Assembly: GCF_000730285.1 (NCBI RefSeq)
Contig: NZ_CP007174.1
Span: forward strand, 992,001-1,056,000
Direction: 5' to 3'
Source: Candidatus Nitrososphaera evergladensis SR1
Lineage (GTDB): Archaea > Thermoproteota > Nitrososphaeria > Nitrososphaerales > Nitrososphaeraceae
DNA: 64,000 nucleotides
The notes beneath the pieces are model-generated. The model made no database searches, had not been told where the DNA came from, and saw nothing but the letters and a program-made list of their open reading frames with translations. Positions 1 to 64,000 of this stretch are shown in pieces (position 1 is the stretch's first letter; every line of letters begins with the position of its first letter). A program made the position numbers and the translations under genes.

Positions 1-1810
1 GAGTTTCTGCTTTTCCTAGCGCTTGTACGGTAGTTTCTTGGTATCCTACTCGTTTTGCAGCCATCGCGGCTATTTCCTCAGCTTTGCTAACAGTAGTGCC
101 AACTTGTGCAACTCTCGCGCCTTTTGTCACAAGGCCGGGACCTATGAAGCTCAGAGCTTCAAGGGCAAGATTGCCCGCAGCGTACGGGATGTTCTTTATG
201 ATGTTCTCGCCGATTTTTTGAAGATCTGCAGCCTTTACGTCTGTTTTTCCTGTCGTTGCAAGCTGATAGGCGCTTTGAATAGCCAAGCTACTAAGATCTG
301 TACCGACTCCCGACTTTAGCTCCGGCGGTTTAGGGATGTTTCTAGAAATTTCGTTTCCTTCTAGGTCGAGTGTACGGCGTGGTATCTGACGAGGCGCGAG
401 TAATGCGGCCACGCCCTGCGCGCCATACGCCAAGTTCGCCACTAGATTTTCTGCCTCCACCTTAGTTCCCTTGGCCGCATCGATTACCGGCCCAAAAAAG
501 CCGGGCGTCGGTGCCGGAGCATCTTTTACGAGCGGTTCTTTGCCTTCTGCACTGTGCGGCCTGTACTGACCGACAATCTGCATAGAGCCATAAAATCCCG
601 CAGCATTGCGCATTTCCAGAGCAAACGGGTTCGTGGGTCTCATTCCTGCGCGCTGAGCAGTATATGCAGCCGACCAGTCGGCATTTTGCACTTGGTTCGC
701 CCATCGCTCGTTCGCGGCCTGTTGCTGCGCGTAAGAATGAAAAGGATCCACCGGCTGGCCTGTCGCGGGGTCGATGTAATATCTCTGAAAATTGCGCGCA
801 TTGTGTCCGGCAAACTTCTCTCTTGCCTCTTGTACAGTGAGCGTCCCGAATGTTTTTAGTTCATTTGGTGGATTCCGGCCAGATTTAACCACGTCGTAGG
901 CCCAGCGCTGATAATCACCCTGATCCTGTTGTATTGGTATGCCGGATTCGTACTTGCCTCCGGGTTTTACCATGGCTAGCGCCTGCTCATTGATTTTATC
1001 AGCGGTCAAAGTGACGGGTTTTCCGGTTGCGAGAGCTTGCTCCTGTGCGGCCCTGTTCGCAGCCTGAAAGCCTCCGTAAAGTAAAGTCTGCATTGCTCCA
1101 ACCGGCAGCGTCAGACTTTCACTGTAACCGTAAAAGCGCTTTGTTTCTGCCTCTGTAGGCTGATAAACCGCGTACTGCTGCCCGTCTTTCTCTTCAAGTT
1201 TGACAATGCCCTTTGCGTCAAAGCCAATATCGCTTTGAGCGCCAATTGTGACGTTTTTCACCTTGCCGGATTCATCATATTCAAAACGGGCATTTTTGAA
1301 AGGATCAAAGCCCATCGGTCCCGGTGAAGTGCGCGAGTACGGTCCTATGTATTCGGGTGGATGCTGGACAGTTATCGTCGTCTGTTGTGCCATCCGTCTT
1401 TGTTCGGCTGCAACCTGCGATTGTTCAATCTGTTGACGGTAGTAATCAACCATTCCCGGCTTCGATCCTTGTGACCTGTTTTGCGCCGCTCCTGCTGCGG
1501 CTTGTCGTGCGGCCTGCTCCTGTTCTTGTCTGACCTGTAATTCGTTTCCGACATCGATTATAGTCTTACTTGCACGGCTACCACCAGAACCACCGCCACC
1601 TGCGCCCCTGTCTATGCGCCCTATGGGCGATGGTGTAGAGCCGGTAGGAGGAGAAGCCGGTGCTCCTGTCGGAGAATAACCAAAAGAGACGTTGCCTGAC
1701 GCGTCCCTGCTTGAGGTGATCTGTTGCTGCTGGCCTGTCTGTATCGCTTGCTGTTGCGCTGCAAGGTTTGCTTGCTGAAAGGCTGCATAACGTTCAGCTA
1801 GGGTTGACAT
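1..1810 (-). CDS. Large Gln/Ala-rich element protein, C-terminus outside window
   Basis: An uninterrupted frame starts at the ATG at 1810 (MSTLAERYAAFQQ) and is still open at position 1, giving at least 603 residues. I do not recognise the family. The first ~140 residues are rich in Gln, Ala and Gly (runs such as QQQQ, a GAGGGGSGGS stretch), typical of a flexible linker. The middle is mixed and soluble-looking. The visible C-terminal part (from about residue 470) has Ala/Gly-rich hydrophobic stretches, for example NLVANLAYGAQGVAALL and AAGNLALEALSFIGPGLV. Size and composition would suit a virion or cell-surface structural protein, but that is inference. A TATA-like TCTATATC lies about 28 nt upstream with a repeat element between it and the start. 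Confidence 0.8.
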   Translation of the reverse strand, partial: MSTLAERYAAFQQANLAAQQQAIQTGQQQQITSSRDASGNVSFGYSPTGAPASPPTGSTPSPIGRIDRGAGGGGSGGSRASKTIIDVGNELQVRQEQEQAARQAAAGAAQNRSQGSKPGMVDYYRQQIEQSQVAAEQRRMAQQTTITVQHPPEYIGPYSRTSPGPMGFDPFKNARFEYDESGKVKNVTIGAQSDIGFDAKGIVKLEEKDGQQYAVYQPTEAETKRFYGYSESLTLPVGAMQTLLYGGFQAANRAAQEQALATGKPVTLTADKINEQALAMVKPGGKYESGIPIQQDQGDYQRWAYDVVKSGRNPPNELKTFGTLTVQEAREKFAGHNARNFQRYYIDPATGQPVDPFHSYAQQQAANERWANQVQNADWSAAYTAQRAGMRPTNPFALEMRNAAGFYGSMQIVGQYRPHSAEGKEPLVKDAPAPTPGFFGPVIDAAKGTKVEAENLVANLAYGAQGVAALLAPRQIPRRTLDLEGNEISRNIPKPPELKSGVGTDLSSLAIQSAYQLATTGKTDVKAADLQKIGENIIKNIPYAAGNLALEALSFIGPGLVTKGARVAQVGTTVSKAEEIAAMAAKRVGYQETTVQALGKAET

Positions 1811-1814
1811 ACTT

Positions 1815-1829
1815 CACTTGTCATAAGTG
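1815..1829. promoter_or_regulatory. Operator-like near-palindrome, copy 1
   Basis: CACTTGTCATAAGTG has CACTT/AAGTG arms and sits between the TATA-like TCTATATC (minus strand, about 1835-1842) and the start of the large gene at 1810. The same 15-mer, or its complement, occurs at 5597-5611 and, less one base, at 6283-6296, each time within a promoter. It is likely a binding site for an element-encoded regulator. Confidence 0.55.
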
Positions 1830-1883
1830 GACGTACGATATAGACTTGATGCCAGACATTAATCTGCGGGAATGAATCCCGCA

Positions 1884-2351
1884 TCAAAAACTGAATATGA
1901 CCTTTGGGCGGGTTAGCAGCTGCTTCTTTTCCATGCTGAGACCTTGCTTCTCTGCGTGGTTTAGCACTTCTTCAGGGATGTCGCGTACGAGTTGCAGGTA
2001 TTCGCGCTGGCGCTTGGCTGAAAGGCCGACCTGTTTTGAGATGGAGAGAAAGTCCTTTTGAGGACGAGTCGTCCTCGAATTGTCAGACTCCGCATTATTA
2101 ATTATGTGGAGATTCTGAATAGCCGTATTGACATCATAGCCGTGGGCAGCGTACAGCTCTTTCAGCCCGTGCGCCGTCTCTCTGTCAGTCAGGTCCTTCC
2201 TTTGCAGGTTCTCGATTATGGCCCATGCAAGCACCTGCCTGTCATCCGCGTTCGCCTTGACTATTGCTGGCACGTCTTTTAGTCCTGCAACACAACTAGC
2301 GCGGAACCTGCGCCCTCCTGCGATGACTTCGTACTTGCGCCTGCTTGCATT
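1884..2351 (-). pseudogene. ParB-like domain remnant lacking its N-terminus
   Basis: The frame reads KYEVIAGGRRFRAS, then a GLKDVPAIVKA stretch and NLQRKDLTDRETAHGL, which are the ParB/Spo0J boxes I and II, followed by part of the helix-turn-helix region (LSISKQVGLSAKRQREYLQL). The homology begins about 22 codons before the first usable start (GTG at 2273), with only a TAG and no start codon further up. The N-terminal ParB strand (the PI.V region) and most of the C-terminal half are missing. No continuation appears in another frame upstream. It resembles residues about 65-220 of the complete ParB-like protein at 6343-7515. I call it a decayed copy; translation from the GTG would give 129 residues. 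Confidence 0.65.
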
Positions 2352-2736
2352 GATTATTCTTACTAAAATATAAAATATCTATTCTTATAATAAGGGGCAA
2401 AAAACTGTGCTCAAAGATGCGCATTTTCTTAATTTTCTCTAAAGTCGATGTATTTGGACGGTTGAAAATCTTGCAAGTCTACCCGCAGCCCTTTTACAGA
2501 TTATTTATCGTCTAGCCAGCTAACGAGCAAGTCCTATGACGTTTACAAGAGAGCTCATCAATCGCTATTGATACACACGAGAATTTCCCACACAAGTCTT
2601 GGACGGGCGTTTATAGAAGGCCGAGGGTACCCCCGAGGGTACCCTCTAGACGTACATGCCCTGTACAACCAGTCTCTTTGCCATTGAGTAATCGTAGAAA
2701 AAATAATGCATAAAAAAGAAGAGGAATCTAGTCTTT
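2352..2736. other. AT-rich intergenic stretch with a GGGTACCC tandem palindrome
   Basis: No convincing gene is present. At 2622-2646 two adjacent copies of CGAGGGTACCC, separated by one C, each contain the palindrome GGGTACCC; the second extends to GAGGGTACCCTC. It lies about 90 bp beyond the stop of the exported-protein gene at 2737, so it may form a transcript-end hairpin or a protein site. The rest is featureless. Confidence 0.4.
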
Positions 2737-3399
2737 TCAAACTAGGGACTTGGCTATCTTCTCCAGCTCATCTGAAGGCATGTATGCTTCTAGCAGGTAC
2801 TTTTGGTTCCCATCATAGAATACTATGATAGACGTAAGACCAAAACTTCCAGTCTGCACCGTCGTGCCATTTTCGTAGGTCAGGAAGCCTTTTCCACAAT
2901 CTTGGCATTGTTCTCTCACCGCAGCGACATTTCCATTGATTTCAGTTATTCGAGTCTTTAGGTCTGGATTGACGCCTTGGAAGCTAGCTTCGATCTCGGC
3001 TTTTCTATCTGGTATATCCGGCTCAGCATGTTTGGTAGCTACGAGGACAGCGCCACTTTCTATCAGGCCATTCCTATTTAGTTGAGATTTCTCAAGCGGT
3101 CTGCCACCTCCGTAGAACATGAGCACTACATCCGGACTACCATCTCCGCATACGAACTTGTATTCTGCTGGAAGGTATGTCGGCTCCTTAACCTGTATCT
3201 TTCCTTCGGTCTTGGCTAATGCTTCTTCTCTTGTCTGACAGAATTGCTCTGCGCTGACTGTCTGAAAGTCGCTGCCTACTGCTTTGGAACCTGTACCATT
3301 TGGCTGCAAAGCCAAATTGTTGCTTGCGTAAATTGCACCTATAGCTACAACACATGCTATGAGCGCAGCCATTACGATTGTTGTTGTTTTCTTTTGCAT
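2737..3399 (-). CDS. Membrane-anchored exported protein, DUF4367-like
   Basis: The 220-residue protein has one hydrophobic segment near the N-terminus (TTTIVMAALIACVVAIGAIY, after MQKK), so it should be anchored with the rest outside. The outer part contains a YLPAEYKF segment, a TEINGNVAAVREQ strand and a C-terminal YDGNQKYLLEAYMPSDELEKIAKSL. This order (short beta segments, then a helix ending in IA.SL) recalls the DUF4367 proteins found near anti-sigma and germination regulators, but I would not assign a function. Three of its four cysteines fall in FVCGDG and EQCQDCG, which may bind metal or form a disulphide. It is co-directional with the exported gene at 3427-4200, 27 nt away, so the two may be co-transcribed. 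Confidence 0.75.
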   Translation of the reverse strand: MQKKTTTIVMAALIACVVAIGAIYASNNLALQPNGTGSKAVGSDFQTVSAEQFCQTREEALAKTEGKIQVKEPTYLPAEYKFVCGDGSPDVVLMFYGGGRPLEKSQLNRNGLIESGAVLVATKHAEPDIPDRKAEIEASFQGVNPDLKTRITEINGNVAAVREQCQDCGKGFLTYENGTTVQTGSFGLTSIIVFYDGNQKYLLEAYMPSDELEKIAKSLV

Positions 3400-3426
3400 T
3401 TTTTCTCTCTCACCATTCTTATTACT

Positions 3427-4200
3427 CTAAGGAAGGATGGGCTTGGCGCTTGTGAATTGGCGTGCATCAAGATCACAAGCCGTGCCAGACCCCGGAGGCG
3501 AAACATTCCAATTATTCCTGTCAGTTACGAGGTTGGTAACAAATGGAGAATCGTCCCAGCAGTATTCTGAAGCAGACGAAGAACTCCAGTTGGCTGCTCC
3601 ACCACCTGTAGCAGGATAGTACTGTAGCCCTGCATACTCTGTACCAGACAGGAATGTATTGCTGCCACTATTGGAAATTGACCAGACCTCTCCTAGACCA
3701 CTATCAAAGCTACTGATGCATCTATTTTCAGAGTATGATGTTCCGAGTGTTATGCTCCAATTTCGGCAATTGTTTATCGAATCAAATGTGCCCCTAAGCG
3801 TAAGTGCTGAAAATGCGCTTCCGCCTTCTTCTCCGGCAAAGCCTAGACCCGTAGTACCGTGAAATACATCGTAGTAGTATGATGCCATGCTGTTGTGTAT
3901 ATTGTTGCTGTTATCTTTGTAGTGCAGCCAGCCTGCTCCAACAACGCCATTTCCGAAGCTGTCCCACGTTAGGATAAACTCGCCAGTAAAAGCTTTGGCC
4001 CAAGATACATTGGCTTGGTCAGTCAGTGTGGATGTCGCCTTTGCTACAGTTCCTTTGTTTCCCCACGTTAGTACACCATGCATTTGCCTATCTGACCTCT
4101 TGTTTGGATTTGTAGTGGCAAATGCAGATTGCATCTGAACTGCCAATAGCATTATAGCTATTAGCACGAACAAAGTTATCAATTTATAGTTCAGAGACAT
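3427..4200 (-). CDS. Secreted protein of unknown function
   Basis: The 257-residue protein begins with a clear signal peptide (hydrophobic KLITLFVLIAIMLLAVQM, then QSAFA before TT). The mature part is rich in Gly, Ser, Thr, Asn, Trp and Tyr and looks all-beta, as in secreted or surface proteins. The mature part holds four Cys (near NCRNWS, ENRCISS, EYCWDD and GTACDL), which may pair. I recognise no family. A TATA-like ATTATACATAA lies about 20-30 nt upstream of the start, so the gene probably has its own promoter and a very short or absent leader. Within an integrated element, a secreted beta protein could be a surface adhesin or receptor, but nothing in the sequence decides this. Confidence 0.75.
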   Translation of the reverse strand: MSLNYKLITLFVLIAIMLLAVQMQSAFATTNPNKRSDRQMHGVLTWGNKGTVAKATSTLTDQANVSWAKAFTGEFILTWDSFGNGVVGAGWLHYKDNSNNIHNSMASYYYDVFHGTTGLGFAGEEGGSAFSALTLRGTFDSINNCRNWSITLGTSYSENRCISSFDSGLGEVWSISNSGSNTFLSGTEYAGLQYYPATGGGAANWSSSSASEYCWDDSPFVTNLVTDRNNWNVSPPGSGTACDLDARQFTSAKPILP

Positions 4201-4436
4201 AGTAGTACCCTATTAAGGGATATTATACATAAGTTTTATGTAAGACAGTTACTATAGAGAGCTTTTGGCGATAACTTGGTCAAGAGTGTTTGACATTGCA
4301 GATTGAGATCTCGCGATTCCTGCATAGTACTGCTTGAAAATGAAGTTATCCCACTGTCGCTCCCTTCCATTTCATGATATATTCTCTCTGAAAGAAATGT
4401 GGCCTCCACGCAAGGCCAAGATGACCAGCAACAGCG

Positions 4437-4619
4437 TTAACTGTCGGGCGCAAAGTCCCAGTTACAGTGCGGGCACTTGATCATCTTCTTCGGCTTCTCT
4501 GCCTGTCTTAGAACAGGAGGTCCAAACAAGGAATTGATGTCAAGTTCGTACAGATGTGAAGGTGCGTCCAGTGCCTCTTTCACTTTAGCAAAGTATTCCA
4601 TCACTGTCTCTTCCTTCAT
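4437..4619 (-). CDS. Small protein with a CPHC zinc-knuckle half-site
   Basis: This 60-residue protein ends in KMIKCPHCNWDFAPDS, a single CxxC that could bind zinc with a partner or as a dimer. The N-terminal half is helical and acidic. Its ATG overlaps the stop of the upstream recombinase gene (ATGA type, 4616-4619), so it is probably translated by coupling and made along with the recombinase. A directionality factor or recombinase partner would fit the position, but no such motif is visible. The 236 bp beyond it (4201-4436) show no gene. Confidence 0.65.
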   Translation of the reverse strand: MKEETVMEYFAKVKEALDAPSHLYELDINSLFGPPVLRQAEKPKKMIKCPHCNWDFAPDS

Positions 4620-5554
4620 TGTATATCAAGCACTCCACCATATTCGACGTATGCCATCAACAGCTTCTGTATTGGAGGCCTGCGATACCGACCCTGAACA
4701 CCTGAAAAGTGACCCATAAGTGCCTCCTTCAATCCGTGAGGCATGTGCGTACTTTCCAGCGTTGAGGAGAAGTACTTTCTAAAAGAATGACAAGGCGCTA
4801 TGTCGTACCGTCTCTTGCTTATCTTCTCCCTTGCAATACCTGCCTTCTTGATCAGCCTGACTATTGCGCTTTCAATCGCTTTTTTGGTGATGTGCTCTCC
4901 TGTTTCATTGCCGGGAAAGATATAATCTTCATCAGAGAGCTCCCTGCCTATCTCTTCCTTCAAAGACTGCAGCCAAGCCCGTACTGCTGCAAGGCAATTC
5001 TTTGAAGCGAACGCGTCATACTCTGTATTAGTCCCCGCGTAGATCTTGATGTACAATAAATCAAACTTCAGAACAGGTCGGAGATGCTTGTACTTCAGCT
5101 CGCAAAGCGCCTCAACCCTCATTCCGGTGGTTGCAAGGAGGAGGATTGTTGCCCTGAGCTTTAGATCTGCATGTTTCAAAAGGAGGGCAATCTCTGCTTT
5201 TGTGTATGCGCGGTCGAGTCCTACGCTGTCAGGATTCTTTGAAACAATCTGGCTCTTTATGTAGTCCCAATCAAGGCGGGCGCGCTGGCTGACATAGAAC
5301 TTTTGCAAGCCGGCCCTGATGACGTTCTTATAGGAGGGAGAAAGCCCGTCATCTTCTAGTTTTTGAAAATAGGCAATAATAGAATCTTCAATGACTTTTG
5401 GCTCTCCTTGCAGGAGATCCGCCCAGCTGTCAACATTCCGATATTCGATAAAACCTTCGACTGCACCTGTATAATTGCGCCAAGTATCTTCTGTCTTGCA
5501 AAGACGCTCCAGCAACTGAGCGACAGAGACGCTTTCAGCAAGGGCCTGAGCCAT
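4616..5554 (-). CDS. Tyrosine recombinase (312 aa)
   Basis: The protein has a SAM-like core-binding N-terminus (about 1-110, with VEGFIEYRNVDSW) and a phage-integrase catalytic domain. Visible catalytic residues are the first Arg in LLATTGMRVEALCELK, the HxxR in APCHSFRKYFSS, a His in MGHFSG, and candidate Tyr in GRYRRPP or AYVEYGG. It cuts and rejoins DNA through a 3'-phosphotyrosine. It is shorter than, and unlike, the other recombinase of this element at 7512, and lies in the interior rather than at the tRNA end, so it may act as a resolvase or invertase, or mark a second insertion. A 30-bp repeat with a TATA-like sequence lies about 30 nt upstream of the start. Confidence 0.9.
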   Translation of the reverse strand: MAQALAESVSVAQLLERLCKTEDTWRNYTGAVEGFIEYRNVDSWADLLQGEPKVIEDSIIAYFQKLEDDGLSPSYKNVIRAGLQKFYVSQRARLDWDYIKSQIVSKNPDSVGLDRAYTKAEIALLLKHADLKLRATILLLATTGMRVEALCELKYKHLRPVLKFDLLYIKIYAGTNTEYDAFASKNCLAAVRAWLQSLKEEIGRELSDEDYIFPGNETGEHITKKAIESAIVRLIKKAGIAREKISKRRYDIAPCHSFRKYFSSTLESTHMPHGLKEALMGHFSGVQGRYRRPPIQKLLMAYVEYGGVLDIQ

Positions 5555-5580
5555 CCGTGGTCAAAGCTGCGAAAGACTAG

Positions 5581-5610
5581 GATATAGAGATGATGCCACT
5601 TATGACAAGT
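5581..5610. repeat. 30-bp direct repeat, copy A, in the recombinase promoter
   Basis: The 30 bp here match 6267-6296 at 29 positions (the sole difference is C or G at base 16). Each copy joins GATATAGAGATGATG to CACTTATGACAAGT. Read on the minus strand, the near-palindrome comes first and the TATA-like CTATATC follows, about 30 nt before the recombinase start at 5554. The position suggests a promoter with an overlapping operator. Confidence 0.7.
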
Positions 5611-5632
5611 GACGGCACCTATAGACATAGAA

Positions 5633-5968
5633 CTAAGTTCCGGAAGGGTTTTGGGCTTTAGATCTAATCAGGAAATATAAAACTGAACCCATGCTTATTG
5701 CAACGAGCAGCCACGCCACGTTAGTCGCTCCTGCCGTTGCAGGCGTGGCAAAAGTTGCAGTTCCGACAAAAAATGAAGCGATGAACAGCCCAACAAATGA
5801 TGTCAGCATGGGGTTGTGCGTGCGTAGGAAAATTATCATTAGAATGATTCCCCATGCTATCATTACAAAGAAACCACCGAAGATAACCTCCAGTGGATAT
5901 GTGAAGAAGTTAAACAAGCCGCCGAATGTCGAGGGGTCACAGGTGGCTAGTTCCAAGCATGATGCCAT
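5633..5968 (-). CDS. Small membrane protein, three predicted spans
   Basis: The 111-residue protein has hydrophobic segments FGGFFVMIAWGIILMIIFL, LTSFVGLFIASFFVGTATF and NVAWLLVAISMGSVLYFLI, with a short Arg/Lys tail (RSKAQNPSGT). No catalytic motif is visible. It follows the 83-residue membrane protein gene with 2 nt between stop and start, so both should be translated from one message. Such small multi-span proteins are common in archaeal viruses and conjugative elements, where they may form virion membranes or transfer channels; that is inference. Confidence 0.75.
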   Translation of the reverse strand: MASCLELATCDPSTFGGLFNFFTYPLEVIFGGFFVMIAWGIILMIIFLRTHNPMLTSFVGLFIASFFVGTATFATPATAGATNVAWLLVAISMGSVLYFLIRSKAQNPSGT

Positions 5969-5970
5969 GA

Positions 5971-6222
5971 TTAGGCCACCTCGTCAGGCGCGCGCCTGCT
6001 TGCACTCATTATAGCGAATAAGACTACTACTCCCACCAGCGCGACCGGGATGTAAAAATAAATGTTGTATAGGTTATCCCGAATCTGCAAACACTGAGAG
6101 GAGCAGTGGGTCCATAGGGAGGGGTTCTCCTTGAGAGAATACATGACAGGTGTCAGAGTGAACGATGCGACGCCAATAGCCAGAAGGGCCAGAATCGTTT
6201 TAACGATTATGATAACTGCCAT
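5971..6222 (-). CDS. Small membrane protein, two predicted spans
   Basis: The 83-residue protein has hydrophobic segments at each end (IIIVKTILALLAIGVASF and YFYIPVALVGVVVLFAIM) with a central loop holding CSSQC, a possible disulphide or metal pair, and an Arg-containing tail. It is the first gene of a two-gene unit with the three-span protein at 5633-5968. Its promoter region holds copy B of the 30-bp repeat and is shared with the divergent ParB-like gene. No family is recognised. Confidence 0.75.
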   Translation of the reverse strand: MAVIIIVKTILALLAIGVASFTLTPVMYSLKENPSLWTHCSSQCLQIRDNLYNIYFYIPVALVGVVVLFAIMSASRRAPDEVA

Positions 6223-6266
6223 ACGAGATTCCCTGTCGCCCCTAATTCATGACAAGTCAGTACTAT

Positions 6267-6296
6267 GATATAGAGATGATGGCACTTATGACAAGT
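6267..6296. repeat. 30-bp direct repeat, copy B, in a divergent promoter region
   Basis: This second copy lies between the divergent membrane-protein gene (start 6222) and the ParB-like gene (start 6343). A partial third element, ATGACAAGT, is at 6249-6257. The TATA-like sequence for the ParB-like gene (ATTATATACA, about 6308-6317) lies just outside the repeat. Binding of a regulator here could control both directions. Confidence 0.65.
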
Positions 6297-6342
6297 AGAC
6301 TCAAATATTATATACAGCGCCCCGCTTATCTCGTTCGAGTTG

Positions 6343-7515
6343 ATGCAAGCAGAAGAACGGCATCAAAGTCAGCTGTTGTACGTCTATGTAGATTCTATCC
6401 AGCCGCCTTCTTTCGAGCTTCGCAGTGATATCGAGCAGGCTAACGACCCTGCTTTTCAAGAACTTTGCAATTCTGTACGAGAAACAGGAGTAATCGAGCC
6501 CCTCATCGTAAAACCTGTTGAAAATGGCAGATTTGAACTCATTGCCGGCGGCAGAAGGCTCAGGGCGGCTATGCTTGCCGGCCTGAAGGAGGTCCCGGTT
6601 ATCGTCAAGCCTGCCCTAAGCGACATTGACGCCAAGGTCCTTGCAATTGCAGAGAACTTGCACCGCAAAGACCTTAGTCCAATCGAAAAAAGCCGGGCCC
6701 TGATTGCTCTATACGAATCGGCTGGCTATTCTGCAGAGTTATCTTTGAAATATCTCATGAGGCTAGATGAAGATCATTATCGCGGCGAGGCGAAAAGGGC
6801 AGATGCGATAGTTGTACCGGAGCACTTTAAAGAAATCGAAAAAAAGTTGGGTCTGGCTGCTAACCGGCAATGGCAACTACTCAAGTTTGCAGTACTTGAC
6901 GACGACGTATTGAATTATGCCAAACAAAAGGGCTTGAATGGAAACAAAATACTGATGCTCACGGCAAAGGGCATAGTCGAAAAGGGTTCTGACGCGCACA
7001 AGCGCATCATCGATCACATTTGCAATCTGAGGGAGTATGAAGCACGCGAATACATACATAGATGCCTTATCTCAACAGGCCGGCCTAAAAAACAAGAAGA
7101 ATCGAATCCACAACCTTTCGAGCAACAAAGCGCTCCAAGTGCAGAGAAGCAGAAGGAAGAAGAAGAGGAAGTTGTAAACACGTCACGTTCTGAGCGGCGG
7201 TATGCAAGACTTGCTCACTGCGACAACGACGACAAGGATTCAAGCAGGCCAGCAAGTGAGCTTGCATATCTTAGTGTGTATGATTTGTGCCTGCCGGCAG
7301 AGTTCTTGTCGCTGCTTAAGCGGCGCGCTACCATCGCAGGCAAGTTCGACTTGGGACAATATCTGACGTACGTTCTATTGTATAAATTACAACGCAGTAA
7401 TGGAAGCAGAAGACTCTCACTTCCACCTGCCGAAAGGGCGTGGTTCATGTCAAAAAACAAGGGCTGTGCGACCGTCAGGACAGAAAAAGAGAAAATGAGA
7501 GAAGGGGAAAGCTAG
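6343..7515 (+). CDS. ParB/Spo0J-like protein with C-terminal extension
   Basis: The N-terminal half is a ParB-type domain: an EPLIVKPVENGRFELIAGGR segment (box I, about 50-75), VLAIAENLHRKDLSPIEKS (box II, about 105-125), then a helix-turn-helix region around LGLAANRQWQLLKFA. ParB proteins bind centromere-like sites, and related ones act as regulators or nucleases. The middle is an acidic, low-complexity linker (KEEEEE near 268-275). The C-terminal ~80 residues form a separate domain I do not recognise. No ParA gene is in view. ATG 6343 is preferred to the in-frame TTG at 6340; a TATA-like sequence sits about 30 nt upstream. The 3' end overlaps the convergent recombinase gene by 4 nt. The repeats at 1815, 5597 and 6283 are candidate binding sites. 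Confidence 0.85.
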   Translation: MQAEERHQSQLLYVYVDSIQPPSFELRSDIEQANDPAFQELCNSVRETGVIEPLIVKPVENGRFELIAGGRRLRAAMLAGLKEVPVIVKPALSDIDAKVLAIAENLHRKDLSPIEKSRALIALYESAGYSAELSLKYLMRLDEDHYRGEAKRADAIVVPEHFKEIEKKLGLAANRQWQLLKFAVLDDDVLNYAKQKGLNGNKILMLTAKGIVEKGSDAHKRIIDHICNLREYEAREYIHRCLISTGRPKKQEESNPQPFEQQSAPSAEKQKEEEEEVVNTSRSERRYARLAHCDNDDKDSSRPASELAYLSVYDLCLPAEFLSLLKRRATIAGKFDLGQYLTYVLLYKLQRSNGSRRLSLPPAERAWFMSKNKGCATVRTEKEKMREGES

Positions 7516-8915
7516 TCTACCTTCTTGTCTTTTTCACCCGTTGTTGTCGATTGACAAGGTGTTAGCAGCGGGAACTTGCCAATGAGCAGGTCGCGACCTT
7601 TGACAGGTGCAACATATTCAGCCCACATCTGCAAGAATGTGGCGACGGCCTCTTGCTTGCTGTTTGTCAATGCTACTTCAAGCTGCGCCACCCTTTCTTT
7701 CAGGTTGTTTTCTTCGGCCATTTGCTCTTCAAGCGCCTTTTTAGTCAGAGCGTATCCACACTTCTGGCATTGCCTGAACTCCAGCGCATTTACAGTCTCG
7801 CACCGTGGACATACGCGATTTAGGGGAGCAGGTTCGGCTTCTTGAGTAATTATGCCGTCGTGTGCAAGAATTGTTTTCTCCACCTCTTCACTCAACGTCA
7901 TTGCCATGTACCGGCCTGCCTGCTTGCTATCCGGAACCCATCTGACCTTCTGAGTCAGAGCGTAAGAAGGCAAGTACGTAGCGTCATGACGTATTGCGGA
8001 ATGACGGAAACAGTAAGGATTCCACCTTTTCGTTTTCAAGAGAAGTTCAAGCTTTTGAGCTTCTTTTTCATCCTTGATTTTGCCTGATGCAAGCATGGCC
8101 TTGATGCTCTTTCTCAAGTTGTTCGTGATTTTCCACAGATAGTCAGGGTCAAGAGGATCTCCGAGCGTTTCTCCACCCTTCATATTGCAAAGGAGTGGAG
8201 CGTTAGGGTCGTCCTTGAACGGATGCTCATTCTTCCATGCAAGCAGGTATGGGAAAGACATTCTCAAAAGGACCGGCCCTCCTCCAGTCTTGGTATTGCT
8301 TGGAATCTCTGCGCGTGCATAGTTGTCAAAGTATTGAACGTGTTTGTTCATCATTTTACAAAGTTCGTGGTTTCTGCCGTCCATATCCCATAGCATGGCA
8401 ATTGCCGCCTTGTTGCGTACTAGAGGTTCGTATGGTAGAATTGCCAGTACTTCTTCTCTCTTCCAAGTCTCGCTTATGGCATAGGTGCTTTTGCGCTTTG
8501 TACGCATTTTCTTTATTTTGCAGAAGTCTGGAGTTTTCCAGTCTTCAATTGGGACTTCATCGGGCCCCTTGCCGGGAATCCTGACGTTATGAAGCCAGCG
8601 GAAGAAGTGCTTTAACCTGTTGAGGTAGTCGTTGTACGTCGTTTTCCACGCTTCCTCGTCAGGTGATCCCCTGTATTGCTTCAAGAAATTCAGAATATCC
8701 TCCTTATCCTTGATTGCAAGAAGCGTCTTGCTCTTGCTCGTCTTGGACAGCCAAGCAGTAAAGTACGTGACCGCCTTTAGGTTGTTTTTTCGGTAACTCT
8801 CTGAGGTGAGATTATGGTCCATGAAGGCATCAAAATCATGGATCAGCTTTGCATTAGTCCGATTTCGTACCTGCTCGTCAATCTTGGCTTGGACTGTTTT
8901 GAGAGTCACCGGCAT
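7512..8915 (-). CDS. Tyrosine recombinase/integrase with zinc ribbon and coiled coil (467 aa)
   Basis: This is an archaeal integrase-type protein. An N-terminal SAM-like domain (about 20-110) precedes a catalytic domain with the first Arg in AMLWDMDGRNHELCK, a CFRHSAIRHDA segment (the H/R box, about 315-325) and a Tyr in AGRYMAMT (about 350). A zinc ribbon follows (CPRCETV..., QCQKCGY; about 380-403), then a coiled coil (about 405-435). The zinc ribbon plus coiled coil after the catalytic core is typical of larger archaeal integrases. Its start is about 100 bp from the tRNA-Lys 3' end, so it is the likely integrase for this element. The gene looks intact. Confidence 0.88.
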   Translation of the reverse strand: MPVTLKTVQAKIDEQVRNRTNAKLIHDFDAFMDHNLTSESYRKNNLKAVTYFTAWLSKTSKSKTLLAIKDKEDILNFLKQYRGSPDEEAWKTTYNDYLNRLKHFFRWLHNVRIPGKGPDEVPIEDWKTPDFCKIKKMRTKRKSTYAISETWKREEVLAILPYEPLVRNKAAIAMLWDMDGRNHELCKMMNKHVQYFDNYARAEIPSNTKTGGGPVLLRMSFPYLLAWKNEHPFKDDPNAPLLCNMKGGETLGDPLDPDYLWKITNNLRKSIKAMLASGKIKDEKEAQKLELLLKTKRWNPYCFRHSAIRHDATYLPSYALTQKVRWVPDSKQAGRYMAMTLSEEVEKTILAHDGIITQEAEPAPLNRVCPRCETVNALEFRQCQKCGYALTKKALEEQMAEENNLKERVAQLEVALTNSKQEAVATFLQMWAEYVAPVKGRDLLIGKFPLLTPCQSTTTGEKDKKVD

Positions 8916-9014
8916 CGGGTGGGTCTACCTCCGCGAGTGCTTCTTACACTATTATGGATTCGCTGCTTCCTCCCTACCTTCGGCAACTGGCTAACAGTAG
9001 AACCAGACAAAAAG

Positions 9015-9035
9015 CGGGCCCGTCGGGATTCGAAC
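9015..9035. other. Probable attachment site (attR) in the tRNA-Lys 3' end
   Basis: The element abuts the 3' end of the tRNA-Lys gene, and the integrase gene begins about 100 bp away. By the usual rule the core lies in the T-arm/acceptor part of the tRNA. The matching left copy must lie beyond position 1, so the core length cannot be set here. Confidence 0.5.
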
Positions 9036-9107
9036 CCGAGACAACCGGATTTCTTTCTTACGTGAAAGTTAAAAGTCCGGTACTCTACCTGGCTGAGCTA
9101 CGGGCCC
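9015..9107 (-). tRNA. tRNA-Lys(UUU), with intron
   Basis: On the minus strand the acceptor stem GGGCCCG pairs with CGGGCCC, followed by discriminator G. The anticodon stem is CCGGA/TCCGG with loop CTTTTA...A and anticodon TTT. About 19 nt of extra sequence lie after position 37, the usual archaeal intron site, and the flanks could form a bulge-helix-bulge. The T-arm is TCGGG-TTCGAAT-CCCGA. CCA is not encoded. The gene serves as the integration target of element 1. Confidence 0.93.
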
Positions 9108-9201
9108 ACACCCGCACGTAACGCTTGCGCTGGGCTTAATTTAATGGTATTTCAACAAAAACACCATCACCTTTAATTGTGGCGCTCTTTATACACTCAT
9201 A

Positions 9202-10167
9202 ATGGTAGATATAATCTACGGCAGGGGCTTTACCGACCTTGCCCGCGAGATGCCCTTTTACATCAGCATTTTCAAAAAGATCATCGCTTATCGCCTTTTC
9301 AAGAGCAAGCAGCCCATGTACGGCTCTGTAGACGTCAACAATATCTGCAACCTGCACTGCACGCACTGCTACTGGTGGCTCAACCGCAAGGAAGGCGAAG
9401 ACCTCACCGCGGAGGACTGGCGCAAGATAATCAAGGAAAAGATAAACAAGAACCACCTCTTTGTCGTGACACTGGTGGGAGGCGAGCCTACCATGCGCCC
9501 AGACGTCATCCAGACTTTTTGCGAGGAAATGCCCCGGCGAGTTTGCGTCGTGACAAACGCCACTTTTCCGCTAAAGCGCTTTGACAACCTCTACTTCTAC
9601 TGGGTCTCGATGGACGGCACGGAAAAGATCCACGACATGATTCGCGGCAAGGGCTCGTACGCCAAGACAAAACAGAACATCCTCGACTATATCGCCGGGC
9701 CGGACAGGCAGGGCAAGGCCGCATGGAGGGACATCTGGATAACCATGACGATAAACTCGCAGAACTATATGACCGTTGAAGACCTGACAGAGGAGTGGCG
9801 TGGAAAGGTAAACAAGATAGGGTTCCAGTTCCACACGCCCTTTGCGAAGGGCGACCCGCTGTTTATGCCCTTTGGGGAAAAGCGCAGCGAAGTGGTGGAC
9901 AAGATAATTGCGCTAAAGAAAAAGTATCCTGACTTTGTGATAAACTCTCCAAAGCAGATCTCCCTCATGAAGGGCAACTGGGGCGGCATTGGGACCACTC
10001 CTGTAGACTGCCCGTCGTGGGCAATCATGTCGTTTGACCACATGGGGCGCATAAAGATGCCCTGCTGCATAGGAAGCGCGGATCCAAAGGCGCAAAAGCC
10101 GCTCTGCGAAGAGTGCGGCCTAGGCTGCTATTCCATACTCGTGGCGCAGGGCATAGTCGGCAACTAG
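9202..10167 (+). CDS. Radical SAM enzyme
   Basis: The 321-residue protein carries the radical SAM cluster motif CNLHCTHCYWW (CxxxCxxC, about residues 49-56) and GGEPTMRPD, the SAM-binding segment, at about 93-101. The C-terminal part has further cysteines (CPSWAIM, PCCIGS, CEECGLGC) suitable for an auxiliary Fe-S cluster, as in SPASM/Twitch-type or HpnH-like enzymes. The substrate is not evident. Archaeal heme enzymes AhbC/AhbD share this general layout and the window contains an AhbA-AhbB fusion gene, but they are 48 kb apart and I see no specific match. It overlaps the end of the convergent cyclase gene by 4 nt. Confidence 0.85.
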   Translation: MVDIIYGRGFTDLAREMPFYISIFKKIIAYRLFKSKQPMYGSVDVNNICNLHCTHCYWWLNRKEGEDLTAEDWRKIIKEKINKNHLFVVTLVGGEPTMRPDVIQTFCEEMPRRVCVVTNATFPLKRFDNLYFYWVSMDGTEKIHDMIRGKGSYAKTKQNILDYIAGPDRQGKAAWRDIWITMTINSQNYMTVEDLTEEWRGKVNKIGFQFHTPFAKGDPLFMPFGEKRSEVVDKIIALKKKYPDFVINSPKQISLMKGNWGGIGTTPVDCPSWAIMSFDHMGRIKMPCCIGSADPKAQKPLCEECGLGCYSILVAQGIVGN

Positions 10168-10799
10168 AGAAGCGCAAGCGCCCTCACGGGCGAGCCTGAC
10201 GCGCCAGCCAGCTTTAGCGGCGCAACTACCAGCGTGAACCTCTTTTGCTTTATCTTGTCAAGGTTGCAGAGGTTCTCGACGGCAAGCACACCTGACGGCA
10301 AGAGGATGTTGTGCGCCGTGAATTTTACGTCAAAGCCGGCGTCAATGCTTGGGCCATCTATTGCCACGGCGTTAACCTGTTTGTCTACAAGATAGGCTGC
10401 AGCCTTGCCCGACAAGCCCGGGTTTTTCGTCATGTAATGGCTGTTTTTGTATTGTCGCTCCCAGCCTGTGGCAAACACAACCGTGTCGCCCTGCCTGACC
10501 TCTTCTGAAATGTCGCTTACCTCGATGAGCTGGTCTGCCTTTTTTGGCACCTTGACAAGTACTGCCTGCGTGACAAGCCTCGACGCAGAAATATCGTCAA
10601 TTGCCTGTTTGCCCGGCGCAAAGTGGGACGGCGCGTCCATGTGTGTGCCTGTGTGGGTGCTCATGTGCATCACCTCAGAGTCATAGCCGTGCACGTCAAA
10701 TCTGGACCAGCCGACAAATGTCGGCTGGAGCGAGCCGGGAAATACCTTGATTGCCGGCGACACGCTCATAGTGAGGTCGATAACTTTTTTCATCATCAT
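10164..10799 (-). CDS. Cyclase-family metal-dependent hydrolase (kynurenine formamidase-like)
   Basis: The protein has the family signature HMSTHTGTHMDAPSHF (His/Asp metal ligands, about 52-67) and starts DLTMSVSP, typical of PF04199 'cyclase' proteins, which hydrolyse amide or formamide bonds with Mn or Zn. A later DGPSIDAGFDVKFTAHNILL segment with a His is the conserved C-terminal part. I chose one of the ATGs at 10799/10796/10793 because the family starts there and a GAGG lies about 10 nt upstream; a longer frame from 10856 adds 19 unlikely residues. The substrate is unknown. Confidence 0.85.
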   Translation of the reverse strand: MMMKKVIDLTMSVSPAIKVFPGSLQPTFVGWSRFDVHGYDSEVMHMSTHTGTHMDAPSHFAPGKQAIDDISASRLVTQAVLVKVPKKADQLIEVSDISEEVRQGDTVVFATGWERQYKNSHYMTKNPGLSGKAAAYLVDKQVNAVAIDGPSIDAGFDVKFTAHNILLPSGVLAVENLCNLDKIKQKRFTLVVAPLKLAGASGSPVRALALL

Positions 10800-10902
10800 T
10801 ATGCCATTTCCTCGCAAGCCCCGGTTAATAAGCAGCAAAAAGAATCTCTCTCTCATGTGCGTCTCGCGGTTTGTTTAATAACTTGAGTCACGAAAAGGAG
10901 AC

Positions 10903-11154
10903 ATGCCAACAGCATATGTCCTTATCAACTGCGACCTTGGTTCTGAAGAAGACATCATCCGGGACCTGAAAAAGCTGCCGGAAGCAGTAGAGGTGAGCGG
11001 CGTGTATGGCGTGTACGACATTATCGCCAAGATACGCTCTGACACTATGGACAAGCTGCGAGAGACCATCACCTGGCATGTACGCAAGATAGACAAGGTG
11101 CGCTCTACACTGACCATGATAGTGATAGAGGGTCAGGGAGAGAAGAAAAAGTAA
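10903..11154 (+). CDS. Stand-alone RAM (Lrp/AsnC ligand-binding) domain protein
   Basis: The 83 residues match the regulator-of-amino-acid-metabolism domain of Lrp/AsnC proteins without any helix-turn-helix: MPTAYVLINCDLGSEEDII, then VSGVYGVYDIIAKI, then TMIVIEG. Such proteins form dimers or decamers that may bind small ligands or join Lrp regulators. Three close relatives lie in this window (16640, 52701, 54106). A short Lys-rich tail ends it. Confidence 0.9.
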   Translation: MPTAYVLINCDLGSEEDIIRDLKKLPEAVEVSGVYGVYDIIAKIRSDTMDKLRETITWHVRKIDKVRSTLTMIVIEGQGEKKK

Positions 11155-11164
11155 CTTTCTCTCT

Positions 11165-12346
11165 TTACCCTAGCAGTGCCTTTATCTGGGCTGCAACGGT
11201 TGCAGCCTCTGCCTCCGTATTGAAAAAGTGAGGCGCAGCCCTGATTATCTTTCTTCTTCCGCCAGCCTCGCGCTCGGCAAGCACTATTCTATTTTCTTCT
11301 TCCAGCTTTCTCACTATCATCGACGGATCCTTTGGAACTGAAAATGTGACTATCGATGTGCGCTTTTCTGCGTCTTGCGGTCCGTACAGCGTCACGCCCT
11401 GAATCCTGCCAAGCTCTTCTCTTAGCGCCTCTGCAACCTTCATGTTCGCAGAACGTATGTTGTCGATTCCGACGCGAAGCACATAACGCAGCGCCGCTTC
11501 AAGGCCGGCTGCGCCCGGATAATTCCTAAAGCCTGTCTGCAGGCGGTGAGGCATTTCTCTTGCGGCGATGATGCCGCTGTCGGAAACTATGGCCGACTCG
11601 CCTCCAATCGAGGGCGGCTCTAGCGCCTCTGCGGCCTTTTTGCTGCAGTACAAAACCCCTATGCCCATTGGACCGCACAGCCACTTGAAGCCGGGAAACG
11701 CCATAAAGTGGCAGCCTATCTTTTTGACGTCTATCTTGATGGTGCCGGCAGTCTGCGCCGCGTCCACGCAAAACAGGGCGTTGTTCTCGCCTGCTACAAT
11801 GCTGCCGACCTCTTCAAGCGGCATTATTGCGCCCGTGTTGTACAGCGCGTGGCTCATCGTGACAAGCCTGCTACCCTTGGCGGCTTTTTCCAGCTCAGCC
11901 AGATCGAAAAAGCCGTTTTCGTCTATCACAAGTTCTTTCAGTGATGCTATTGTGCCTTTTTGAGACAGGCGCAGCCATGGCAAATAGTTGGCAGGGTGCT
12001 CGTGCTTTCCTCCTCTTGCGATTATCGTGTCGCCCTTTTTCCACGAAATACCGTTTGCGACGATGTTGATGCCCTCCGTGGTGCTCTGGGTAAGGACCAC
12101 TTCTTCCGGCTCGCAGTTTATCAGGTGCGCCACCCGCGTCCGGAGCTCTTTTAGCAGCGAAGTGATATAGTCGGAAGTGGCCTGCGCGTCAGGGCCCTCG
12201 TCGGCGCACTTTACCATAAAGTCGGTCGTGGCCTTGACCACTGCAAGTGGAGTCGGCGCCACGGCGCCGTTGTTCATGTATATCGTCTTTTTTGTTATCG
12301 GAAAGTCAAGCCTCAGGTCGGGCGATGCGTCTTGAACCGCTGTCAT
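11165..12346 (-). CDS. PLP-dependent class V aminotransferase / cysteine desulfurase-like
   Basis: The 393-residue protein has the class V fold: IYMNNGAVAPTP at the start, QSTTEGINIVA (PLP phosphate cup), GGKHEHPANYLPW, CVDAAQTAGTIKIDV (the Asp and Gln stacking on PLP), and AFPGFKWLCGPMGIGVLYC, in which the Lys should form the Schiff base. A Cys-containing desulfurase loop (SGSAC) is not obvious, so SufS/NifS activity is uncertain; related enzymes include isopenicillin epimerase-like proteins. No other Fe-S assembly gene is adjacent. It is divergent from the RecA-like gene at 12410, sharing a region with TTATATATTC. Confidence 0.85.
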   Translation of the reverse strand: MTAVQDASPDLRLDFPITKKTIYMNNGAVAPTPLAVVKATTDFMVKCADEGPDAQATSDYITSLLKELRTRVAHLINCEPEEVVLTQSTTEGINIVANGISWKKGDTIIARGGKHEHPANYLPWLRLSQKGTIASLKELVIDENGFFDLAELEKAAKGSRLVTMSHALYNTGAIMPLEEVGSIVAGENNALFCVDAAQTAGTIKIDVKKIGCHFMAFPGFKWLCGPMGIGVLYCSKKAAEALEPPSIGGESAIVSDSGIIAAREMPHRLQTGFRNYPGAAGLEAALRYVLRVGIDNIRSANMKVAEALREELGRIQGVTLYGPQDAEKRTSIVTFSVPKDPSMIVRKLEEENRIVLAEREAGGRRKIIRAAPHFFNTEAEAATVAAQIKALLG

Positions 12347-12409
12347 TATCTTATATATTCTCCTTCCTTGATAGTTGTTTTGCGGTTGGCCGAATATAAT
12401 CTTGCCAGC

Positions 12410-13027
12410 ATGTTGAGCAAAAAGGGCCTCAACTCGCTACTTTTCAGCGACCCGTACGCCAAGCTATGCTGCACGTCGATGCTTGCAGGGCAAGAAAACG
12501 TCGTCTATTTCGACCTTGACACGACGTTCTCTGCGTACCTGAAGGCCGGCCTTGTACAAGCGCCGGGCATAGACGTCTACCTCCCTTCAGAAGGCAGGTT
12601 CGTAGAGATGCTAAAGGACGTCCTTGCGAGGATGGGAGAAAAAAGATGCTCCCTTGTGATTTTCGACTCGATAAACAGCTTTTATGCGATGTACTACAGC
12701 TACTACAGGCGCAGTACCGAAAAAGGAGGATCAGGCGGCAGCAGTAGCAGTAGCGGCAACATCAACCATCTGCTGTCGGTGCTCCTGATGCTGCTTGTGA
12801 GGCAGGGGGTGACGCTTGGCGTGCCGGTTCTTGCCACAAGCATGCTGCGGTTCCGCAAGGAAGGGGGGTGGAAGCAGTCACCGGCAAGCCGGCGCCTGTT
12901 GCAGAAAAAGAGCGCGACACGCCTGCAGGTCGAACGCGTGGAAAACGAGATCATTGTGCAGGTGCTAGAGCATGAAAAGGTCCCTGCGGGAACGTCGCTT
13001 TCCTTTGGGATTACAGTTTCACGTTGA
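12410..13027 (+). CDS. RecA/KaiC-fold protein lacking a visible Walker A
   Basis: The protein has a DVYLPSEGRFVEML segment and a Walker B-like SLVIFDSINSFYAMYY followed by a Ser/Gly-rich loop (about 105-115), as in RadA-paralogue and KaiC-like folds. I see no GxxxxGKT. Its N-terminus (MLSKKGLNSLLFSDPYAKL) starts where a P-loop would otherwise be. The C-terminal half holds SATRLQVERVENEIIVQVLEHEK, resembling the strand-rich end of RadB/KaiC cores. ATG 12410 is preferred to an in-frame ATG at 12332, which would lie inside the divergent gene. It may be a non-ATPase partner in recombination or signalling. The end overlaps the convergent gene by 17 nt. Confidence 0.7.
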   Translation: MLSKKGLNSLLFSDPYAKLCCTSMLAGQENVVYFDLDTTFSAYLKAGLVQAPGIDVYLPSEGRFVEMLKDVLARMGEKRCSLVIFDSINSFYAMYYSYYRRSTEKGGSGGSSSSSGNINHLLSVLLMLLVRQGVTLGVPVLATSMLRFRKEGGWKQSPASRRLLQKKSATRLQVERVENEIIVQVLEHEKVPAGTSLSFGITVSR

Positions 13028-13355
13028 CTAGTAGATAGCCTATCATGAGTGCCACTGCGACTACGCCAAAGCCGCCTGCAAGCATGATCCTCTGCGCCCT
13101 TGCACCCGCAGACTTGCCGGCCCTGTGGAGCATGAACATGCCTGCAAGCCCTATCACCAGTATCAGGGTTATCGCGCCTGTTTCGCCCGGCGTCTGTACT
13201 GACCTTGACGGCACGATAAACGCCGCCACCTTGGAGCCTTCTGTTGCAGCATTTAGCCCGCCTGACGCAAGCACAAAGAACGCAATGATGTATCCTGCCG
13301 CCACGACTGCGGCAATCTTTGAAGCGCCTGCAAACAGCGACATATCTTTATGCAA
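13011..13355 (-). CDS. Small membrane protein, three predicted spans
   Basis: The 114-residue protein has hydrophobic segments IAAVVAAGYIIAFFVLASGG, GAITLILVIGLAGMFML and MLAGGFGVVAVALMIGYLLV, with a basic loop (HRAGKSAGARAQR). No motif gives a function. The start could be the ATG at 13355 or at 13343 (MSLFAGASK). It is divergent from the zinc-knuckle gene at 13389, and an AT-rich GATAAATAAAC in between may serve as promoter. Confidence 0.75.
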   Translation of the reverse strand: MHKDMSLFAGASKIAAVVAAGYIIAFFVLASGGLNAATEGSKVAAFIVPSRSVQTPGETGAITLILVIGLAGMFMLHRAGKSAGARAQRIMLAGGFGVVAVALMIGYLLVNVKL

Positions 13356-13388
13356 CCCTTAAAGTTGGGTCGATAAATAAACTTTGCA

Positions 13389-13616
13389 ATGAAAAAGTGC
13401 GCGGCCTGCGCAAGGGAGTCCGGCGACAAAAAATACTGCAGATACCATGCAAAAGCCCTTGAGCAGCTGAAAAGCCACTATGACTCCTGGGTGGACGCGT
13501 ACGACGACGGCAGCGCCATTTCATGGCAAGACTATTTGACAAGGTTGCAAAAGATGGAAGAAGCGGGACAGTGGGTCAGAGAAGTCATTGAAGCGGAAAT
13601 GAAAAAGGAAAGGTAA
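13389..13616 (+). CDS. Small CxxC...CxxH zinc-binding protein
   Basis: The 75-residue protein starts MKKCAACARESGDKKYCRYHAKAL, with CxxC and a later CRYH, likely one zinc site. A helical region follows (LEQLKSHYDSWVDAYDDG and KMEEAGQWVREVIEAEMKK). Small single-knuckle proteins of this kind are frequent in thaumarchaea. The role is unknown. The gene is convergent with the thermosome gene, whose end lies 12 nt away. Confidence 0.8.
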   Translation: MKKCAACARESGDKKYCRYHAKALEQLKSHYDSWVDAYDDGSAISWQDYLTRLQKMEEAGQWVREVIEAEMKKER

Positions 13617-13628
13617 GGCCGGACGTCT

Positions 13629-15296
13629 TTACATATCCATGCCCATTCCGCCCATGCCGCCACCCATGCCTCCACCGCCTGGCGGCATAGCCGGCGCGCC
13701 TCCCGACTTGCTTGAGGCGATTACGTCGTCTATTCTGAGGATCATCGACGCAGCCTCTGTCGCAGACTTGATTATCTGCTCCTTGACAGCAAGGGGCTCG
13801 ACGACATCGAGCTTGGACATGTCGGCGACCTTGGCATTCCTTGCGTCGACCCCTGTCCACTTGCTTCCCTTGCTCTGCTTGGCGCGAAGTTCCGTCAGCG
13901 TGTCAATCGGGTCCATGCCTGCGTTTTCGGCAAGCGCAAGCGGTATCACTTCAAGGGCCTCTGCAAATTTCTCTGCGGCAAGCTGCTCCCTGCCAGAGAG
14001 CGTGCTGGCCCATTCGCGAAGCCTTGCTGCTGCATAGGCTTCTGGCGCGCCTCCGCCTGCCACTATGGCCGGCTTTTCAAGCACGTCCTTGGCAACCATG
14101 AGAGCATCGTGGACCGACCTGTCGGCCTCGTCTACGACCCTCTGGGAGCCTCCGCGGATGAGGATTGTCACGGACTTGGGGTGCTTGCACCCTTCAATGA
14201 ACACCCACTTGTCTGTCTCTACCTTGCGCTCTTCTACCAGTTCGGCAGAGCCCAGGTCTTTTGCAGTCAGGTCGTCAAGGTTGTTGACGATCCTTGCTCC
14301 CGTTGCGCGGGACATTTTCGTCATGTCGCTTTCCTTTACGCGCCTTACGGTGAGGATGCCTGCCTTTGCAAGGTAGTGCTGGGCAATGTCGTCTATTCCC
14401 TTCTGGCAGACTACGACGTTTGCACCCGCCTTGATCACCTTGTCAACCATGCCCTTGAGCATCTTGTTTTCTTCTTCGAGGAACATCTTCATCTGGTCGG
14501 GCGAGCTGATGTTTATCTTGGCGTCAAACTCGGTCTTTTCAATCTCTAGCGCGGCGTTTATCAGCGCAATCTTGGCTCCCTCTATGCGCTTTGGCATGCC
14601 GCCGTGCACGACTTCCTTGTCAAGGACGATGCCTTTTATCATCTTGGTGTCGCGGATGGAACCCCCTGCCTTCTTTTCCACCTTGATGTCGTCCACGTCC
14701 ATCCTGAATCCGCTATCGGTCTTTTCTGCCACGGAAAGCGCCGCGTTTACCACAATGGCGGCAAGGTCGTCAGCTTCCCTTGACACTATCTTGGTCTGCA
14801 TCGAGGTCCTTGCAATCCTGGCAAGCTCGCTCTTTTCGTTGCCCTCGATCTTTTGCGCGATGCTGTTCAGGACTTCGATGGTCTTGGCTGCGCTCTTGCG
14901 GTAGCCGTCGACGATTATGGTCGGGTGAACGTCCTTGTTGATAAGCTCCTCTGCCTTTTCAATGAGGGCGCCTGCAAGCACGACCACTGAGGTTGTGCCG
15001 TCGCCCACCTCATTGTCAGTGGCCTTGCTTATCTCTACCATCATCTTTGCAGCAGGATGCTGCACGTCAATCTCTTTCAAGATGGTGGCGCCGTCGTTTG
15101 TTATCGTGACGTCGCCAAGGCTGTCGACTAGCATCTTGTCCATTCCGCGTGGGCCAAGCGAGGTCCTGACTACCTCTGCGATGAGTTTTGCCGCCGTGAT
15201 GTTATTCTTTTGGGCGTCGCGACCCTTCGTCTGGGACGCTCCCTCTTTCAAAATCAGTACTGGCATTCCGCCTGCTGAAGCTTGTTGTATTGACAT
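13629..15296 (-). CDS. Thermosome subunit (group II chaperonin)
   Basis: The 555-residue protein has the chaperonin signatures [27 protein letters not shown], the ATPase [14 protein letters not shown] and, near the C-terminus, AGMDPIDTL. It forms double-ring complexes that fold proteins using ATP, with a built-in lid. The C-terminus ends in a Gly/Met-rich tail ([16 protein letters not shown]), typical of thermosome subunits. Length is normal for the family. The start is supported by an AGGAGG about 10 nt upstream of the ATG. Whether it is an alpha or beta type cannot be set from this copy alone. Confidence 0.97.
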
Positions 15297-15371
15297 TTTT
15301 CATATTCCTCCTAAAATAGGCAAAATAATTTCACCTTTGGCGGATATTTTAGCCTTGCTACGATATTCGGA

Positions 15372-16391
15372 TCAGGGTGGTGTCTTGGCAAGCCTTATCC
15401 TGGCAATGCCGTTCAGGTATTGTACTGACTCGACGGTTGCGCCGGTCGCGGTGTCTGGGAGCTTGGCAGCCATCTCGTACCTGCGCGACCCGTTGGCGCT
15501 GATCCTCACAAGCTTTGAATCCGGCTCGTATGTCGCGCTTATTGCCGACGCGTCGGCGACGCCTTTGATCTCTGCGATTATCTCGTAATAACTGGGGCCC
15601 TCTATGACCTCCGGCGGCGTCTCATTTACGACGTCTTCTATCTTGGGGCGCACCTTTTTCACCGGCGGCTTGTACGTAGTGCCCTTGCCTGCAAGGCTTG
15701 CTATCTTGGGCAGGATAAAGCCCCTTCCAACAAGGCCGGTTGCGGCGCCGGCGATAAAGCCTCCGACGTGCGCAAGGTACGCGACGCCAGAGTCGCCTAG
15801 CGGGCCAAACTGCCCAATGATTCCAAATATCAGCTGCAGCGCAAACCAGAACGGTATGTAGACCAGAACAGGTATGCGCACCGTGTAGATGAAAAATGCC
15901 GTGATTATGGTGTAGATTCTTGCCCTGGGGAACAGGACCATGTACGCGCCAAGGACTCCTGATATTGCACCTGACGCACCCACCGCAGGCACCCCTCCTC
16001 CGTCGCCGGTGTACACGGCGACTGCGCTGTGCAAGAGCGCGGCTGCAAAACCCCAGCCGATGTAGAGAAGGATGTATTTTACGCGCCCGAACTTGTCCTC
16101 GATGTTGTCTCCAAAGACCCACAAAAACACCATGTTGCCGATGATGTGGGCGATGCCTCCGTGCATGAACATCGAAGTCACGACGGTAAATGCGCTTCCC
16201 GGCCACTCGGAGAACAGCCTGTCCGGCACGGTGCCGTACGTGAGGAACATCTCTGTCACGGCCCGCTCGTCTGTGAAAAAGCTTGTCACTGACGCCTGCC
16301 AGATGAACACCGCGATGTTTATCCCGATCAGGGTATAGTTGAGCCACGGTCTGCCATGTATTCGCTCGGTGTCATCATGGATTGGAAACAT
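15372..16391 (-). CDS. Rhomboid-family intramembrane serine protease
   Basis: The protein has six or more membrane spans with the rhomboid catalytic pair: Ser in [15 protein letters not shown] (GxSG) and His in [13 protein letters not shown]. An early [18 protein letters not shown] segment is also typical. Such enzymes cleave substrates within the membrane. After the membrane part a ~100-residue soluble C-terminal extension follows ([20 protein letters not shown]..., then a small beta region ending IRLAKTPP). The gene is co-directional with the thermosome gene, 75 bp downstream, but the latter has its own ribosome site. Confidence 0.92.
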
Positions 16392-16438
16392 ATGCTCTAG
16401 CGCGTTACCTTTACCACAAACCTATGCAAATTAAGTCT

Positions 16439-16609
16439 TTAGCCAAATCCAAACGGGTTTGTGTTTGGCATGTCTCCGCCACCTTTCTCGCTGTGCGCTT
16501 TTTTCATGTGGCGCTTCATGCGCTCCTTGTCGTCAAACTTCATGTCGCAGTACTGGCACTTGAAAGTCCCGTCGGCCTGCTTTTTTCCTCCCCTGCCAAA
16601 AAGTCCCAA
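16439..16609 (-). CDS. Small C2H2 zinc-finger protein
   Basis: The minus strand reads MGLFGRGGKKQADGTF and then CQYCDMKFDDKERMKRHMKK followed by AH, a classical C2H2 finger (CxxC...HxxxxH). A Gly-rich tail ends in NTNPFGFG. The start is a TTG at 16609, inferred because no ATG is in frame and a stop lies above it. At 56 residues it is too short for many gene callers. C2H2 proteins in archaea may bind DNA or proteins. It lies just beyond the RAM-domain gene on the same strand, 30 nt away. Confidence 0.75.
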   Translation of the reverse strand: MGLFGRGGKKQADGTFKCQYCDMKFDDKERMKRHMKKAHSEKGGGDMPNTNPFGFG

Positions 16610-16639
16610 AACGCCTTCTCTGCGCCTCCTCCAGCTCCT

Positions 16640-16870
16640 TCACTCCATGACTATCATGGTAAGCGTCGACTTTACTCCGTTGAGCTTGCGCAGCTTCCAT
16701 GTTATGGTCTCTTTCACCTTCTCCATCGCTTCGGCCTCGACCTGAGCCACTATGTCATAAACGCCGTACACCTGATAAACTTCCTTGATGCCTTCCATCT
16801 TTTTCAGCTCGCTCACTAGCGAGTCTTCGCTTCCGAGCTCGGCGTTCATGAGAACAAAGGCTTTTGGCAT
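16640..16870 (-). CDS. Stand-alone RAM (Lrp/AsnC ligand-binding) domain protein
   Basis: From the ATG at 16870 the protein reads MPKAFVLMNAELGSEDSLV, then YQVYGVYDIVAQVEA and STLTMIVME, a complete RAM domain of 76 residues without a DNA-binding part. A longer frame to 16906 adds an unlike N-terminus and is not preferred. It resembles the protein at 10903 most closely (both have YGVYDI and STLTMIV). It may modulate Lrp-type regulators or bind amino-acid-like ligands. Confidence 0.88.
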   Translation of the reverse strand: MPKAFVLMNAELGSEDSLVSELKKMEGIKEVYQVYGVYDIVAQVEAEAMEKVKETITWKLRKLNGVKSTLTMIVME

Positions 16871-16946
16871 AAGCAGTCTTTGGTTCCGGCGTATAAAAAC
16901 TTGCACTTGATTTTCTGCTTATCCTGTGGACGCCTGCGCGTGCGTG

Positions 16947-17762
16947 TCATACTTCGCGCTTTAATTTTCCTTCATCGAATGCGTCGGCGCGGCTCCACTG
17001 GTAATTGAAAAAGTCATTGCACCACTCTAGGAATTCTGCGGTTTCTCCATAGAACATGACGTTCAGGTCCGGCTCGCCTTTCTGGTTTGGAAACATGACG
17101 CATCCTTGCTTTTCGTTGAATATTGCCATCACCTTGACGTCGGGGAGCATCCTGCGCTCGACTAGGCCCTTGTTGATAAAGTTGCGCCAGCCGACCTTCT
17201 GGAGAAGCTGCGTCCTGCCCTTTGGCACCACGGCGTTTGACGCAAATATGTACGAGAATTTCACGCCCTCGTCGACCTTGGCGCTTATCGTCTCTATGAG
17301 GTCAAGGGGCACCTGCGCCATTATCTCCTTGATAAAAGTGTCGGAGCTGCTGTACAGGGTCTTCCAGCGCTGGAGTATCGCCATCACGCCATGCACCATC
17401 TCGCAGCCCTGAAAAGAGCCTAGGCGCTGGACAAACTTGGCCGGCAAGTCGCCAAGGCTGTGGTCTGCAAAAAAGTCGCGGTTCTTGTAGAGAAAATCAT
17501 AGCTTGGCACAAGTGAAACCACCGTCCTGCCGTACGCCGTGAGCACCAGCTCGCCTTCCTTGCCTTTTGACACAAGCCCCGACTCTATCAGCCGCGTCAT
17601 GTTCCTGTGGGCTTCCTGCATGGTAGCGTCAAGCTCTGACGCAAGCTGCGACAGCCGATAGTCCTTCTTGTTCAACCTTGACAGCATTGAGAGGCGCAAG
17701 TCGCCTGCAAGCTCAAAGAATAGCGAACCTACGCCTTCGGTGGGCTGCTGCTCTGTCGCCAT
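16947..17762 (-). CDS. Winged-helix transcription regulator with FilR1/DUF1724-like domain
   Basis: The 271-residue protein has an N-terminal winged helix (LRLSMLSRLNKKDYRLSQLA, then EAHRNMTRLIESGLVSKG, about 20-75) and a C-terminal ~170-residue sensory region resembling the methanogen FilR1 middle domain family (VKFSYIFASNAVVP, MLPDVKVMAIFNEKQGCVMF, PDLNVMFYGETAEFLEWC). Such proteins are soluble regulators, often of adaptation genes; the ligand is unknown. It is divergent from rpl11. Confidence 0.85.
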   Translation of the reverse strand: MATEQQPTEGVGSLFFELAGDLRLSMLSRLNKKDYRLSQLASELDATMQEAHRNMTRLIESGLVSKGKEGELVLTAYGRTVVSLVPSYDFLYKNRDFFADHSLGDLPAKFVQRLGSFQGCEMVHGVMAILQRWKTLYSSSDTFIKEIMAQVPLDLIETISAKVDEGVKFSYIFASNAVVPKGRTQLLQKVGWRNFINKGLVERRMLPDVKVMAIFNEKQGCVMFPNQKGEPDLNVMFYGETAEFLEWCNDFFNYQWSRADAFDEGKLKREV

Positions 17763-17840
17763 AGTGTATTGTGACCGTCACTTTTTACAATGCCCGGGTT
17801 TAAAAATCTGTCAAAAAGGCACACGAGACAACAACAGGAA

Positions 17841-17851
17841 CGATTATAATT
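17841..17851 (+). promoter_or_regulatory. TATA-like element of the rpl11 promoter
   Basis: GATTATAATTT lies 34-44 nt upstream of the L11 start codon. A weak GGTAGAG precedes the ATG. The distance fits an archaeal promoter with a short leader. Confidence 0.55.
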
Positions 17852-17884
17852 TGGGTAAACACACCCGCACAGGTAGAGAGTAAC

Positions 17885-18367
17885 ATGGGCGATAAAAAGT
17901 CTATTTCCGCGCTTGTCAGCGGCGGAGAGGCCAACGCAGGTCCGCCACTTGGCCCGGCATTGGGACCTATGGGTGTAAATGTCCTGCAGGTGGTCAATAC
18001 CATTAACGAAAAGACCAAGGATTTCCCCGGCATGAAGGTGCCCGTAAAGGTCGAAGTCGACGCCGAGACGAAAAAGTTCACGGTCGAAGTCGGCATACCA
18101 CCGACGGCCGCACTCGTGGCCAAGGAATCAGGCATTCCAAAGGGCTCTGGCACAGCAGGCAAGGACTATGCAGGCGACCTGTCGATGGCGTCAGCGGCAA
18201 AAATCGCCAGGATGAAGATCGACGGCTCGTATGCCAAGGATATCAAGGGTGCTGCCAAGGAAGTGATTGGCTCGTGTGTGAGCATGGGCGTCAAGGTGGA
18301 AGGCAAGCCGGCAAAAGAAGTCTACCCTGACATTAACGCCGGCAAGTACGACGACCTGCTGAAATAG
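17885..18367 (+). CDS. rpl11: Ribosomal protein L11
   Basis: The 160-residue protein has the L11 signatures GGEANAGPPLGPALGPMGVN and KEVIGSCVSMGVKVEG. It binds 23S rRNA at the GTPase-associated centre and supports factor-dependent translation. Length is usual for archaea. L1 and L10, which often follow in archaea, are absent: the next gene is a subtilase in the same direction. Confidence 0.98.
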   Translation: MGDKKSISALVSGGEANAGPPLGPALGPMGVNVLQVVNTINEKTKDFPGMKVPVKVEVDAETKKFTVEVGIPPTAALVAKESGIPKGSGTAGKDYAGDLSMASAAKIARMKIDGSYAKDIKGAAKEVIGSCVSMGVKVEGKPAKEVYPDINAGKYDDLLK

Positions 18368-18451
18368 ATGGGTAATAATTTTTTAAACCTCTTTTTCCTT
18401 TTTGCGTCGAAATCGTAATAACCAAGAAGGGTACCTCGTATATCGTAATAT

Positions 18452-21400
18452 TTGATCCGTCTAGCAGCGGTGGTCATACTCCTTGCCCTTGTCGCCTCAG
18501 CCTTTGTCGCGCCCGCGTACTCGCTTGCGCCAAGCAGGGAACAGGTGCTGTCAGGAGGAATATCAGAGTCCCGGCCTCTGTCTTCGCTTCCCATGCAGAC
18601 ACCTGCTGCTAATTCGGATGATACGGTGGCAAGCATCTTTGGTCGCAACGTGCCAAAAAGCGCAATCAGGTCCGACTTTGGCTCGATAAACCTTGGCAGC
18701 CTGCAATACAACGGCAATGTAGGCAGGACGCTCGTGCTTGGCCCCGGCGACCCACAGGCACTTGCCGGCGCGCACGTGGTGGGGATGGGTGGAAGCCCGA
18801 CGCAGGGGTCATTCCTTGGCGTAGCGTTTTCCAAGAACCCGCTTGCGCAAAGCGGTAATGGCTTTGGATATGCAACCGACACGCCTCTTGCCTTTGACTC
18901 GCTGCCTCATAATAATAATAATAATAATAACAGCAACACCCTTGCAGGCTATGACAATAACAACAGCGCCTCCGGCAGGCTCTCTGGCACATCGATAACC
19001 GGCGCCGACCGCGCCGCGTCGCTCTACAACGCAACAGGCGACGGGGTCAAGGTCGCCATAGTTGACACCGGCTCGGACTTTTCAAACCCTGACATGCGCG
19101 ACGCTGTCGCAAGGGATGCAAAGGGAGTCCCGATAATGCTTGACTCTGACGGCCAGGGGCTCGTCCTTACAAGGGCAAAATACGTTGCCAATATCAACCA
19201 GCAGACCGGCGTGATAATGAATTATACCACCGGAAGCAACGGCAAGGTGCAGCTGCCAGAGAACACGACCTCGTATACATACGTCAATGGCACGGGCGTC
19301 TACCTGAGGACATCTGAGGGCAGAATACCCGTCTACAACATGCTGTACCCGACCTTTGGCGCGCCAGAGCTTAGCGCCACTGCAAACGTAGACTGGAAGA
19401 TAGGCAAGAGCTCGACCGACTACATCCGCTCAATGAGCGGTGTTTATCACTTTGGGGTCGTGTACCAGGCAACCACAAAGCTTGGCACGATATCGCTTAC
19501 GCTCATACCCGTGCTCGTAGTGGACAGCACCGAGCCGGGCGTGTACGACACCATAGTTGCAGACATGTCGTACGGCTGGTACTATTTTACGCTAGGCATA
19601 GCAGGCGCGTTTCCGCAGACCAACCACCTGATGCCTGCCCAGCTTACATTTGACTTTACCGACGAAAAGCCGTTCAAGCTCGGCGACGGAAACGAGTTTT
19701 TGACCTATGACTACAACAAGGACGGCGTCCCGGACTATTCAGCCGGCATTGCCGGCGCAAGGGTGCTTGACATCTGGCGCATAACCGACAACAAGACACA
19801 GGTGGTGGTGGCTGACAAGTCCGGCGTCTCTGGCGCAGTCTCGGCGAAACTGCTCGAGCCGATGGACCCAGACGGGAACTATTTCGGCCTGATGTTTGAC
19901 TTTGCCGGCCACGGGACAAGCACGGCGGCAACAGTCGCATCACGGGGGCATGCACAATACGACATTTACAACAACGCTACCCGTTACACGCTTGCAGGCA
20001 TGGCGCCGGGCGCCAAGATAATACCTGTCAAATCCCTGTGGATGGGCGACGCGCTCTATGGCTGGCTGTGGGCCTCCGGCTTTGACCTGAAAGAATCTGA
20101 TGGAAGGTGGGCCTACACGGGCAGCCACAAGGCCGACGTCATGAGCAACAGCTGGGGAATCTCTAACTTTCCGCTGCTGAAATATGGTCCCGGCTATGAC
20201 ATACTGAGCGTCTTTTCGTCGCTCCTCATGGTGCCCCACGCCCTTGCCAAGGACTATCCGGGAACGCTTGTGGTGGACAGCGTTGGAAACAACGGTCTGG
20301 GATACGGAAGCGTGGGCGCGCCAAACACGTCTCCGCTTGCAATCTCTGTTGGGGCAACCACCAACAACGTGCACCTGCAGTACGGGCCGTTTGCCAACAT
20401 TACCCGCTTTGGCACGTCCGCTGCCAGCTATGACGATGTCGCCGAGTTTTCAAGCAGGGGCCCAAGCCTGCTTGGAGACCCCAAGCCAGAGCTGATGGCA
20501 GTCGGCTCGTACGGCTTTACGCCGACTGACGTGACCATGAAGAACCTTGAGTCAAAAGAGGGCGACCCTAACGACGACGGCGCATTTGCGCTCTTTGGCG
20601 GGACCAGCATGGCCGCCCCGATGGTGGCCGGCGCTGCCGCGCTCGTGGTGCAGGAAATGAACGAGACGGGCAAGGCGCCCGACCCGTTTGCGGTCAAGAG
20701 CATCCTGATGTCGACTGCAAAGGACCTGAAAAACGACCCGTTCGTACAAGGTTCTGGAAGGGTTGACGCGCTTGCCGCAGTCCAGCTTGCCCTGGGAGAC
20801 ACAGGGTTTTCCGTCTACACCGATGACACTGCCAAGACAATTATGGATTCACTCAGGCCATCAATCTTGACGTACGCGCCCACGCTTGGCATAATCAACA
20901 ACGGCTATCCCGTCCAGATTCCCGGCACGGTTCCGGCCACTGCAATAGACGGGGCCAGAGAGACGCGCTGGTTTGCCGGCCGGATAGAGCCGGGTAAAAA
21001 GGCATCAACGGATGTTGTCATTGAAAACCCGTCAAAGCAAAAGGATCTGACAGTCGAGCTTTCAAGCACGATTGAAAAGCTGGTGGCGCGCTATGAAGTC
21101 AAGAATGCAACAAAGCTGTTCTTGGAAGACCCAACACACAGCAACAAAACGTTTGGTTACGAGCCCAACTATTACGACCTTACAAAATTGGCAGGAGTGG
21201 AGGGAGGCAAACTTCCTGACTCTGATCTGATGGTTGCACGGGTAAACTTTCCGTTTTCCAGCTTTATGAACCAGACAGAGCTGTTTGCAGACCACCTGCG
21301 CATCGCTTCAGTCTACAGCTACGACTGGCACGATGCCAACAAGGACGGCAAGATTTCCTATGCCGAAATAGGGATGGTAAACAGGGGAGGAGCCTGGGGC

Positions 21401-23218
21401 ACCACTCAGGAGGTGCGCATAAGCGACCCAAAGGACAAATTCACAGGGACGCCTGTCGTGGGGGTCTATCCGGTGCCCACGGTATTTTCGTTCTGGAGCG
21501 GCGACAAGCTCATCAACTCGACTTCGATGAACTATACGCTCACAGTCGAATTGTACAAGCGAATGCCAAACCCCGACGTACAGCTTGACAAGAGCCTTGT
21601 CACGGTTCCGCCAGGGGGGACTGCCAAGGTGAACGCCACCATAGCGGCGCGCAACGATACGCTCTCTGGCATATACTTTGGCGAGATAATGGCAAAAGGC
21701 CCGCGCAACAGCGTGGTCATGCCGGTGAGCTATGTCGTGACTACCAAGCCAGTGCCAAAGGACGTGCCGGTGGTGCTGTCGCCTCCTGCTGCTGGCTCTG
21801 CGCAGAAGCAACCGGAATCGGAGATTGAAGGATCGCTTGGCCTCAAGCCAAACGGCTACGTGGGCGGCCTATCGGACATGGTGTCTCGCTATGCCGCCGG
21901 CGACTGGCGCTCGTACTATTTCACAGTCACCGACCCGACCGTGACGGCAATGACCCTGAAGGTGTCCTGGCCTCACAACTCGACAAGCGTAAACGCCATG
22001 GCGTACGGTCCCGACGGCCGCATGGTGGCATCAAGCGTGCCGGCAGGCGTGTTCCAAGAGTTTGTCAGCTGGCCAAGCAACGACTGGCTGGGAACCTCTG
22101 CCGTCAGCGAGGGGGGCGCATTCTTTTTCAGCCAGAACGCCGGCGAGCGCTCGACAGTGCTTCACGTGCCCGTGAACGCAACCGGCATCTACTCGCTACT
22201 TGTGCACAACACGCTGTTCCATGGCGAGAGCCTCTACGAGCCGCTTTCGGTGGAGGCGAAATTCTCTACCCTCCTTCCTGACACGACGCCTCCAAAGTTA
22301 ACAGCTGATGTGCCCAAATTTGTCAGGGGAGATGCGGTTGCGGTCCCGGTAACAATAGACGACAGCAACCCCGCGGGTCTGTCGTATTCCGTGGATGGCA
22401 AGGCCGAGCCTTCCTCGGGCAACCAGGTGAGGATCGAAGGAGGCACGCTTGCGGAAGGTCCGCACCTTTTGACAATCGAGTCCAAAGACACGGTGGGCAA
22501 CCTGGCGTCAAGCTCGTGGCAGTTCACGGTAGACAAGACTCCTCCTGCCACAGAGCTTTTTGTACGTGATGGCAACAACAATAGCACAGATGCAATAGTG
22601 GCCGGCAAGCATCTGGTAGTATCAAAGCAGGCGACCCTTGCCTGGAACGTCACCGACGCAAACGGCGTGGCAGGCAAAGTCACCGTGAGGCTGCCGGATG
22701 CTAACAACAGCACCAAGCCTGCCAGCTACGATCCCGATTCGTCAATGGTGTTCAACTCGACTGCGCTTGCCGACGGCCATTACAACTTTACAATTTCCTC
22801 AAGGGATCTGCCGGGCAACAAGGCGACAAGGACGTGGGACCTGGTAGTAGACAACACGCCGCCAAAGGCGTCTGTGGGCGTAAGCGGGGGCGACGTTCAG
22901 GGGATCACAAAGGTCGCGCTGGGAGCACAGGATGAGAACCTAAAGTCTGCAACGCTGTCCGTAGGCGGCAACCGGATGGTGGTAAACGTCACCGGCCTTG
23001 GCGAGTACGACCTTGACACGACCGGCCTTCCAGACGGCAAATACGAGGTCAAGCTTGCCGCGCTTGATACGGCGGGAAACGAGGGCACTGCAAGCGCAAC
23101 GCTGACTGTCGCAAACGTCCAGCCCATGATTGAAATGGTCGCAATTCTTGGCGTGGTAGGTGGGCTTGCGGGAGGGGCTGCCATAGCATGGGTGATAGCG
23201 TCAAGGCGGCGCAAATAG
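18452..23218 (+). CDS. Very large membrane-anchored subtilisin-like serine protease (S8)
   Basis: The 1588-residue protein has a signal peptide (LAAVVILLALVASAFVAPAY), an S8 domain with Asp205 (AIVDTGSDF), His near 487 (FDFAGHGTSTAATVAS) and Ser near 719 (GGTSMAAPMVAGAAAL), and a C-terminal membrane anchor (ILGVVGGLAGGAAIAWVIA) with a basic tail RRRK. About 280 residues separate Asp from His, far more than in subtilisin, so the catalytic domain carries a large insertion. The C-terminal ~870 residues look like beta-sandwich repeats, including three Bacterial-Ig-like units each opened by TPP (DTTPPK, DKTPPA, DNTPPK). Calcium-loop-like DYNKDGVPDY and DANKDGKISYAEIG segments are visible. An Asn run comes from an AAT repeat. 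The start (TTG 18452) is the furthest plausible one; a later GTG could serve. Confidence 0.93.
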   Translation: MIRLAAVVILLALVASAFVAPAYSLAPSREQVLSGGISESRPLSSLPMQTPAANSDDTVASIFGRNVPKSAIRSDFGSINLGSLQYNGNVGRTLVLGPGDPQALAGAHVVGMGGSPTQGSFLGVAFSKNPLAQSGNGFGYATDTPLAFDSLPHNNNNNNNSNTLAGYDNNNSASGRLSGTSITGADRAASLYNATGDGVKVAIVDTGSDFSNPDMRDAVARDAKGVPIMLDSDGQGLVLTRAKYVANINQQTGVIMNYTTGSNGKVQLPENTTSYTYVNGTGVYLRTSEGRIPVYNMLYPTFGAPELSATANVDWKIGKSSTDYIRSMSGVYHFGVVYQATTKLGTISLTLIPVLVVDSTEPGVYDTIVADMSYGWYYFTLGIAGAFPQTNHLMPAQLTFDFTDEKPFKLGDGNEFLTYDYNKDGVPDYSAGIAGARVLDIWRITDNKTQVVVADKSGVSGAVSAKLLEPMDPDGNYFGLMFDFAGHGTSTAATVASRGHAQYDIYNNATRYTLAGMAPGAKIIPVKSLWMGDALYGWLWASGFDLKESDGRWAYTGSHKADVMSNSWGISNFPLLKYGPGYDILSVFSSLLMVPHALAKDYPGTLVVDSVGNNGLGYGSVGAPNTSPLAISVGATTNNVHLQYGPFANITRFGTSAASYDDVAEFSSRGPSLLGDPKPELMAVGSYGFTPTDVTMKNLESKEGDPNDDGAFALFGGTSMAAPMVAGAAALVVQEMNETGKAPDPFAVKSILMSTAKDLKNDPFVQGSGRVDALAAVQLALGDTGFSVYTDDTAKTIMDSLRPSILTYAPTLGIINNGYPVQIPGTVPATAIDGARETRWFAGRIEPGKKASTDVVIENPSKQKDLTVELSSTIEKLVARYEVKNATKLFLEDPTHSNKTFGYEPNYYDLTKLAGVEGGKLPDSDLMVARVNFPFSSFMNQTELFADHLRIASVYSYDWHDANKDGKISYAEIGMVNRGGAWGTTQEVRISDPKDKFTGTPVVGVYPVPTVFSFWSGDKLINSTSMNYTLTVELYKRMPNPDVQLDKSLVTVPPGGTAKVNATIAARNDTLSGIYFGEIMAKGPRNSVVMPVSYVVTTKPVPKDVPVVLSPPAAGSAQKQPESEIEGSLGLKPNGYVGGLSDMVSRYAAGDWRSYYFTVTDPTVTAMTLKVSWPHNSTSVNAMAYGPDGRMVASSVPAGVFQEFVSWPSNDWLGTSAVSEGGAFFFSQNAGERSTVLHVPVNATGIYSLLVHNTLFHGESLYEPLSVEAKFSTLLPDTTPPKLTADVPKFVRGDAVAVPVTIDDSNPAGLSYSVDGKAEPSSGNQVRIEGGTLAEGPHLLTIESKDTVGNLASSSWQFTVDKTPPATELFVRDGNNNSTDAIVAGKHLVVSKQATLAWNVTDANGVAGKVTVRLPDANNSTKPASYDPDSSMVFNSTALADGHYNFTISSRDLPGNKATRTWDLVVDNTPPKASVGVSGGDVQGITKVALGAQDENLKSATLSVGGNRMVVNVTGLGEYDLDTTGLPDGKYEVKLAALDTAGNEGTASATLTVANVQPMIEMVAILGVVGGLAGGAAIAWVIASRRRK
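18911..18931 (+). repeat. AAT/AAC trinucleotide repeat encoding an Asn run
   Basis: Six AAT codons and one AAC encode seven Asn in the propeptide-like region of the subtilase, before the catalytic Asp. Such repeats are prone to slippage in whole codons, so the length may vary between strains without breaking the frame. Confidence 0.85.
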
Positions 23219-23247
23219 CAGATACCAAGAAATCTTAAATAACGAGC

Positions 23248-23610
23248 ATGAGAAGTTTCTCCCAGATGAGCGAAAAGCAGCACGCCTCGAACGTGAACCT
23301 TCTGGAGCTTGCGGAAAAGAACTTTGAAGAGACCATAAACGGCAGCAAGCCTGTCCTTGTGGACTTTTGGGCTACGTGGTGCGGCCCGTGCCAGTTCATG
23401 CTGCCTATATTTGACAAGCTGGCCAAAAAGTATGGCGACAAGGTCACCTTTGGCAGGCTAAACGTCGACGACAACCAGGGTGTGGCCATGAGGTACGACG
23501 TATATGCTATTCCGACGTTCATTGTCTTCATGAACGGCAAGGCCATCGACAGGGCTGTTGGCGCGGTGGGTGAAAAAGGCCTCGAAGGGCTGCTCCAGAA
23601 ATACCAATAG
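23248..23610 (+). CDS. trxA: Thioredoxin
   Basis: The protein has VLVDFWATWCGPCQFMLPIF with the active-site WCGPC, and IPTFIVFMNGK with the conserved cis-Pro. It reduces disulphides in cytoplasmic partners. From 23248 it has 120 residues; a start at 23266 (MSEKQHAS) gives 114 and also fits. A CTTAAATAAC lies close upstream. It follows the subtilase by 29 nt. Confidence 0.95.
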   Translation: MRSFSQMSEKQHASNVNLLELAEKNFEETINGSKPVLVDFWATWCGPCQFMLPIFDKLAKKYGDKVTFGRLNVDDNQGVAMRYDVYAIPTFIVFMNGKAIDRAVGAVGEKGLEGLLQKYQ

Positions 23611-23622
23611 CTGTTGCTGTGA

Positions 23623-25413
23623 CTAAAGGTACCCGAACGCCGGGTCCCCTTTTCTCTTTAGCGCAAGTATCAGGTCAAAGACCTGTTTTTCCTGTTCGTT
23701 TAGCCTGTGGCTAAACCGCTCTGCCAGCTGCTTGGCCTGGCGGCTGTTGATGTCCGTGTAGAATATGTCGCCCTCGTTTATCTGCCTGCCTATGGTGGGC
23801 TCTTTGAGCGAAACTGCTACCTGCATGCCGGTCGTGGCCTCCTCCATCGCCTTTCCGCTATCTTGGATCTGGTGCACGATGCCCACCTTCTTTCCTTCCA
23901 CGTTTATCACGTGCACCTTTTGCCTGAGCTTGCCCACCTGGATCTCTGCGCCAAACACCGCAGGGTCGTTTCTGCGGAACACGAAGCCCTTCATGAACTG
24001 GAACTTGCAGATGGGCGGGATCTCGTTAAACAATATCGATTCTTCGTGCTCTTTTTGGTATGCGACCCAGTCGACGTAGCTCCTGACTAGGTTGTAGATT
24101 ATCCGCTCGTTGAATATCTTGACGCCCCTGTCCTGCGCCTCGCGCTCGGCATCGTCAAGCACCTTGACGTTAAAGCCAAGCACGACTCCGTGGTAGCGGT
24201 CGCTCTCCTTGACTGCAGACGCTTCTATGATGTCGCGCCGTGTGATACTGCCAATGTCTGCAGTCCTTATGGGGACGCCATCTTTTTTCAGGAGGTCGAT
24301 TATAGCTTCAAGGGAGCCTATCGTGTCGCACTTTAGTATGACGCCTGAAGTCTCGGTGCTGACGATTGCGTTTTTGATCTCGCCTTCCACTATAGATTTC
24401 AGGCGTTCCAGCTCGTCCTCGCCCTTGGCCTTGTCAAAGACGTAGAGCGGGCTTCCCGCAAGGACGCCTTCGAGGTCCGGCGACGTGACCTTTAGGCCTG
24501 CCGCCGCTATGACCTCGCTTACGGGCTTGAACTTGTCGCGGGGGTCGCGCATCTCGTCAAGGGGCTTTGGCAACAATAGCGCTTTAACCCGCGTCTGCAC
24601 CGCGCTGTCCCTCTTTGCTACCACGATGCTGTCGCCCTGCTTGAGCGTGCCGTCAAGGAGTATGATGTTTGCAGAAGGTCCAAGGCCGGGTTCCTCGTTT
24701 ATCTCAAGCACGATTCCACGCGCCGCGCCCTCGTGGCGTTCCAGCCTCTTGGCCATGTACTGCTGCGTGAGGCCGACAAGGACGGCCAGAAGCTCGGGTA
24801 TGCCTACCCCCGTCCTTGCGCTCACCGGCACTATGGCTATTTCCTTTGTAAAGTCCTTGACGCGCCAGAACGCCTCTGATGGAAACCCAAGCCTTGACAG
24901 CGAGCCGACGACGGTGTAGAGCTTTTCATCAAGCATCGTCTGCACATCTGCGCTCTGCTTCTTTACCTCCTCTGAAATGAACTTTGAGAACGGGCGCCAG
25001 CCGGTTACCATGTCTACCTTGTTTAGCGCAACCACAAAGGGCACTTTGCGCTTTTTCAGGATCTCGATGCTTTCTATCGTCTGCGCCTCAAAGCCCTTGT
25101 TCACGTCTGCAACAACAATCGCAATGTCTGCAGCCGACCCTCCCCTCATGCGCAGGTTTGCAAACACTTCGTGGCCCGGCGTGTCAATCACAAGCAGGCC
25201 GGGTATAGGGGCCTCTGACTTGGCAAGCCTGTCGTAAAGCGGGCCAGTGACCTCCTTTATGGTGTCAGTCGGGAAAAAGCTTGCGCCGATGTGCTGCGTG
25301 ATGCCTCCGACCTCGCGGGCCTGAACGGCTGTCCCGCGTATCCTGTCCAGTAGGGACGTCTTGCCCGAGTCTACGTGGCCTAGAACTACAACTACTGGCT
25401 GCCTAAGTTCCAA
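23623..25413 (-). CDS. infB: Translation initiation factor aIF5B (IF-2-like)
   Basis: The 596-residue protein begins with the G domain: GHVDSGKTSLLDRI (P-loop), TQHIGASFF, DTPGHEVFANLRMRGG (G3), NKVDM (G4). Domains II-IV follow (GLGPSANIILLDGTLKQGD; IRTADIGSITRRDI). It helps join the ribosomal subunits and deliver initiator tRNA. Length fits archaeal aIF5B. It is the last gene of the rpl7ae-rps28e-rpl24e-ndk-infB unit, a common archaeal order, 6 nt after ndk. Confidence 0.97.
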   Translation of the reverse strand: MELRQPVVVVLGHVDSGKTSLLDRIRGTAVQAREVGGITQHIGASFFPTDTIKEVTGPLYDRLAKSEAPIPGLLVIDTPGHEVFANLRMRGGSAADIAIVVADVNKGFEAQTIESIEILKKRKVPFVVALNKVDMVTGWRPFSKFISEEVKKQSADVQTMLDEKLYTVVGSLSRLGFPSEAFWRVKDFTKEIAIVPVSARTGVGIPELLAVLVGLTQQYMAKRLERHEGAARGIVLEINEEPGLGPSANIILLDGTLKQGDSIVVAKRDSAVQTRVKALLLPKPLDEMRDPRDKFKPVSEVIAAAGLKVTSPDLEGVLAGSPLYVFDKAKGEDELERLKSIVEGEIKNAIVSTETSGVILKCDTIGSLEAIIDLLKKDGVPIRTADIGSITRRDIIEASAVKESDRYHGVVLGFNVKVLDDAEREAQDRGVKIFNERIIYNLVRSYVDWVAYQKEHEESILFNEIPPICKFQFMKGFVFRRNDPAVFGAEIQVGKLRQKVHVINVEGKKVGIVHQIQDSGKAMEEATTGMQVAVSLKEPTIGRQINEGDIFYTDINSRQAKQLAERFSHRLNEQEKQVFDLILALKRKGDPAFGYL

Positions 25414-25419
25414 GGGTCG

Positions 25420-25824
25420 CTAGCCGAAAATGACTCGCGACTCTTTTATGAAGCTTTCAGAGGAGTCGGAAGCGTGGATGATGTTGTCGGTAAAGCCGAG
25501 GCCAAAGTCGCCCCTGATGGTTCCCGGCGCCGCCTCAAACGACTTGGTCGCCCCTATCATTATCCTTGTCGTGCCGACCGCGTTGTTGCCCTCCAGTATA
25601 CACGCGACCACCGGGCCGGATGATATGAACGACACTAGCTCGCCAAAGAACGGCTTGGCCTTGTGGACCGAGTAGAATTCCTGCGCCTTTTCTTTTGTGA
25701 AATTATAATACCTCAGGTTCTTTATCAAAAAGCCCTTTTCCTCAAAGCGTGCAAGGATCTTGCCGGTCAGGCCGCGCCTAAAGCCGTCTGGCTTGACAAC
25801 TATGAGTGTCTGCTCTACTGCCAA
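25420..25824 (-). CDS. ndk: Nucleoside diphosphate kinase
   Basis: The 134-residue protein starts with TLIVVKPDGFRRGL and has IRGDFGLGFTDNIIHASDSS, where the His is the phosphate-carrying residue. It equilibrates nucleoside di- and triphosphates. Length is normal. It lies between rpl24e and infB in an operon with 6-nt gaps. Confidence 0.97.
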   Translation of the reverse strand: MAVEQTLIVVKPDGFRRGLTGKILARFEEKGFLIKNLRYYNFTKEKAQEFYSVHKAKPFFGELVSFISSGPVVACILEGNNAVGTTRIMIGATKSFEAAPGTIRGDFGLGFTDNIIHASDSSESFIKESRVIFG

Positions 25825-25830
25825 CGAGAA

Positions 25831-26043
25831 TCACTTCTTTGTGCGCAGGCCGCCCTTGATGTACTTGCTGGTCCACTTTAGCTTTCTTGGGTCGCGCTTT
25901 AGCAGGCGCAGGTTCTTTTTGCACTTGCTGGAGCAAGTCCACTGCACCTGGCCGTCGTTTCTGACGAGCATGATACCGTGGCCTGCAGTTATGTGGCGAC
26001 CGCAAAAGAAGCAGTTGCGAAGAGATGTTGCTTGCTTGCTCAT
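25831..26043 (-). CDS. rpl24e: Ribosomal protein L24e
   Basis: The 70-residue protein has a zinc ribbon (CFFCGRHI... and CSSKCKKNL) and the family end KWTSKYIK. It is a large-subunit protein of archaea and eukaryotes. It follows rps28e by 10 nt in the same operon. Confidence 0.95.
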   Translation of the reverse strand: MSKQATSLRNCFFCGRHITAGHGIMLVRNDGQVQWTCSSKCKKNLRLLKRDPRKLKWTSKYIKGGLRTKK

Positions 26044-26053
26044 TTCTATATTG

Positions 26054-26272
26054 TCACCTTATCTTGCGAGCCTCGCGCTCGGTTTCCCTCAGCATGAGGA
26101 TGTCCTTCATGCGGACTGCGCCCTTGACGTTTCTTGTCAGGATGCGGCCCCTGTCCTTGCCTTCGAGAACCTTGACTCTCACCTGGATAACTTCGCCTGC
26201 AATGCCCGTCCTGCCGACGATCTGGATGACCTCGGCGGGAACGACCTTTTCTTCAGCTGCCTTGCTGCTCAT
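26054..26272 (-). CDS. rps28e: Ribosomal protein S28e
   Basis: The 72-residue protein has the conserved [20 protein letters not shown] and the basic C-terminus [13 protein letters not shown]. It is a small-subunit protein near the mRNA exit. It lies between rpl7ae and rpl24e, as in many archaea. Confidence 0.96.
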
Positions 26273-26303
26273 AATTTATCTGGCACCAGCCTCTCGCCGT
26301 TTT

Positions 26304-26687
26304 TTACTCCTTCTTTGCCGTCTTCAAGCCAGCGATGGAGTTGACCACCTGCTCGACGATGTGCTGGGCCTCGCCTGCCTCCACGATTGTGGCAGCAGCA
26401 GAGCCAACGTCGATGCCAAGCGACATGCCAAGCTGCTGCTTGCTTGGGACAAATATGTAGGAAGCGTTCCTTTCTTCGCAGAGTATCGGCAGGTGTGCCA
26501 CTACCTCTGGCGGCTCGACGTCCTCGGCAATGACTACAAGCTTGGAAATTCCGCGCTCTATTGCCTTGGTCGTCTCGTTCGTGCCCTTGCGGACCTTGCC
26601 GCTCTGCTTTGCCACGCGTACAGCCTCGTAGGCCGCGTTGGCCAGGTCTTTTGAAACTTCAAATTTTACGAAATATGGTTTGCTCAT
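26304..26687 (-). CDS. rpl7ae: Ribosomal protein L7Ae
   Basis: The 127-residue protein has the kink-turn-binding signature RKGTNETTKAIERG and VVIAEDVEPPEVVAHLPILC. It binds kink-turns in 23S rRNA, box C/D and H/ACA RNAs and RNase P. It is the first gene of its operon, with a GGTGAT ribosome site 5 nt upstream of the ATG. A TATA-like TTTTTAATACG sits about 50-60 nt upstream, only about 10 nt from the left repeat of element 2. Confidence 0.97.
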   Translation of the reverse strand: MSKPYFVKFEVSKDLANAAYEAVRVAKQSGKVRKGTNETTKAIERGISKLVVIAEDVEPPEVVAHLPILCEERNASYIFVPSKQQLGMSLGIDVGSAAATIVEAGEAQHIVEQVVNSIAGLKTAKKE

Positions 26688-26754
26688 GATATCACCCTAT
26701 GGGATCATCCGATTGCTTTCTAGTTGATTCAAAGGCGTATTAAAAACGTTGTCA

Positions 26755-26765
26755 ATACGCTCATT
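26755..26765. other. Left attachment repeat of element 2 (attL)
   Basis: ATACGCTCATT here is repeated exactly at 39242-39252. An inverted arm pair GCGTATT (26735-26741) and AATACGC (26754-26760) surrounds this end, as expected for recombinase binding arms. The site lies immediately upstream of the rpl7ae promoter. Confidence 0.6.
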
Positions 26766-26984
26766 ATCGAGTGTTAAACGGTGACAGAATACATTTGTCT
26801 GTCTGACTGTCGATCCTTTCATTCTATGATGCACTACGAAGTAGTTAAGCATTCCCTCCGTGCGGGGAGCCTTCAATATCAGCTTTTCATTAAGCCATTA
26901 GATTTGAAAAATGACAACGAATACCCACATTTCATTAAGAGAACGAAGATATGACTTGGTTTTAACAACGCAGCTAGCGTTTGT

Positions 26985-27167
26985 ATGTATAGGCTCAAAC
27001 TTGACAAATACGCCATAACTACAGAACAAAAGGACTCTACAGGAGATCGTAATGCGCTGGTCAAATTAGGCATAAAGGCGGATCTTTTGAAAGATCTAGA
27101 CGACAAACAACTTGCCGAACTTCTTGCAGCATTGCTTTATACAAAAATGAAGAAGGAAATGGAATAA
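26985..27167 (+). CDS. Possible small element protein
   Basis: A 60-residue frame from ATG 26985 is acid-base balanced and helical (ADLLKDLDDKQLAELLAALL). No ribosome site or family is evident, and an antisense frame overlaps it. The composition looks protein-like, so I list it with modest confidence. The stretch between the left repeat and this frame (26766-26984) shows no other gene. Confidence 0.4.
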   Translation: MYRLKLDKYAITTEQKDSTGDRNALVKLGIKADLLKDLDDKQLAELLAALLYTKMKKEME

Positions 27168-27179
27168 TCACTTCTACCA

Positions 27180-27551
27180 CTATTGAGAAGTACTTTGGTT
27201 GGGAGTGCTCTTACTTTCCAATTCTTTCTTTTTTGCTTCTCTTAACCTATCTCGTGATTTGTCTATCTTTTTGCGATAATGACCAGAACCCCAAGCGATT
27301 ATTATCATTCCTGTTGCTATGAGAATAATTGTTATTGCATACAAATTACTAAACTGTAACCATTTTCCCAAGTCGTTGATCTGACCGAGAGTAACAATTG
27401 CAACTAGGGCACTTATTGACGAAAGCAAAAGTCCAAAGCCTGCACTAGACGCTCCACTGGCATTCACCTGAAGTTTTGCCAAATCTGCTTGGTATTCAAT
27501 TTCGTCATAGGGAACCTCTTCTTTCCGGCGGTTTTCCTTTTCTACGTTCAT
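27180..27551 (-). CDS. Small membrane protein with charged ends
   Basis: The 123-residue protein has an acidic-basic N-terminus (MNVEKENRRKEEVPYDEIEY), two hydrophobic spans (SAGFGLLLSSISALVAIVTL and LYAITIILIATGMIIIAW) and a Lys/Glu-rich cytoplasmic tail likely to be helical. No family is recognised. It is divergent from the nuclease-like gene at 27630, with an AT-rich promoter region between them. Confidence 0.7.
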   Translation of the reverse strand: MNVEKENRRKEEVPYDEIEYQADLAKLQVNASGASSAGFGLLLSSISALVAIVTLGQINDLGKWLQFSNLYAITIILIATGMIIIAWGSGHYRKKIDKSRDRLREAKKKELESKSTPNQSTSQ

Positions 27552-27629
27552 TACCTGAGTTAGTACTAGAACAATTATTTATTTTAGTCCATATTCAATA
27601 AGATTGAAACGAAGCAAGAGGAATGGCAA

Positions 27630-28427
27630 GTGGCAGAACAATTCATTGAAGTGGGAGATATCCTTCGAGAGCTGACTCGACTATTGGGGAAGAATCTGTC
27701 TAGAGACTTACCGGATACACCCATACAACAATCAATAAACACAATATTTCAACTTCATAATGCGCATAGATATCAGGAGAGGAACTACCATATCGCCATT
27801 CTGCAGTTTCTAGTAAGAAACTTACTGGACATTGAAAAGCACGATCAAAAGTTGCTCAAGAAGTACAGACGCATAATTCGTGATTCGTTGGACGTTAACA
27901 AGTATTATGGAGCGAGGTTTGAGGTTGCTACAGCTTCGACTCTGATACGCAATAAATGTAACTTTGAAAGAGTTATTGAGACGACTACTCCCACTCCGGA
28001 TTTCGTTATTCATGAAGTGTCAGACGTTTTCTTGGAATGTGGAAGCACTCACTTGTCAAATCCAAGACCAAAGGACTTTGAGTACAAGATAATTTCTGAA
28101 GCAAAAGAAAAGGGAAGAAAGACCTATTGTAATCATAAAACTGTGCTTCTACTCGATATTTCCAATATTCTTCACCATGCGATTAGGTTCAACATGCCAA
28201 TTCACGCTAGACTGGAAGCAATAACCGAGAAGGCAGTCGGAAGTACCAAATTCGGGAGTCTGTTATTGTTTGACTACATAATCGATAGCAAAACACACCA
28301 ATATTCCCATAGCTACCTTAGAAAAGACAATAGTGATATTGATTCAAACCTTCAACTCTTGCTCGACAGGATATTTCCTTCAGGACATGTTCGTATTGAA
28401 AGTTTTTATCAACCTTCGTTTGGTTGA
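27630..28427 (+). CDS. Putative PD-(D/E)xK-fold nuclease-like protein
   Basis: The 265-residue protein starts at a GTG supported by AAGAGGA 7 nt upstream. A helical N-terminal part (about 1-90) precedes a core reading YGARFEVATASTLIRNK, TPTPDFVIHEVSDVFLECGS. An early Glu, then PDF and, 9 residues on, a strand with E-C-G matches the order of the PD-(D/E)xK nuclease core, but Cys replaces the usual Lys. A later KTVLLLDIS strand would complete such a fold. It may be an inactive or variant nuclease, perhaps for defence or replication. The fold call is tentative. Confidence 0.6.
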   Translation: MAEQFIEVGDILRELTRLLGKNLSRDLPDTPIQQSINTIFQLHNAHRYQERNYHIAILQFLVRNLLDIEKHDQKLLKKYRRIIRDSLDVNKYYGARFEVATASTLIRNKCNFERVIETTTPTPDFVIHEVSDVFLECGSTHLSNPRPKDFEYKIISEAKEKGRKTYCNHKTVLLLDISNILHHAIRFNMPIHARLEAITEKAVGSTKFGSLLLFDYIIDSKTHQYSHSYLRKDNSDIDSNLQLLLDRIFPSGHVRIESFYQPSFG

Positions 28428-28517
28428 CGTTTTTTCCAATGATAATGTTTGCTACGACTCCCTCTCCCCGGGGTGACAGCTAGGTTATTCTCCTCCTTCC
28501 TGAGCTTATAGCTCTCA

Positions 28518-28787
28518 ATGTCTATCGAAGAAAGGATATCCAAGCACCTAAAGATGTACGAGCGTGACTTGTCAGAGAACCACAACCCTATTATCATAAT
28601 GACAAATGAGGCGAAGGTACGAATCCTCAAAACTGCTCCTAGAGACCTAAACAAGCTTAACGTCGAGATAGCATTGAAGACCAAAGCTTACAATAATGAG
28701 ACAAAATTTCCTGAACGAGAAATTCTTAGAGTGGAACTACATGCCTTGGAATGGCTGCGATTGACAGTCAGAATAGAAGCGGGTTAG
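28518..28787 (+). CDS. Small helical protein of unknown function
   Basis: The 89-residue protein (MSIEERISKHLKMYERDL...) is mostly helical and has balanced charge. No family or binding motif is seen. It is downstream of the nuclease-like gene in the same direction, 90 bp apart. An antisense frame overlaps its 5' half but looks less protein-like. Confidence 0.55.
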   Translation: MSIEERISKHLKMYERDLSENHNPIIIMTNEAKVRILKTAPRDLNKLNVEIALKTKAYNNETKFPEREILRVELHALEWLRLTVRIEAG

Positions 28788-28810
28788 TGCGGCCTGATCG
28801 TACCTCGTAA

Positions 28811-29344
28811 TCACAACCAAACCTTTCTTGTTAACACAAAGTCTTCAACCACACCGGTTTCATTACTGTGGTTTACCAAAGTCACTCTGATCCTACTCCC
28901 ATATGCGGTATAGGGGTTGGGTGTGTATGCCATGCTGTAGCGTTCATCGTCCTCTCCTGTTATGTCCTGTTCAGTAGTTGTTTTAAATCTAAGGAGATAT
29001 GGGTGCCGGTAATTAGGTTCACCATGTGGATCCGGCGAGACGCCACTTACAGGTGCAACCTCTCCTGCCGACAAACCCCATGCTTTTTGCAATAATTTCT
29101 CAAATGTCAAGTGGCCGCCCATTATCGAGATCTGAGCACCAGAATCTGCCCATATGTCCACGCTTAAACCAAGGTGGCGACTATTGCCATGCATTTCATA
29201 CATGAAAATTTCACCTTTCTCCTTAACGTCTAATACAACTCGCTCCTCATTTGGCTGCAATCCAATATTGGCAAAGTTATTCTGTATGTACTGGAATTTT
29301 CTGCCAGACTGATCGACTTCAACGGGATTAGTAATCTGAGCCAT
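28811..29344 (-). CDS. Beta-rich protein, candidate virion or capsid component
   Basis: From ATG 29344 (MAQITNPVEVDQSGRKFQ) the 177-residue protein is rich in beta-forming residues and polar loops, without a signal or membrane span. An AGGTGA 5 nt upstream fixes this start over a GTG three codons earlier. Segments such as GEIFMYEMHGNSRHLGLSVD, then SRIRVTLVNHSNETG near the end, suggest an all-beta sandwich. Size and predicted strand content would suit a single jelly-roll capsid or accessory virion protein, but this is inference and needs structure prediction. It is the third gene of a unit with 29350 and 29583. Confidence 0.65.
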   Translation of the reverse strand: MAQITNPVEVDQSGRKFQYIQNNFANIGLQPNEERVVLDVKEKGEIFMYEMHGNSRHLGLSVDIWADSGAQISIMGGHLTFEKLLQKAWGLSAGEVAPVSGVSPDPHGEPNYRHPYLLRFKTTTEQDITGEDDERYSMAYTPNPYTAYGSRIRVTLVNHSNETGVVEDFVLTRKVWL

Positions 29345-29349
29345 GCTTA

Positions 29350-29568
29350 TCACCTAATTCTACCGCAGTTGGCGGTCAACGTCTTAATCCACAGAGCCTC
29401 ATTGGACAAATCTCTAACGCTAGAATAATCACCGAGTTTGACTGCCCTTGTAATTGCATAGTCGAGATTGTCAAGAATATTCTCACTTATCCGGCAGACT
29501 TCTCCTCTTGCGGAACGAGAGAGTCTTGGGATCAGTTTGTTAGCGGCGCGTACTGATTTTTCAGGCAA
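29350..29568 (-). CDS. Small helical protein in the candidate virion module
   Basis: The 72-residue protein (MPEKSVRAANKLIPRLSRSA...) is basic at the N-terminus and helical overall, with no known motif. Its stop codon is part of the AGGTGA ribosome site of the next gene, so translation of the two is probably coupled. It starts 14 nt after the stop of the membrane protein gene at 29583. Confidence 0.6.
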   Translation of the reverse strand: MPEKSVRAANKLIPRLSRSARGEVCRISENILDNLDYAITRAVKLGDYSSVRDLSNEALWIKTLTANCGRIR

Positions 29569-29582
29569 TTATTACCACCCTG

Positions 29583-30119
29583 CTATGTATAAGAGAACAT
29601 TGCCGCAGTTATCGCCGAGTTTGGCCTTGTTAACTCTGACTTTAACGGTTGTCCGTACATATAGCTGTTCATGCGGCCATTGTTCATCGCATTCAGATCA
29701 ACTTGCGACATTTTCCGCAGACCGTTTTGATTCTGTACGGGTGCAGAATTGATACCATATGCACCAGAAGGGAAAGTATTGTCGTACAATCGCCTAGCAT
29801 GAGCTATGGCAGAATTGACGTGAGACTGGAGATTGAATCCCATTCCACTTGCCATCCTACTTATGATAGTGCCAACGACAGCGCCTGCACCTAAGTTGAC
29901 AAATGTCTTTTGTTTAAGAACATATCCCGTACCTGCGGCAGCGAGTCCAAGCCCACCTGTCAATGCATCTGCTTTACTAACAACAACATTACCTAATGGA
30001 ATTATTGGGGAGTTCAAGACCGGCTGCGAGTTTGCAATCTGATTGATAGCAAAGCCACCCACAGCTCCTAACGCCAACTGAACAACGTCATTAGAACCTA
30101 AATTTGAAAGACTACTCAT
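29583..30119 (-). CDS. Gly/Ala-rich hydrophobic protein, candidate membrane or virion protein
   Basis: The 178-residue protein has three hydrophobic Gly/Ala-rich segments (VVQLALGAVGGFAINQI, ADALTGGLGLAAAGTGYVL and FVNLGAGAVVGTIISRM) and a polar, Asn-rich C-terminal half (NQNGLRKMSQVDLNAMNNGR). Small-residue-rich spans like these are frequent in archaeal virion membrane proteins. No family is recognised. It is the first gene of the three-gene unit. TTTAAATACATG upstream (minus strand, about 30140-30153) may be its TATA element. Confidence 0.65.
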   Translation of the reverse strand: MSSLSNLGSNDVVQLALGAVGGFAINQIANSQPVLNSPIIPLGNVVVSKADALTGGLGLAAAGTGYVLKQKTFVNLGAGAVVGTIISRMASGMGFNLQSHVNSAIAHARRLYDNTFPSGAYGINSAPVQNQNGLRKMSQVDLNAMNNGRMNSYMYGQPLKSELTRPNSAITAAMFSYT

Positions 30120-30484
30120 GAATATTCAATATAATATGTTTAAACATGTATTTAAAGTACTGCTGATTTTAATGAAAAAAGGGCAAGATTTCTTGGTTAT
30201 AGTATAATACTAGGGGTGAAATTACACAGGAGTCAGGATTATGTGATTTGAAAACCTCTTTTGCCGGAAGCTAATCTGTTTTCCCGTATCAAGTCCTAGT
30301 TCTTCGAGAATGTTTTTGTCTAATGAAATATAGTGAGACACACGGATCAGTTGAGAGCGGCGTATATTGCTAGTCAAATTTTATTACCAAGTAATATTTA
30401 TGGACTGTCTTACTTAAACATTTAGCGGAAAACTATAACTTTTAAGCTCATATTTAAATTCTAGTTCATAGTATAAATAGTAGA
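30120..30484. promoter_or_regulatory. Divergent promoter region of two structural-looking units
   Basis: These 365 bp hold no gene. AT-rich boxes lie near both ends: TTTAAATACATG for the minus-strand unit and GTATAAATAG just upstream of the plus-strand start at 30485, the latter so close that translation should begin with little or no leader. Palindromic ATGTTTAAACAT occurs at 30137-30148. Confidence 0.5.
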
Positions 30485-30982
30485 ATGACAGCGACGATTT
30501 CATTCAGTGGCAACGGTTTTGACTTTGACATTAACATGTACGGATTCACACCCGGCGAATTAGTTACCATCGTCTTTACGAACGTGAACAACTCTAATGA
30601 CATGTATTCGATTGATACCTATGTAGGCTACAATCCGGTACATGTCCTCCAACAACACTTTCCGGCGGAAGCTGAAGGCAATTACCACGTCACGGCCGTA
30701 GGTTCAACTGGCACAAAGGCGGAAAATACTTTGACTATAGGTTATCCTACCGTGCAGGGCATTCTGCCAAATACAGAAGTGCCTCTGGAAAATATCACAA
30801 ATCAAGGTGGAGAGACGGTACCAATATTCGGGCAGCTAGAGAATATTGGTGGAGCTGCTATCCCTGCAGCGATTCCTACCCAAACTTCACAGAATAATTC
30901 AATTCCATTAGTCTTGGCAGGTGGAGCTCTGTTAGGAGGTCTGTTGCTAATATCTGGTGGAAAGAAGAAGGTGTTTGCCTGA
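30485..30982 (+). CDS. Beta-domain protein with C-terminal membrane anchor
   Basis: The 165-residue protein starts with an Ig-like beta domain (ATISFSGNGFDFDINMYGFT, about 1-90), then a Pro/Thr/Asn linker, then a membrane span SIPLVLAGGALLGGLLLIS followed by GGKKKVFA. It has no N-terminal signal peptide, so either it is a C-tail-anchored protein or its topology is set otherwise. Such an anchored beta protein could be a spike or surface protein of a virion. No family is recognised. Confidence 0.7.
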   Translation: MTATISFSGNGFDFDINMYGFTPGELVTIVFTNVNNSNDMYSIDTYVGYNPVHVLQQHFPAEAEGNYHVTAVGSTGTKAENTLTIGYPTVQGILPNTEVPLENITNQGGETVPIFGQLENIGGAAIPAAIPTQTSQNNSIPLVLAGGALLGGLLLISGGKKKVFA

Positions 30983-31012
30983 CAATTAGCATTTCCTATG
31001 AAAGTGGCATAT

Positions 31013-31567
31013 CTATTTGAGAGTGTTTGCCAATACTGACAGAACGGCTGCAATCGGAATCATGATAACCGCATAAAGGAATGCTCTCTGACTTTCCTTT
31101 AGGTAATCGATCTTCTCTTCATTTAACCCTGTATTCTTGTAGCTTGCATCCAAATAGTCCTTTATCATTCGGCTATTGTAAGATTCCCTCTCTGCATCTT
31201 TCCACGTTCGGATTTCCACATTGTTGAATTTGTCATCTTGGATAAATTGCGAATACATCAGGACATGCTTGTACTCCGCTATCTTGTAAGCATTGGACGC
31301 AGAAAGGATAGTCTTGATAAGAAAAAGTAGCTCCAAGAACATTGCTACAATAGACGCTCCGAGTATCCAGTTCAAGGCAGCATCTTTAAGGACAAAAGCA
31401 CCAAACCCAGTAAATATGGCTGCAATCACGCCTGCCATTGTGATCATATTACTGGCCTTGTTGTCAATGCGTTCTTTGATTTCAAAATCCTTTTCATATT
31501 CCGCTTTTAGATCCTCCCTAAACAAATCCGCAGTAGAGTCTGTCAGATCCCCATTCTGATTTGGCAA
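31013..31567 (-). CDS. Membrane protein resembling the PycTM (DUF5706) effector layout
   Basis: The protein has an N-terminal charged helix ending KERIDNKASNMITMAGVIAA, where D..KA followed by the first span matches the start of the Pycsar effector (DUF5706/PycTM) and SLATT-like families. A second span (LGASIVAMFLELLFLIKTIL) follows, then a soluble helical region, then a third span at the end (AFLYAVIMIPIAAVLSVLA). PycTM proteins are membrane effectors opened by cyclic nucleotides in antiviral defence. No cyclase gene is nearby, so the role is open. I prefer the TTG at 31567, 26 nt from a TATA box; a TTG at 31579 adds four residues. Confidence 0.65.
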   Translation of the reverse strand: MPNQNGDLTDSTADLFREDLKAEYEKDFEIKERIDNKASNMITMAGVIAAIFTGFGAFVLKDAALNWILGASIVAMFLELLFLIKTILSASNAYKIAEYKHVLMYSQFIQDDKFNNVEIRTWKDAERESYNSRMIKDYLDASYKNTGLNEEKIDYLKESQRAFLYAVIMIPIAAVLSVLANTLK

Positions 31568-31588
31568 GTCGTTTCTCAAAGAACTTGC

Positions 31589-31597
31589 TTATATAAG
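31589..31597. promoter_or_regulatory. Palindromic TATA box, probably bidirectional
   Basis: The TTATATAA region centred near 31593 reads the same on both strands. A TTG start lies 26 nt away on each side (31619 on plus, 31567 on minus), the usual TATA-to-start distance for leaderless archaeal transcripts. One box may drive both genes. Confidence 0.45.
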
Positions 31598-31618
31598 AGA
31601 ATTATTAATGATATTTAC

Positions 31619-31723
31619 TTGACTCAAGACGACGAAAAGGATAAAGAAAAACTCAAGGCTTCTACGGGCATAAAGAGAGAGGCATACATAGCCTCAGTTG
31701 ACAAAAAGAAAGAAAAGAAGTAA
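31619..31723 (+). CDS. Small Lys-rich protein, probably leaderless
   Basis: A 34-residue frame from TTG 31619 reads MTQDDEKDKEKLKASTGI, then KREAYIASVDKKKEKK. It is highly charged. Start and TATA spacing support expression. The function is unknown; the basic tail might bind nucleic acid. Confidence 0.45.
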   Translation: MTQDDEKDKEKLKASTGIKREAYIASVDKKKEKK

Positions 31724-31773
31724 GTCGCCGGAATTGCCTTCTCTTCTAACTTTTTTCGAACAATCCCCTCATT

Positions 31774-33273
31774 TTAGATCACCTTTGTTATGAGAATCCG
31801 TCTCCTTGCCGAGCTGCGATCGATTTGAACCTCTATCCCAAGTTTGCGAAGATTAGGTGCGCTCTCCTTGATTTTTAAGCTCATAGCTTTCAAGTTCTGC
31901 GGCCACAAAGTCTTGTCTTTGACGTTTATACCAGAAGTTTCAGCGATTCCGTCAAGTCTATTCTTTAACTTTGTAGGCGTGTCTTCTACGTTCTTGTTGT
32001 TCTCCATTAGTAATGTTATCACTTGTGCTACCGGATTGGATTCAATCGCCAACTCTGTTTGGAGGTCAACTATCCTAGAATATGCATTGGTGAAAACGTC
32101 TTCAGCATATCCGATTTTTCTAGAGATTATCTCGCAAGCTTCAGCAAAGTCCTTCATTCTGAATTCCTTTGATAGCTTGATTCCCCCTTTCTCTTTCTCT
32201 TGAAGATATTTTACCAGAGTGTCAAAGAGATAGCCCAACAATTCTGGCATTAACTCTCGTACTCTGTTATCTATCTCTTCGTCACTTTTTCTTTTCTCAA
32301 TGGCAGCCAATTCTATGGGTATTGATCTCTCTAAGAGGTCTCCTTTGCTCGCAACTTGGCCTATACCATTGAATCCTATGCAGCGTTTGAAGTTGTAGAG
32401 AAAATCTTCGTCGTTTTCGTAGTGCTTGCGTTTGCCAAATCCTGCACCAGTTATTGCTTGACAAAAGAGATCGCTTGTGGACTCATTTATGCCGGATAGG
32501 TTATCATAGAATAAGAGATAGTTGTGGCTAAGCTGTTGGATAGTATCTTCTTCTTTCTTGCTAAGTTTCCAAAGCTCGACGGTGGCCGGATCTACTACTC
32601 TCTTTAGGAGTTTGCAAAATGTTGACTTTGCAGTTCCCCATTCACCGTAAGGAGATATGGCAGCGTGCGATATATTTTCCACAAACAGCGAGATCAAGTA
32701 ACTCTCTACCAGTACCCTCTGATCTTCGTCCTTTATGTTCAGGAGGCCGATATAGTCTGCAAGTATTGTTGGCCGGTATGTCCTACTAGGATATACCTGA
32801 GGTCGATTGTTGTTATTTCTCTTGAATATCATTTTTTGTGGTGAAGATAGACCGCTGCCTAGAATCTCCCAACCCTTTGAGGTTATCTTTACTACCTCCC
32901 AATTATCATTGCAAAGGTCATAGTAGATTGCGTTATCTTCTTGAGCTAGTCTGACATACAACTTACGTTTGTTTTTTGAATAGAGGGCTTGCGATACCAT
33001 ATTGAACTGAATTTTTCTGACTAGCTCTTCTGAAATGAGCATATCCTTGTGGTTTTGAAACTCCCGACTAAGGAAGTGTTTGAAATCTTGTGACTCTATT
33101 GCAACTATCTCAGTGTGCCCGTCTACCACGATTTCAATGTAAGCCCGGCCAAAGTCATCTTTGAATGATTGTCCTACCAATGACTTGGCATGATCAAACA
33201 ACTCCTTTTCAAGAGATATCTTTTCCTTGTTGGAATTTTCCTTCGAGTCTTCAACTCTTTGTCCTGACATATC
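31774..33273 (-). CDS. D5/SF3-like replication ATPase (helicase part of a primase-helicase)
   Basis: The protein (499 residues) has a P-loop GEWGTAKSTFCKLLKRVVDP near residue 210, a Walker B-like LLFYDNLSGINESTSDLFCQ near 253, then AITGAGFGKRKHY and GFNGIGQVASKGDLLERSIP. This order matches the phage/plasmid ATPases often fused behind a primase-polymerase. It should unwind DNA at the element's origin. I place the start at ATG 33273 (MSGQRVED) because AGGTGA lies 10 nt upstream and the upstream gene's stop is just before it; an in-frame ATG at 33318 would overlap that gene by 43 nt. The C-terminal ~120 residues are helical, perhaps a winged-helix DNA-binding part. Confidence 0.85.
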   Translation of the reverse strand, partial: DMSGQRVEDSKENSNKEKISLEKELFDHAKSLVGQSFKDDFGRAYIEIVVDGHTEIVAIESQDFKHFLSREFQNHKDMLISEELVRKIQFNMVSQALYSKNKRKLYVRLAQEDNAIYYDLCNDNWEVVKITSKGWEILGSGLSSPQKMIFKRNNNNRPQVYPSRTYRPTILADYIGLLNIKDEDQRVLVESYLISLFVENISHAAISPYGEWGTAKSTFCKLLKRVVDPATVELWKLSKKEEDTIQQLSHNYLLFYDNLSGINESTSDLFCQAITGAGFGKRKHYENDEDFLYNFKRCIGFNGIGQVASKGDLLERSIPIELAAIEKRKSDEEIDNRVRELMPELLGYLFDTLVKYLQEKEKGGIKLSKEFRMKDFAEACEIISRKIGYAEDVFTNAYSRIVDLQTELAIESNPVAQVITLLMENNKNVEDTPTKLKNRLDGIAETSGINVKDKTLWPQNLKAMSLKIKESAPNLRKLGIEVQIDRSSARRRILITKVI

Positions 33274-33275
33274 TC

Positions 33276-34196
33276 TTAATTCACCTGTTTTGAAACGAAC
33301 TTTACAGCGTCGTTCCATTGCTTTTCAAATTGAGTATTGTCTAGTGGTGGTCTGCAGTGTTCTTCGTTCCATACGTGACAGATTTTCTTGACAAAGTGTT
33401 CGCCATACTTGCCACGAAAACTAACAATCAAGCTCTCCATAGCACGCATAAGGGCTTCATGGCGATTGCTCCCCTCAGATACTGTGAAAGTCTCTGAGAA
33501 GAGTTCAGTTATGGGTATCTGAGATCTATTGCCATGTTTGTTTTCCAAATACTTCAAGCCGTATTTTCTGCAAACTTTGTCAATGTGCTGTTCCAATATC
33601 GAAGTTTGAGCAGCTGTCAGCGTTGCAGGTTCTTCGGTACCTATCAGTTCGTATTGGTGGCCTGACTTGTGAAATGAAGGACTGCAATACATTATACCAT
33701 GTTTGCCGTCACCTTTGACTTCAAGTGCAGGAATGTTATCGTCTACCGCAACTCCAGTGGTTGTATTTCCAGTATTGTCAGAGCTCTTTTTTGTCAGGGG
33801 CCGGGTTGTGTAAAAGTAAATGTGTGCCTTGTTTGGATTGTCTTTGTGTTGCTCTACAAAATGCTGCTTTGCCAGCTCTTGAATCGTGCCAGTTACACCA
33901 TTAGTATTTAGCACTTCTTCAATTGCAATTTTGTTATCGCAATCTATCGCTGCAAGGTAAAGGTGTTTTCTGTCTGTCCTATGCCAGACCTTGCCGCATA
34001 TCACGGCCATTCCTTGATTGAATCCGTTTGTAGCCTTCCACTCATCATGTTGTTTATTGCTGATAGGAGAATCCTGATATTGTGACCACTTGATCCAAGT
34101 CCTTTTGTTTCTAGTGTCTGCAGGAATCACGTTTACTCCGATCACGTTTCTCCAGAAATCCGCCCACTCGTTGAAACTTAATGATAGGTCTATCAT
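33276..34196 (-). CDS. Primase-polymerase (AEP family) with PriCT-like C-terminus
   Basis: The protein has the AEP prim-pol motifs: LAAIDCDNK (DxD metal site, about residue 85), a KAHIYFYTTRP segment with His (motif II, about 125), and ALEVKGDGKHGIMYCSPSFH (motif III, about 159). The last ~90 residues (EGSNRHEALMRAMESL, then WNEEHCRPPLDNTQFEKQWN) match the primase C-terminal helical domain. It should make primers or copy DNA for the element. The start ATG at 34196 overlaps the previous stop (ATGA). In most relatives this domain and the ATPase are one protein; here they are separate genes 2 nt apart. Confidence 0.88.
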   Translation of the reverse strand: MIDLSLSFNEWADFWRNVIGVNVIPADTRNKRTWIKWSQYQDSPISNKQHDEWKATNGFNQGMAVICGKVWHRTDRKHLYLAAIDCDNKIAIEEVLNTNGVTGTIQELAKQHFVEQHKDNPNKAHIYFYTTRPLTKKSSDNTGNTTTGVAVDDNIPALEVKGDGKHGIMYCSPSFHKSGHQYELIGTEEPATLTAAQTSILEQHIDKVCRKYGLKYLENKHGNRSQIPITELFSETFTVSEGSNRHEALMRAMESLIVSFRGKYGEHFVKKICHVWNEEHCRPPLDNTQFEKQWNDAVKFVSKQVN

Positions 34197-34579
34197 GCCC
34201 AAAACACCCCCATTACAATTTCCTTCTGAATGGCTTCCTTTAGCTTTGTCAGTCGGCTAATTTCTTGGCGATAAGCAGCTATGTCAATGTCAATCCTTTC
34301 AACTTCAATCTTTTTCTGTTCAAAGTAGTTCTTGTACTTGCGCTTGAGTTCTGCTCGTGTTGCAGAATCAAGTAGTCGCCTAATCTCTACCAACGATTCA
34401 TACTCGATTTGGTAAAGGTCACACCTTTCAGCAATCTTCCTCACCACAACTCCAGTTGGGGTTGTCTTATCACAGGAGATTGTTGTTTCAAAGTCATCAG
34501 TTGTCACTATGGTGAATATTTCATCTCCAGCTGTTATCGACCTAATCCGTCTTTTCGTGTTGAAATCCGATACCATCAT
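34193..34579 (-). CDS. Coiled-coil protein upstream of the primase gene
   Basis: The 128-residue protein has a beta-like N-terminal part (IRSITAGDEIFTIVTTDDFE) and a long C-terminal coiled coil (about 65-122, with KKIEVERIDIDIAAYRQEIS). No family is recognised. It starts 10 nt after a GGTGAG and ends in a 4-nt ATGA overlap with the primase-polymerase gene, so it belongs to the replication unit and may be a replication accessory. Confidence 0.7.
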   Translation of the reverse strand: MMVSDFNTKRRIRSITAGDEIFTIVTTDDFETTISCDKTTPTGVVVRKIAERCDLYQIEYESLVEIRRLLDSATRAELKRKYKNYFEQKKIEVERIDIDIAAYRQEISRLTKLKEAIQKEIVMGVFWA

Positions 34580-34683
34580 GTTACTTACTCACCGAGATTA
34601 GTGCAAGTAGCACCATAATAGGCACGGAGATCGCTAAGGAAACGACGAATTCAGTAAAGGTTTTTAAATCGGGAAGTGCAACT

Positions 34684-34911
34684 CTAATTTGCATCTCCAG
34701 TTTCACCGATTGGGGTTGTGTTTGCCGGAGTGTTAGGAGCACTTTGGCCATTTTCTTTACTTACAACATGCTTGGTACCTGCATTAGCTAGATAGAATTT
34801 TGCAATCTTTTGCAAAACCTGATCATAACTTTCAGACACAATACCGCACTGCGCAACTAATTCCTTGGTGGCAGGCGAGATATTTAACGAACTTCTTTCA
34901 GACATATTCAT
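34684..34911 (-). CDS. Ribbon-helix-helix-like small DNA-binding protein
   Basis: The 75-residue protein begins SERSSLNISPATKELVAQCG, then SYDQVLQKIAKFYL: one strand followed by two helices, the pattern of ribbon-helix-helix proteins. The last 30 residues are a Pro/Thr-rich tail. It lies next to the repeat-rich candidate origin, upstream of the replication genes, so it may regulate them or bind the repeats. An AAGTATATATA lies about 30 nt upstream of the start. Confidence 0.7.
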   Translation of the reverse strand: MNMSERSSLNISPATKELVAQCGIVSESYDQVLQKIAKFYLANAGTKHVVSKENGQSAPNTPANTTPIGETGDAN

Positions 34912-35058
34912 TCTATTTATACATTTTGCTGATATATATACTTTAAATAAAAATACAACTTTTTTGGCAAGTTTTCATCCATATTGCTATACTGAGGATC
35001 ACTTGTTGTAATAACTATAGTATAGTAGTGAGGGTAATATATACATGAAATCTTATTG

Positions 35059-35411
35059 TGACAGATCCAATGACAGATTAGTGACGGATCGCTGAAAAAT
35101 GTGTCATTGCAAAACTCTTAGAATATTGCTCTTTTGGCCTAACGGGGCTGTTTTTGAGGACTTTTTTCGGCAATGACGGATATGACGCTTGTGACGGATT
35201 ATTGGGTACGTTTATCTGTTGAACAATTTAAAAAATATAATATATAGTAGCAGGAGAATGTTGGAAAAAATGTGTCATATCCGTCACAACCGTCACTAAA
35301 GGATCAATCTCCTCAAATATTGCTCTGTTTGGCAAACGAAGCCTAAATCAAGGACTTTTTTAATGACGGATTATATTGCCAATCTGTCACAAATGTGTCA
35401 CTGATCCGTCA
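35059..35411. repeat. TGACRGAT repeats (candidate iterons of a replication origin)
   Basis: TGACRGAT occurs at 35059, 35071, 35082, 35174, 35192 and 35364 on the plus strand and as the complement at 35279, 35382 and 35404, with degenerate copies between. A larger imperfect direct repeat links 35121-35181 with 35316-35371 (AATATTGCTCT..., GGACTTTTTT, AATGACGGAT). The block contains no gene and lies between the leftward replication genes and the rightward RHH genes, a typical place for an origin. Confidence 0.7.
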
Positions 35412-35483
35412 TAGACCTGTCATTTCGTCAATTATCGCACCAAGTGAAAAGGGTCTTGGCCGGGCCAAAAGGAGCAAATCTAG

Positions 35484-35826
35484 AATCTTTATTTCATGTA
35501 CCAGATCGAAATAAAGATCTTTATCCATGTACCAGAAAAAAGTCTAGATTCTAAGAAATGGAGTACAAAGAGGCATAAAAACAGCTGCAAATGACATAAA
35601 AGTACAAGAAAACACCAGAATCACCGCCAATTTTTGCCAATGCGTCTCATTAACTCCATTCCACGTTTTTCTGTTCTTTTTACTTGTTTGCAGTTCATTT
35701 AGACCTTCTTTGTACGAATTTCTGGTACATTTGCCCTCCTTTTTTGCCCAAATCTTTGGTTTGAGTCCGGTTGAGTCTTGAAATAAAGATTTGATCTGAT
35801 ACATGCTTTCTTGGAATAAAGATTTT
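35484..35826. repeat. Second repeat set: CTTTATTTCATGTACCAG and AATAAAGATTT boxes
   Basis: Related units are at 35484-35505 and 35517-35536 (CTTTATYYCATGTACCAG type) and, inverted, as GAAATAAAGATC at 35508, CTTGAAATAAAGATTT at 35777 and CTTGGAATAAAGATTTT at 35810. An inverted TCTGGTACAT is at 35721. They extend the repeat-dense region beyond the iterons and could be regulatory sites for the RHH proteins. Confidence 0.55.
35544..35804 (-). CDS. Doubtful frame inside the repeat region
   Basis: An 86-residue frame has a basic N-terminal half and one hydrophobic span (LAVILVFSCTFMSFAAVFM). Its first codons are made of the AATCTTTATTTC repeat, and no family or ribosome site is seen. It could be a small membrane protein, but non-coding repeat DNA is about as likely. 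Confidence 0.3.
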   Translation of the reverse strand: MYQIKSLFQDSTGLKPKIWAKKEGKCTRNSYKEGLNELQTSKKNRKTWNGVNETHWQKLAVILVFSCTFMSFAAVFMPLCTPFLRI

Positions 35827-35944
35827 GAAAGAGTCTAACAATCAAATCTTGCAATCAAATCCAACAACTAATTCCGAGATTTGTTATGCAATTTCATTAA
35901 AGATTTAAATATAAGAAATTACTCTAATATTGTATTAATAAAGA

Positions 35945-36331
35945 ATGACAGAAGATTTACATATTTCAGAAACCACAACCAACGTCGAGGAAACAAAATC
36001 TGGCATATCTGAAGCTGACCTAAAGTTACCAACTATAGACGCCGAGACCCAGAGAGTGATAATCGAGAAAGGCGCCAATATCGTTGCAAGACTTGCAGGC
36101 ATTGATGTTAAACCAGTTGAAGACAAAAGAAGTGTGTCAATCCAGCTGACAAAAGAAGAGTATGAAAATTTCAATCTTTGGTCAGAAGAATTGGCAAGAA
36201 AGAAGATTATTCCAAGAGCTTCAATGTCAAGCGTAATCAAGTTCAGTGCAGTACAATATCTTGAAATTATAAACGATCAAGTACGCAAACAGGTGCAGAA
36301 ACAACAGGAGGTAAAAAAGAGTGACCATTAA
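35945..36331 (+). CDS. Ribbon-helix-helix-like protein A
   Basis: The 128-residue protein has an acidic N-terminal half and then KRSVSIQLTKEEYENFNLWS, followed by SMSSVIKFSAVQYLE: a basic strand and two helices as in RHH proteins, with a Gln/Lys-rich tail. TTTAAATATA lies about 35 nt upstream of the start. Its stop overlaps the next start (TAATG), so the two RHH genes are translated together. Partition or copy-control factors often have this form. Confidence 0.65.
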   Translation: MTEDLHISETTTNVEETKSGISEADLKLPTIDAETQRVIIEKGANIVARLAGIDVKPVEDKRSVSIQLTKEEYENFNLWSEELARKKIIPRASMSSVIKFSAVQYLEIINDQVRKQVQKQQEVKKSDH

Positions 36332-36723
36332 TGATTCAAAATATTATCAAGAAGAAAGACCCAAAGTATGTTACCGTCTATGTCAACAAGAATTTAACCG
36401 GCACGATTGAATCAAAGATACAACAGCTTGCCGAGCTAGGTATCCTCCCGCCAAATACTACCAAGGCCAAGTTCATTAAACACGCTGTCGGGTTCTATCT
36501 TGCCAATTTTTCAGAAGGAAACATTGCTGGTCTTCAGGCGTATCAAACCTCCCATAAAGAACATGGAATAGGCAAGAATGCAAAGGATCTCTATGCAGAA
36601 ATCAAGTTAGAGACCTTCAGAGCAGTCCAAACAAAACTAGCTCATGAAATCGAATGGATAAAGAAACAGAACACAATGGCACCTTCCATTTCCAAGCTCC
36701 TTAACAGCGGTGATACAAAATGA
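36331..36723 (+). CDS. Ribbon-helix-helix-like protein B
   Basis: The 130-residue protein has KYVTVYVNKNLTGTIESKIQ, then TTKAKFIKHAVGFYLAN, again strand-helix-helix. The rest is helical. It is coupled to the gene before it and, through an ATGA overlap, to the small gene at 36720. With protein A it may form a partition or regulatory pair acting at the nearby repeats. Confidence 0.65.
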   Translation: MIQNIIKKKDPKYVTVYVNKNLTGTIESKIQQLAELGILPPNTTKAKFIKHAVGFYLANFSEGNIAGLQAYQTSHKEHGIGKNAKDLYAEIKLETFRAVQTKLAHEIEWIKKQNTMAPSISKLLNSGDTK

Positions 36724-36833
36724 ACAAGATAACTATACCACCAATCATGGAGAGAGAAGAAGCATTAGAAAGAGTTGCGCTATTCCTCATAGCAAAAGAG
36801 GTATCGGTACTTCGTAAATGGTTAGGGGAATAA
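36720..36833 (+). CDS. Very small helical protein (37 aa)
   Basis: The ATG at 36720 overlaps the stop of RHH protein B (ATGA). The product MNKITIPPIMEREEALERVA and following LFLIAKEVSVLRKWLGE is a short amphipathic helix. The tight packing between two genes supports that it is real. No function can be assigned. Confidence 0.55.
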   Translation: MNKITIPPIMEREEALERVALFLIAKEVSVLRKWLGE

Positions 36834-36835
36834 GA

Positions 36836-37000
36836 ATGGGCAGACCAAGGAAGAAGAAGCAAGAGAAGAGAACATTCACCCTGACAGAATGGGAAAGGAT
36901 TCGCAGAGAAATGCCTTCATTCGACGAACAAGAGTTAAAAGAATTCTTTGACTTTCCCCGGATAGTAGCTGATCCAAAAATGGATTCTGGATATCTTTAG
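36836..37000 (+). CDS. Small basic protein with AT-hook-like start
   Basis: From ATG 36836, two nt after the previous stop, the 54-residue protein reads MGRPRKKKQEKRTFTLTEWE. GRPRKKK resembles an AT-hook for the DNA minor groove. The rest is helical and acidic. It lies in the RHH operon, which suggests a DNA-related role. An in-frame start at 36818 is less likely because it would lie inside the previous gene. Confidence 0.55.
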   Translation: MGRPRKKKQEKRTFTLTEWERIRREMPSFDEQELKEFFDFPRIVADPKMDSGYL

Positions 37001-37004
37001 CAAG

Positions 37005-37436
37005 GTGGGCAGATTGGGCGATCTTAATTCATTCAATCCAGATGATATCCCTGCTTCCAAGAAGACTCGCAATGTGGTAGCAGGTGACATTAATGTTGGA
37101 AAGAAGTCTCCAGCGGAGTTAGAGCAAGGTCATATCGAAGAGGATTTGCAGACGCAAGTATCTGCAACGGATTCAATCTTTTCATTACAGTCATTAGACG
37201 ATAAAACCCAAAGAGAGTTAGCGGAGTTTGCCGGGTATTACTATGAACGTGGAAGGATAACCCAACCAAGTATTCAGGTATTAATCCAATACCACTTTCA
37301 AGAAATCATGGAAAGAATGAGATCTGAATATCAAAGTTACATTTTCAACAAACAGTTAGAAGAAATGATGATGAAGAAAATGGGTGTTAATCCTGACATG
37401 GTATTTTCAAAGTTTAACAACTTTTATCTGCCTTAG
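37005..37436 (+). CDS. Helical protein at the end of the RHH operon
   Basis: The 143-residue product is acidic in its first half and helical later (ELAEFAGYYYERGRITQPSI; EEMMMKKMGVNPDMVFSK). No family is recognised. The start is either GTG 37005 or TTG 37014; AAGGTG just before the TTG would be a good ribosome site for the latter. It follows the AT-hook-like gene by a few nt, so five small genes form one unit. Confidence 0.6.
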   Translation: MGRLGDLNSFNPDDIPASKKTRNVVAGDINVGKKSPAELEQGHIEEDLQTQVSATDSIFSLQSLDDKTQRELAEFAGYYYERGRITQPSIQVLIQYHFQEIMERMRSEYQSYIFNKQLEEMMMKKMGVNPDMVFSKFNNFYLP

Positions 37437-37561
37437 TATGATACTGTACCTTGTTCTTCCTTCTTTTATGTGAATTTTCCTATAAGCTTAAATACTTAAG
37501 TTAGTATATTTACATTGCCTACAATCACTACTGTTTGAACGGCACTTTGGAACTGCATTCG

Positions 37562-37583
37562 GGGTGGGGGTTGACCCTCCCAC
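37562..37583. terminator. GC-rich hairpin in AT-rich DNA
   Basis: GGGTGGG and CCCTCCCACC around TTGA can pair in a stem, about 125 bp beyond the end of the RHH operon. It may end transcription or mark a protein site. The GC-rich block stands out in the surrounding AT-rich DNA. Confidence 0.35.
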
Positions 37584-37630
37584 CTCATACGTCTCTTCCT
37601 TATCCAAGTTAAGTCTTCTTTAATAGTGAT

Positions 37631-37647
37631 AATTGTACAGTACAATT
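37631..37647. promoter_or_regulatory. Perfect 17-bp palindrome before a small gene
   Basis: AATTGTACAGTACAATT is fully symmetric about its central A and ends 3 nt before the ATG at 37651. It could be an operator for an element repressor, or form a small hairpin at the start of the transcript. Confidence 0.5.
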
Positions 37648-37650
37648 GAA

Positions 37651-37767
37651 ATGGATGTACTACCAATACTTTTTGTAGCTGTAGGCGGATTATGCGCCGC
37701 AATGATCTATGTCGTGATGGGATCAAAAATTCGTAGCTGGTTGCACGTCGCACCGGTGAGAAAATAA
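37651..37767 (+). CDS. Small single-span membrane protein (38 aa)
   Basis: The frame reads MDVLPILFVAVGGLCAAMIY, then VVMGSKIRSWLHVAPVRK: one membrane span and a basic tail. The palindrome immediately upstream suggests controlled expression. Small membrane proteins are frequent in archaeal viruses and plasmids. It is convergent with the integrase gene, 23 nt apart. Confidence 0.55.
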   Translation: MDVLPILFVAVGGLCAAMIYVVMGSKIRSWLHVAPVRK

Positions 37768-37790
37768 GATCCCTTTCCTCTTTTTGAATT

Positions 37791-39122
37791 CTAATTCTGC
37801 AATTTCTTCGTTTCTATCTCCTCAAGTTCTTCCAAACCCGTCTTAACGTTGCCCCTTTCTCTTTCAGACTTCCAGAATAGCTCCATATCCTTATCTCGTT
37901 GTTTTTGCATTTCCGCAATCTGTTTCTTTAGCACTTCTACGTCAGAATTCTTTTCTGTTTTCAAGATATCCAACTGTTCTGATAAAGTCCTAATGCGACT
38001 CTGAGATACTTCAAGCTCCTTGACCAAGCTTCTCTGCTTCTCTTCAATTGCACTCGTGTCCATAAAGGTAATCAGATGTTCAACCCCGGCAAAGTCTTCT
38101 GCAATTTCTTCTTCAGTCTTCTTGGTATATTCGTGAACCTTCCGTCCAATGTGGTACTTTGCGTACTGCTCGTTGACAGCTTTGGTGCAAGCTGTGAAAA
38201 CATACCGGCGTAGAGTGTGTAAGGTAATCTTTCGCCGCTTTCCACCTTCTTCATACCCTATTTCCAACCTATCTATTAGATCTCTGAACCGGTCTGCAGC
38301 CTCTTTGTAAAGTGCCCGGAGGGTCGCAACAAGTTCTTCGTGATACGGCGCAAAAACATAATCTTCTGGTTTGGGAACGGGTATCACCTGTTTCTTATTC
38401 CAAACGAGTTTGCCGTTCTTCAACACTTGACGATTGATAGTCCTTGGTCTATACTTGAAAGCAAGCCATTTCTCAATTTGCGACCTCATTTCACTAGTGA
38501 GTTGTCTACGCTTGCCTGCCTTTGTCTTTGAGTGCTTTCCTCTGACATTGACAAAGGTTGGATTTGTGGTGAATTTCAAAGTCTTTAGGTCGAGTCCTTC
38601 CAAGTGTTGGTTCTGGATCGAGAAGCTTTCTTTCGCACGCCAACCCATACTCGCCTCCCACATAGCATACGTTTGTAATCTGATATCCTCACAAGCTATG
38701 ATAATACTTTGAATGGTCTTCTTGGCCGCTGGTGAAAGTTCTGGTTCCTCTGGTTTGGGGTACTTTACTTGCTGCTTGAAGATTGCATTACTAATCGGAA
38801 TAAAGTTGACTTCTAAAAAGTTCCTCGCCCAACTTACTTTCAGTTTGATCGTTCGGGCATTGTTACTTCCACCATTATCTTCAAACCTGTTCTTTACAAG
38901 CCAGTTTGCGTACGCTTTCATTATGTGGTAAACTTGTTCCTCCTTCGGATCGTCCGTAGCCGTACCGTCCTTCAGCTTTTTCACCAGCTCGGTCACCCTC
39001 ATTTTTAGCTGGTCTTTTGCATAGGTTTCAAAGTCCTTAATGAAATAGCCGACAGCTTTTGCACTGCCTACATTCTGAGTGGCTATCGTATCGAGGTACT
39101 TTTGGACGAGCGGATCCGGCAT
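37791..39122 (-). CDS. Integrase of element 2 (tyrosine recombinase)
   Basis: The 443-residue protein has an N-terminal core-binding part (about 1-120) and a catalytic domain with Arg in WEASMGWRAKESFSI, a Lys in NVRGKHSKTKAGKRR, HTLRRYVFT (HxxR) and a candidate Tyr in GRKVHEYTKKT. A long C-terminal coiled coil follows (about 360-425). It has no zinc ribbon, unlike the integrase of element 1. It lies 120 bp from the right repeat of the element, so it should catalyse its integration and excision. The reading frame is complete. Confidence 0.88.
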   Translation of the reverse strand: MPDPLVQKYLDTIATQNVGSAKAVGYFIKDFETYAKDQLKMRVTELVKKLKDGTATDDPKEEQVYHIMKAYANWLVKNRFEDNGGSNNARTIKLKVSWARNFLEVNFIPISNAIFKQQVKYPKPEEPELSPAAKKTIQSIIIACEDIRLQTYAMWEASMGWRAKESFSIQNQHLEGLDLKTLKFTTNPTFVNVRGKHSKTKAGKRRQLTSEMRSQIEKWLAFKYRPRTINRQVLKNGKLVWNKKQVIPVPKPEDYVFAPYHEELVATLRALYKEAADRFRDLIDRLEIGYEEGGKRRKITLHTLRRYVFTACTKAVNEQYAKYHIGRKVHEYTKKTEEEIAEDFAGVEHLITFMDTSAIEEKQRSLVKELEVSQSRIRTLSEQLDILKTEKNSDVEVLKKQIAEMQKQRDKDMELFWKSERERGNVKTGLEELEEIETKKLQN

Positions 39123-39241
39123 ACAAGATGCTATGATATTATTGGATATATTTACGTATAATGGTCATATTTAGATTGTATAGAAGAAGGGTTAAAAATG
39201 GATACTAAAAATCGTATATTGTCCACCTTTAACCCATGATT

Positions 39242-39252
39242 ATACGCTCATT
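39242..39252. other. Right attachment repeat of element 2 (attR), in a gene's 3' end
   Basis: ATACGCTCATT matches the left copy exactly and covers the stop codon (39248-39250) of the phosphohexomutase gene. The element therefore ends at a protein gene's 3' end and leaves it intact. Inverted CGTATA (39213-39218) and TATACG (39241-39246) arms are nearby. Confidence 0.6.
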
Positions 39253-40612
39253 GTGCCATTTTTGACCTCACGATCCTCGAATATTCATCCACTTTGGAGT
39301 CAAGCAATGCTCTGTCAGTCGACTCGGCGTACATGCGTATCAGTGGCTCCGTGCCGCTTGGCCTCACCATGAGCCACGTTTCGTCGTCTAACCATATCTT
39401 GGCCCCGTCCATCGTCTCTATCCTTTTTGGGCTGCCGTGCTCCATGCACGCTTTTACCACTCTTTCCACTACTTCGCGGGAACTGCATACGAATTTTGTC
39501 TTAACCTGAAATGTCCTTGGCAATTTCTCTACAAGTCGCGAAAACGACTCGCCGGTAGCTGCAAGCATGTCAAGCACAAGAGCCGTCGTCATCGCGCCGT
39601 CCCTCACCTCGTTTATGGGCCCGTACATGAACCCGCCGTTTTCCTCAAGTCCCATCGGCGCCTTGCGCTTTACCATCTCCCTTGACACCTCGACGCTTCC
39701 AACCTTGGTGTGCACCACCTTTATGCCAGATTCTTCTGCGACTTTGGATAGCACCATTGACGTGTTTACCGGGCAGACTATCTCGGAGCCCCTGTGCCTC
39801 TGCGCAAGCAGGTTCTTTGCCAAAAGCGAGCCGGTCTTGTCGCCCCAGTAGATGCTGCCGTTGTTGTCGCAAAAGATGCTCCTGTCGCCATCGCCGTCAA
39901 ACGCGACTCCAAAGTCTGCCCTGCCGTTTCTGACGGTCTCTGCAAGCACGCTCAGGTTGTCAGGCGTGGGCTCTGACCCTCGACCGGGAAAGTCGCCGTC
40001 AATGTCGCCATTGATGACGATTACCTTGCAGCCAAGCTTTTTTGCGATTATCGGGGCGACAACCGACTGCGCGCCGTTTCCCGTGTCCATCGCCACTGTA
40101 AAGTTCTTGGCGCGTATCCTGTCGGCATCGACAAGCGACAACACCTTTTCCATGTATGTGGGGACGACGTTGTCATCCACGTACTGGCGCCCACAGCCTG
40201 CCATCGTCGCAAACTTTTTTGAATGATAAATATCCTCGACTGTCAGCTCGTCCTCTCGAGATATTTCTACACCGTCTGATGCTGCCGGCTTGATGCCGTT
40301 GTACTCTGGCGGGTTGTGCGACGCCGTTATCATGATGCCACCGTTGTAGCCGAGCCTCTTTGCGGCATGCTGCAGGCATGGAGTTGGGACCAGCCCTGCG
40401 TCTGCAACGTCTAGGCCGGCCGAGTTGAGTGTTGCGCGCACCAGCCTTGAAACCACCGGGCTTGACTTGCGCCCGTCGTACCCGACCACTATTGGGCCTT
40501 TTTTGTAATACGTGGCGATTGCATACGAAAGGTCGATGACAAGGTCGCTTGTAAAGTCATTGCCCCACACGCCGCGCACCCCGTTTGTGCCAAATAATCT
40601 TGTTCTCTGCAT
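39248..40612 (-). CDS. Phosphohexomutase (phosphoglucosamine/phosphomannomutase type)
   Basis: From ATG 40612 (MQRTRLFGTNGVRG) the protein has 454 residues. It holds the active-site Ser loop ITASHNPPEYNG, the metal-binding loop VAFDGDGDRS and the sugar loop GLEENGGFMYG, with C-terminal VRPSGTEPLIRMYAE. It moves phosphate between C1 and C6 of hexose phosphates, for sugar-nucleotide synthesis; archaeal relatives act on glucosamine, mannose or glucose phosphate. A frame from 40681 adds 23 unlike residues. Element 2 is integrated at its 3' end, apparently without changing the protein. Confidence 0.94.
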   Translation of the reverse strand: MQRTRLFGTNGVRGVWGNDFTSDLVIDLSYAIATYYKKGPIVVGYDGRKSSPVVSRLVRATLNSAGLDVADAGLVPTPCLQHAAKRLGYNGGIMITASHNPPEYNGIKPAASDGVEISREDELTVEDIYHSKKFATMAGCGRQYVDDNVVPTYMEKVLSLVDADRIRAKNFTVAMDTGNGAQSVVAPIIAKKLGCKVIVINGDIDGDFPGRGSEPTPDNLSVLAETVRNGRADFGVAFDGDGDRSIFCDNNGSIYWGDKTGSLLAKNLLAQRHRGSEIVCPVNTSMVLSKVAEESGIKVVHTKVGSVEVSREMVKRKAPMGLEENGGFMYGPINEVRDGAMTTALVLDMLAATGESFSRLVEKLPRTFQVKTKFVCSSREVVERVVKACMEHGSPKRIETMDGAKIWLDDETWLMVRPSGTEPLIRMYAESTDRALLDSKVDEYSRIVRSKMAQ

Positions 40613-40683
40613 CTGCAAAGGATGCAATGTAACAATAGATAAAAATTTGGCTACCATCCGCTGGTGCAGGTGCGCACGCATGT

Positions 40684-40794
40684 GCGGGGGTCGCCAAGCC
40701 CGGTCAACGGCGCAGGGCTTAGAATGGGCGCATAATTGCCCCTACAACCCTGTTCCTTAGGGATTCGTGGGTTCAAATCCCACCCCCCGCACCA
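40684..40794 (+). tRNA. tRNA-Leu(UAG), with intron
   Basis: The acceptor GCGGGGG pairs with CCCCCGC, followed by A and an encoded CCA (40792-40794). The anticodon stem CAGGG/CCCTG encloses CTTAGA, anticodon TAG, with about 23 nt of intron after position 37. A long variable arm (TTCCTTAGGGATTC) and T-arm GTGGG-TTCAAAT-CCCAC confirm a class II leucine tRNA. Confidence 0.93.
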
Positions 40795-40849
40795 TTTTCG
40801 TTTTAATAGCTCATAGAATGGTCTGAAACATATTTTCAAGGATGGCGCC

Positions 40850-41183
40850 TTGGCCGCTCAATGGGAGCATAAGAACTCACAGATACAAAAAATAAAGGCA
40901 TTGGAGGCTAAGGTAATCGGAGTGAACAAGGAAACACTATATTCCCGCCCCAAGTTTGTGGGCAAGTACCGCCTTGATTTTCTGCTTTTGTCAGACCGTA
41001 CAAACAAGACGATAAAGGCATACTGCCCTTATGGTGGTAAAGGAATCTTGGACTTTGGCATGACCAAGAAGAAGACGCACATACTTGACAACAGTGAAAA
41101 AAATGATCAAGATATGTGAGAAAGTCAAGTCTGATGGACACGAGACTGATATGCTTGAGTTTCTGAAAAGTGTGAGGACATGA
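40850..41183 (+). pseudogene. Small orphan gene, probably frameshifted at an A7 run
   Basis: A frame from TTG 40850 runs to 41119 (89 residues; MAAQWEHKNSQIQKIKAL...). At 41097-41103 there is a run of seven A. With six A the frame would continue into MIKICEKVKSDGHETDML and EFLKSVRT, whose stop at 41181-41183 overlaps the ATG of the carboxypeptidase gene. The join reads sensibly and ends in a coupling site, so the original protein was probably about 110 residues. It may be a mutation, a sequencing error or a translational frameshift. The function is unknown. Confidence 0.55.
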
Positions 41184-42685
41184 AATCTGAGAATCCTGTC
41201 ATAAACCAGATACTCGATGCTTACAAACCCATTTGGTCTATAAATCATGCCACTTCTCTAATGGGTTGGGACTTTGAGACTTACATGCCTAGGAAGGGCA
41301 CTGAAGAAAGAGGAGTGGCCGATTCTCAACTTCGCCTGTTGTATAAGGAGCTCCTGCTAGACAAAGATTTTGTTGACCTTGTTGAATTGGGGAAGAAACA
41401 GGAGGGCCTTAACGATGCGGAGAAGGGCATTGTACGAATGCTTGAGAGAAACATAACCAAGCAGATAAAGATACCAAAGGAGTTGACTGAAGCAGAATCT
41501 CTGGAAAGAATAAGAGGCAACATGGTCTGGAGGCAGGCGAGAGAAAAATCTGATTTCAAGATGTATGAGCCCTACCTCAAGAAGATGGCAGAAATAAAGA
41601 AGCAAATCGCTGAGAAGATAGGTTATGAAAAACATCCATATGATGCGCTTTTGGATACATTCGAAGAAGAGCTTACAGTAGCCGACTTGGATAAGGTATT
41701 CGGAGTGCTGACTCCACATATTCAGAAGATATTGAAAAAGCTCCTAGATTCAGGCAGCCCCTTTTGCAAGGAGATAAGCAAACTTGGAAAACCAAAGTAT
41801 GATATTCAAAAAGTTGATGAGCTCAATCGTGAAATTTTAACTCTCTTGCAATACGACATGGAGCGCTTTAGAATGGATGTATCCACACATCCCTTTACTC
41901 AGGCTATGGACCTCAATGACGTTAGAATAACTACCCGGTATGAAGGGACTGATTTCAAAAGGTCGATATCTAGTACTATTCACGAAGGTGGTCATGCCTT
42001 GTATGACCTGCAATGCGATCAATCATTGTCTGTCACTCCTGTCGAGGGCGCATCTTCGCTAGCGCTTCATGAATCTCAGTCAAGGTTTTGGGAGAATATT
42101 GTAGGCAGAAGCAAGCCTTTCGTTCAATTGATAGCTCCTTTGATTAGAAGGAAAGTAAGTTTCGCAGGCCAAGCCACCGACGACGAGTTGTACCTGTATT
42201 TCAATACTGTCAAGCCTGGTTACATACGAGTTGACGCCGACGAAGTTACCTACAATCTCCATATCGCAATAAGGTATGAGATAGAGAAGAAAATAATTGG
42301 AGATGAGCTAACCGTCTCTGAAATCCCTGAATTCTGGAACGATAGAATGGAGCAGCTGCTTGGAGTAAGGCCAACCGATGACTCGCAGGGTGCGCTCCAA
42401 GATACTCATTGGAGCAGCGGCCTCTTTGGCTATTTCCCTACCTACACTTTAGGAAACTTGGTTTCAGCGATCATTGCTTCAAAGATGCGCAAAGACCTAC
42501 AAGATTACGAGGAAAACATCAGGAACGGTGATTTCCGGCCTGTCAGGGAATGGCTAAGACTAAAGATACACCAACATGGATCTGTTTATGCACCCAAGAC
42601 GCTTCTTAAAAATACCTTCAATGAAGAAGGCTATAACCCAGATTACTTCGTGAAGTACATAGAGAACAAATACTTTGGGTCTTGA
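41180..42685 (+). CDS. M32 family metallocarboxypeptidase (Taq type)
   Basis: The 501-residue protein has the zinc motif STIHEGGHALYDLQ (HExxH) and, downstream, ALHESQSRFWENIVGRS with the third ligand, both diagnostic of M32 carboxypeptidases. These remove C-terminal residues from peptides, probably in the cytoplasm. Length is normal. Its ATG overlaps the stop of the preceding reading frame (ATGA). This gene and its upstream neighbour are more AT-rich than surrounding host genes, a hint of transfer. Confidence 0.93.
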   Translation: MKSENPVINQILDAYKPIWSINHATSLMGWDFETYMPRKGTEERGVADSQLRLLYKELLLDKDFVDLVELGKKQEGLNDAEKGIVRMLERNITKQIKIPKELTEAESLERIRGNMVWRQAREKSDFKMYEPYLKKMAEIKKQIAEKIGYEKHPYDALLDTFEEELTVADLDKVFGVLTPHIQKILKKLLDSGSPFCKEISKLGKPKYDIQKVDELNREILTLLQYDMERFRMDVSTHPFTQAMDLNDVRITTRYEGTDFKRSISSTIHEGGHALYDLQCDQSLSVTPVEGASSLALHESQSRFWENIVGRSKPFVQLIAPLIRRKVSFAGQATDDELYLYFNTVKPGYIRVDADEVTYNLHIAIRYEIEKKIIGDELTVSEIPEFWNDRMEQLLGVRPTDDSQGALQDTHWSSGLFGYFPTYTLGNLVSAIIASKMRKDLQDYEENIRNGDFRPVREWLRLKIHQHGSVYAPKTLLKNTFNEEGYNPDYFVKYIENKYFGS

Positions 42686-42818
42686 ACTCTAACCTATTTG
42701 CTAGTAAAAACGGGCGTAAATCCCGCCTTCCACGCTAGTTATTATCCTATTGACGTTCATGGCTGAACTAGCCGACATGATGTGGGGAGAGGGGAGGCCC
42801 GGGTGGCCGCCTCTGATG

Positions 42819-43313
42819 TTATCCTGCTGCTTCTTCTTGGACGATGTCAAAATCAAAAGTTATGGTCGCGGCTCCTGACGGTGCAGAGAATACCAGCTGT
42901 TCCATGCCTGCTCGTATGGGTATCATGACATCTTTTACGTCGCCATCATAGTTGCTCCAAGGATCCTCTTTGGGGTAGATGGCAACCTGAGTTGGACCGT
43001 CTGCCGACAGGGAACTTCCATTAGCGTCTGTAAGTTTGATCGAGACCATTCCGCCTTCAACTACCGCGGTGCCGACTACATAGACAGGCGTTGCGTCAGA
43101 GCCAGTGTCTAGAGAAACTATCTCCTCTTGGCCTGATTCTAGCGCAAGGCTGCCGTCTGCAAGGTGCACTCTGGTTTGGCCTTCAGCAACATTATTGTCG
43201 TCGTCTTCTGTAGACTCTTGAGCTAGGGCTTTGGACACGGGAACCGATGGCAGGCAGGCTATGGATGCGATTGCCAGAACGCCTATGGCGTACATGAGAA
43301 TCTTTGGACTCAT
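42819..43313 (-). CDS. Exported acidic protein
   Basis: The 164-residue protein has an N-terminal signal (YAIGVLAIASIACLPSVPVS, then KALAQ), an acidic stretch (STEDDDNNVAEG) and a beta-rich mature part. No cysteine lies in the mature region and no family is recognised. TTTCTTAAATATAATTC about 20-30 nt upstream of the start gives a good TATA context. It is probably released or held at the cell surface. Confidence 0.75.
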   Translation of the reverse strand: MSPKILMYAIGVLAIASIACLPSVPVSKALAQESTEDDDNNVAEGQTRVHLADGSLALESGQEEIVSLDTGSDATPVYVVGTAVVEGGMVSIKLTDANGSSLSADGPTQVAIYPKEDPWSNYDGDVKDVMIPIRAGMEQLVFSAPSGAATITFDFDIVQEEAAG

Positions 43314-43454
43314 CGAACAATTTTATAATTGAATTATATTTAAGAAAGGTGTAGTGCAATTTTATTAAAGTTTTTAGTACTAGACTACAAGTATTCTAGC
43401 TAGGCATTTTCTTTCCAGAAGCAGAAAAATGATCAAATTATAAAAACAGCAAAG

Positions 43455-44099
43455 TTACTTGCCGTTGCTCTTTGCGCGAAAGTCGAGCGCCATCTTGATT
43501 ATCTGCTTGTGCATCCTTGCGTCGCCTGCAAGCTCGGGGTGGAACGAAGTGCCGATGATGTTCTTTTGCTTTACGGCGACTATTTTGCCCGCGTGCCTTG
43601 CGATTATCTCTACGTCCTTGCCGACCTCGCTTACTGCCGGCGCCCTGATAAAGACGCCCCTGAACGCGCCCTTGCCAAGCATGTTCATCTTCAGGTCTGT
43701 CTCAAAAGAGTCGTTCTGCCTGCCAAACGCGTTGCGCTCTATCACAATGTCAAGGTTGCCAATCGTTTTCTGCTTTGTCTCACCAATGACGCGGTCGTAC
43801 ACTCTCTTGGAGAGCATTATCATGCCTGCACACGTGCCAAGCACCGGCATCCCTTCTGAAATGCGCTTCTTTAGAGAAGGAAGCGAGTGCTGGATTGCCG
43901 CAAGTGAGCTTTGCACCGTGCTTTCGCCGCCTGGCAGTATCAGCGCGTCAATTTTCTCAACATCCTCGGCGTACCTTACCAGCTGTATCTTGCCGTCTAT
44001 TTTTAGCTCGTCAAGCGCCTGCCTCGTAGCAGCGACATTTTCCTCAATGTCGCCCTGAAAGCCAAGGACGCCTATCGTGACATCTTTGTTGCTGCTCAA
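43455..44099 (-). CDS. pdxT: Pyridoxal 5'-phosphate synthase glutaminase subunit
   Basis: The 214-residue protein has LPGGESTVQ, the nucleophile elbow [11 protein letters not shown] with Cys, and [10 protein letters not shown] with His of the catalytic triad. It hydrolyses glutamine and passes ammonia to PdxS. Its ATG overlaps the stop of pdxS by 4 nt, so the two are co-translated in the usual S-then-T order. Confidence 0.96.
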
Positions 44100-45076
44100 G
44101 CCGACTGTCCCCTTTCCTGCATGCGTAGTTCCAGGTTCTTGGTGTCAAGGCCAAGCAGCGATTTTTTCTCGTCGACCATCTTTTGCGCTTCCTTGACTAT
44201 CTTTGCGTCATCGTAGAATGTCGTCGCAAGCACGACTGCGCGTGCGCGCTGCGCCGGGTCGTCTGACTTGAATATGCCCGACCCTACAAACACGCCGTCG
44301 CAGCCAAGGTTCATCAGAAACGCCGCGTCCGCCGGAGTCGTTATGCCGCCTGCCGCAAAGTTCACGACAGGGAGCCTTCCAAGCCTTGCCGTCTCTTCCA
44401 CTATGGCAAACGAGACCTTCAGCTCGCGCGCCGCCTTCATCAACTCCTGCTTGTCGTCATCGAGATAGTGCGACCTTATCCTGCGGATCTCGTTGTTTAC
44501 CATGCGTATGTGCGTCACCGCCTCTGCCACGTTGCCGGTGCCCGGCTCGCCCTTTGTGCGTATCATGGCCGCACCCTCTTCAATCCTGCGCAGGGCCTCG
44601 CCGAGGTTCTTGCCTCCGTTTACAAACGGCGTCGTGAAATCCCATTTCCAGATGTGGCGCTCCTCGTCTGCAGGCGTCAACACCTCGCTTTCGTCTATCA
44701 TGTCAACGCCCGTCACTTCAAGCACCTTCGCCTCGTCGATGTGGCCTATCCTGCACTTGGCCATTATCGGGATCGTGACTGCGTCCATTATCTCCTCGAT
44801 TACCTTGATGCTTGCCGTCCTTGCGACGCCTCCTGCCTTTCTCACGTCGTACGGCAGCTTGTCAAGCACCATCACCGCAACCGCGCCGGCCTCTTCTGCT
44901 ATCTGCGCCTGCTCGACGCTTGTTACGTCCATGACCACGCCGTGCTTTTGCATGTGTGCAAAGCCGCGCTTTAGAAGGGTGGTGCCGCGAACCGCTCTGG
45001 CGCTCTCGCCGGCAACAGCATCTTGTACCTTGATGCCCTTTGCGCCCGGTTCACTTGCGACAAGCGAAATTGTCAT
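44096..45076 (-). CDS. pdxS: Pyridoxal 5'-phosphate synthase synthase subunit
   Basis: The 326-residue protein has [20 protein letters not shown], the [12 protein letters not shown] segment and the [20 protein letters not shown] phosphate-binding loop of the (beta/alpha)8 PdxS fold. It condenses ribose 5-phosphate, glyceraldehyde 3-phosphate and ammonia into PLP. The order and 4-nt overlap with pdxT confirm the call. Confidence 0.97.
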
Positions 45077-45139
45077 ATTTTGTTACGACTGCAATTCGCT
45101 AAAATGCGTTATATAGATATTGTTTTAGCTAGCCAGTCT

Positions 45140-45643
45140 CTACGTCTTGCTTGCGATTATCCCGTCAAGCTGGTTGCCGACGTTTGTTATTAGCGGCGGG
45201 ATAGTGCCGTCGTACGCGTCCGGCTCGACCCAGCTTATCGTCTTTTGCTTGTCGGCGGTTTTTACTGCAAGCGTGTAACTTGCAAAATTGCTTGCGTTCT
45301 CCGACTGCGGATAGTCTGTCTTTGGTACGTCCATAAAGCCCGTTTCAAGCACCAGCCCCTTTATCTTGGCAAACTCTTCTCTGCTGAGCGAAAACCGCTG
45401 CGGAACTGGCATGTTCTTTTCGCGCGGGTCCGTCTTTGTGTACGTGCCAGAGCCGTCCTTGTCTATTGTCAGTGTCTCTAGCTGCGTGGCGACAAGCAAG
45501 CCTCCTGTTTTTGTCAGGTGCTGCCTGTTGTACTCGATTGTGACGTCTTGTGCTGCAGGCTGCTGGCTGACGCTTGGCAGGGCAATCAAAACTGCCATCA
45601 CTATCACAATGCCTGCAATTACAAAGACGAACTTGTTGACCAA
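45140..45643 (-). CDS. Membrane-anchored exported protein
   Basis: The 167-residue protein has one N-terminal span (FVFVIAGIVIVMAVLIALPS) and an outer beta-rich part (GLLVATQLETLTIDKDGSGT, then REEFAKIKGLVLETGFMDVP). No cysteine or metal motif is visible. It appears to be of a type common in thaumarchaea, but I recognise no named family. Confidence 0.72.
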   Translation of the reverse strand: MVNKFVFVIAGIVIVMAVLIALPSVSQQPAAQDVTIEYNRQHLTKTGGLLVATQLETLTIDKDGSGTYTKTDPREKNMPVPQRFSLSREEFAKIKGLVLETGFMDVPKTDYPQSENASNFASYTLAVKTADKQKTISWVEPDAYDGTIPPLITNVGNQLDGIIASKT

Positions 45644-45747
45644 CTGCTATTACTACTCTGCTGCTTTTCAATAGCAAGCAGGCTTTGTATTAAATTAAAC
45701 GATGCTAATGACATGGCTTTAAAAAGTGCCTTTTGTTAAACAAGCCG

Positions 45748-45834
45748 GTGGACTCGACTCGGTGGCTTTGGGTGCTCATTGGAGTGATGGCCGCGATTTT
45801 TGGCTATGTGCTGCTCCTCAAGAATAGCGCATAA
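45748..45834 (+). CDS. Possible tiny membrane protein (28 aa)
   Basis: A frame from GTG 45748 reads MDSTRWLWVLIGVMAAIFGY, then VLLLKNSA, a single span with few extra residues. An in-frame TTG at 45733 or so would add five. It lies between divergent genes. Expression is not proven; the clean span and basic end make it worth listing. Confidence 0.4.
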   Translation: MDSTRWLWVLIGVMAAIFGYVLLLKNSA

Positions 45835-45921
45835 AAGCGAGGTTGCCGAGACAAAAAAATCCGACGACGCAAAAGAGATATAGCCAAAATTGCCGGTTTT
45901 CTATTGGTAGCACATATACTT

Positions 45922-48210
45922 ATGTCGTCAGAAGAGGCTGCGAAGATAGAGACTACGCCCGAGCTTGTCGGCCGGGTGTACTCCAAGCTTGAAGCAAACA
46001 TTGCGAAATTCCGCAAAATGACCAACAACAGGCCGCTCACGCTTGCCGAGAAAATCCTGGTGGGCCACCTTGATGGCGATAATGTCTATGACCCCCAGAG
46101 GGGCAAGAGCTATGTTTTTCTGAACCCTGACAGGGTCGCGCTGCAGGACGTCACCGGCCAGATGACGATACTCCAGTTTGCGCAGGCCGGATTAAAGCGC
46201 GTAAAACTTCCAACTACCGTTCACTGCGATCACCTGATCCAGGCCAAGGTCGACAGCGCCACCGATACTAGGTTTGCAATCATCCAGAACAATGAAGTGT
46301 TCCAGTTCCTGGAATCAGCGTGCAGAAAATACGGCATCGGATTCTGGAAGCCGGGCGCCGGCATCATCCACCAGGTCGTGCTTGAGAACTATGCGTTTCC
46401 CGGCGGCCTCATGATCGGGACCGACTCGCATACGCCAAACGCCGGCGGCCTCGGCATGATAGCAATCGGAGTGGGAGGCCTTGACGCGGCAGAGGTCATG
46501 GCCGGGATGCCTTGGGAGCTGCTGTACCCAAAGCGCATTGGCGTGTACCTGACAGGCGAGCTGAACGGCTGGGCCGCGCCAAAGGACATCATACTATATG
46601 TCGCGTCGAAACTGACGGTGTCAGGCGGCACGAACGCGATAATCGAGTATTTTGGGCCCGGCGCAAGATCCATCAGCTGCACGGGCAAGGCAACGATAAC
46701 CAACATGGGTGCAGAAATAGGCGCCACCTGCTCGGTGTTTGCGTACGACGAACGCATGGAAGCGTACCTTCGCGCCACGAACAGAGGCGCCATAGCAGAC
46801 CTTGCAAACAAGCACAAGGCGCTGTTGACAGAGGATCCAGAAGTCGAAAAAGACCCGCAAAAATACTTTGACCAGGTAATCGAGATCGACTTGTCAAGGC
46901 TGGAACCTCACATTGTAGGACCGCACACGCCCGACCTTGCAAGGCCGATATCCCAGATGGCCGCAGACGTGAAAAAGAACAACTACCTTGACAGCATCTC
47001 TGTTGCGCTTATTGGAAGCTGTACAAACTCTTCGTACGAGGACATGTCCCGCGCCGCCGACATTGCCAAGCAGGCAAAGGCGCACGGCATGAAGACGCCA
47101 GTGTCGCTTCAGGTGACGCCTGGCTCGGAGATGATCCGCGCAACCATAGAGCGCGACGGCCAGATGAAAGTGTTGCAGGACATTGGCGCAAACGTGCTTG
47201 CAAACGCGTGCGGCCCGTGCATCGGCCAGTGGAGCAGGCCGGAACTGAAAAAGGGCGAGCCAAACACCATAGTCACGTCGTACAACCGCAACTTTCCCGG
47301 CAGAAACGACGGCCGGCGAGAGACAATGAACTTTATCGGCAGTCCAGAACTGGTAATTGCGCTTGCGCTTGGCGGCAGGCTGTCTTTCAACCCGCTGACT
47401 GATGAACTGACGGCGCCTGACGGCACCAAGTTCAGGCTGCAGCCGCCGGGGCAGGCTCCCGAAGTCCCAAAGGATGGCTTTCAAAACGCCAAGGATGTCT
47501 ACGTGCCGCCGGCGGCAGACCCTGACAGCGTACGGGTGGTCATCGACCCAAAGAGCGACCGCCTGCAGAAACTTGAACCGTTTGCGCCGTGGGACGGCAG
47601 GGACTTTGAAAAGCTGCCTGTGCTTGCCAAGACCAAGGGCAAGACCACCACCGACCACATATCGCCTGCAGGCGCATGGCTGACGTACCGCGGGCACCTT
47701 GACAGGATAAGCGACAACCTCCTGCTTGGCGCAGTCAACGCCTATAGCGGCCAGGTTGGAAACGGCAAGAACCAGCTTGACAGCCAAGTAGAGTCGTTCC
47801 CGCGTATTGCGCGCCAGTACAAGGCAAAAGGGATCAAGTGGATCATTGTCGGCGACAGCAACTATGGCGAAGGCTCCAGCAGGGAGCACGCGGCCATGAC
47901 GCCGCGCTACCTGAACTGTGCCGCTGTCATCGCAAGGTCGTTTGCAAGGATACACGAGACCAACCTGAAAAAGCAGGGCGTCCTTGCGCTCACGTTTGCA
48001 AATCCTGCCGACTATGACAAGATACTGGAAGACGACAGGCTGAGCATAGTCGGCCTGAAGGACATGCAGGCAGGCAAGCCAGTGAAATGCATAATCACAC
48101 ACGCCGCCGACGGCAGGATCGAGGAAATAGAGCTGAAACACTCGTACAATTCTGCCCAGATAGAATGGTTCAAGGCCGGCTCTGCCCTCAACCTGATGCG
48201 CTCAAAGTAA
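45922..48210 (+). CDS. acn: Aconitate hydratase (aconitase)
   Basis: From ATG 45922 the protein has 762 residues. It holds the Fe-S cysteines in [14 protein letters not shown] and [11 protein letters not shown], and the swivel-domain [13 protein letters not shown]. This pattern matches the mitochondrial-type aconitase family. It interconverts citrate and isocitrate. An in-frame TTG at 45904 would add six residues. It fits with the nearby oxoacid:ferredoxin oxidoreductase genes in central carbon metabolism. Confidence 0.96.
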
Positions 48211-48220
48211 AAGCCGCTTT

Positions 48221-48664
48221 TTACGGCTTGGCAGGAGGAGGCGAAATGGGGAGCACAGAATCCGCCTCGATCATTCCTGCTACGTCATAATTGCGGTACT
48301 GTTCGGTGGCTCCATAGGAAAATACTCCTGAAATCTGGAATTGCGCGTTTGTAAATCCAAGTGCCGGCTCGCCTCTTGAAAGCTGTTCAATGTTGCTCAG
48401 CGCATAATGGCTGCCGTCAGAACCTTTGAATCCTGGCACACACAAGCCAGTGCCGTACCTGCCAAAAAGGTCCTGCTTGTGTGGAAGGCAAACCATCTGG
48501 CCTATGATGCTGACGGTCTTGCCGTCCTGCATGCGGTACGAGATATCTCCAAATGCAATCAAGGCTCCTGCCGCAGCAACTGCTACAGCTGCCAAAGCGA
48601 CAGCCGCGGCAGCCTGTACCGCATTGCCATCATGTGCATATGTTACAAGAAATAGAAAAAACAT
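48221..48664 (-). CDS. Membrane-anchored protein with a Cys pair
   Basis: The 147-residue protein has an Ala-rich N-terminal span (AVQAAAAVALAAVAVAAAGA, then LIAFG) and an outer part with two Cys (MVCLPHKQDLFGRYGTGLCV). These may form a disulphide. It ends in a Pro-rich tail. No family is recognised. It is convergent with the aconitase gene, 10 nt apart. Confidence 0.7.
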   Translation of the reverse strand: MFFLFLVTYAHDGNAVQAAAAVALAAVAVAAAGALIAFGDISYRMQDGKTVSIIGQMVCLPHKQDLFGRYGTGLCVPGFKGSDGSHYALSNIEQLSRGEPALGFTNAQFQISGVFSYGATEQYRNYDVAGMIEADSVLPISPPPAKP

Positions 48665-48726
48665 TATAATTTAGTTTTTAACCAAACGCGATAAAGTATA
48701 ATAACTTTGGATGCGGTGAGGCAGTA

Positions 48727-48861
48727 GTGACGGCGAGCGAGGAAGTTGTCAGGTGTGACAACTGTGGCAACCCCATCGACGCGTGCATGTGCGCGTGCCC
48801 GTACTGCGGCAAAAAGGACGCCTGCGACTGCTGCCTGCTTGATGCCGCGACAGGCGGTTAA
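48727..48861 (+). CDS. Cys-rich small zinc-binding protein (44 aa)
   Basis: A frame from GTG 48727 reads MTASEEVVRCDNCGNPIDAC, then MCACPYCGKKDACDCCLLDA and ATGG. Nine Cys, mostly as CxxC and CxC pairs, could hold two zinc ions. A GGTGAGG lies 5 nt before the GTG, which supports translation. It is upstream of the oxoacid oxidoreductase genes on the same strand. The role is unknown. Confidence 0.65.
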   Translation: MTASEEVVRCDNCGNPIDACMCACPYCGKKDACDCCLLDAATGG

Positions 48862-48912
48862 TAATAAAACCTGTAAACCATTAAAAGCAGGGCATGGGCA
48901 GATTTTCATGTA

Positions 48913-51832
<2,920 letters not shown>

Positions 51833-51884
51833 TCTCACAAGAAGAAGAACCTCTTTAATATTATTTTGAACCAGTGTACTACAT

Positions 51885-52163
51885 ATGCCAAGAGGCAAAC
51901 TGTCCGAGAGGACAAGAAAGCAGATAGACACTCTCCCGGAAAAAGCCCAGCGCACTTTTAGAAAAGCACACGAAAGCGCACTGAAGCAATACAAGAGTCC
52001 GGGCAAGAGGCGCCGCAAGAGCGACACTGCAGAAGCGGTGGCGCAAAAGGTCGCGTGGAGCGCGGTCAAGAAAAAGTACAGGAAAAGCGGCGACAAGTGG
52101 GTAAGCAAGAGCAGCAGCAACAACCGCCGCAGCAAAAAGACGAAATCAAAGAAAGAAGAATAG
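51885..52163 (+). CDS. ChaB-family protein
   Basis: The 92-residue protein has the ChaB domain pattern: IDTLPEKAQRTFRKAHESAL, then EAVAQKVAWSAVKKKY and KSGDKWV. A long Lys/Ser-rich tail follows. ChaB proteins are named from a cation-transport regulator, but the molecular role is poorly known. The very basic ends suggest nucleic-acid contact. It lies beside tRNA-Arg. Confidence 0.88.
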   Translation: MPRGKLSERTRKQIDTLPEKAQRTFRKAHESALKQYKSPGKRRRKSDTAEAVAQKVAWSAVKKKYRKSGDKWVSKSSSNNRRSKKTKSKKEE

Positions 52164-52164
52164 G

Positions 52165-52239
52165 CGGGCCCGGAGGGCTTCGATCCCACGACCTGCGGTT
52201 CCGAAGACCGCCGCGATATCCTGACTACGCTACGGGCCC
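52165..52239 (-). tRNA. tRNA-Arg(UCG)
   Basis: On the minus strand GGGCCCG pairs with CGGGCCC, discriminator G. The anticodon stem is GCGGT/ACCGC, loop CTTCGGA, anticodon TCG. There is no intron. The T-loop is ATCGAAG instead of the usual TTC-type start, and the T-stem GTGGG/CCCTC has one T-T mismatch, which is unusual. Confidence 0.88.
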
Positions 52240-52327
52240 CTCCTTACTCCCATAGCAGGTGCCGCTATATCAAGCCTGATCGAAATGGTAATGAGGCGGG
52301 CGGCTCCAACAGTATAACAGTATAGCG

Positions 52328-52480
52328 TTGTTCGGCCTGCGGCAGCTGTTTTGCGATCATGAAGAATCATTTGCGTACAGAAAGTATGACGACTTTGACT
52401 TTGTGGAATACTGCCGCTGCCGGCGCTGCGGCAAGGTGTTAAAGTCGTTTCAGGGCTTTGACGAGGACCTGAGAGGTTGA
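52328..52480 (+). CDS. Small zinc-binding protein (50 aa)
   Basis: A frame from TTG 52328 reads MFGLRQLFCDHEESFAYRKY, then DDFDFVEYCRCRRCGKVLKS. Cys-Asp-His near the start and CRCRRC later suggest one zinc site. AGTATAACAG about 20 nt upstream could act as TATA for a leaderless start. The next gene begins 7 nt after its stop, so the two may form a unit. No family is recognised. Confidence 0.6.
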   Translation: MFGLRQLFCDHEESFAYRKYDDFDFVEYCRCRRCGKVLKSFQGFDEDLRG

Positions 52481-52487
52481 GAAGCAT

Positions 52488-52697
52488 ATGAATCGCTACC
52501 TTGCAACCCTTCTGATTATCTGGTGGGCCGGCGCCGCAGTAGCAACCGTCGCCCTGTTCATCCCTATATACAACAACTATGTCGTGGCAGGCAGCATAGG
52601 GTGGGGCATTGTGGTGGTGTGCACGTTTTTGATATTCTTTGAAATGAAGAGGGTAAAGGCAGAGGACAAAAAGAAGGAAAACCTAAAGAGCGGCTGA
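52488..52697 (+). CDS. Small membrane protein, two predicted spans
   Basis: The 69-residue protein has spans LLIIWWAGAAVATVALFI and GSIGWGIVVVCTFLIFF and a long charged tail (EMKRVKAEDKKKENLKSG). No family is recognised. It lies directly after the small zinc protein. Confidence 0.72.
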   Translation: MNRYLATLLIIWWAGAAVATVALFIPIYNNYVVAGSIGWGIVVVCTFLIFFEMKRVKAEDKKKENLKSG

Positions 52698-52700
52698 GAG

Positions 52701-52949
52701 CTAGCCTTTTCCGCCCTGCTCTTCGATTACCACGAGAGTCACGGTCGACGTAATGCCAGTGATCTTGCGGATCTTGTTCGTGATCACGTGGTTCATCGAC
52801 TCTGTGTTGTCTGACTTGACCTTCACAAAGATGTCGTGAACGCCGTACGTGCCCCTGACTTCTTTGACATCCGGAAGCTTGGCGATCTCGTTTATGATCT
52901 TTTCCTCGGAGCCAAGCGTGCAGTTCACGAGTATATATCCAGTTGGCAT
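52701..52949 (-). CDS. Stand-alone RAM (Lrp/AsnC ligand-binding) domain protein
   Basis: The 82-residue protein reads MPTGYILVNCTLGSEEKIIN, then VRGTYGVHDIFVKVKSDN and STVTLVVIEEQ, a RAM domain without DNA-binding part. It differs from the copies at 10903 and 16640 by a His in YGVHDI. Confidence 0.9.
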   Translation of the reverse strand: MPTGYILVNCTLGSEEKIINEIAKLPDVKEVRGTYGVHDIFVKVKSDNTESMNHVITNKIRKITGITSTVTLVVIEEQGGKG

Positions 52950-53043
52950 ATACCTGAGAAAGAGCGGAATTTAGTATTTAGCCTTTCCTGCCCTCCGGCT
53001 TCACAATGCTTAAGAATTGATCTCTTGCTACAATAGCAAGTAT

Positions 53044-53208
53044 ATGCTTGGCCAGCTTTTCCTGAAAATCTGCGCCGGCTCGCCGATGTGTGGTCCAGTT
53101 GACTACCAGATGGTGTTATTGGTCTTGACGGCAGTGATAGGCTCGGCTTCAGTCGGCCTGATAGGCTTTCAGAGGTTTCGAAAGGCAAAGCCTGCTACTT
53201 TTTCGTGA
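53044..53208 (+). CDS. Small membrane protein
   Basis: From ATG 53044 the frame gives 54 residues (MLGQLFLKICAGSPMCGPVD, then YQMVLLVLTAVIGSASVGLI and a basic tail). It has one clear span and two Cys. It overlaps the end of the zinc-knuckle gene on the other strand by 14 nt. Evidence is limited to composition. Confidence 0.5.
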   Translation: MLGQLFLKICAGSPMCGPVDYQMVLLVLTAVIGSASVGLIGFQRFRKAKPATFS

Positions 53209-53362
53209 TGCTGCGCCTGTCCGGCTCGATATAGTGTTCAAGCAGTTTCTGGCTGTAGCACGAGCCGCAGATAAAGCCCGAGACATTCCAGCCTTCCATT
53301 GGCCTGTACTTGAATGTGAGGTCGGCGCCGCACACGGCGCACTTGCCAGCGCTCTTGGCCAT
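53195..53362 (-). CDS. Small zinc-knuckle protein
   Basis: From ATG 53362 the 55-residue protein reads MAKSAGKCAVCGADLTFKYR, then GWNVSGFICGSCYSQKLLEH. Two CxxC pairs form a likely zinc ribbon. A longer frame from 53473 adds a hydrophobic stretch that would overlap the cupredoxin gene region, so I prefer the short form. Confidence 0.72.
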   Translation of the reverse strand: MAKSAGKCAVCGADLTFKYRPMEGWNVSGFICGSCYSQKLLEHYIEPDRRSITKK

Positions 53363-53485
53363 GTTTTGTAGCAGCTGGCGTGTATATGATGGCGGAATAA
53401 AAGTCATTCCAAAAAGCGCGATTGCAATAAAGTGCAAGAGATTCCAAAGGAAATTAATATAGGTACTGCTCAAGTAGCGAACGAA

Positions 53486-53998
53486 ATGGCAAGACCCGGA
53501 GTCATCGCTTTTCCCGTTTTGCTTGTCCTAGGCGCAATAACCGGCTACCTGACGTACAACTGGATGATAGTTGACTCGGTTCCAAAGCCGGGCGATTTTA
53601 GCGACTCGCCGTACTACAAGCCAATTTCTGCGGTATCGGCCGATCAAAAGAACAGTACAGGTAACGCTTCCGGACCTGTTGACGAGTCCAAGTTCTCAAA
53701 CATTGTCAAGATCTCGATCCTTTCAGGCGCATCAGTGCAAGGCTCGCCAGACTATGACCCTGACGCACCAACCGTCCCCAAGGACGCGCTGATAAAGTGG
53801 GTCAATAACGACAACGTCCCTCACAGCGCAACGAGCGGCAAGGGCTTTTCAGACGCGGATTATGGCAAGCTGTTCGACTCGGGCTTTTTGGACCCGGGTA
53901 AGGATTACAGCGTTCCGGCAGAAAAAGTTGGAGCAGGCGATCACGTCTACTTCTGCCAAGTCCATCCGTTCATGACCGGCACTGTAAAAGTACAGTGA
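53486..53998 (+). CDS. Membrane-anchored cupredoxin (type 1 copper protein)
   Basis: From ATG 53486 the protein has an N-terminal anchor (PGVIAFPVLLVLGAITGYLT) and a C-terminal cupredoxin domain. The copper ligands are visible as His in DNVPHSATSG and Cys, His, Met in HVYFCQVHPFMTGT. It should carry electrons outside the cell membrane, in line with the copper-based respiration of ammonia-oxidising archaea. A frame from 53432 would add 18 residues; the AATGG context at 53486 and the signal layout favour the shorter one. Confidence 0.9.
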   Translation: MARPGVIAFPVLLVLGAITGYLTYNWMIVDSVPKPGDFSDSPYYKPISAVSADQKNSTGNASGPVDESKFSNIVKISILSGASVQGSPDYDPDAPTVPKDALIKWVNNDNVPHSATSGKGFSDADYGKLFDSGFLDPGKDYSVPAEKVGAGDHVYFCQVHPFMTGTVKVQ

Positions 53999-54105
53999 CC
54001 TCTCATTTCTTTTTCTTCTTTTACGACACACACACTAGCCTGAACAATACCTGCACGGAAAAGAAAGAGGGTTGAAGGGGCAACGTAAAAGATGAAAGAA
54101 AACCT

Positions 54106-54348
54106 CTAGTCTGCTTGATCGCTTCCGTAAACTATGCTTGTTATGGCAGCTACGACGCCCGTGACTTTTCTGATGTTCTTGATTATGTCTCTAAGCTCTG
54201 ACTCTGTCTCGGCCTTGACCTTTAGTATCAAGTCATACGCGCCGCTAGTGGAATGGGATTCGACCACTCCTTTGACTTTCTTTACGTTCTTCTCCGCTGC
54301 GCTCCCTCCGTCTACGTTGCAATTCACAAAGATGAACGCGAGGGTCAT
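54106..54348 (-). CDS. Stand-alone RAM (Lrp/AsnC ligand-binding) domain protein
   Basis: The 80-residue protein reads MTLAFIFVNCNVDGGSAAEK, then HSTSGAYDLILKVKAETESE and VAAITSIVYG. It is the most divergent of the four RAM-only proteins here (SGAYDL in place of YGVYDI). It may bind a different ligand. Confidence 0.85.
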   Translation of the reverse strand: MTLAFIFVNCNVDGGSAAEKNVKKVKGVVESHSTSGAYDLILKVKAETESELRDIIKNIRKVTGVVAAITSIVYGSDQAD

Positions 54349-54569
54349 ATTGTGTATCTTCTCTCAACTCGAGAGAATATTATTAAACGGTTTCTGAATT
54401 TGTTTAGCATTGATTATAACGAGACATTTGATCATAAGAAACTAATAGAATGTTAGCTCAAGATGCGACATGCTGCAAGCTCTTCATAAGATATAGAATG
54501 TCAAATTGATATCATCTCTGTACATAATGTGTTTAATAGCAGAAAGTTGACTAGTATATTACGCGCGTC

Positions 54570-54719
54570 ATGATTCACCAAAGTGAATTGGTAGGGTGCA
54601 AGGACTGCGGCATAGTTTTCTGGAGCAAGGCCAGAAAAGTTGTAGAAATGGGTAAAGAGCCTGAGGTATGTCCTAACTGCAATTCCCAGAAAACTGACAA
54701 GATTGATAGATCATCGTAA
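54570..54719 (+). CDS. Small zinc-ribbon protein (49 aa)
   Basis: The frame reads MIHQSELVGCKDCGIVFWSK, then EPEVCPNCNSQKTDKI. Two CxxC pairs about 26 residues apart form a zinc ribbon. It lies in an AT-rich stretch with AGTATATTA just upstream. No function is evident. The 220 bp before it (54349-54569) show no other gene. Confidence 0.6.
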   Translation: MIHQSELVGCKDCGIVFWSKARKVVEMGKEPEVCPNCNSQKTDKIDRSS

Positions 54720-54778
54720 ATACGCTAAAGGATGGAAAGAACTGCTAGAGAGGGCAGTCAAGAAAAATGTTTGATGGA

Positions 54779-55453
54779 TTATGCCCTTCCTTTAAGAATG
54801 GCAAGCCGACGATTAATTTCATCTACTCTAGCTTTGTTGGGTGTCTTAGAACCACTATATTTCGCCAAAGCCTTTTCCAAATAAGCTACAAGTGTTGCTT
54901 CATTTATCAACTTACCAATCAATTCATGCCATTCTTTATCTTCAAATTCTATAACTCTCAGGATTTTTCCAAAGATAAAATCATGTGGGACAGTAAATTG
55001 CTTCTTGTTTTCATCTTCTGTGTTGACAAAAGCTGTGCCCCCTTGTACGCCAACTGAAAGTACTTTATGATGGAGTACTTTCAATCCACCTTGTTCGAGA
55101 GGTATTGCACTGACAATAATTTCGCCACTTTGAAGTAATTCTGGAGTACCGTATAGAATTATGTCACATGGTTTGGCGATGTCTTCATGAACAAATTCAT
55201 GCGTCAATCCGATATAGCCAGAATCCATAAGTCGTACGCCGTGCAGCGCGCTCCACTTTTTCGTAGCTAGGTAAACATGCCACCTACTTTTGCTATTTAA
55301 TGCTGCAAAAACCTTCGTTAGAGTATCTGCAACAACTGGGGATACGGCTTCAATTTCCTTTGCAATTTTGGCGTAGACTTCATCCTTCGTAGGTGCGGGT
55401 TCTCCTGACAAATCATCTGCGGTAGGTAAGACTAGGCTAAATTCTTTCTCCAT
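54779..55453 (-). CDS. Unknown protein in an AT-rich patch
   Basis: The 224-residue protein has a helical N-terminal third, a beta-rich middle (CDIILYGTPELLQSGEIIVS, then GLKVLHHKVLSVGVQGG) and a helical end (ARVDEINRRLAILKGRA). The middle slightly recalls S24/S26 peptidase-like strands, but no catalytic Ser/Lys pair is seen, so I make no assignment. Its composition is more AT-rich than the neighbouring sufC. A foreign origin is possible. Confidence 0.65.
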   Translation of the reverse strand: MEKEFSLVLPTADDLSGEPAPTKDEVYAKIAKEIEAVSPVVADTLTKVFAALNSKSRWHVYLATKKWSALHGVRLMDSGYIGLTHEFVHEDIAKPCDIILYGTPELLQSGEIIVSAIPLEQGGLKVLHHKVLSVGVQGGTAFVNTEDENKKQFTVPHDFIFGKILRVIEFEDKEWHELIGKLINEATLVAYLEKALAKYSGSKTPNKARVDEINRRLAILKGRA

Positions 55454-55606
55454 GATTATTTTATGGAACTATCCCATGAAAGAACTAATTTGCCAACCAT
55501 TTTGCAATAACCAAAACGAACACCCGGTAGATTCAACAGAACCCACGATTGAAATATAACGCCGTTAAGTCTAAATATCTTATAAAGGAGAGCTGAAACG
55601 GTAAAA

Positions 55607-56383
55607 ATGGCATTTCTCGAAATAAAAGACTTGCACGTTAGCATTGATGGTAAGCAAATTCTTGATGGCCTGAACCTCAGCATCGACAAGGGCGAGGTCC
55701 ACGCCATCATGGGCCCAAACGGCTCTGGCAAGAGCACCCTCGCAAACGCCATCATGGGCCACCCCAAGTACACCCTCGACTCTGGCGAGATAAAGGTCAA
55801 GGGCGAAGTGATAAACAACCTTTCCACTGACCTGCGGGCAAGAAAGGGCCTTTTCCTTGGATTCCAGTACCCGACCGAGATATCCGGCGTCGGCTATAGC
55901 CACTTCCTCAGAAACGCCTACAACCAGCTGAACAAGTCGCTTGGCGAGGAGCAGAACCGCGAGGTGTTCCTGACAGTGCGCGAGTTCCACGAGTACGTGA
56001 AGAGGAACCTTGACGCAGTGGGCCTTGACCCATCGTTCCTTGGCAGGTACCTGAACGAAGGATTCTCTGGCGGCGAGAAAAAGCGCTCGGAGGTCATGCA
56101 GATGCTGGTCCTAAAGCCAAACATCGCCATACTTGACGAGCCGGACTCTGGCCTCGACATTGACGCTGTCAAGGCAGTCGCCGAGGCGATAAACAAGCTG
56201 ATAGACACGGGCGCCGGCGTGCTTGTGATCACGCACTATGCCAGAATCCTGCGCTACATGAAAAAGCTCGACCATGTGCACGTGGTGGCAAAGGGCAAGG
56301 TGATAAAGTCTGGCGGAAAAGAGCTGTCCGAAGAGCTTGAAGCCAAGGGCTACGGCTGGCTTGGCATCGAAGACGACAAGTAA
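55607..56383 (+). CDS. sufC: Fe-S cluster assembly ATPase SufC
   Basis: The 258-residue ABC ATPase has GPNGSGKSTLANAIMGHP (Walker A), GFSGGEKKRSEVMQML (signature, with the Suf-type EKKR) and AILDEPDSGLDIDAVK (Walker B). SufC powers the SufBCD scaffold. SufB and SufD are not in the window. The next gene is a chlorite dismutase-like heme protein, in the same direction. Confidence 0.96.
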   Translation: MAFLEIKDLHVSIDGKQILDGLNLSIDKGEVHAIMGPNGSGKSTLANAIMGHPKYTLDSGEIKVKGEVINNLSTDLRARKGLFLGFQYPTEISGVGYSHFLRNAYNQLNKSLGEEQNREVFLTVREFHEYVKRNLDAVGLDPSFLGRYLNEGFSGGEKKRSEVMQMLVLKPNIAILDEPDSGLDIDAVKAVAEAINKLIDTGAGVLVITHYARILRYMKKLDHVHVVAKGKVIKSGGKELSEELEAKGYGWLGIEDDK

Positions 56384-56428
56384 GCAGCTTTGCCTTAAAT
56401 AAGGCAAGCCGGAATCTAATTTTGAAAA

Positions 56429-57151
56429 TTGTCGGCAGAAAAACCTTCATCATCACTTCAGCCGTCACAAGAACAGCAGCAACAACCGACAACATACTAT
56501 CTCAATTTCACTTTCCTCAAGGTAGACCCAAAGTGGCGCTGGCTCAACGAGATCGGCAAGGACGAGGCGGCAAAAGAATTTGCATCCTTGATTGAAGTCG
56601 CCAACACCAAGATGAAGGTGCGCACCTACTCGACGGTCGGCCTGCGAGAAGACGCAGACATGATGGTCTGGATGATCTCTGACTCGATTGAAAAGACCCA
56701 GATCCTTGCGTCGAAAATTTACACCACCGTGTTTGGCAAGTACGTCACGCCGTCGTACGTCTTTCTGTCATCAAGCCGGCCGTCCGTGTATTCAAGCAAG
56801 GTGACACCGGGGTTCATGACCGACGAGCAGCCGCTAAAGTACGTCGTCGTTTATCCTTTCGTCAAGTCAAGGGAATGGTACCTGCTGCCGTTTGAAGAGC
56901 GAAAAAAGATGATGGAAGAGCACATCGCAGTGGGCCGCAAGTTCCCGCAGGTGCGCCTGAACACGACGTACTCGTTTGGAATTGACGACCAGGACTTTAT
57001 GCTTGCGTTTGAGACGCAGGACCTCCCGGCGTTTCAAGAGCTGATAATGCAGTTGCGCGAGACGCAGGTCAGCAGGTACATCGTCCGGGACACGCCGATG
57101 ATAGTGTGCGTGCACAAAAAGCCCGAAGATATACTGAAGAGCCTTGGGTGA
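56429..57151 (+). CDS. Chlorite dismutase / HemQ (coproheme decarboxylase)-like protein
   Basis: The 240-residue protein has a Gln/Ser-rich start, then the Cld-family core: YYLNFTFLKVDPKWRWL, RTYSTVGLREDADMMVWMIS, and KKMMEEHIAVGRKFPQVRLN, in which His155 should be the proximal heme ligand, then TYSFGIDDQDFMLAFETQDL. Related proteins convert coproheme to heme (HemQ/ChdC) or break down chlorite. The GIDDQDF segment fits the HemQ-like branch better. With the AhbA-AhbB gene 1.5 kb away it may complete heme synthesis from coproheme. Its TTG start is 45 nt after sufC. Confidence 0.88.
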   Translation: MSAEKPSSSLQPSQEQQQQPTTYYLNFTFLKVDPKWRWLNEIGKDEAAKEFASLIEVANTKMKVRTYSTVGLREDADMMVWMISDSIEKTQILASKIYTTVFGKYVTPSYVFLSSSRPSVYSSKVTPGFMTDEQPLKYVVVYPFVKSREWYLLPFEERKKMMEEHIAVGRKFPQVRLNTTYSFGIDDQDFMLAFETQDLPAFQELIMQLRETQVSRYIVRDTPMIVCVHKKPEDILKSLG

Positions 57152-57164
57152 TGATTGGGTAAAA

Positions 57165-57710
57165 ATGCAGGCGCTAAAAGAGTGGGCAGTCGTTTGCAAG
57201 GCGCTGCAGGAAGGCCGTCAGACCGTGCTGTTGCGCAAGGGCGGCATTTTGGAATTCCGGCAGGGCTTTGAGGTAAAGCACGAAAGGTTCCTGCTGTTTC
57301 CCACGTACGAGCACCAGGCAAAAGAGCATTTGCAGCAGGATTATGCAGGCAAACTAGATGCGGTGCTAAAAGAGCAGCCGCCTGCAGGCGCAAACCTTCT
57401 GACAGGCTATGCAGAGGCCAAGCTGGTCAAGGAAATAAGCGACACTTCTGTATTGAAAAGACTAGAGAAATACCATATATGGAACGAAAGCTATGTTAAT
57501 GCGCGAATGGCATACAACCCCAAAAAGCCAATGAGCGTGATACTGCTGCGAGTTTACAACCTTTCAAGCCCAATTAGCGTAAACACGAAGGAGGAGTGGG
57601 CCGGCTGCAAGTCATGGATACCTGTCGACCTTGAAGCTACAGGCAGGCCGTCGCTTGACGACGCGGCTTTTGACAGGGTTTCAAAAGAAGTGACGGAGGT
57701 ATTGCAGTAG
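57165..57710 (+). CDS. DUF1802 family protein
   Basis: From ATG 57165 (MQALKEWAVVCKALQEGRQT) the 181-residue protein has LLRKGGILEFRQGFEVKHER, then FLLFPTYEHQ, matching the DUF1802 family of unknown function. A longer frame from 57144 overlaps the previous gene. It lies between the Cld-like gene and the aldo/keto reductase gene, with a 1-nt gap to the latter. Confidence 0.85.
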   Translation: MQALKEWAVVCKALQEGRQTVLLRKGGILEFRQGFEVKHERFLLFPTYEHQAKEHLQQDYAGKLDAVLKEQPPAGANLLTGYAEAKLVKEISDTSVLKRLEKYHIWNESYVNARMAYNPKKPMSVILLRVYNLSSPISVNTKEEWAGCKSWIPVDLEATGRPSLDDAAFDRVSKEVTEVLQ

Positions 57711-57711
57711 C

Positions 57712-58704
57712 ATGAAATACAGGAGATTAGGCAAGAGCGACCTCAAGGTAAGCGAGATAGGCTTTGGCGCATGGACAATCGGCCTTGACTGGTGGGGCAA
57801 AAAAATCGACGATGCAGAAGCTATTCGGATGCTGAAAAAGGCGTACGACGTTGGCATCAACTTCTACGAAACCGCCGACATGTACGGCAAGGGCAAGAGC
57901 GAGAGGTTGATGGGCGAGGCTTTCAAGGACATGCGCAATGAGGTTGTCTACTCAACAAAGTGGGGCTATGACCTGTACGGCGCAGAGCAGGTGGGACACC
58001 AAGAGCTTCCGCAGAAGCACGACCCTGAATTCCTGCAGGTGGCGCTCAAAAAGAGCCTGGAGCGCCTGCAGACGGACTATGTCGATGTCTACAGCCTGCA
58101 CAATCCCAAGATGGATGCAATCCAGAACGACGAGCTGTTTGCGTCTCTGGACGACCTTGTGAAAAAGGGCACGATAAAAAGCCATGGAGTCGCCCTTGGC
58201 CCGGCAATCGGCTGGCGCGACGAAGGGCTGTTTTCGATAACAAACCGCAATGTCACCTGCGTGCAGACCGTCTACAACGTCCTGGAGCAGGACCCCGGCC
58301 GCGACCTGATGAAGGCAGCAGCGCAGAACGATGTCGGGATAATGGTGCGCGTGCCTGATGCTTCCGGCCTGCTGACCGGCAAGGTGACTGCCGACACGAA
58401 GTTTGACAAGAACGACCACCGCAGCTTCCGCAAGCAGGAGTTCATCAAGGAGGCCATGCAAAAGATAGACAACATGAAGCCGCTTGCAAGCAACAAGGGC
58501 TGGAACATCACAGAGCTTGCGATCAAGTTCATTCTGTCACAACAACAGATCTCTGTCGTCCTTCCGACGATGGTGAGCATAGAGGAAATAGAGATGTTTG
58601 CCACAATTTCTGACGGCAAGTACCTGTCAGCCTCTGAAGCGGCGCAGCTGGAAGAGATGTACGAAAAGAACTTTTATGTCAAGCCATCTGTAGCCAGCAG
58701 CTAG
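57712..58704 (+). CDS. Aldo/keto reductase
   Basis: The 330-residue protein begins MKYRRLGKSDLKVSEIGFGA, and has the AKR catalytic residues in FYETADMYGKGKSERLMGEA (Asp, Tyr), a Lys in VVYSTKWGYD and a His in DVYSLHNPK. It reduces carbonyls using NADPH; the substrate is not clear. It ends with a 4-nt overlap with the convergent AhbAB gene. Confidence 0.93.
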   Translation: MKYRRLGKSDLKVSEIGFGAWTIGLDWWGKKIDDAEAIRMLKKAYDVGINFYETADMYGKGKSERLMGEAFKDMRNEVVYSTKWGYDLYGAEQVGHQELPQKHDPEFLQVALKKSLERLQTDYVDVYSLHNPKMDAIQNDELFASLDDLVKKGTIKSHGVALGPAIGWRDEGLFSITNRNVTCVQTVYNVLEQDPGRDLMKAAAQNDVGIMVRVPDASGLLTGKVTADTKFDKNDHRSFRKQEFIKEAMQKIDNMKPLASNKGWNITELAIKFILSQQQISVVLPTMVSIEEIEMFATISDGKYLSASEAAQLEEMYEKNFYVKPSVASS

Positions 58705-59696
58705 ACAAAGTACTTGACCCGCTCTTTTTTGAACTCGCGGGAGCTAAAGAGGATCTTGTAGTCGCTTATGCCAATCTGCCCTGACATCTCGACTGCCATC
58801 TTTTCAGCGGCTTCAAGCGACCTTGCGTGCACCATCGAAAACACGTTGTACTTCCAGTCCGGGTACACGGGCCTCCGGTAGCAGTGGCTCACTTGCGGGA
58901 ACGCGGCAAGCTTGAATCCGACGTCGTCTACTCTTTCTTCCGGCACGTTCCACACCACCATGCCGTTAGCAACAAAGCCGGCGTCGCGGTGGCGCAGTAT
59001 TGCGGCAAACCTGCGCATCAGGCCGACCTTTTCGTATTCCCTTGCCTTTGCAAACAACTCTGCAGTTGTGATCCCAAGGTTCTGCGCCATTTCTTTGAAA
59101 GGTTCCTTGACCACCGGCAGGTCCTTTTGCAATTCGCGGACATACTCTTTGTCGCGCTCGGTTATCTCTAGCTTATCAGGATTCAGTTCCTTGACCTCGT
59201 CAGTGGGTTTTGGTTTTTCTGCGTCTCCGTTGACCATGTCAAGTTTTACGCCTATCTTGTACATCTTGAGCGTCGGAAGCAACCTGTATTTGACGACGCC
59301 GTCAAGCGCTGCCATCCTGTCAAGCTCCTCCTTCATGTCCGAGTCCGGCGGGACTGCAAGGGTAAACCACATGTTGTACTCGTGGTTGCGCTCATAGTTG
59401 TGGCTGACGCCGGGATGCTCGTTCACCTTCTCTGCCACTGCGTCAAGTTTTTTTGGCCTGACAGCAAAAGCGATTAGCGCGCTCTTGTACCCAAGGCGCC
59501 TTGTGTCGAAAATTGCGTTGATCTGCCGTATCAGACCTGCGCCCTTTAACCCGCTTATCCTGCGCATCACTTCATCTTCAGAGATGTTGTAGTTCTTGGC
59601 AATCTTCAGGTAGGGCCTGTCTGCAAGTGGGAAAACCCACTGGATGTCGTTCAGCAACTTTTTGTCCATCTCGTCTAGCTGCTGGTTTGCCTGCAT
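58701..59696 (-). CDS. Siroheme decarboxylase, fused AhbA-AhbB (Lrp-like)
   Basis: The 331-residue protein has two tandem Lrp/AsnC-like units. Each has an HTH-like start (LNDIQWVFPLADRPYLKIA; VRELQKDLPVVKEPFKEMA) and a RAM-like end. The second ends with SHCYRRPVYPDWKYNVFSMV, the signature of AhbB/NirL-type proteins, and the first has SHNYERNHEYNMWFTLAV, typical of AhbA/NirDL. Such proteins remove carboxylates from siroheme to give didecarboxysiroheme in the archaeal heme route. A linker with EKPKPTDEVKELNPD joins the halves. It could also act on heme d1-like precursors. Confidence 0.9.
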   Translation of the reverse strand: MQANQQLDEMDKKLLNDIQWVFPLADRPYLKIAKNYNISEDEVMRRISGLKGAGLIRQINAIFDTRRLGYKSALIAFAVRPKKLDAVAEKVNEHPGVSHNYERNHEYNMWFTLAVPPDSDMKEELDRMAALDGVVKYRLLPTLKMYKIGVKLDMVNGDAEKPKPTDEVKELNPDKLEITERDKEYVRELQKDLPVVKEPFKEMAQNLGITTAELFAKAREYEKVGLMRRFAAILRHRDAGFVANGMVVWNVPEERVDDVGFKLAAFPQVSHCYRRPVYPDWKYNVFSMVHARSLEAAEKMAVEMSGQIGISDYKILFSSREFKKERVKYFV

Positions 59697-59800
59697 ATGA
59701 TAAAGCGACCGGAAATAGACGTTTATCTATTAAAAACCTACCTGTGTACTGTGGCGCATAGTCTAAATATCAATTGCGCATCTTTTTGCATGTTCGGAAA

Positions 59801-59980
59801 ATGGGCATCATAACGATGCAGCTTGTCTGCGACACGTGCAAAAAGGTGATCCTGGAAAAAGAAGGCGAGGAGCACCTGATGAACGAGCGCTTTCCGATCA
59901 CGGGTGAGGAAGCAAAAAAGCTCGACCTGGAGCACCGTGGCCACGAATGCCACATTGAAGCAGTCGAAAAGTCTCAGTAG
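59801..59980 (+). CDS. Small Cys/His protein
   Basis: The frame from ATG 59801 (or 59816, MQLVCDTCKKVILEKEG) gives 59 or 54 residues. CDTC and later EHRGHECH can bind zinc. The rest is charged and helical. CTAAATATC lies about 35 nt upstream. No family is recognised. Confidence 0.65.
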   Translation: MGIITMQLVCDTCKKVILEKEGEEHLMNERFPITGEEAKKLDLEHRGHECHIEAVEKSQ

Positions 59981-60018
59981 AGAAACACACGCGCGCGTCT
60001 TGTGTTTTGTAGGCCTGA

Positions 60019-60300
60019 CTAGAGATTCAATCCAAACGAGTTTGCCATTTCTGCAAACTGGTTGTACCTGTGTAGGTATTCCTTGCCCTGCGGGGTGATG
60101 ACATATATCCTCTGCCCGTCTAGGACCTGCTCCTGTATCATGCCTGCCTGTATCAGCCTGCCTGCAACCGCAGCCAGCCTTCCGTAGGAAAGGTTTGCCT
60201 TTCTCAGAAGTGACGTGAGGTTGACGCCGCCAATGCCATGCTCTTCGGTGATCTGGAGCACATCACCCAGTATCTTGACGCTATTGCGGTAAGGCGCCAT
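60019..60300 (-). CDS. Winged-helix DNA-binding protein
   Basis: The 93-residue protein has the pattern of an archaeal winged-helix regulator: VKILGDVLQITEEHGIGGVN, LTSLLRKANLSYGRLAAVAG, then a wing DGQRIYVITPQGKEYLHRYN. Single-domain proteins like this usually bind DNA as dimers. Its target is unknown. Confidence 0.85.
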   Translation of the reverse strand: MAPYRNSVKILGDVLQITEEHGIGGVNLTSLLRKANLSYGRLAAVAGRLIQAGMIQEQVLDGQRIYVITPQGKEYLHRYNQFAEMANSFGLNL

Positions 60301-60390
60301 TAGGGGATGAGGTATTAAACACCATAATAAGGATTACGTAAAAAGCTTCTGTAAAGTCCTACACTGAAACCTTGGCTTTTATAGCGGCCG

Positions 60391-60930
60391 GTGCAAAAGC
60401 AACTCTATACCGCTTTGAGTAGCAACAAGCCTAGGGCAATAACGTGGTTCAAGGACTTTATGGGCGTCGGCTACCGCTACCACGACGTCTACATGAACGT
60501 CTTTCCGCTTTTTCAGGACAAGATGCCTGCTTTTAAGCTGTGGAACAAGAGCGTCGACTGGTGGCCTGACGACCAGATAAAACTGCGCTTTGTAGAAGAC
60601 GGCGACCATTACTGGTTCATCCTGTACGGCGGCTCTGACTACAAGAAGGACAACACCGGCTTTGTAAAAAAAGTCCCTATGTCAGAGAACTACCAGCGCT
60701 TCAAGGTGGGCTATGAGAAAAAGGTGATGCTGCGCTTTGGAATATACAAGGAAAATACGAACCCGAAAAGAAAAGAGCGCGACGGCAGCATGAAAAAGTT
60801 TGATCTTGAGATCCTCAAAAAAACCAAGTCAGTCTACGACATTGCGTTTTTGCAGTTGCCCGAGCTTGCCAAGGATTCGGTCGAGTGGCAATGCATAACA
60901 CAACAACAAGAAGAAAACAGCAGCCAGTGA
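60391..60930 (+). CDS. Unknown protein
   Basis: The 179-residue product (GTG 60391; a TTG at 60415 fits a TTTTATA box about 34 nt upstream) is rich in aromatic residues (KLWNKSVDWWPDDQIKLRFV, then DHYWFILYGGSDY). It looks like a soluble mixed fold. No family is recognised. Its end overlaps the next gene by some 40 nt. Confidence 0.65.
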   Translation: MQKQLYTALSSNKPRAITWFKDFMGVGYRYHDVYMNVFPLFQDKMPAFKLWNKSVDWWPDDQIKLRFVEDGDHYWFILYGGSDYKKDNTGFVKKVPMSENYQRFKVGYEKKVMLRFGIYKENTNPKRKERDGSMKKFDLEILKKTKSVYDIAFLQLPELAKDSVEWQCITQQQEENSSQ

Positions 60931-61499
60931 AAAAAAAGTTCGCCTGCGTACAAGGCTGCTCGGACTGCTGCATATACCGCGAGTACTATCCTTCTCCTGA
61001 CTTTGGCAAGATAGGCGTGCTCCTCTTGCCCGAAGAAAAAGGCAAAATGGAAAAACTTGCAAAGGAAAAGGGGATCGAGATTAGAATAGTGCCGCGCCTT
61101 GCTGTAGGGGGCACGGCCGGACCTGAAAAGATAATCGCGTACCAGATGATGGGCAAGCAAAAAGACGGCGATCTGTGCCCGTTCCTTGACCTTGAAAAGC
61201 CCTCTCCTCATGGGGGCTTTGCTTGCGGGATATATGCGCAAAGGCCTCTTGCCTGCAGCGCGTATCCAGTGGTGGACGCGGGGAGCAAGGACGTGACTCT
61301 TGATCCCCACTGCCAGTTCTGCAAGCATAACCACAATTATTCTACAAAAGCCAGTCTCGAAGGCTTGGAAAATGAGCTGGAATCGCTTTCAAAGATCAAG
61401 GCCGCTGTAAAGGCGGAAAACGGCGTGCACGTCTGGCGCTACGCGACGGCAACGGGCGAGCAGGCAACGCTTGACGAAGGGTGGGTCCTAGAGTCCTGA
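60891..61499 (+). CDS. YkgJ/UPF0153-type Cys-cluster protein
   Basis: From ATG 60891 the protein has 202 residues. ACVQGCSDCCIYREYY (CxxxCxxCC), CGIYAQRPLACSAYPVV and PHCQFCKH form the metal site of the YkgJ (putative zinc/iron chelating, 'Fe-S oxidoreductase') family. Its true cofactor and reaction are not established. It lies on the same strand as the gene before it. Confidence 0.85.
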   Translation: MHNTTTRRKQQPVKKKFACVQGCSDCCIYREYYPSPDFGKIGVLLLPEEKGKMEKLAKEKGIEIRIVPRLAVGGTAGPEKIIAYQMMGKQKDGDLCPFLDLEKPSPHGGFACGIYAQRPLACSAYPVVDAGSKDVTLDPHCQFCKHNHNYSTKASLEGLENELESLSKIKAAVKAENGVHVWRYATATGEQATLDEGWVLES

Positions 61500-61706
61500 T
61501 TTTTTATACAATGTTTCGTTGCCCCGCCTTACCTTGGCTATCCTGCTTGCCGGTATGACGGAAAAATTCTCTGACAGTAAAACAAACTCTTGCAGCGGGA
61601 CTTCGACAATGCTGTCAAAGTCGCGGTAGCTGACAAAATAGAGGAAGGGGTCGTCGGCGTAGAGCGCCCTGCTAAAGATCTCTTCCAGTCTGCCCTTCCT
61701 AGTCAT
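61488..61706 (-). CDS. DUF504/UPF0248-like protein
   Basis: The 72-residue protein reads GRLEEIFSRALYADDPFLYF, then SYRDFDSIVEVPLQEFVLLS and IPASRIAKVRRGNETLYKK. The length and the order (strand, acidic turn, IP..RI, G..L) resemble DUF504/UPF0248, small proteins linked by others to RNA repair. The usual IPxHRI appears as IPASRI. It overlaps the end of the convergent Cys-cluster gene by 12 nt and lies just after leuD. Confidence 0.65.
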   Translation of the reverse strand: MTRKGRLEEIFSRALYADDPFLYFVSYRDFDSIVEVPLQEFVLLSENFSVIPASRIAKVRRGNETLYKKSGL

Positions 61707-61711
61707 TATTA

Positions 61712-62212
61712 TTATGATGATGGCTTGTACTTCATGAGCCCGCCGGCTTCAACTATCTTTGCAATAAGCTCTGGAAACGGCTTCATGGAGTACTGCTCGT
61801 TCTTTGTGACGTTTGTTATCCTGTTCCTTGCTAGGTCTATTTCCAGCTCGTCCTTGTCAGAGATCTTTTTCACGGTCGCCGCGTCTATCTCGATGGGGAG
61901 GAGATATCCTCCGTCTACTGCGTTGCGGTAGAATATCCTTGCAAACGTCGGCGCAAGAATGGCCTTGATGCCTGTCTGCGAAAGCGCGATAGGCGCGTGC
62001 TCCCTGCTAGAGCCGCAGCCAAAGTTGCTCCCCGTGACCAGAAAATCGCCCTGCTGGACTTTTTCCGGGAACTTGGGGTCGATGCCCTCCATAGCGTGCT
62101 TTGCCAGCTCTTTGTGGTCGTGGATCTTCAAGTAGGGGCCGGGTATGATTACGTCGGTGTCGATGTTGTCCCTTTCGTACTTGTGGACCCTGCCTCTCAA
62201 TGTCTTGTTCAT
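61712..62212 (-). CDS. leuD: 3-isopropylmalate dehydratase small subunit
   Basis: From ATG 62212 (MNKTLRGRVHKYERDNIDTD) the protein has 166 residues and the swivel motif GSNFGCGSSREHAPIALS. Together with LeuC it interconverts isopropylmalates in leucine synthesis; archaeal forms may also handle related acids. It starts 2 nt after the leuC stop. A longer frame to 62404 is an overlap with leuC and is not used. Confidence 0.95.
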   Translation of the reverse strand: MNKTLRGRVHKYERDNIDTDVIIPGPYLKIHDHKELAKHAMEGIDPKFPEKVQQGDFLVTGSNFGCGSSREHAPIALSQTGIKAILAPTFARIFYRNAVDGGYLLPIEIDAATVKKISDKDELEIDLARNRITNVTKNEQYSMKPFPELIAKIVEAGGLMKYKPSS

Positions 62213-62214
62213 TT

Positions 62215-63489
62215 TTAATTCCTCACGTCCCTTGGGTCTGTTATCTTGCCTGTTATCGCAGATGCGGCCACCACCACCGGCGAAGCGAGGTACGTCTGCG
62301 ACTCGACGTGGCCCATCCTGCCGGGAAAGTTGCGGTTTGTGGTGCTGATGCATATCTCGCCCTTGCCGAGGACTCCCATGTGCGCGCCGCAGCACGCGCC
62401 GCACGTCGGCGGGCCGACCACTGCGCCTGCTTCCATGAATATCTGCACTAGGCCCTCCTTCATGGCCTTTACATAGATGGACTGCGCCGCTGGCAGCACC
62501 TCGGTGCGGATCTTGACTTTTTTGCCCTTCAATATCTTGGCCGCCGCTCTCAGGTCGTCAAGCTTGGCCCCCGTGCACGAGCCGATGTACGCCTTGTCTA
62601 TTTCGGTCCCCTGCAGCTCCCTTGCGACAGAGATGTTGCCGGGAGAGAACGGCTTGGCAATAGTGGGCTCCATCTTTTCAATCTCTATCGTAAACGTTTC
62701 AGAGTATTGCGCGCCCTCGTCGCCGTGCACAGGCGAGTACTGCGCGTCCGTGCGCTCTCGCAAGTAGGCGTACGTTGTTTCGTCCGGCTCGATTATGCCG
62801 TTCTTGGCGCCGGCTTCGGTAGTCATGTTTGTAAGCGTCAGGCGCTCTTCCATCGATAGCTTTTCTACCACATTGCCTGCAAACTGCATTGTCTTGTAGT
62901 TGGCGCCGTCAGTGCCTATCTCGCCGATAATCTTTAGGATGATGTCCTTTGCCATGATGTGGTCAGGCTTGTTGCCCTCTACTCTGAACATCATAGTCTC
63001 GGGAATCTTGAACCAGATCTCGCCGTTCATGAGAACGTACGCCACGTCGGTGTGGCCAAGGCCGGCGGCAAAGGCGCCCATTGCGCCTGTCGTGTTTGTG
63101 TGCGAGTCGCCTCCCACGTACACCTCGCCGGGGAGCACCATCGCCTCCTCATGCGAAAGCGTGTGGCAGATGCCGTACTGGCCCAGGCCGTACTTGAAGT
63201 GCTTCTTTATCCCGTACTTTTTGGTAAAGTTTGAAAGAGTGATGACGTTCTCTGCCGAGACGCGGTCAGCCGCCGGGACGAAATGGTCTTCTGTCACCCA
63301 CACCCTGTCGGCGTTCCAAATCTTGTCCAGTTTCAGTCCCTTCTTCTCCCATTCACTGAAAACCTTGATGACGCCGGGGCCCGACACGTCGTGCATCATG
63401 ACCTTGTCCACCTTTGCAAACACCACGTCGCCGGGCGAGACGCTCTGCCTGCCGGCGGCGCGGGCAAGTATCTTTTCGGTAATCGTCAT
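62215..63489 (-). CDS. leuC: 3-isopropylmalate dehydratase large subunit
   Basis: From ATG 63489 (MTITEKILARAAG) the protein has 424 residues. It holds YIGSCTGAKLDDLRAAA and PTCGACCGAHMGVLGKGE with the Fe-S cysteines, and the VGGDSHTNTTGAMGAFAAGL motif. Length fits the archaeal short LeuC/homoaconitase type. It is co-directional with leuD, separated by 2 nt. A start at 63498 (TTG) adds three residues. Confidence 0.95.
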   Translation of the reverse strand: MTITEKILARAAGRQSVSPGDVVFAKVDKVMMHDVSGPGVIKVFSEWEKKGLKLDKIWNADRVWVTEDHFVPAADRVSAENVITLSNFTKKYGIKKHFKYGLGQYGICHTLSHEEAMVLPGEVYVGGDSHTNTTGAMGAFAAGLGHTDVAYVLMNGEIWFKIPETMMFRVEGNKPDHIMAKDIILKIIGEIGTDGANYKTMQFAGNVVEKLSMEERLTLTNMTTEAGAKNGIIEPDETTYAYLRERTDAQYSPVHGDEGAQYSETFTIEIEKMEPTIAKPFSPGNISVARELQGTEIDKAYIGSCTGAKLDDLRAAAKILKGKKVKIRTEVLPAAQSIYVKAMKEGLVQIFMEAGAVVGPPTCGACCGAHMGVLGKGEICISTTNRNFPGRMGHVESQTYLASPVVVAASAITGKITDPRDVRN

Positions 63490-63573
63490 TGCTGCCAAAA
63501 CCGTATCACTTGAGGGGAATGTGGCGGATGGCGGATTAAAACCTTTGGCAAACGCGAAAGCAGATTAAGCCGG

Positions 63574-64000
63574 GTGCGAATATCGTCACTGCGCTTGGAG
63601 ATACTGACAGTCAAGGTTGCGAGGAAGAGCGGGAGGTTCAACCTGTTTGAGAGCCTGCAGGGCTTTGATTACAAGGATGGCGACATTATCGTGGTGTCAA
63701 GCAAGTTCGTCTCGATGGCCGAAGGCTCTGTGGTGGACATGGGAAGGATAAGAGTGAGCAGAAAAGCAAAGGTGCTTGCAAAGAAATGCCACATGGAGCC
63801 AAGACTTGCAGAGCTGGTACTGAGAGAATCCGACTATATCGTCAAGGGCGTGCCGGGATTTCTTTTGGCGATACGGGACGGCATGATAGCGCCAAACGCC
63901 GGGATTGACAAGTCAAACGTGCCAAAGGGATTTGCAATCCTGTACCCACGCGACCCGTTTGCCTCTGCAGAGGACCTGAAAGACGCATTCCTGGCAAACC
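63574..64000 (+). CDS. cofE: F420-0:gamma-glutamyl ligase-like (CofE), partial
   Basis: The frame from GTG 63574 or TTG 63595 is open to the window end. It reads KDGDIIVVSSKFVSMAEGSV, then LVLRESDYIVKGVPGFLLAI and IAPNAGIDKSNVPKGFAILY, the order seen in CofE (SSK...S.AEG, NAGIDxSN). CofE adds glutamates to coenzyme F420. About 135-142 residues are visible. The C-terminal half lies outside the window. Confidence 0.88.
   Translation, partial: MRISSLRLEILTVKVARKSGRFNLFESLQGFDYKDGDIIVVSSKFVSMAEGSVVDMGRIRVSRKAKVLAKKCHMEPRLAELVLRESDYIVKGVPGFLLAIRDGMIAPNAGIDKSNVPKGFAILYPRDPFASAEDLKDAFLAN

Follow-up and report, generated by a model that had tools for sequence, protein, structure and literature searches.

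An inverted TGAC iteron array as the probable replication origin of an integrated element in Candidatus Nitrososphaera evergladensis

A TGAC repeat array inside an integrated element

Which function is served by a dense cluster of short repeats that lies between the replication genes of an archaeal mobile element and a divergent operon? The first-pass annotation of this locus had reported at least nine copies of TGACRGAT in about 350 bp without a gene, pointing to an origin or a centromere. Indeed, nine exact copies are located at 35059-35411, a stretch in which no gene was found, out of 11 copies in the window, i.e. the complete 64-kb stretch of DNA that was analysed. Whole-window shuffles gave a mean of 3.63 copies compared to these 11, and a local Markov null of the 401-bp stretch never exceeded two copies in 20,000 trials. 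Counted over the genome, the motif occurs 137 times in 2.95 Mb, and the only four same-strand pairs at a distance of up to 30 bp all belong to this cluster, which confirms the reported observation. The degenerate copies of the TGTGTCA type noted between the exact ones correspond to TGACACA on the other strand and bring the total to 16 TGAC-core sites within 35059-35430, so that the array reaches past the limit of 35411 given earlier. Likewise, the two longer imperfect direct repeats carrying AATATTGCT...GGACTTTTTT...AATGACGGAT (35122-35181 and 35316-35371, both forward) were recovered with an alignment score of 25.5, compared to a null maximum of 9.5 in 2000.

Beyond these repeats, we found that the sites form inverted 9-bp and 11-bp arrays around an AT-rich centre. 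The motif scan revealed an overall mirror, with arrays A and B on the forward strand, a spacer, arrays C and D on the reverse strand and one odd-strand site on each side. Array A (35059-35089) consists of three TGACRGAT sites, which are 12 and 11 bp apart, and is separated from B by a single reverse site, ATGTGTCA (TGACACAT), at 35099-35106. The inner left triplet, array B (35174-35199), comprises three TGAC sites with 9-bp spacing and is mirrored by the inverted inner right triplet, array C (35270-35295), with the same number of sites and the same spacing. Array D (35382-35430) contains five inverted TGAC sites with a spacing of 11 bp and a last step of 8; the one forward site between C and D is TGACGGAT, in which the second copy of the longer repeat ends. 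The TGAC cores of the inner triplets enclose a 78-bp spacer (35196-35273), which contains TTTAAAAAATATAATATATAG and is 73% AT compared to 60% for the whole element, and which we propose as the unwinding region. Among non-palindromic tetramers containing G or C, GTCA alone yields an inverted 8/9-bp array of six sites within the element.

The cluster sits inside a low-GC island of the single-contig genome of this soil ammonia-oxidising archaeon (2,954,373 bp, of which the window covers bases 992001-1056000), within a region of about 12.5 kb (26755-39252) that carries the 11-bp direct repeat ATACGCTCATT at its left (26755-26765) and right (39242-39252) end. The right copy overlaps the stop codon of a reverse-strand gene (39248-40681), which was named sugar-phosphate mutase-like from reading of its protein sequence. 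Since a congener genome (G042) harbors an uninterrupted site, in which the left and right flanks are contiguous and overlap by exactly these 11 bp, we conclude that the region represents an integrated mobile element. Adjoining the right repeat, a 443-aa ORF (37791-39122, reverse strand) was assigned to the integrase type from its position and sequence; it has a homologue at one primase-polymerase (primpol) locus (E 6e-41) and no match in a Pfam scan.

The array is flanked on one side by the primpol/helicase operon, on the reverse strand, and on the other by a divergent operon with two ribbon-helix-helix (RHH)-like genes. Next to the array, the replication (rep) operon begins with a 75-aa RHH (CopG)-like ORF (34684-34911), for which database searches gave no match and AlphaFold a weak model of low confidence with two helices (pLDDT 61). 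It is accompanied by a 128-aa ORF (34193-34579), which is 42% identical over 79 aa to its counterpart in a second element of the same genome (the sister element), a Prim-Pol ORF of 308 aa (33276-34202; PF09250, E 3.3e-9) and a helicase ORF of 514 aa (31774-33318), which overlaps the primpol ORF in another frame and is similar to a primase/helicase protein of a phage (24% identity, E 8e-28). Relatives encode primpol and helicase as one fused ORF of 750-930 aa, compared to the two overlapping frames at 31774-34202 here, which could reflect a natural split, a frameshift or decay; due to this split, present-day activity is uncertain. The divergent operon comprises two RHH-like ORFs of 128 and 130 aa (35945-36723, forward strand), which diverge fast from their counterparts in the sister element (28% and 33% identity). 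All RHH assignments, including that of the 75-aa ORF, were made by eye from the protein sequences and from the one weak model.

Recurrence of the array at primpol loci

Inverted TGAC arrays with 8/9-bp spacing were identified at 11 of 40 related primpol loci of the Nitrososphaeraceae, or at 12 of 41 including the window, compared to 1.02 on average for tetramers with the same GC count; these loci are kin, many of them from one genus, and are not independent. In eight of 39 relatives an array is found in the interval from -300 to +500 bp around the rep stop, compared to 0.01 on average and at most 1 in a second-order Markov null; outside this interval, the 372 kb of the relatives' loci contain only four TGAC arrays. 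The remaining 29 of the 41 loci, some of whose contigs end early, lack a strict array, and looser versions are present in L065, L068 and L071. The array is positioned 5' of the rep operon in the window and mostly 3' of rep in the relatives, which explains why the upstream gaps of the relatives were free of arrays on first look and why the arrays were found by a scan of the whole loci. Flanking bases vary as well, with TTGACRGT in several window-type reps and TGACAnCCC in some D5-type reps, and the TGACGGAT version of the window also occurs in L091. Of the conservation expected in sister elements, the TGAC core and the layout thus hold in a number of primpol elements, but neither the bases flanking the core nor the placement with respect to rep is conserved. 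The helicases of the array-bearing reps differ (window type, D5_N/DUF5906 or MCM fusion) and the primpol part is common to them.

The TGAC array is probably the replication origin of the 12.5-kb element, and is predicted to be read and opened by its primase-polymerase/helicase. Of the two functions considered at the outset, the origin is well supported, both by the geometry of the sites and by their association with rep genes of the primpol type throughout the archaeal family. A change of GC skew at the array was discarded as an origin signal, because it follows gene orientation.

A scan of 70 genomes gave eight places with the divergent pattern, four of them at the 3' end of a primpol gene, and five control hits; as the spacing ranges were chosen after the primpol loci had been seen, this search is not fully independent. 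Matches to the convergent pattern in other genomes, some of them without a rep gene nearby (G017, G043, G051), were left uncounted. Coding repeats are possible in L097 and L088, since the arrays there overlap the end of the rep ORF. In L064, a TGAC cluster about 2.7 kb from rep, with periods of 15 and 12 bp, looks like coding repeats and was set aside; the same locus contains a separate strict array at +1121. L097:1793-4996 encodes primpol fused to MCM in one protein of 1067 aa, an unusual replicase fusion that was recognized by a Pfam MCM match together with a matched primpol part.

The sister element and alternative functions of the array

The sister element (L003:2056-13216, G000:C1 about 2080055-2091215) is located between 46-bp repeats at an apparent tRNA 3' end, the tRNA having been identified by reading of the sequence. 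It has the 165-aa (96%), 143-aa (82%), 178-aa (68%) and 180-aa (57%) proteins in common with the window element, but an MCM helicase replaces primpol and helicase as the replicase. The putative structural genes are the same in both elements. Its intergenic region contains no TGACRGAT cluster. Instead, GTAACA sites are arranged there in the same geometry: a pair spaced by 18 bp is followed, after about 70 bp (68-72), by three inverted sites 8-9 bp apart. A different motif goes along with a different replicase here. A 35-bp core (35424-35458, forward strand), which had not been part of the earlier description, abuts the array in both elements and is 97% identical between them, while their flanks do not align; a 25-mer of this core occurs only in the two elements among 300 genomes of the order. 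The integrase ORF of the sister element spans the att site, like a gene that is split on integration, and the element itself may be the published NitEve-E3.

An RHH-like protein could bind the TGAC arrays as a partition centromere and thereby segregate the element. RHH proteins recognize short sites that are repeated in tandem every 7-11 bp, which matches the 9-bp and 11-bp spacing, and the RHH-like operon is located next door. However, the arrays track primpol genes, and no homologues of the two RHH-like proteins were present at 20 searched primpol loci, which include most of the array-bearing ones. In addition, no ParA-type ATPase was detected among the Pfam-scanned proteins of the element, a set that does not extend to all small ORFs. 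We thus regard a centromere at this array as unlikely, and RHH binding, which the first-pass annotation had proposed to test, is not supported for this array. A better candidate is the repeat module at 35477-35830, which is closer to the RHH operon. Its left part (35477-35551) consists of nested inverted repeats with two ATGTACCAGA copies and a DNA fold z of -3.85, and its right part (35714-35830) of inverted ATGTACCAGA copies and AATAAAGAT copies, which may serve the RHH operon as operator or as partition site. At this position, the sister element carries ACACTATTAATAGTGT and ACACCGGTGT palindromes, and the module has changed between the two elements together with the RHH-like genes. A centromere or operator role fits this module better than the TGAC array.

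Slightly less probable again is a role in copy control, with the 75-aa RHH-like protein binding the arrays and repressing the rep operon, as CopG or ORF56 in pRN1. The position of its gene, first in the operon and adjoining the array, would agree with such an operator, and so would the 63-aa zinc-ribbon-like ORF, a different small ORF that occupies the same place in the sister element together with the other motif. Yet about 115 bp separate the nearest site from the likely TATA box downstream of it (assigned by eye), the 75-aa protein has no homologue at the 20 other primpol loci searched, and neither the inverted triplets around an AT-rich spacer nor the position 3' of rep in the relatives is what an operator would lead one to expect. 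Finally, it is very improbable that the true origin is located elsewhere, with the iterons as auxiliary sites: pRN1 and its relatives do use a stem-loop of about 100 bp 3' of orf904 (PMC4234260) and the inverted repeat at 35477-35551 is significant, but folding of the DNA 3' of the helicase ORF gave no strong stem-loop (z 0.10 and -1.17), the equivalent segments of the sister element gave weaker fold signals than the inverted repeat (z -2.64 and -2.11), and TGAC arrays recur at primpol genes.

Proposed initiation and comparison with known replicons

For the array as an origin, we infer a sequence of binding, melting and bidirectional start. The primase-polymerase/helicase would bind the inverted TGAC iterons as two opposed assemblies, which would melt the AT-rich spacer; the replicase could then load on the two strands and prime, leading to a bidirectional start and enabling the excised circle to replicate. 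A similar layout is known from SaPI origins, in which two repeat sets flank an AT-rich stretch. In SaPIs, the iterons follow immediately after the gene of the self-loading Rep helicase, whose C-terminal domain recognizes them; binding apparently involves two hexamers (PMC7581432). SaPI/SCCmec Rep-type origins share with the loci described here the short tandem repeats beside a primase/helicase initiator gene, located directly 3' of rep in our relatives. Unlike these origins, the array belongs to archaeal hosts, has a TGAC core at strict 8/9-bp spacing and lies 5' of the rep operon in the window. Regular short repeats, an AT-rich region between them and, in the relatives, linkage to the initiator gene are present as in iteron origins in general; the location directly downstream of rep, which characterizes the SaPI/SCCmec subtype, applies to the relatives and not to the window. 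As the window array is 5' of the rep operon, our proposal is that it works like SaPI and P4 origins, not that it is a member of the SaPI type.

The alpha protein of phage P4 differs by its TOPRIM primase, as opposed to an archaeo-eukaryotic primpol, and by its motif. It is the C-terminal part of this helicase protein that reads the origin. Alpha is a fused primase-helicase, which recognizes repeats at its origin (PMC4234260). Because TGAC cores accompany reps with several kinds of helicase, the sites may be read by the primpol part or by a host factor. We tentatively consider it possible that a TGAC iteron module, with inverted 8/9-bp triplets on both sides of an AT-rich spacer, is common to mobile elements of the Nitrososphaeraceae and is kept constant while the helicase attached to primpol (window type, D5, MCM) is exchanged. 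If this were true, the primpol domain itself or a host protein would read the origin, unlike in SaPI Rep and P4 alpha. With the origin signature, it becomes testable by which of its parts a primpol replicase selects the start site upon exchange of the helicase.

The Sulfolobus plasmid pRN1 (orf56/orf904) resembles the window element in its operon of a small RHH-like gene and a primpol-helicase, and the relatives in its cis element 3' of rep (PMC4234260, PMC3869888). Its origin is a 100-bp stem-loop, stated to be without iterons (PMC4234260), which contrasts with the iteron array and with the region 3' of the window helicase ORF. A scan of pRN1 gave no inverted TGAC array; its replication protein has a match in the helicase of one relative, L070 (30.8% identity, E 2e-24). 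As in the array, AT-rich DNA lies between inverted binding sites in the Cdc6/Orc1 origins of archaeal chromosomes with their origin recognition boxes. Unlike such origins, the window array has no adjacent Cdc6/Orc1 gene and no sites in common with the host origins: Cdc6_C was found in the genome only at G000:C1:66824 and 920, neither of them inside the element, and no inverted TGAC array is located near these two host genes.

Cryptic integrated elements of thaumarchaea with primpol-S3H or MCM belong to the same class as the window element; their description includes N. evergladensis elements, one of them with MCM and a split integrase resembling the sister element (PMC6563490). Within the main text of that paper, the terms "origin of replication" and "replication origin" are absent, and in open-access full text we found no published description of this origin class or of mobile-element origins in ammonia-oxidising archaea. 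The origin signature could define replicons in cryptic integrated elements, find elements that have lost or swapped their rep gene and help attempts at shuttle vectors for ammonia-oxidising archaea.

Divergent TGAC arrays of the same type were also observed at L123:6181-6283 and L124:2564-2672 with no primpol gene in the fetched flanks, the latter adjoined by integrase-like fragments; they may be orphan origins left behind by decayed elements. Viral contigs were searched with the helicase, with the 165-aa, 178-aa and 180-aa proteins, with a rep protein and with the 35-bp core, all without a match, and the primpol alignment gave a single weak match; scans of genome contigs gave no matches. The 180-aa, 178-aa and 165-aa proteins (28811-30982), which are common to both elements of the genome, had no relatives beyond these two in the searches made. 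The 180-aa protein is beta-rich in a poor AlphaFold model (pLDDT 39), and the three could represent virion proteins from a group of viruses not yet described.
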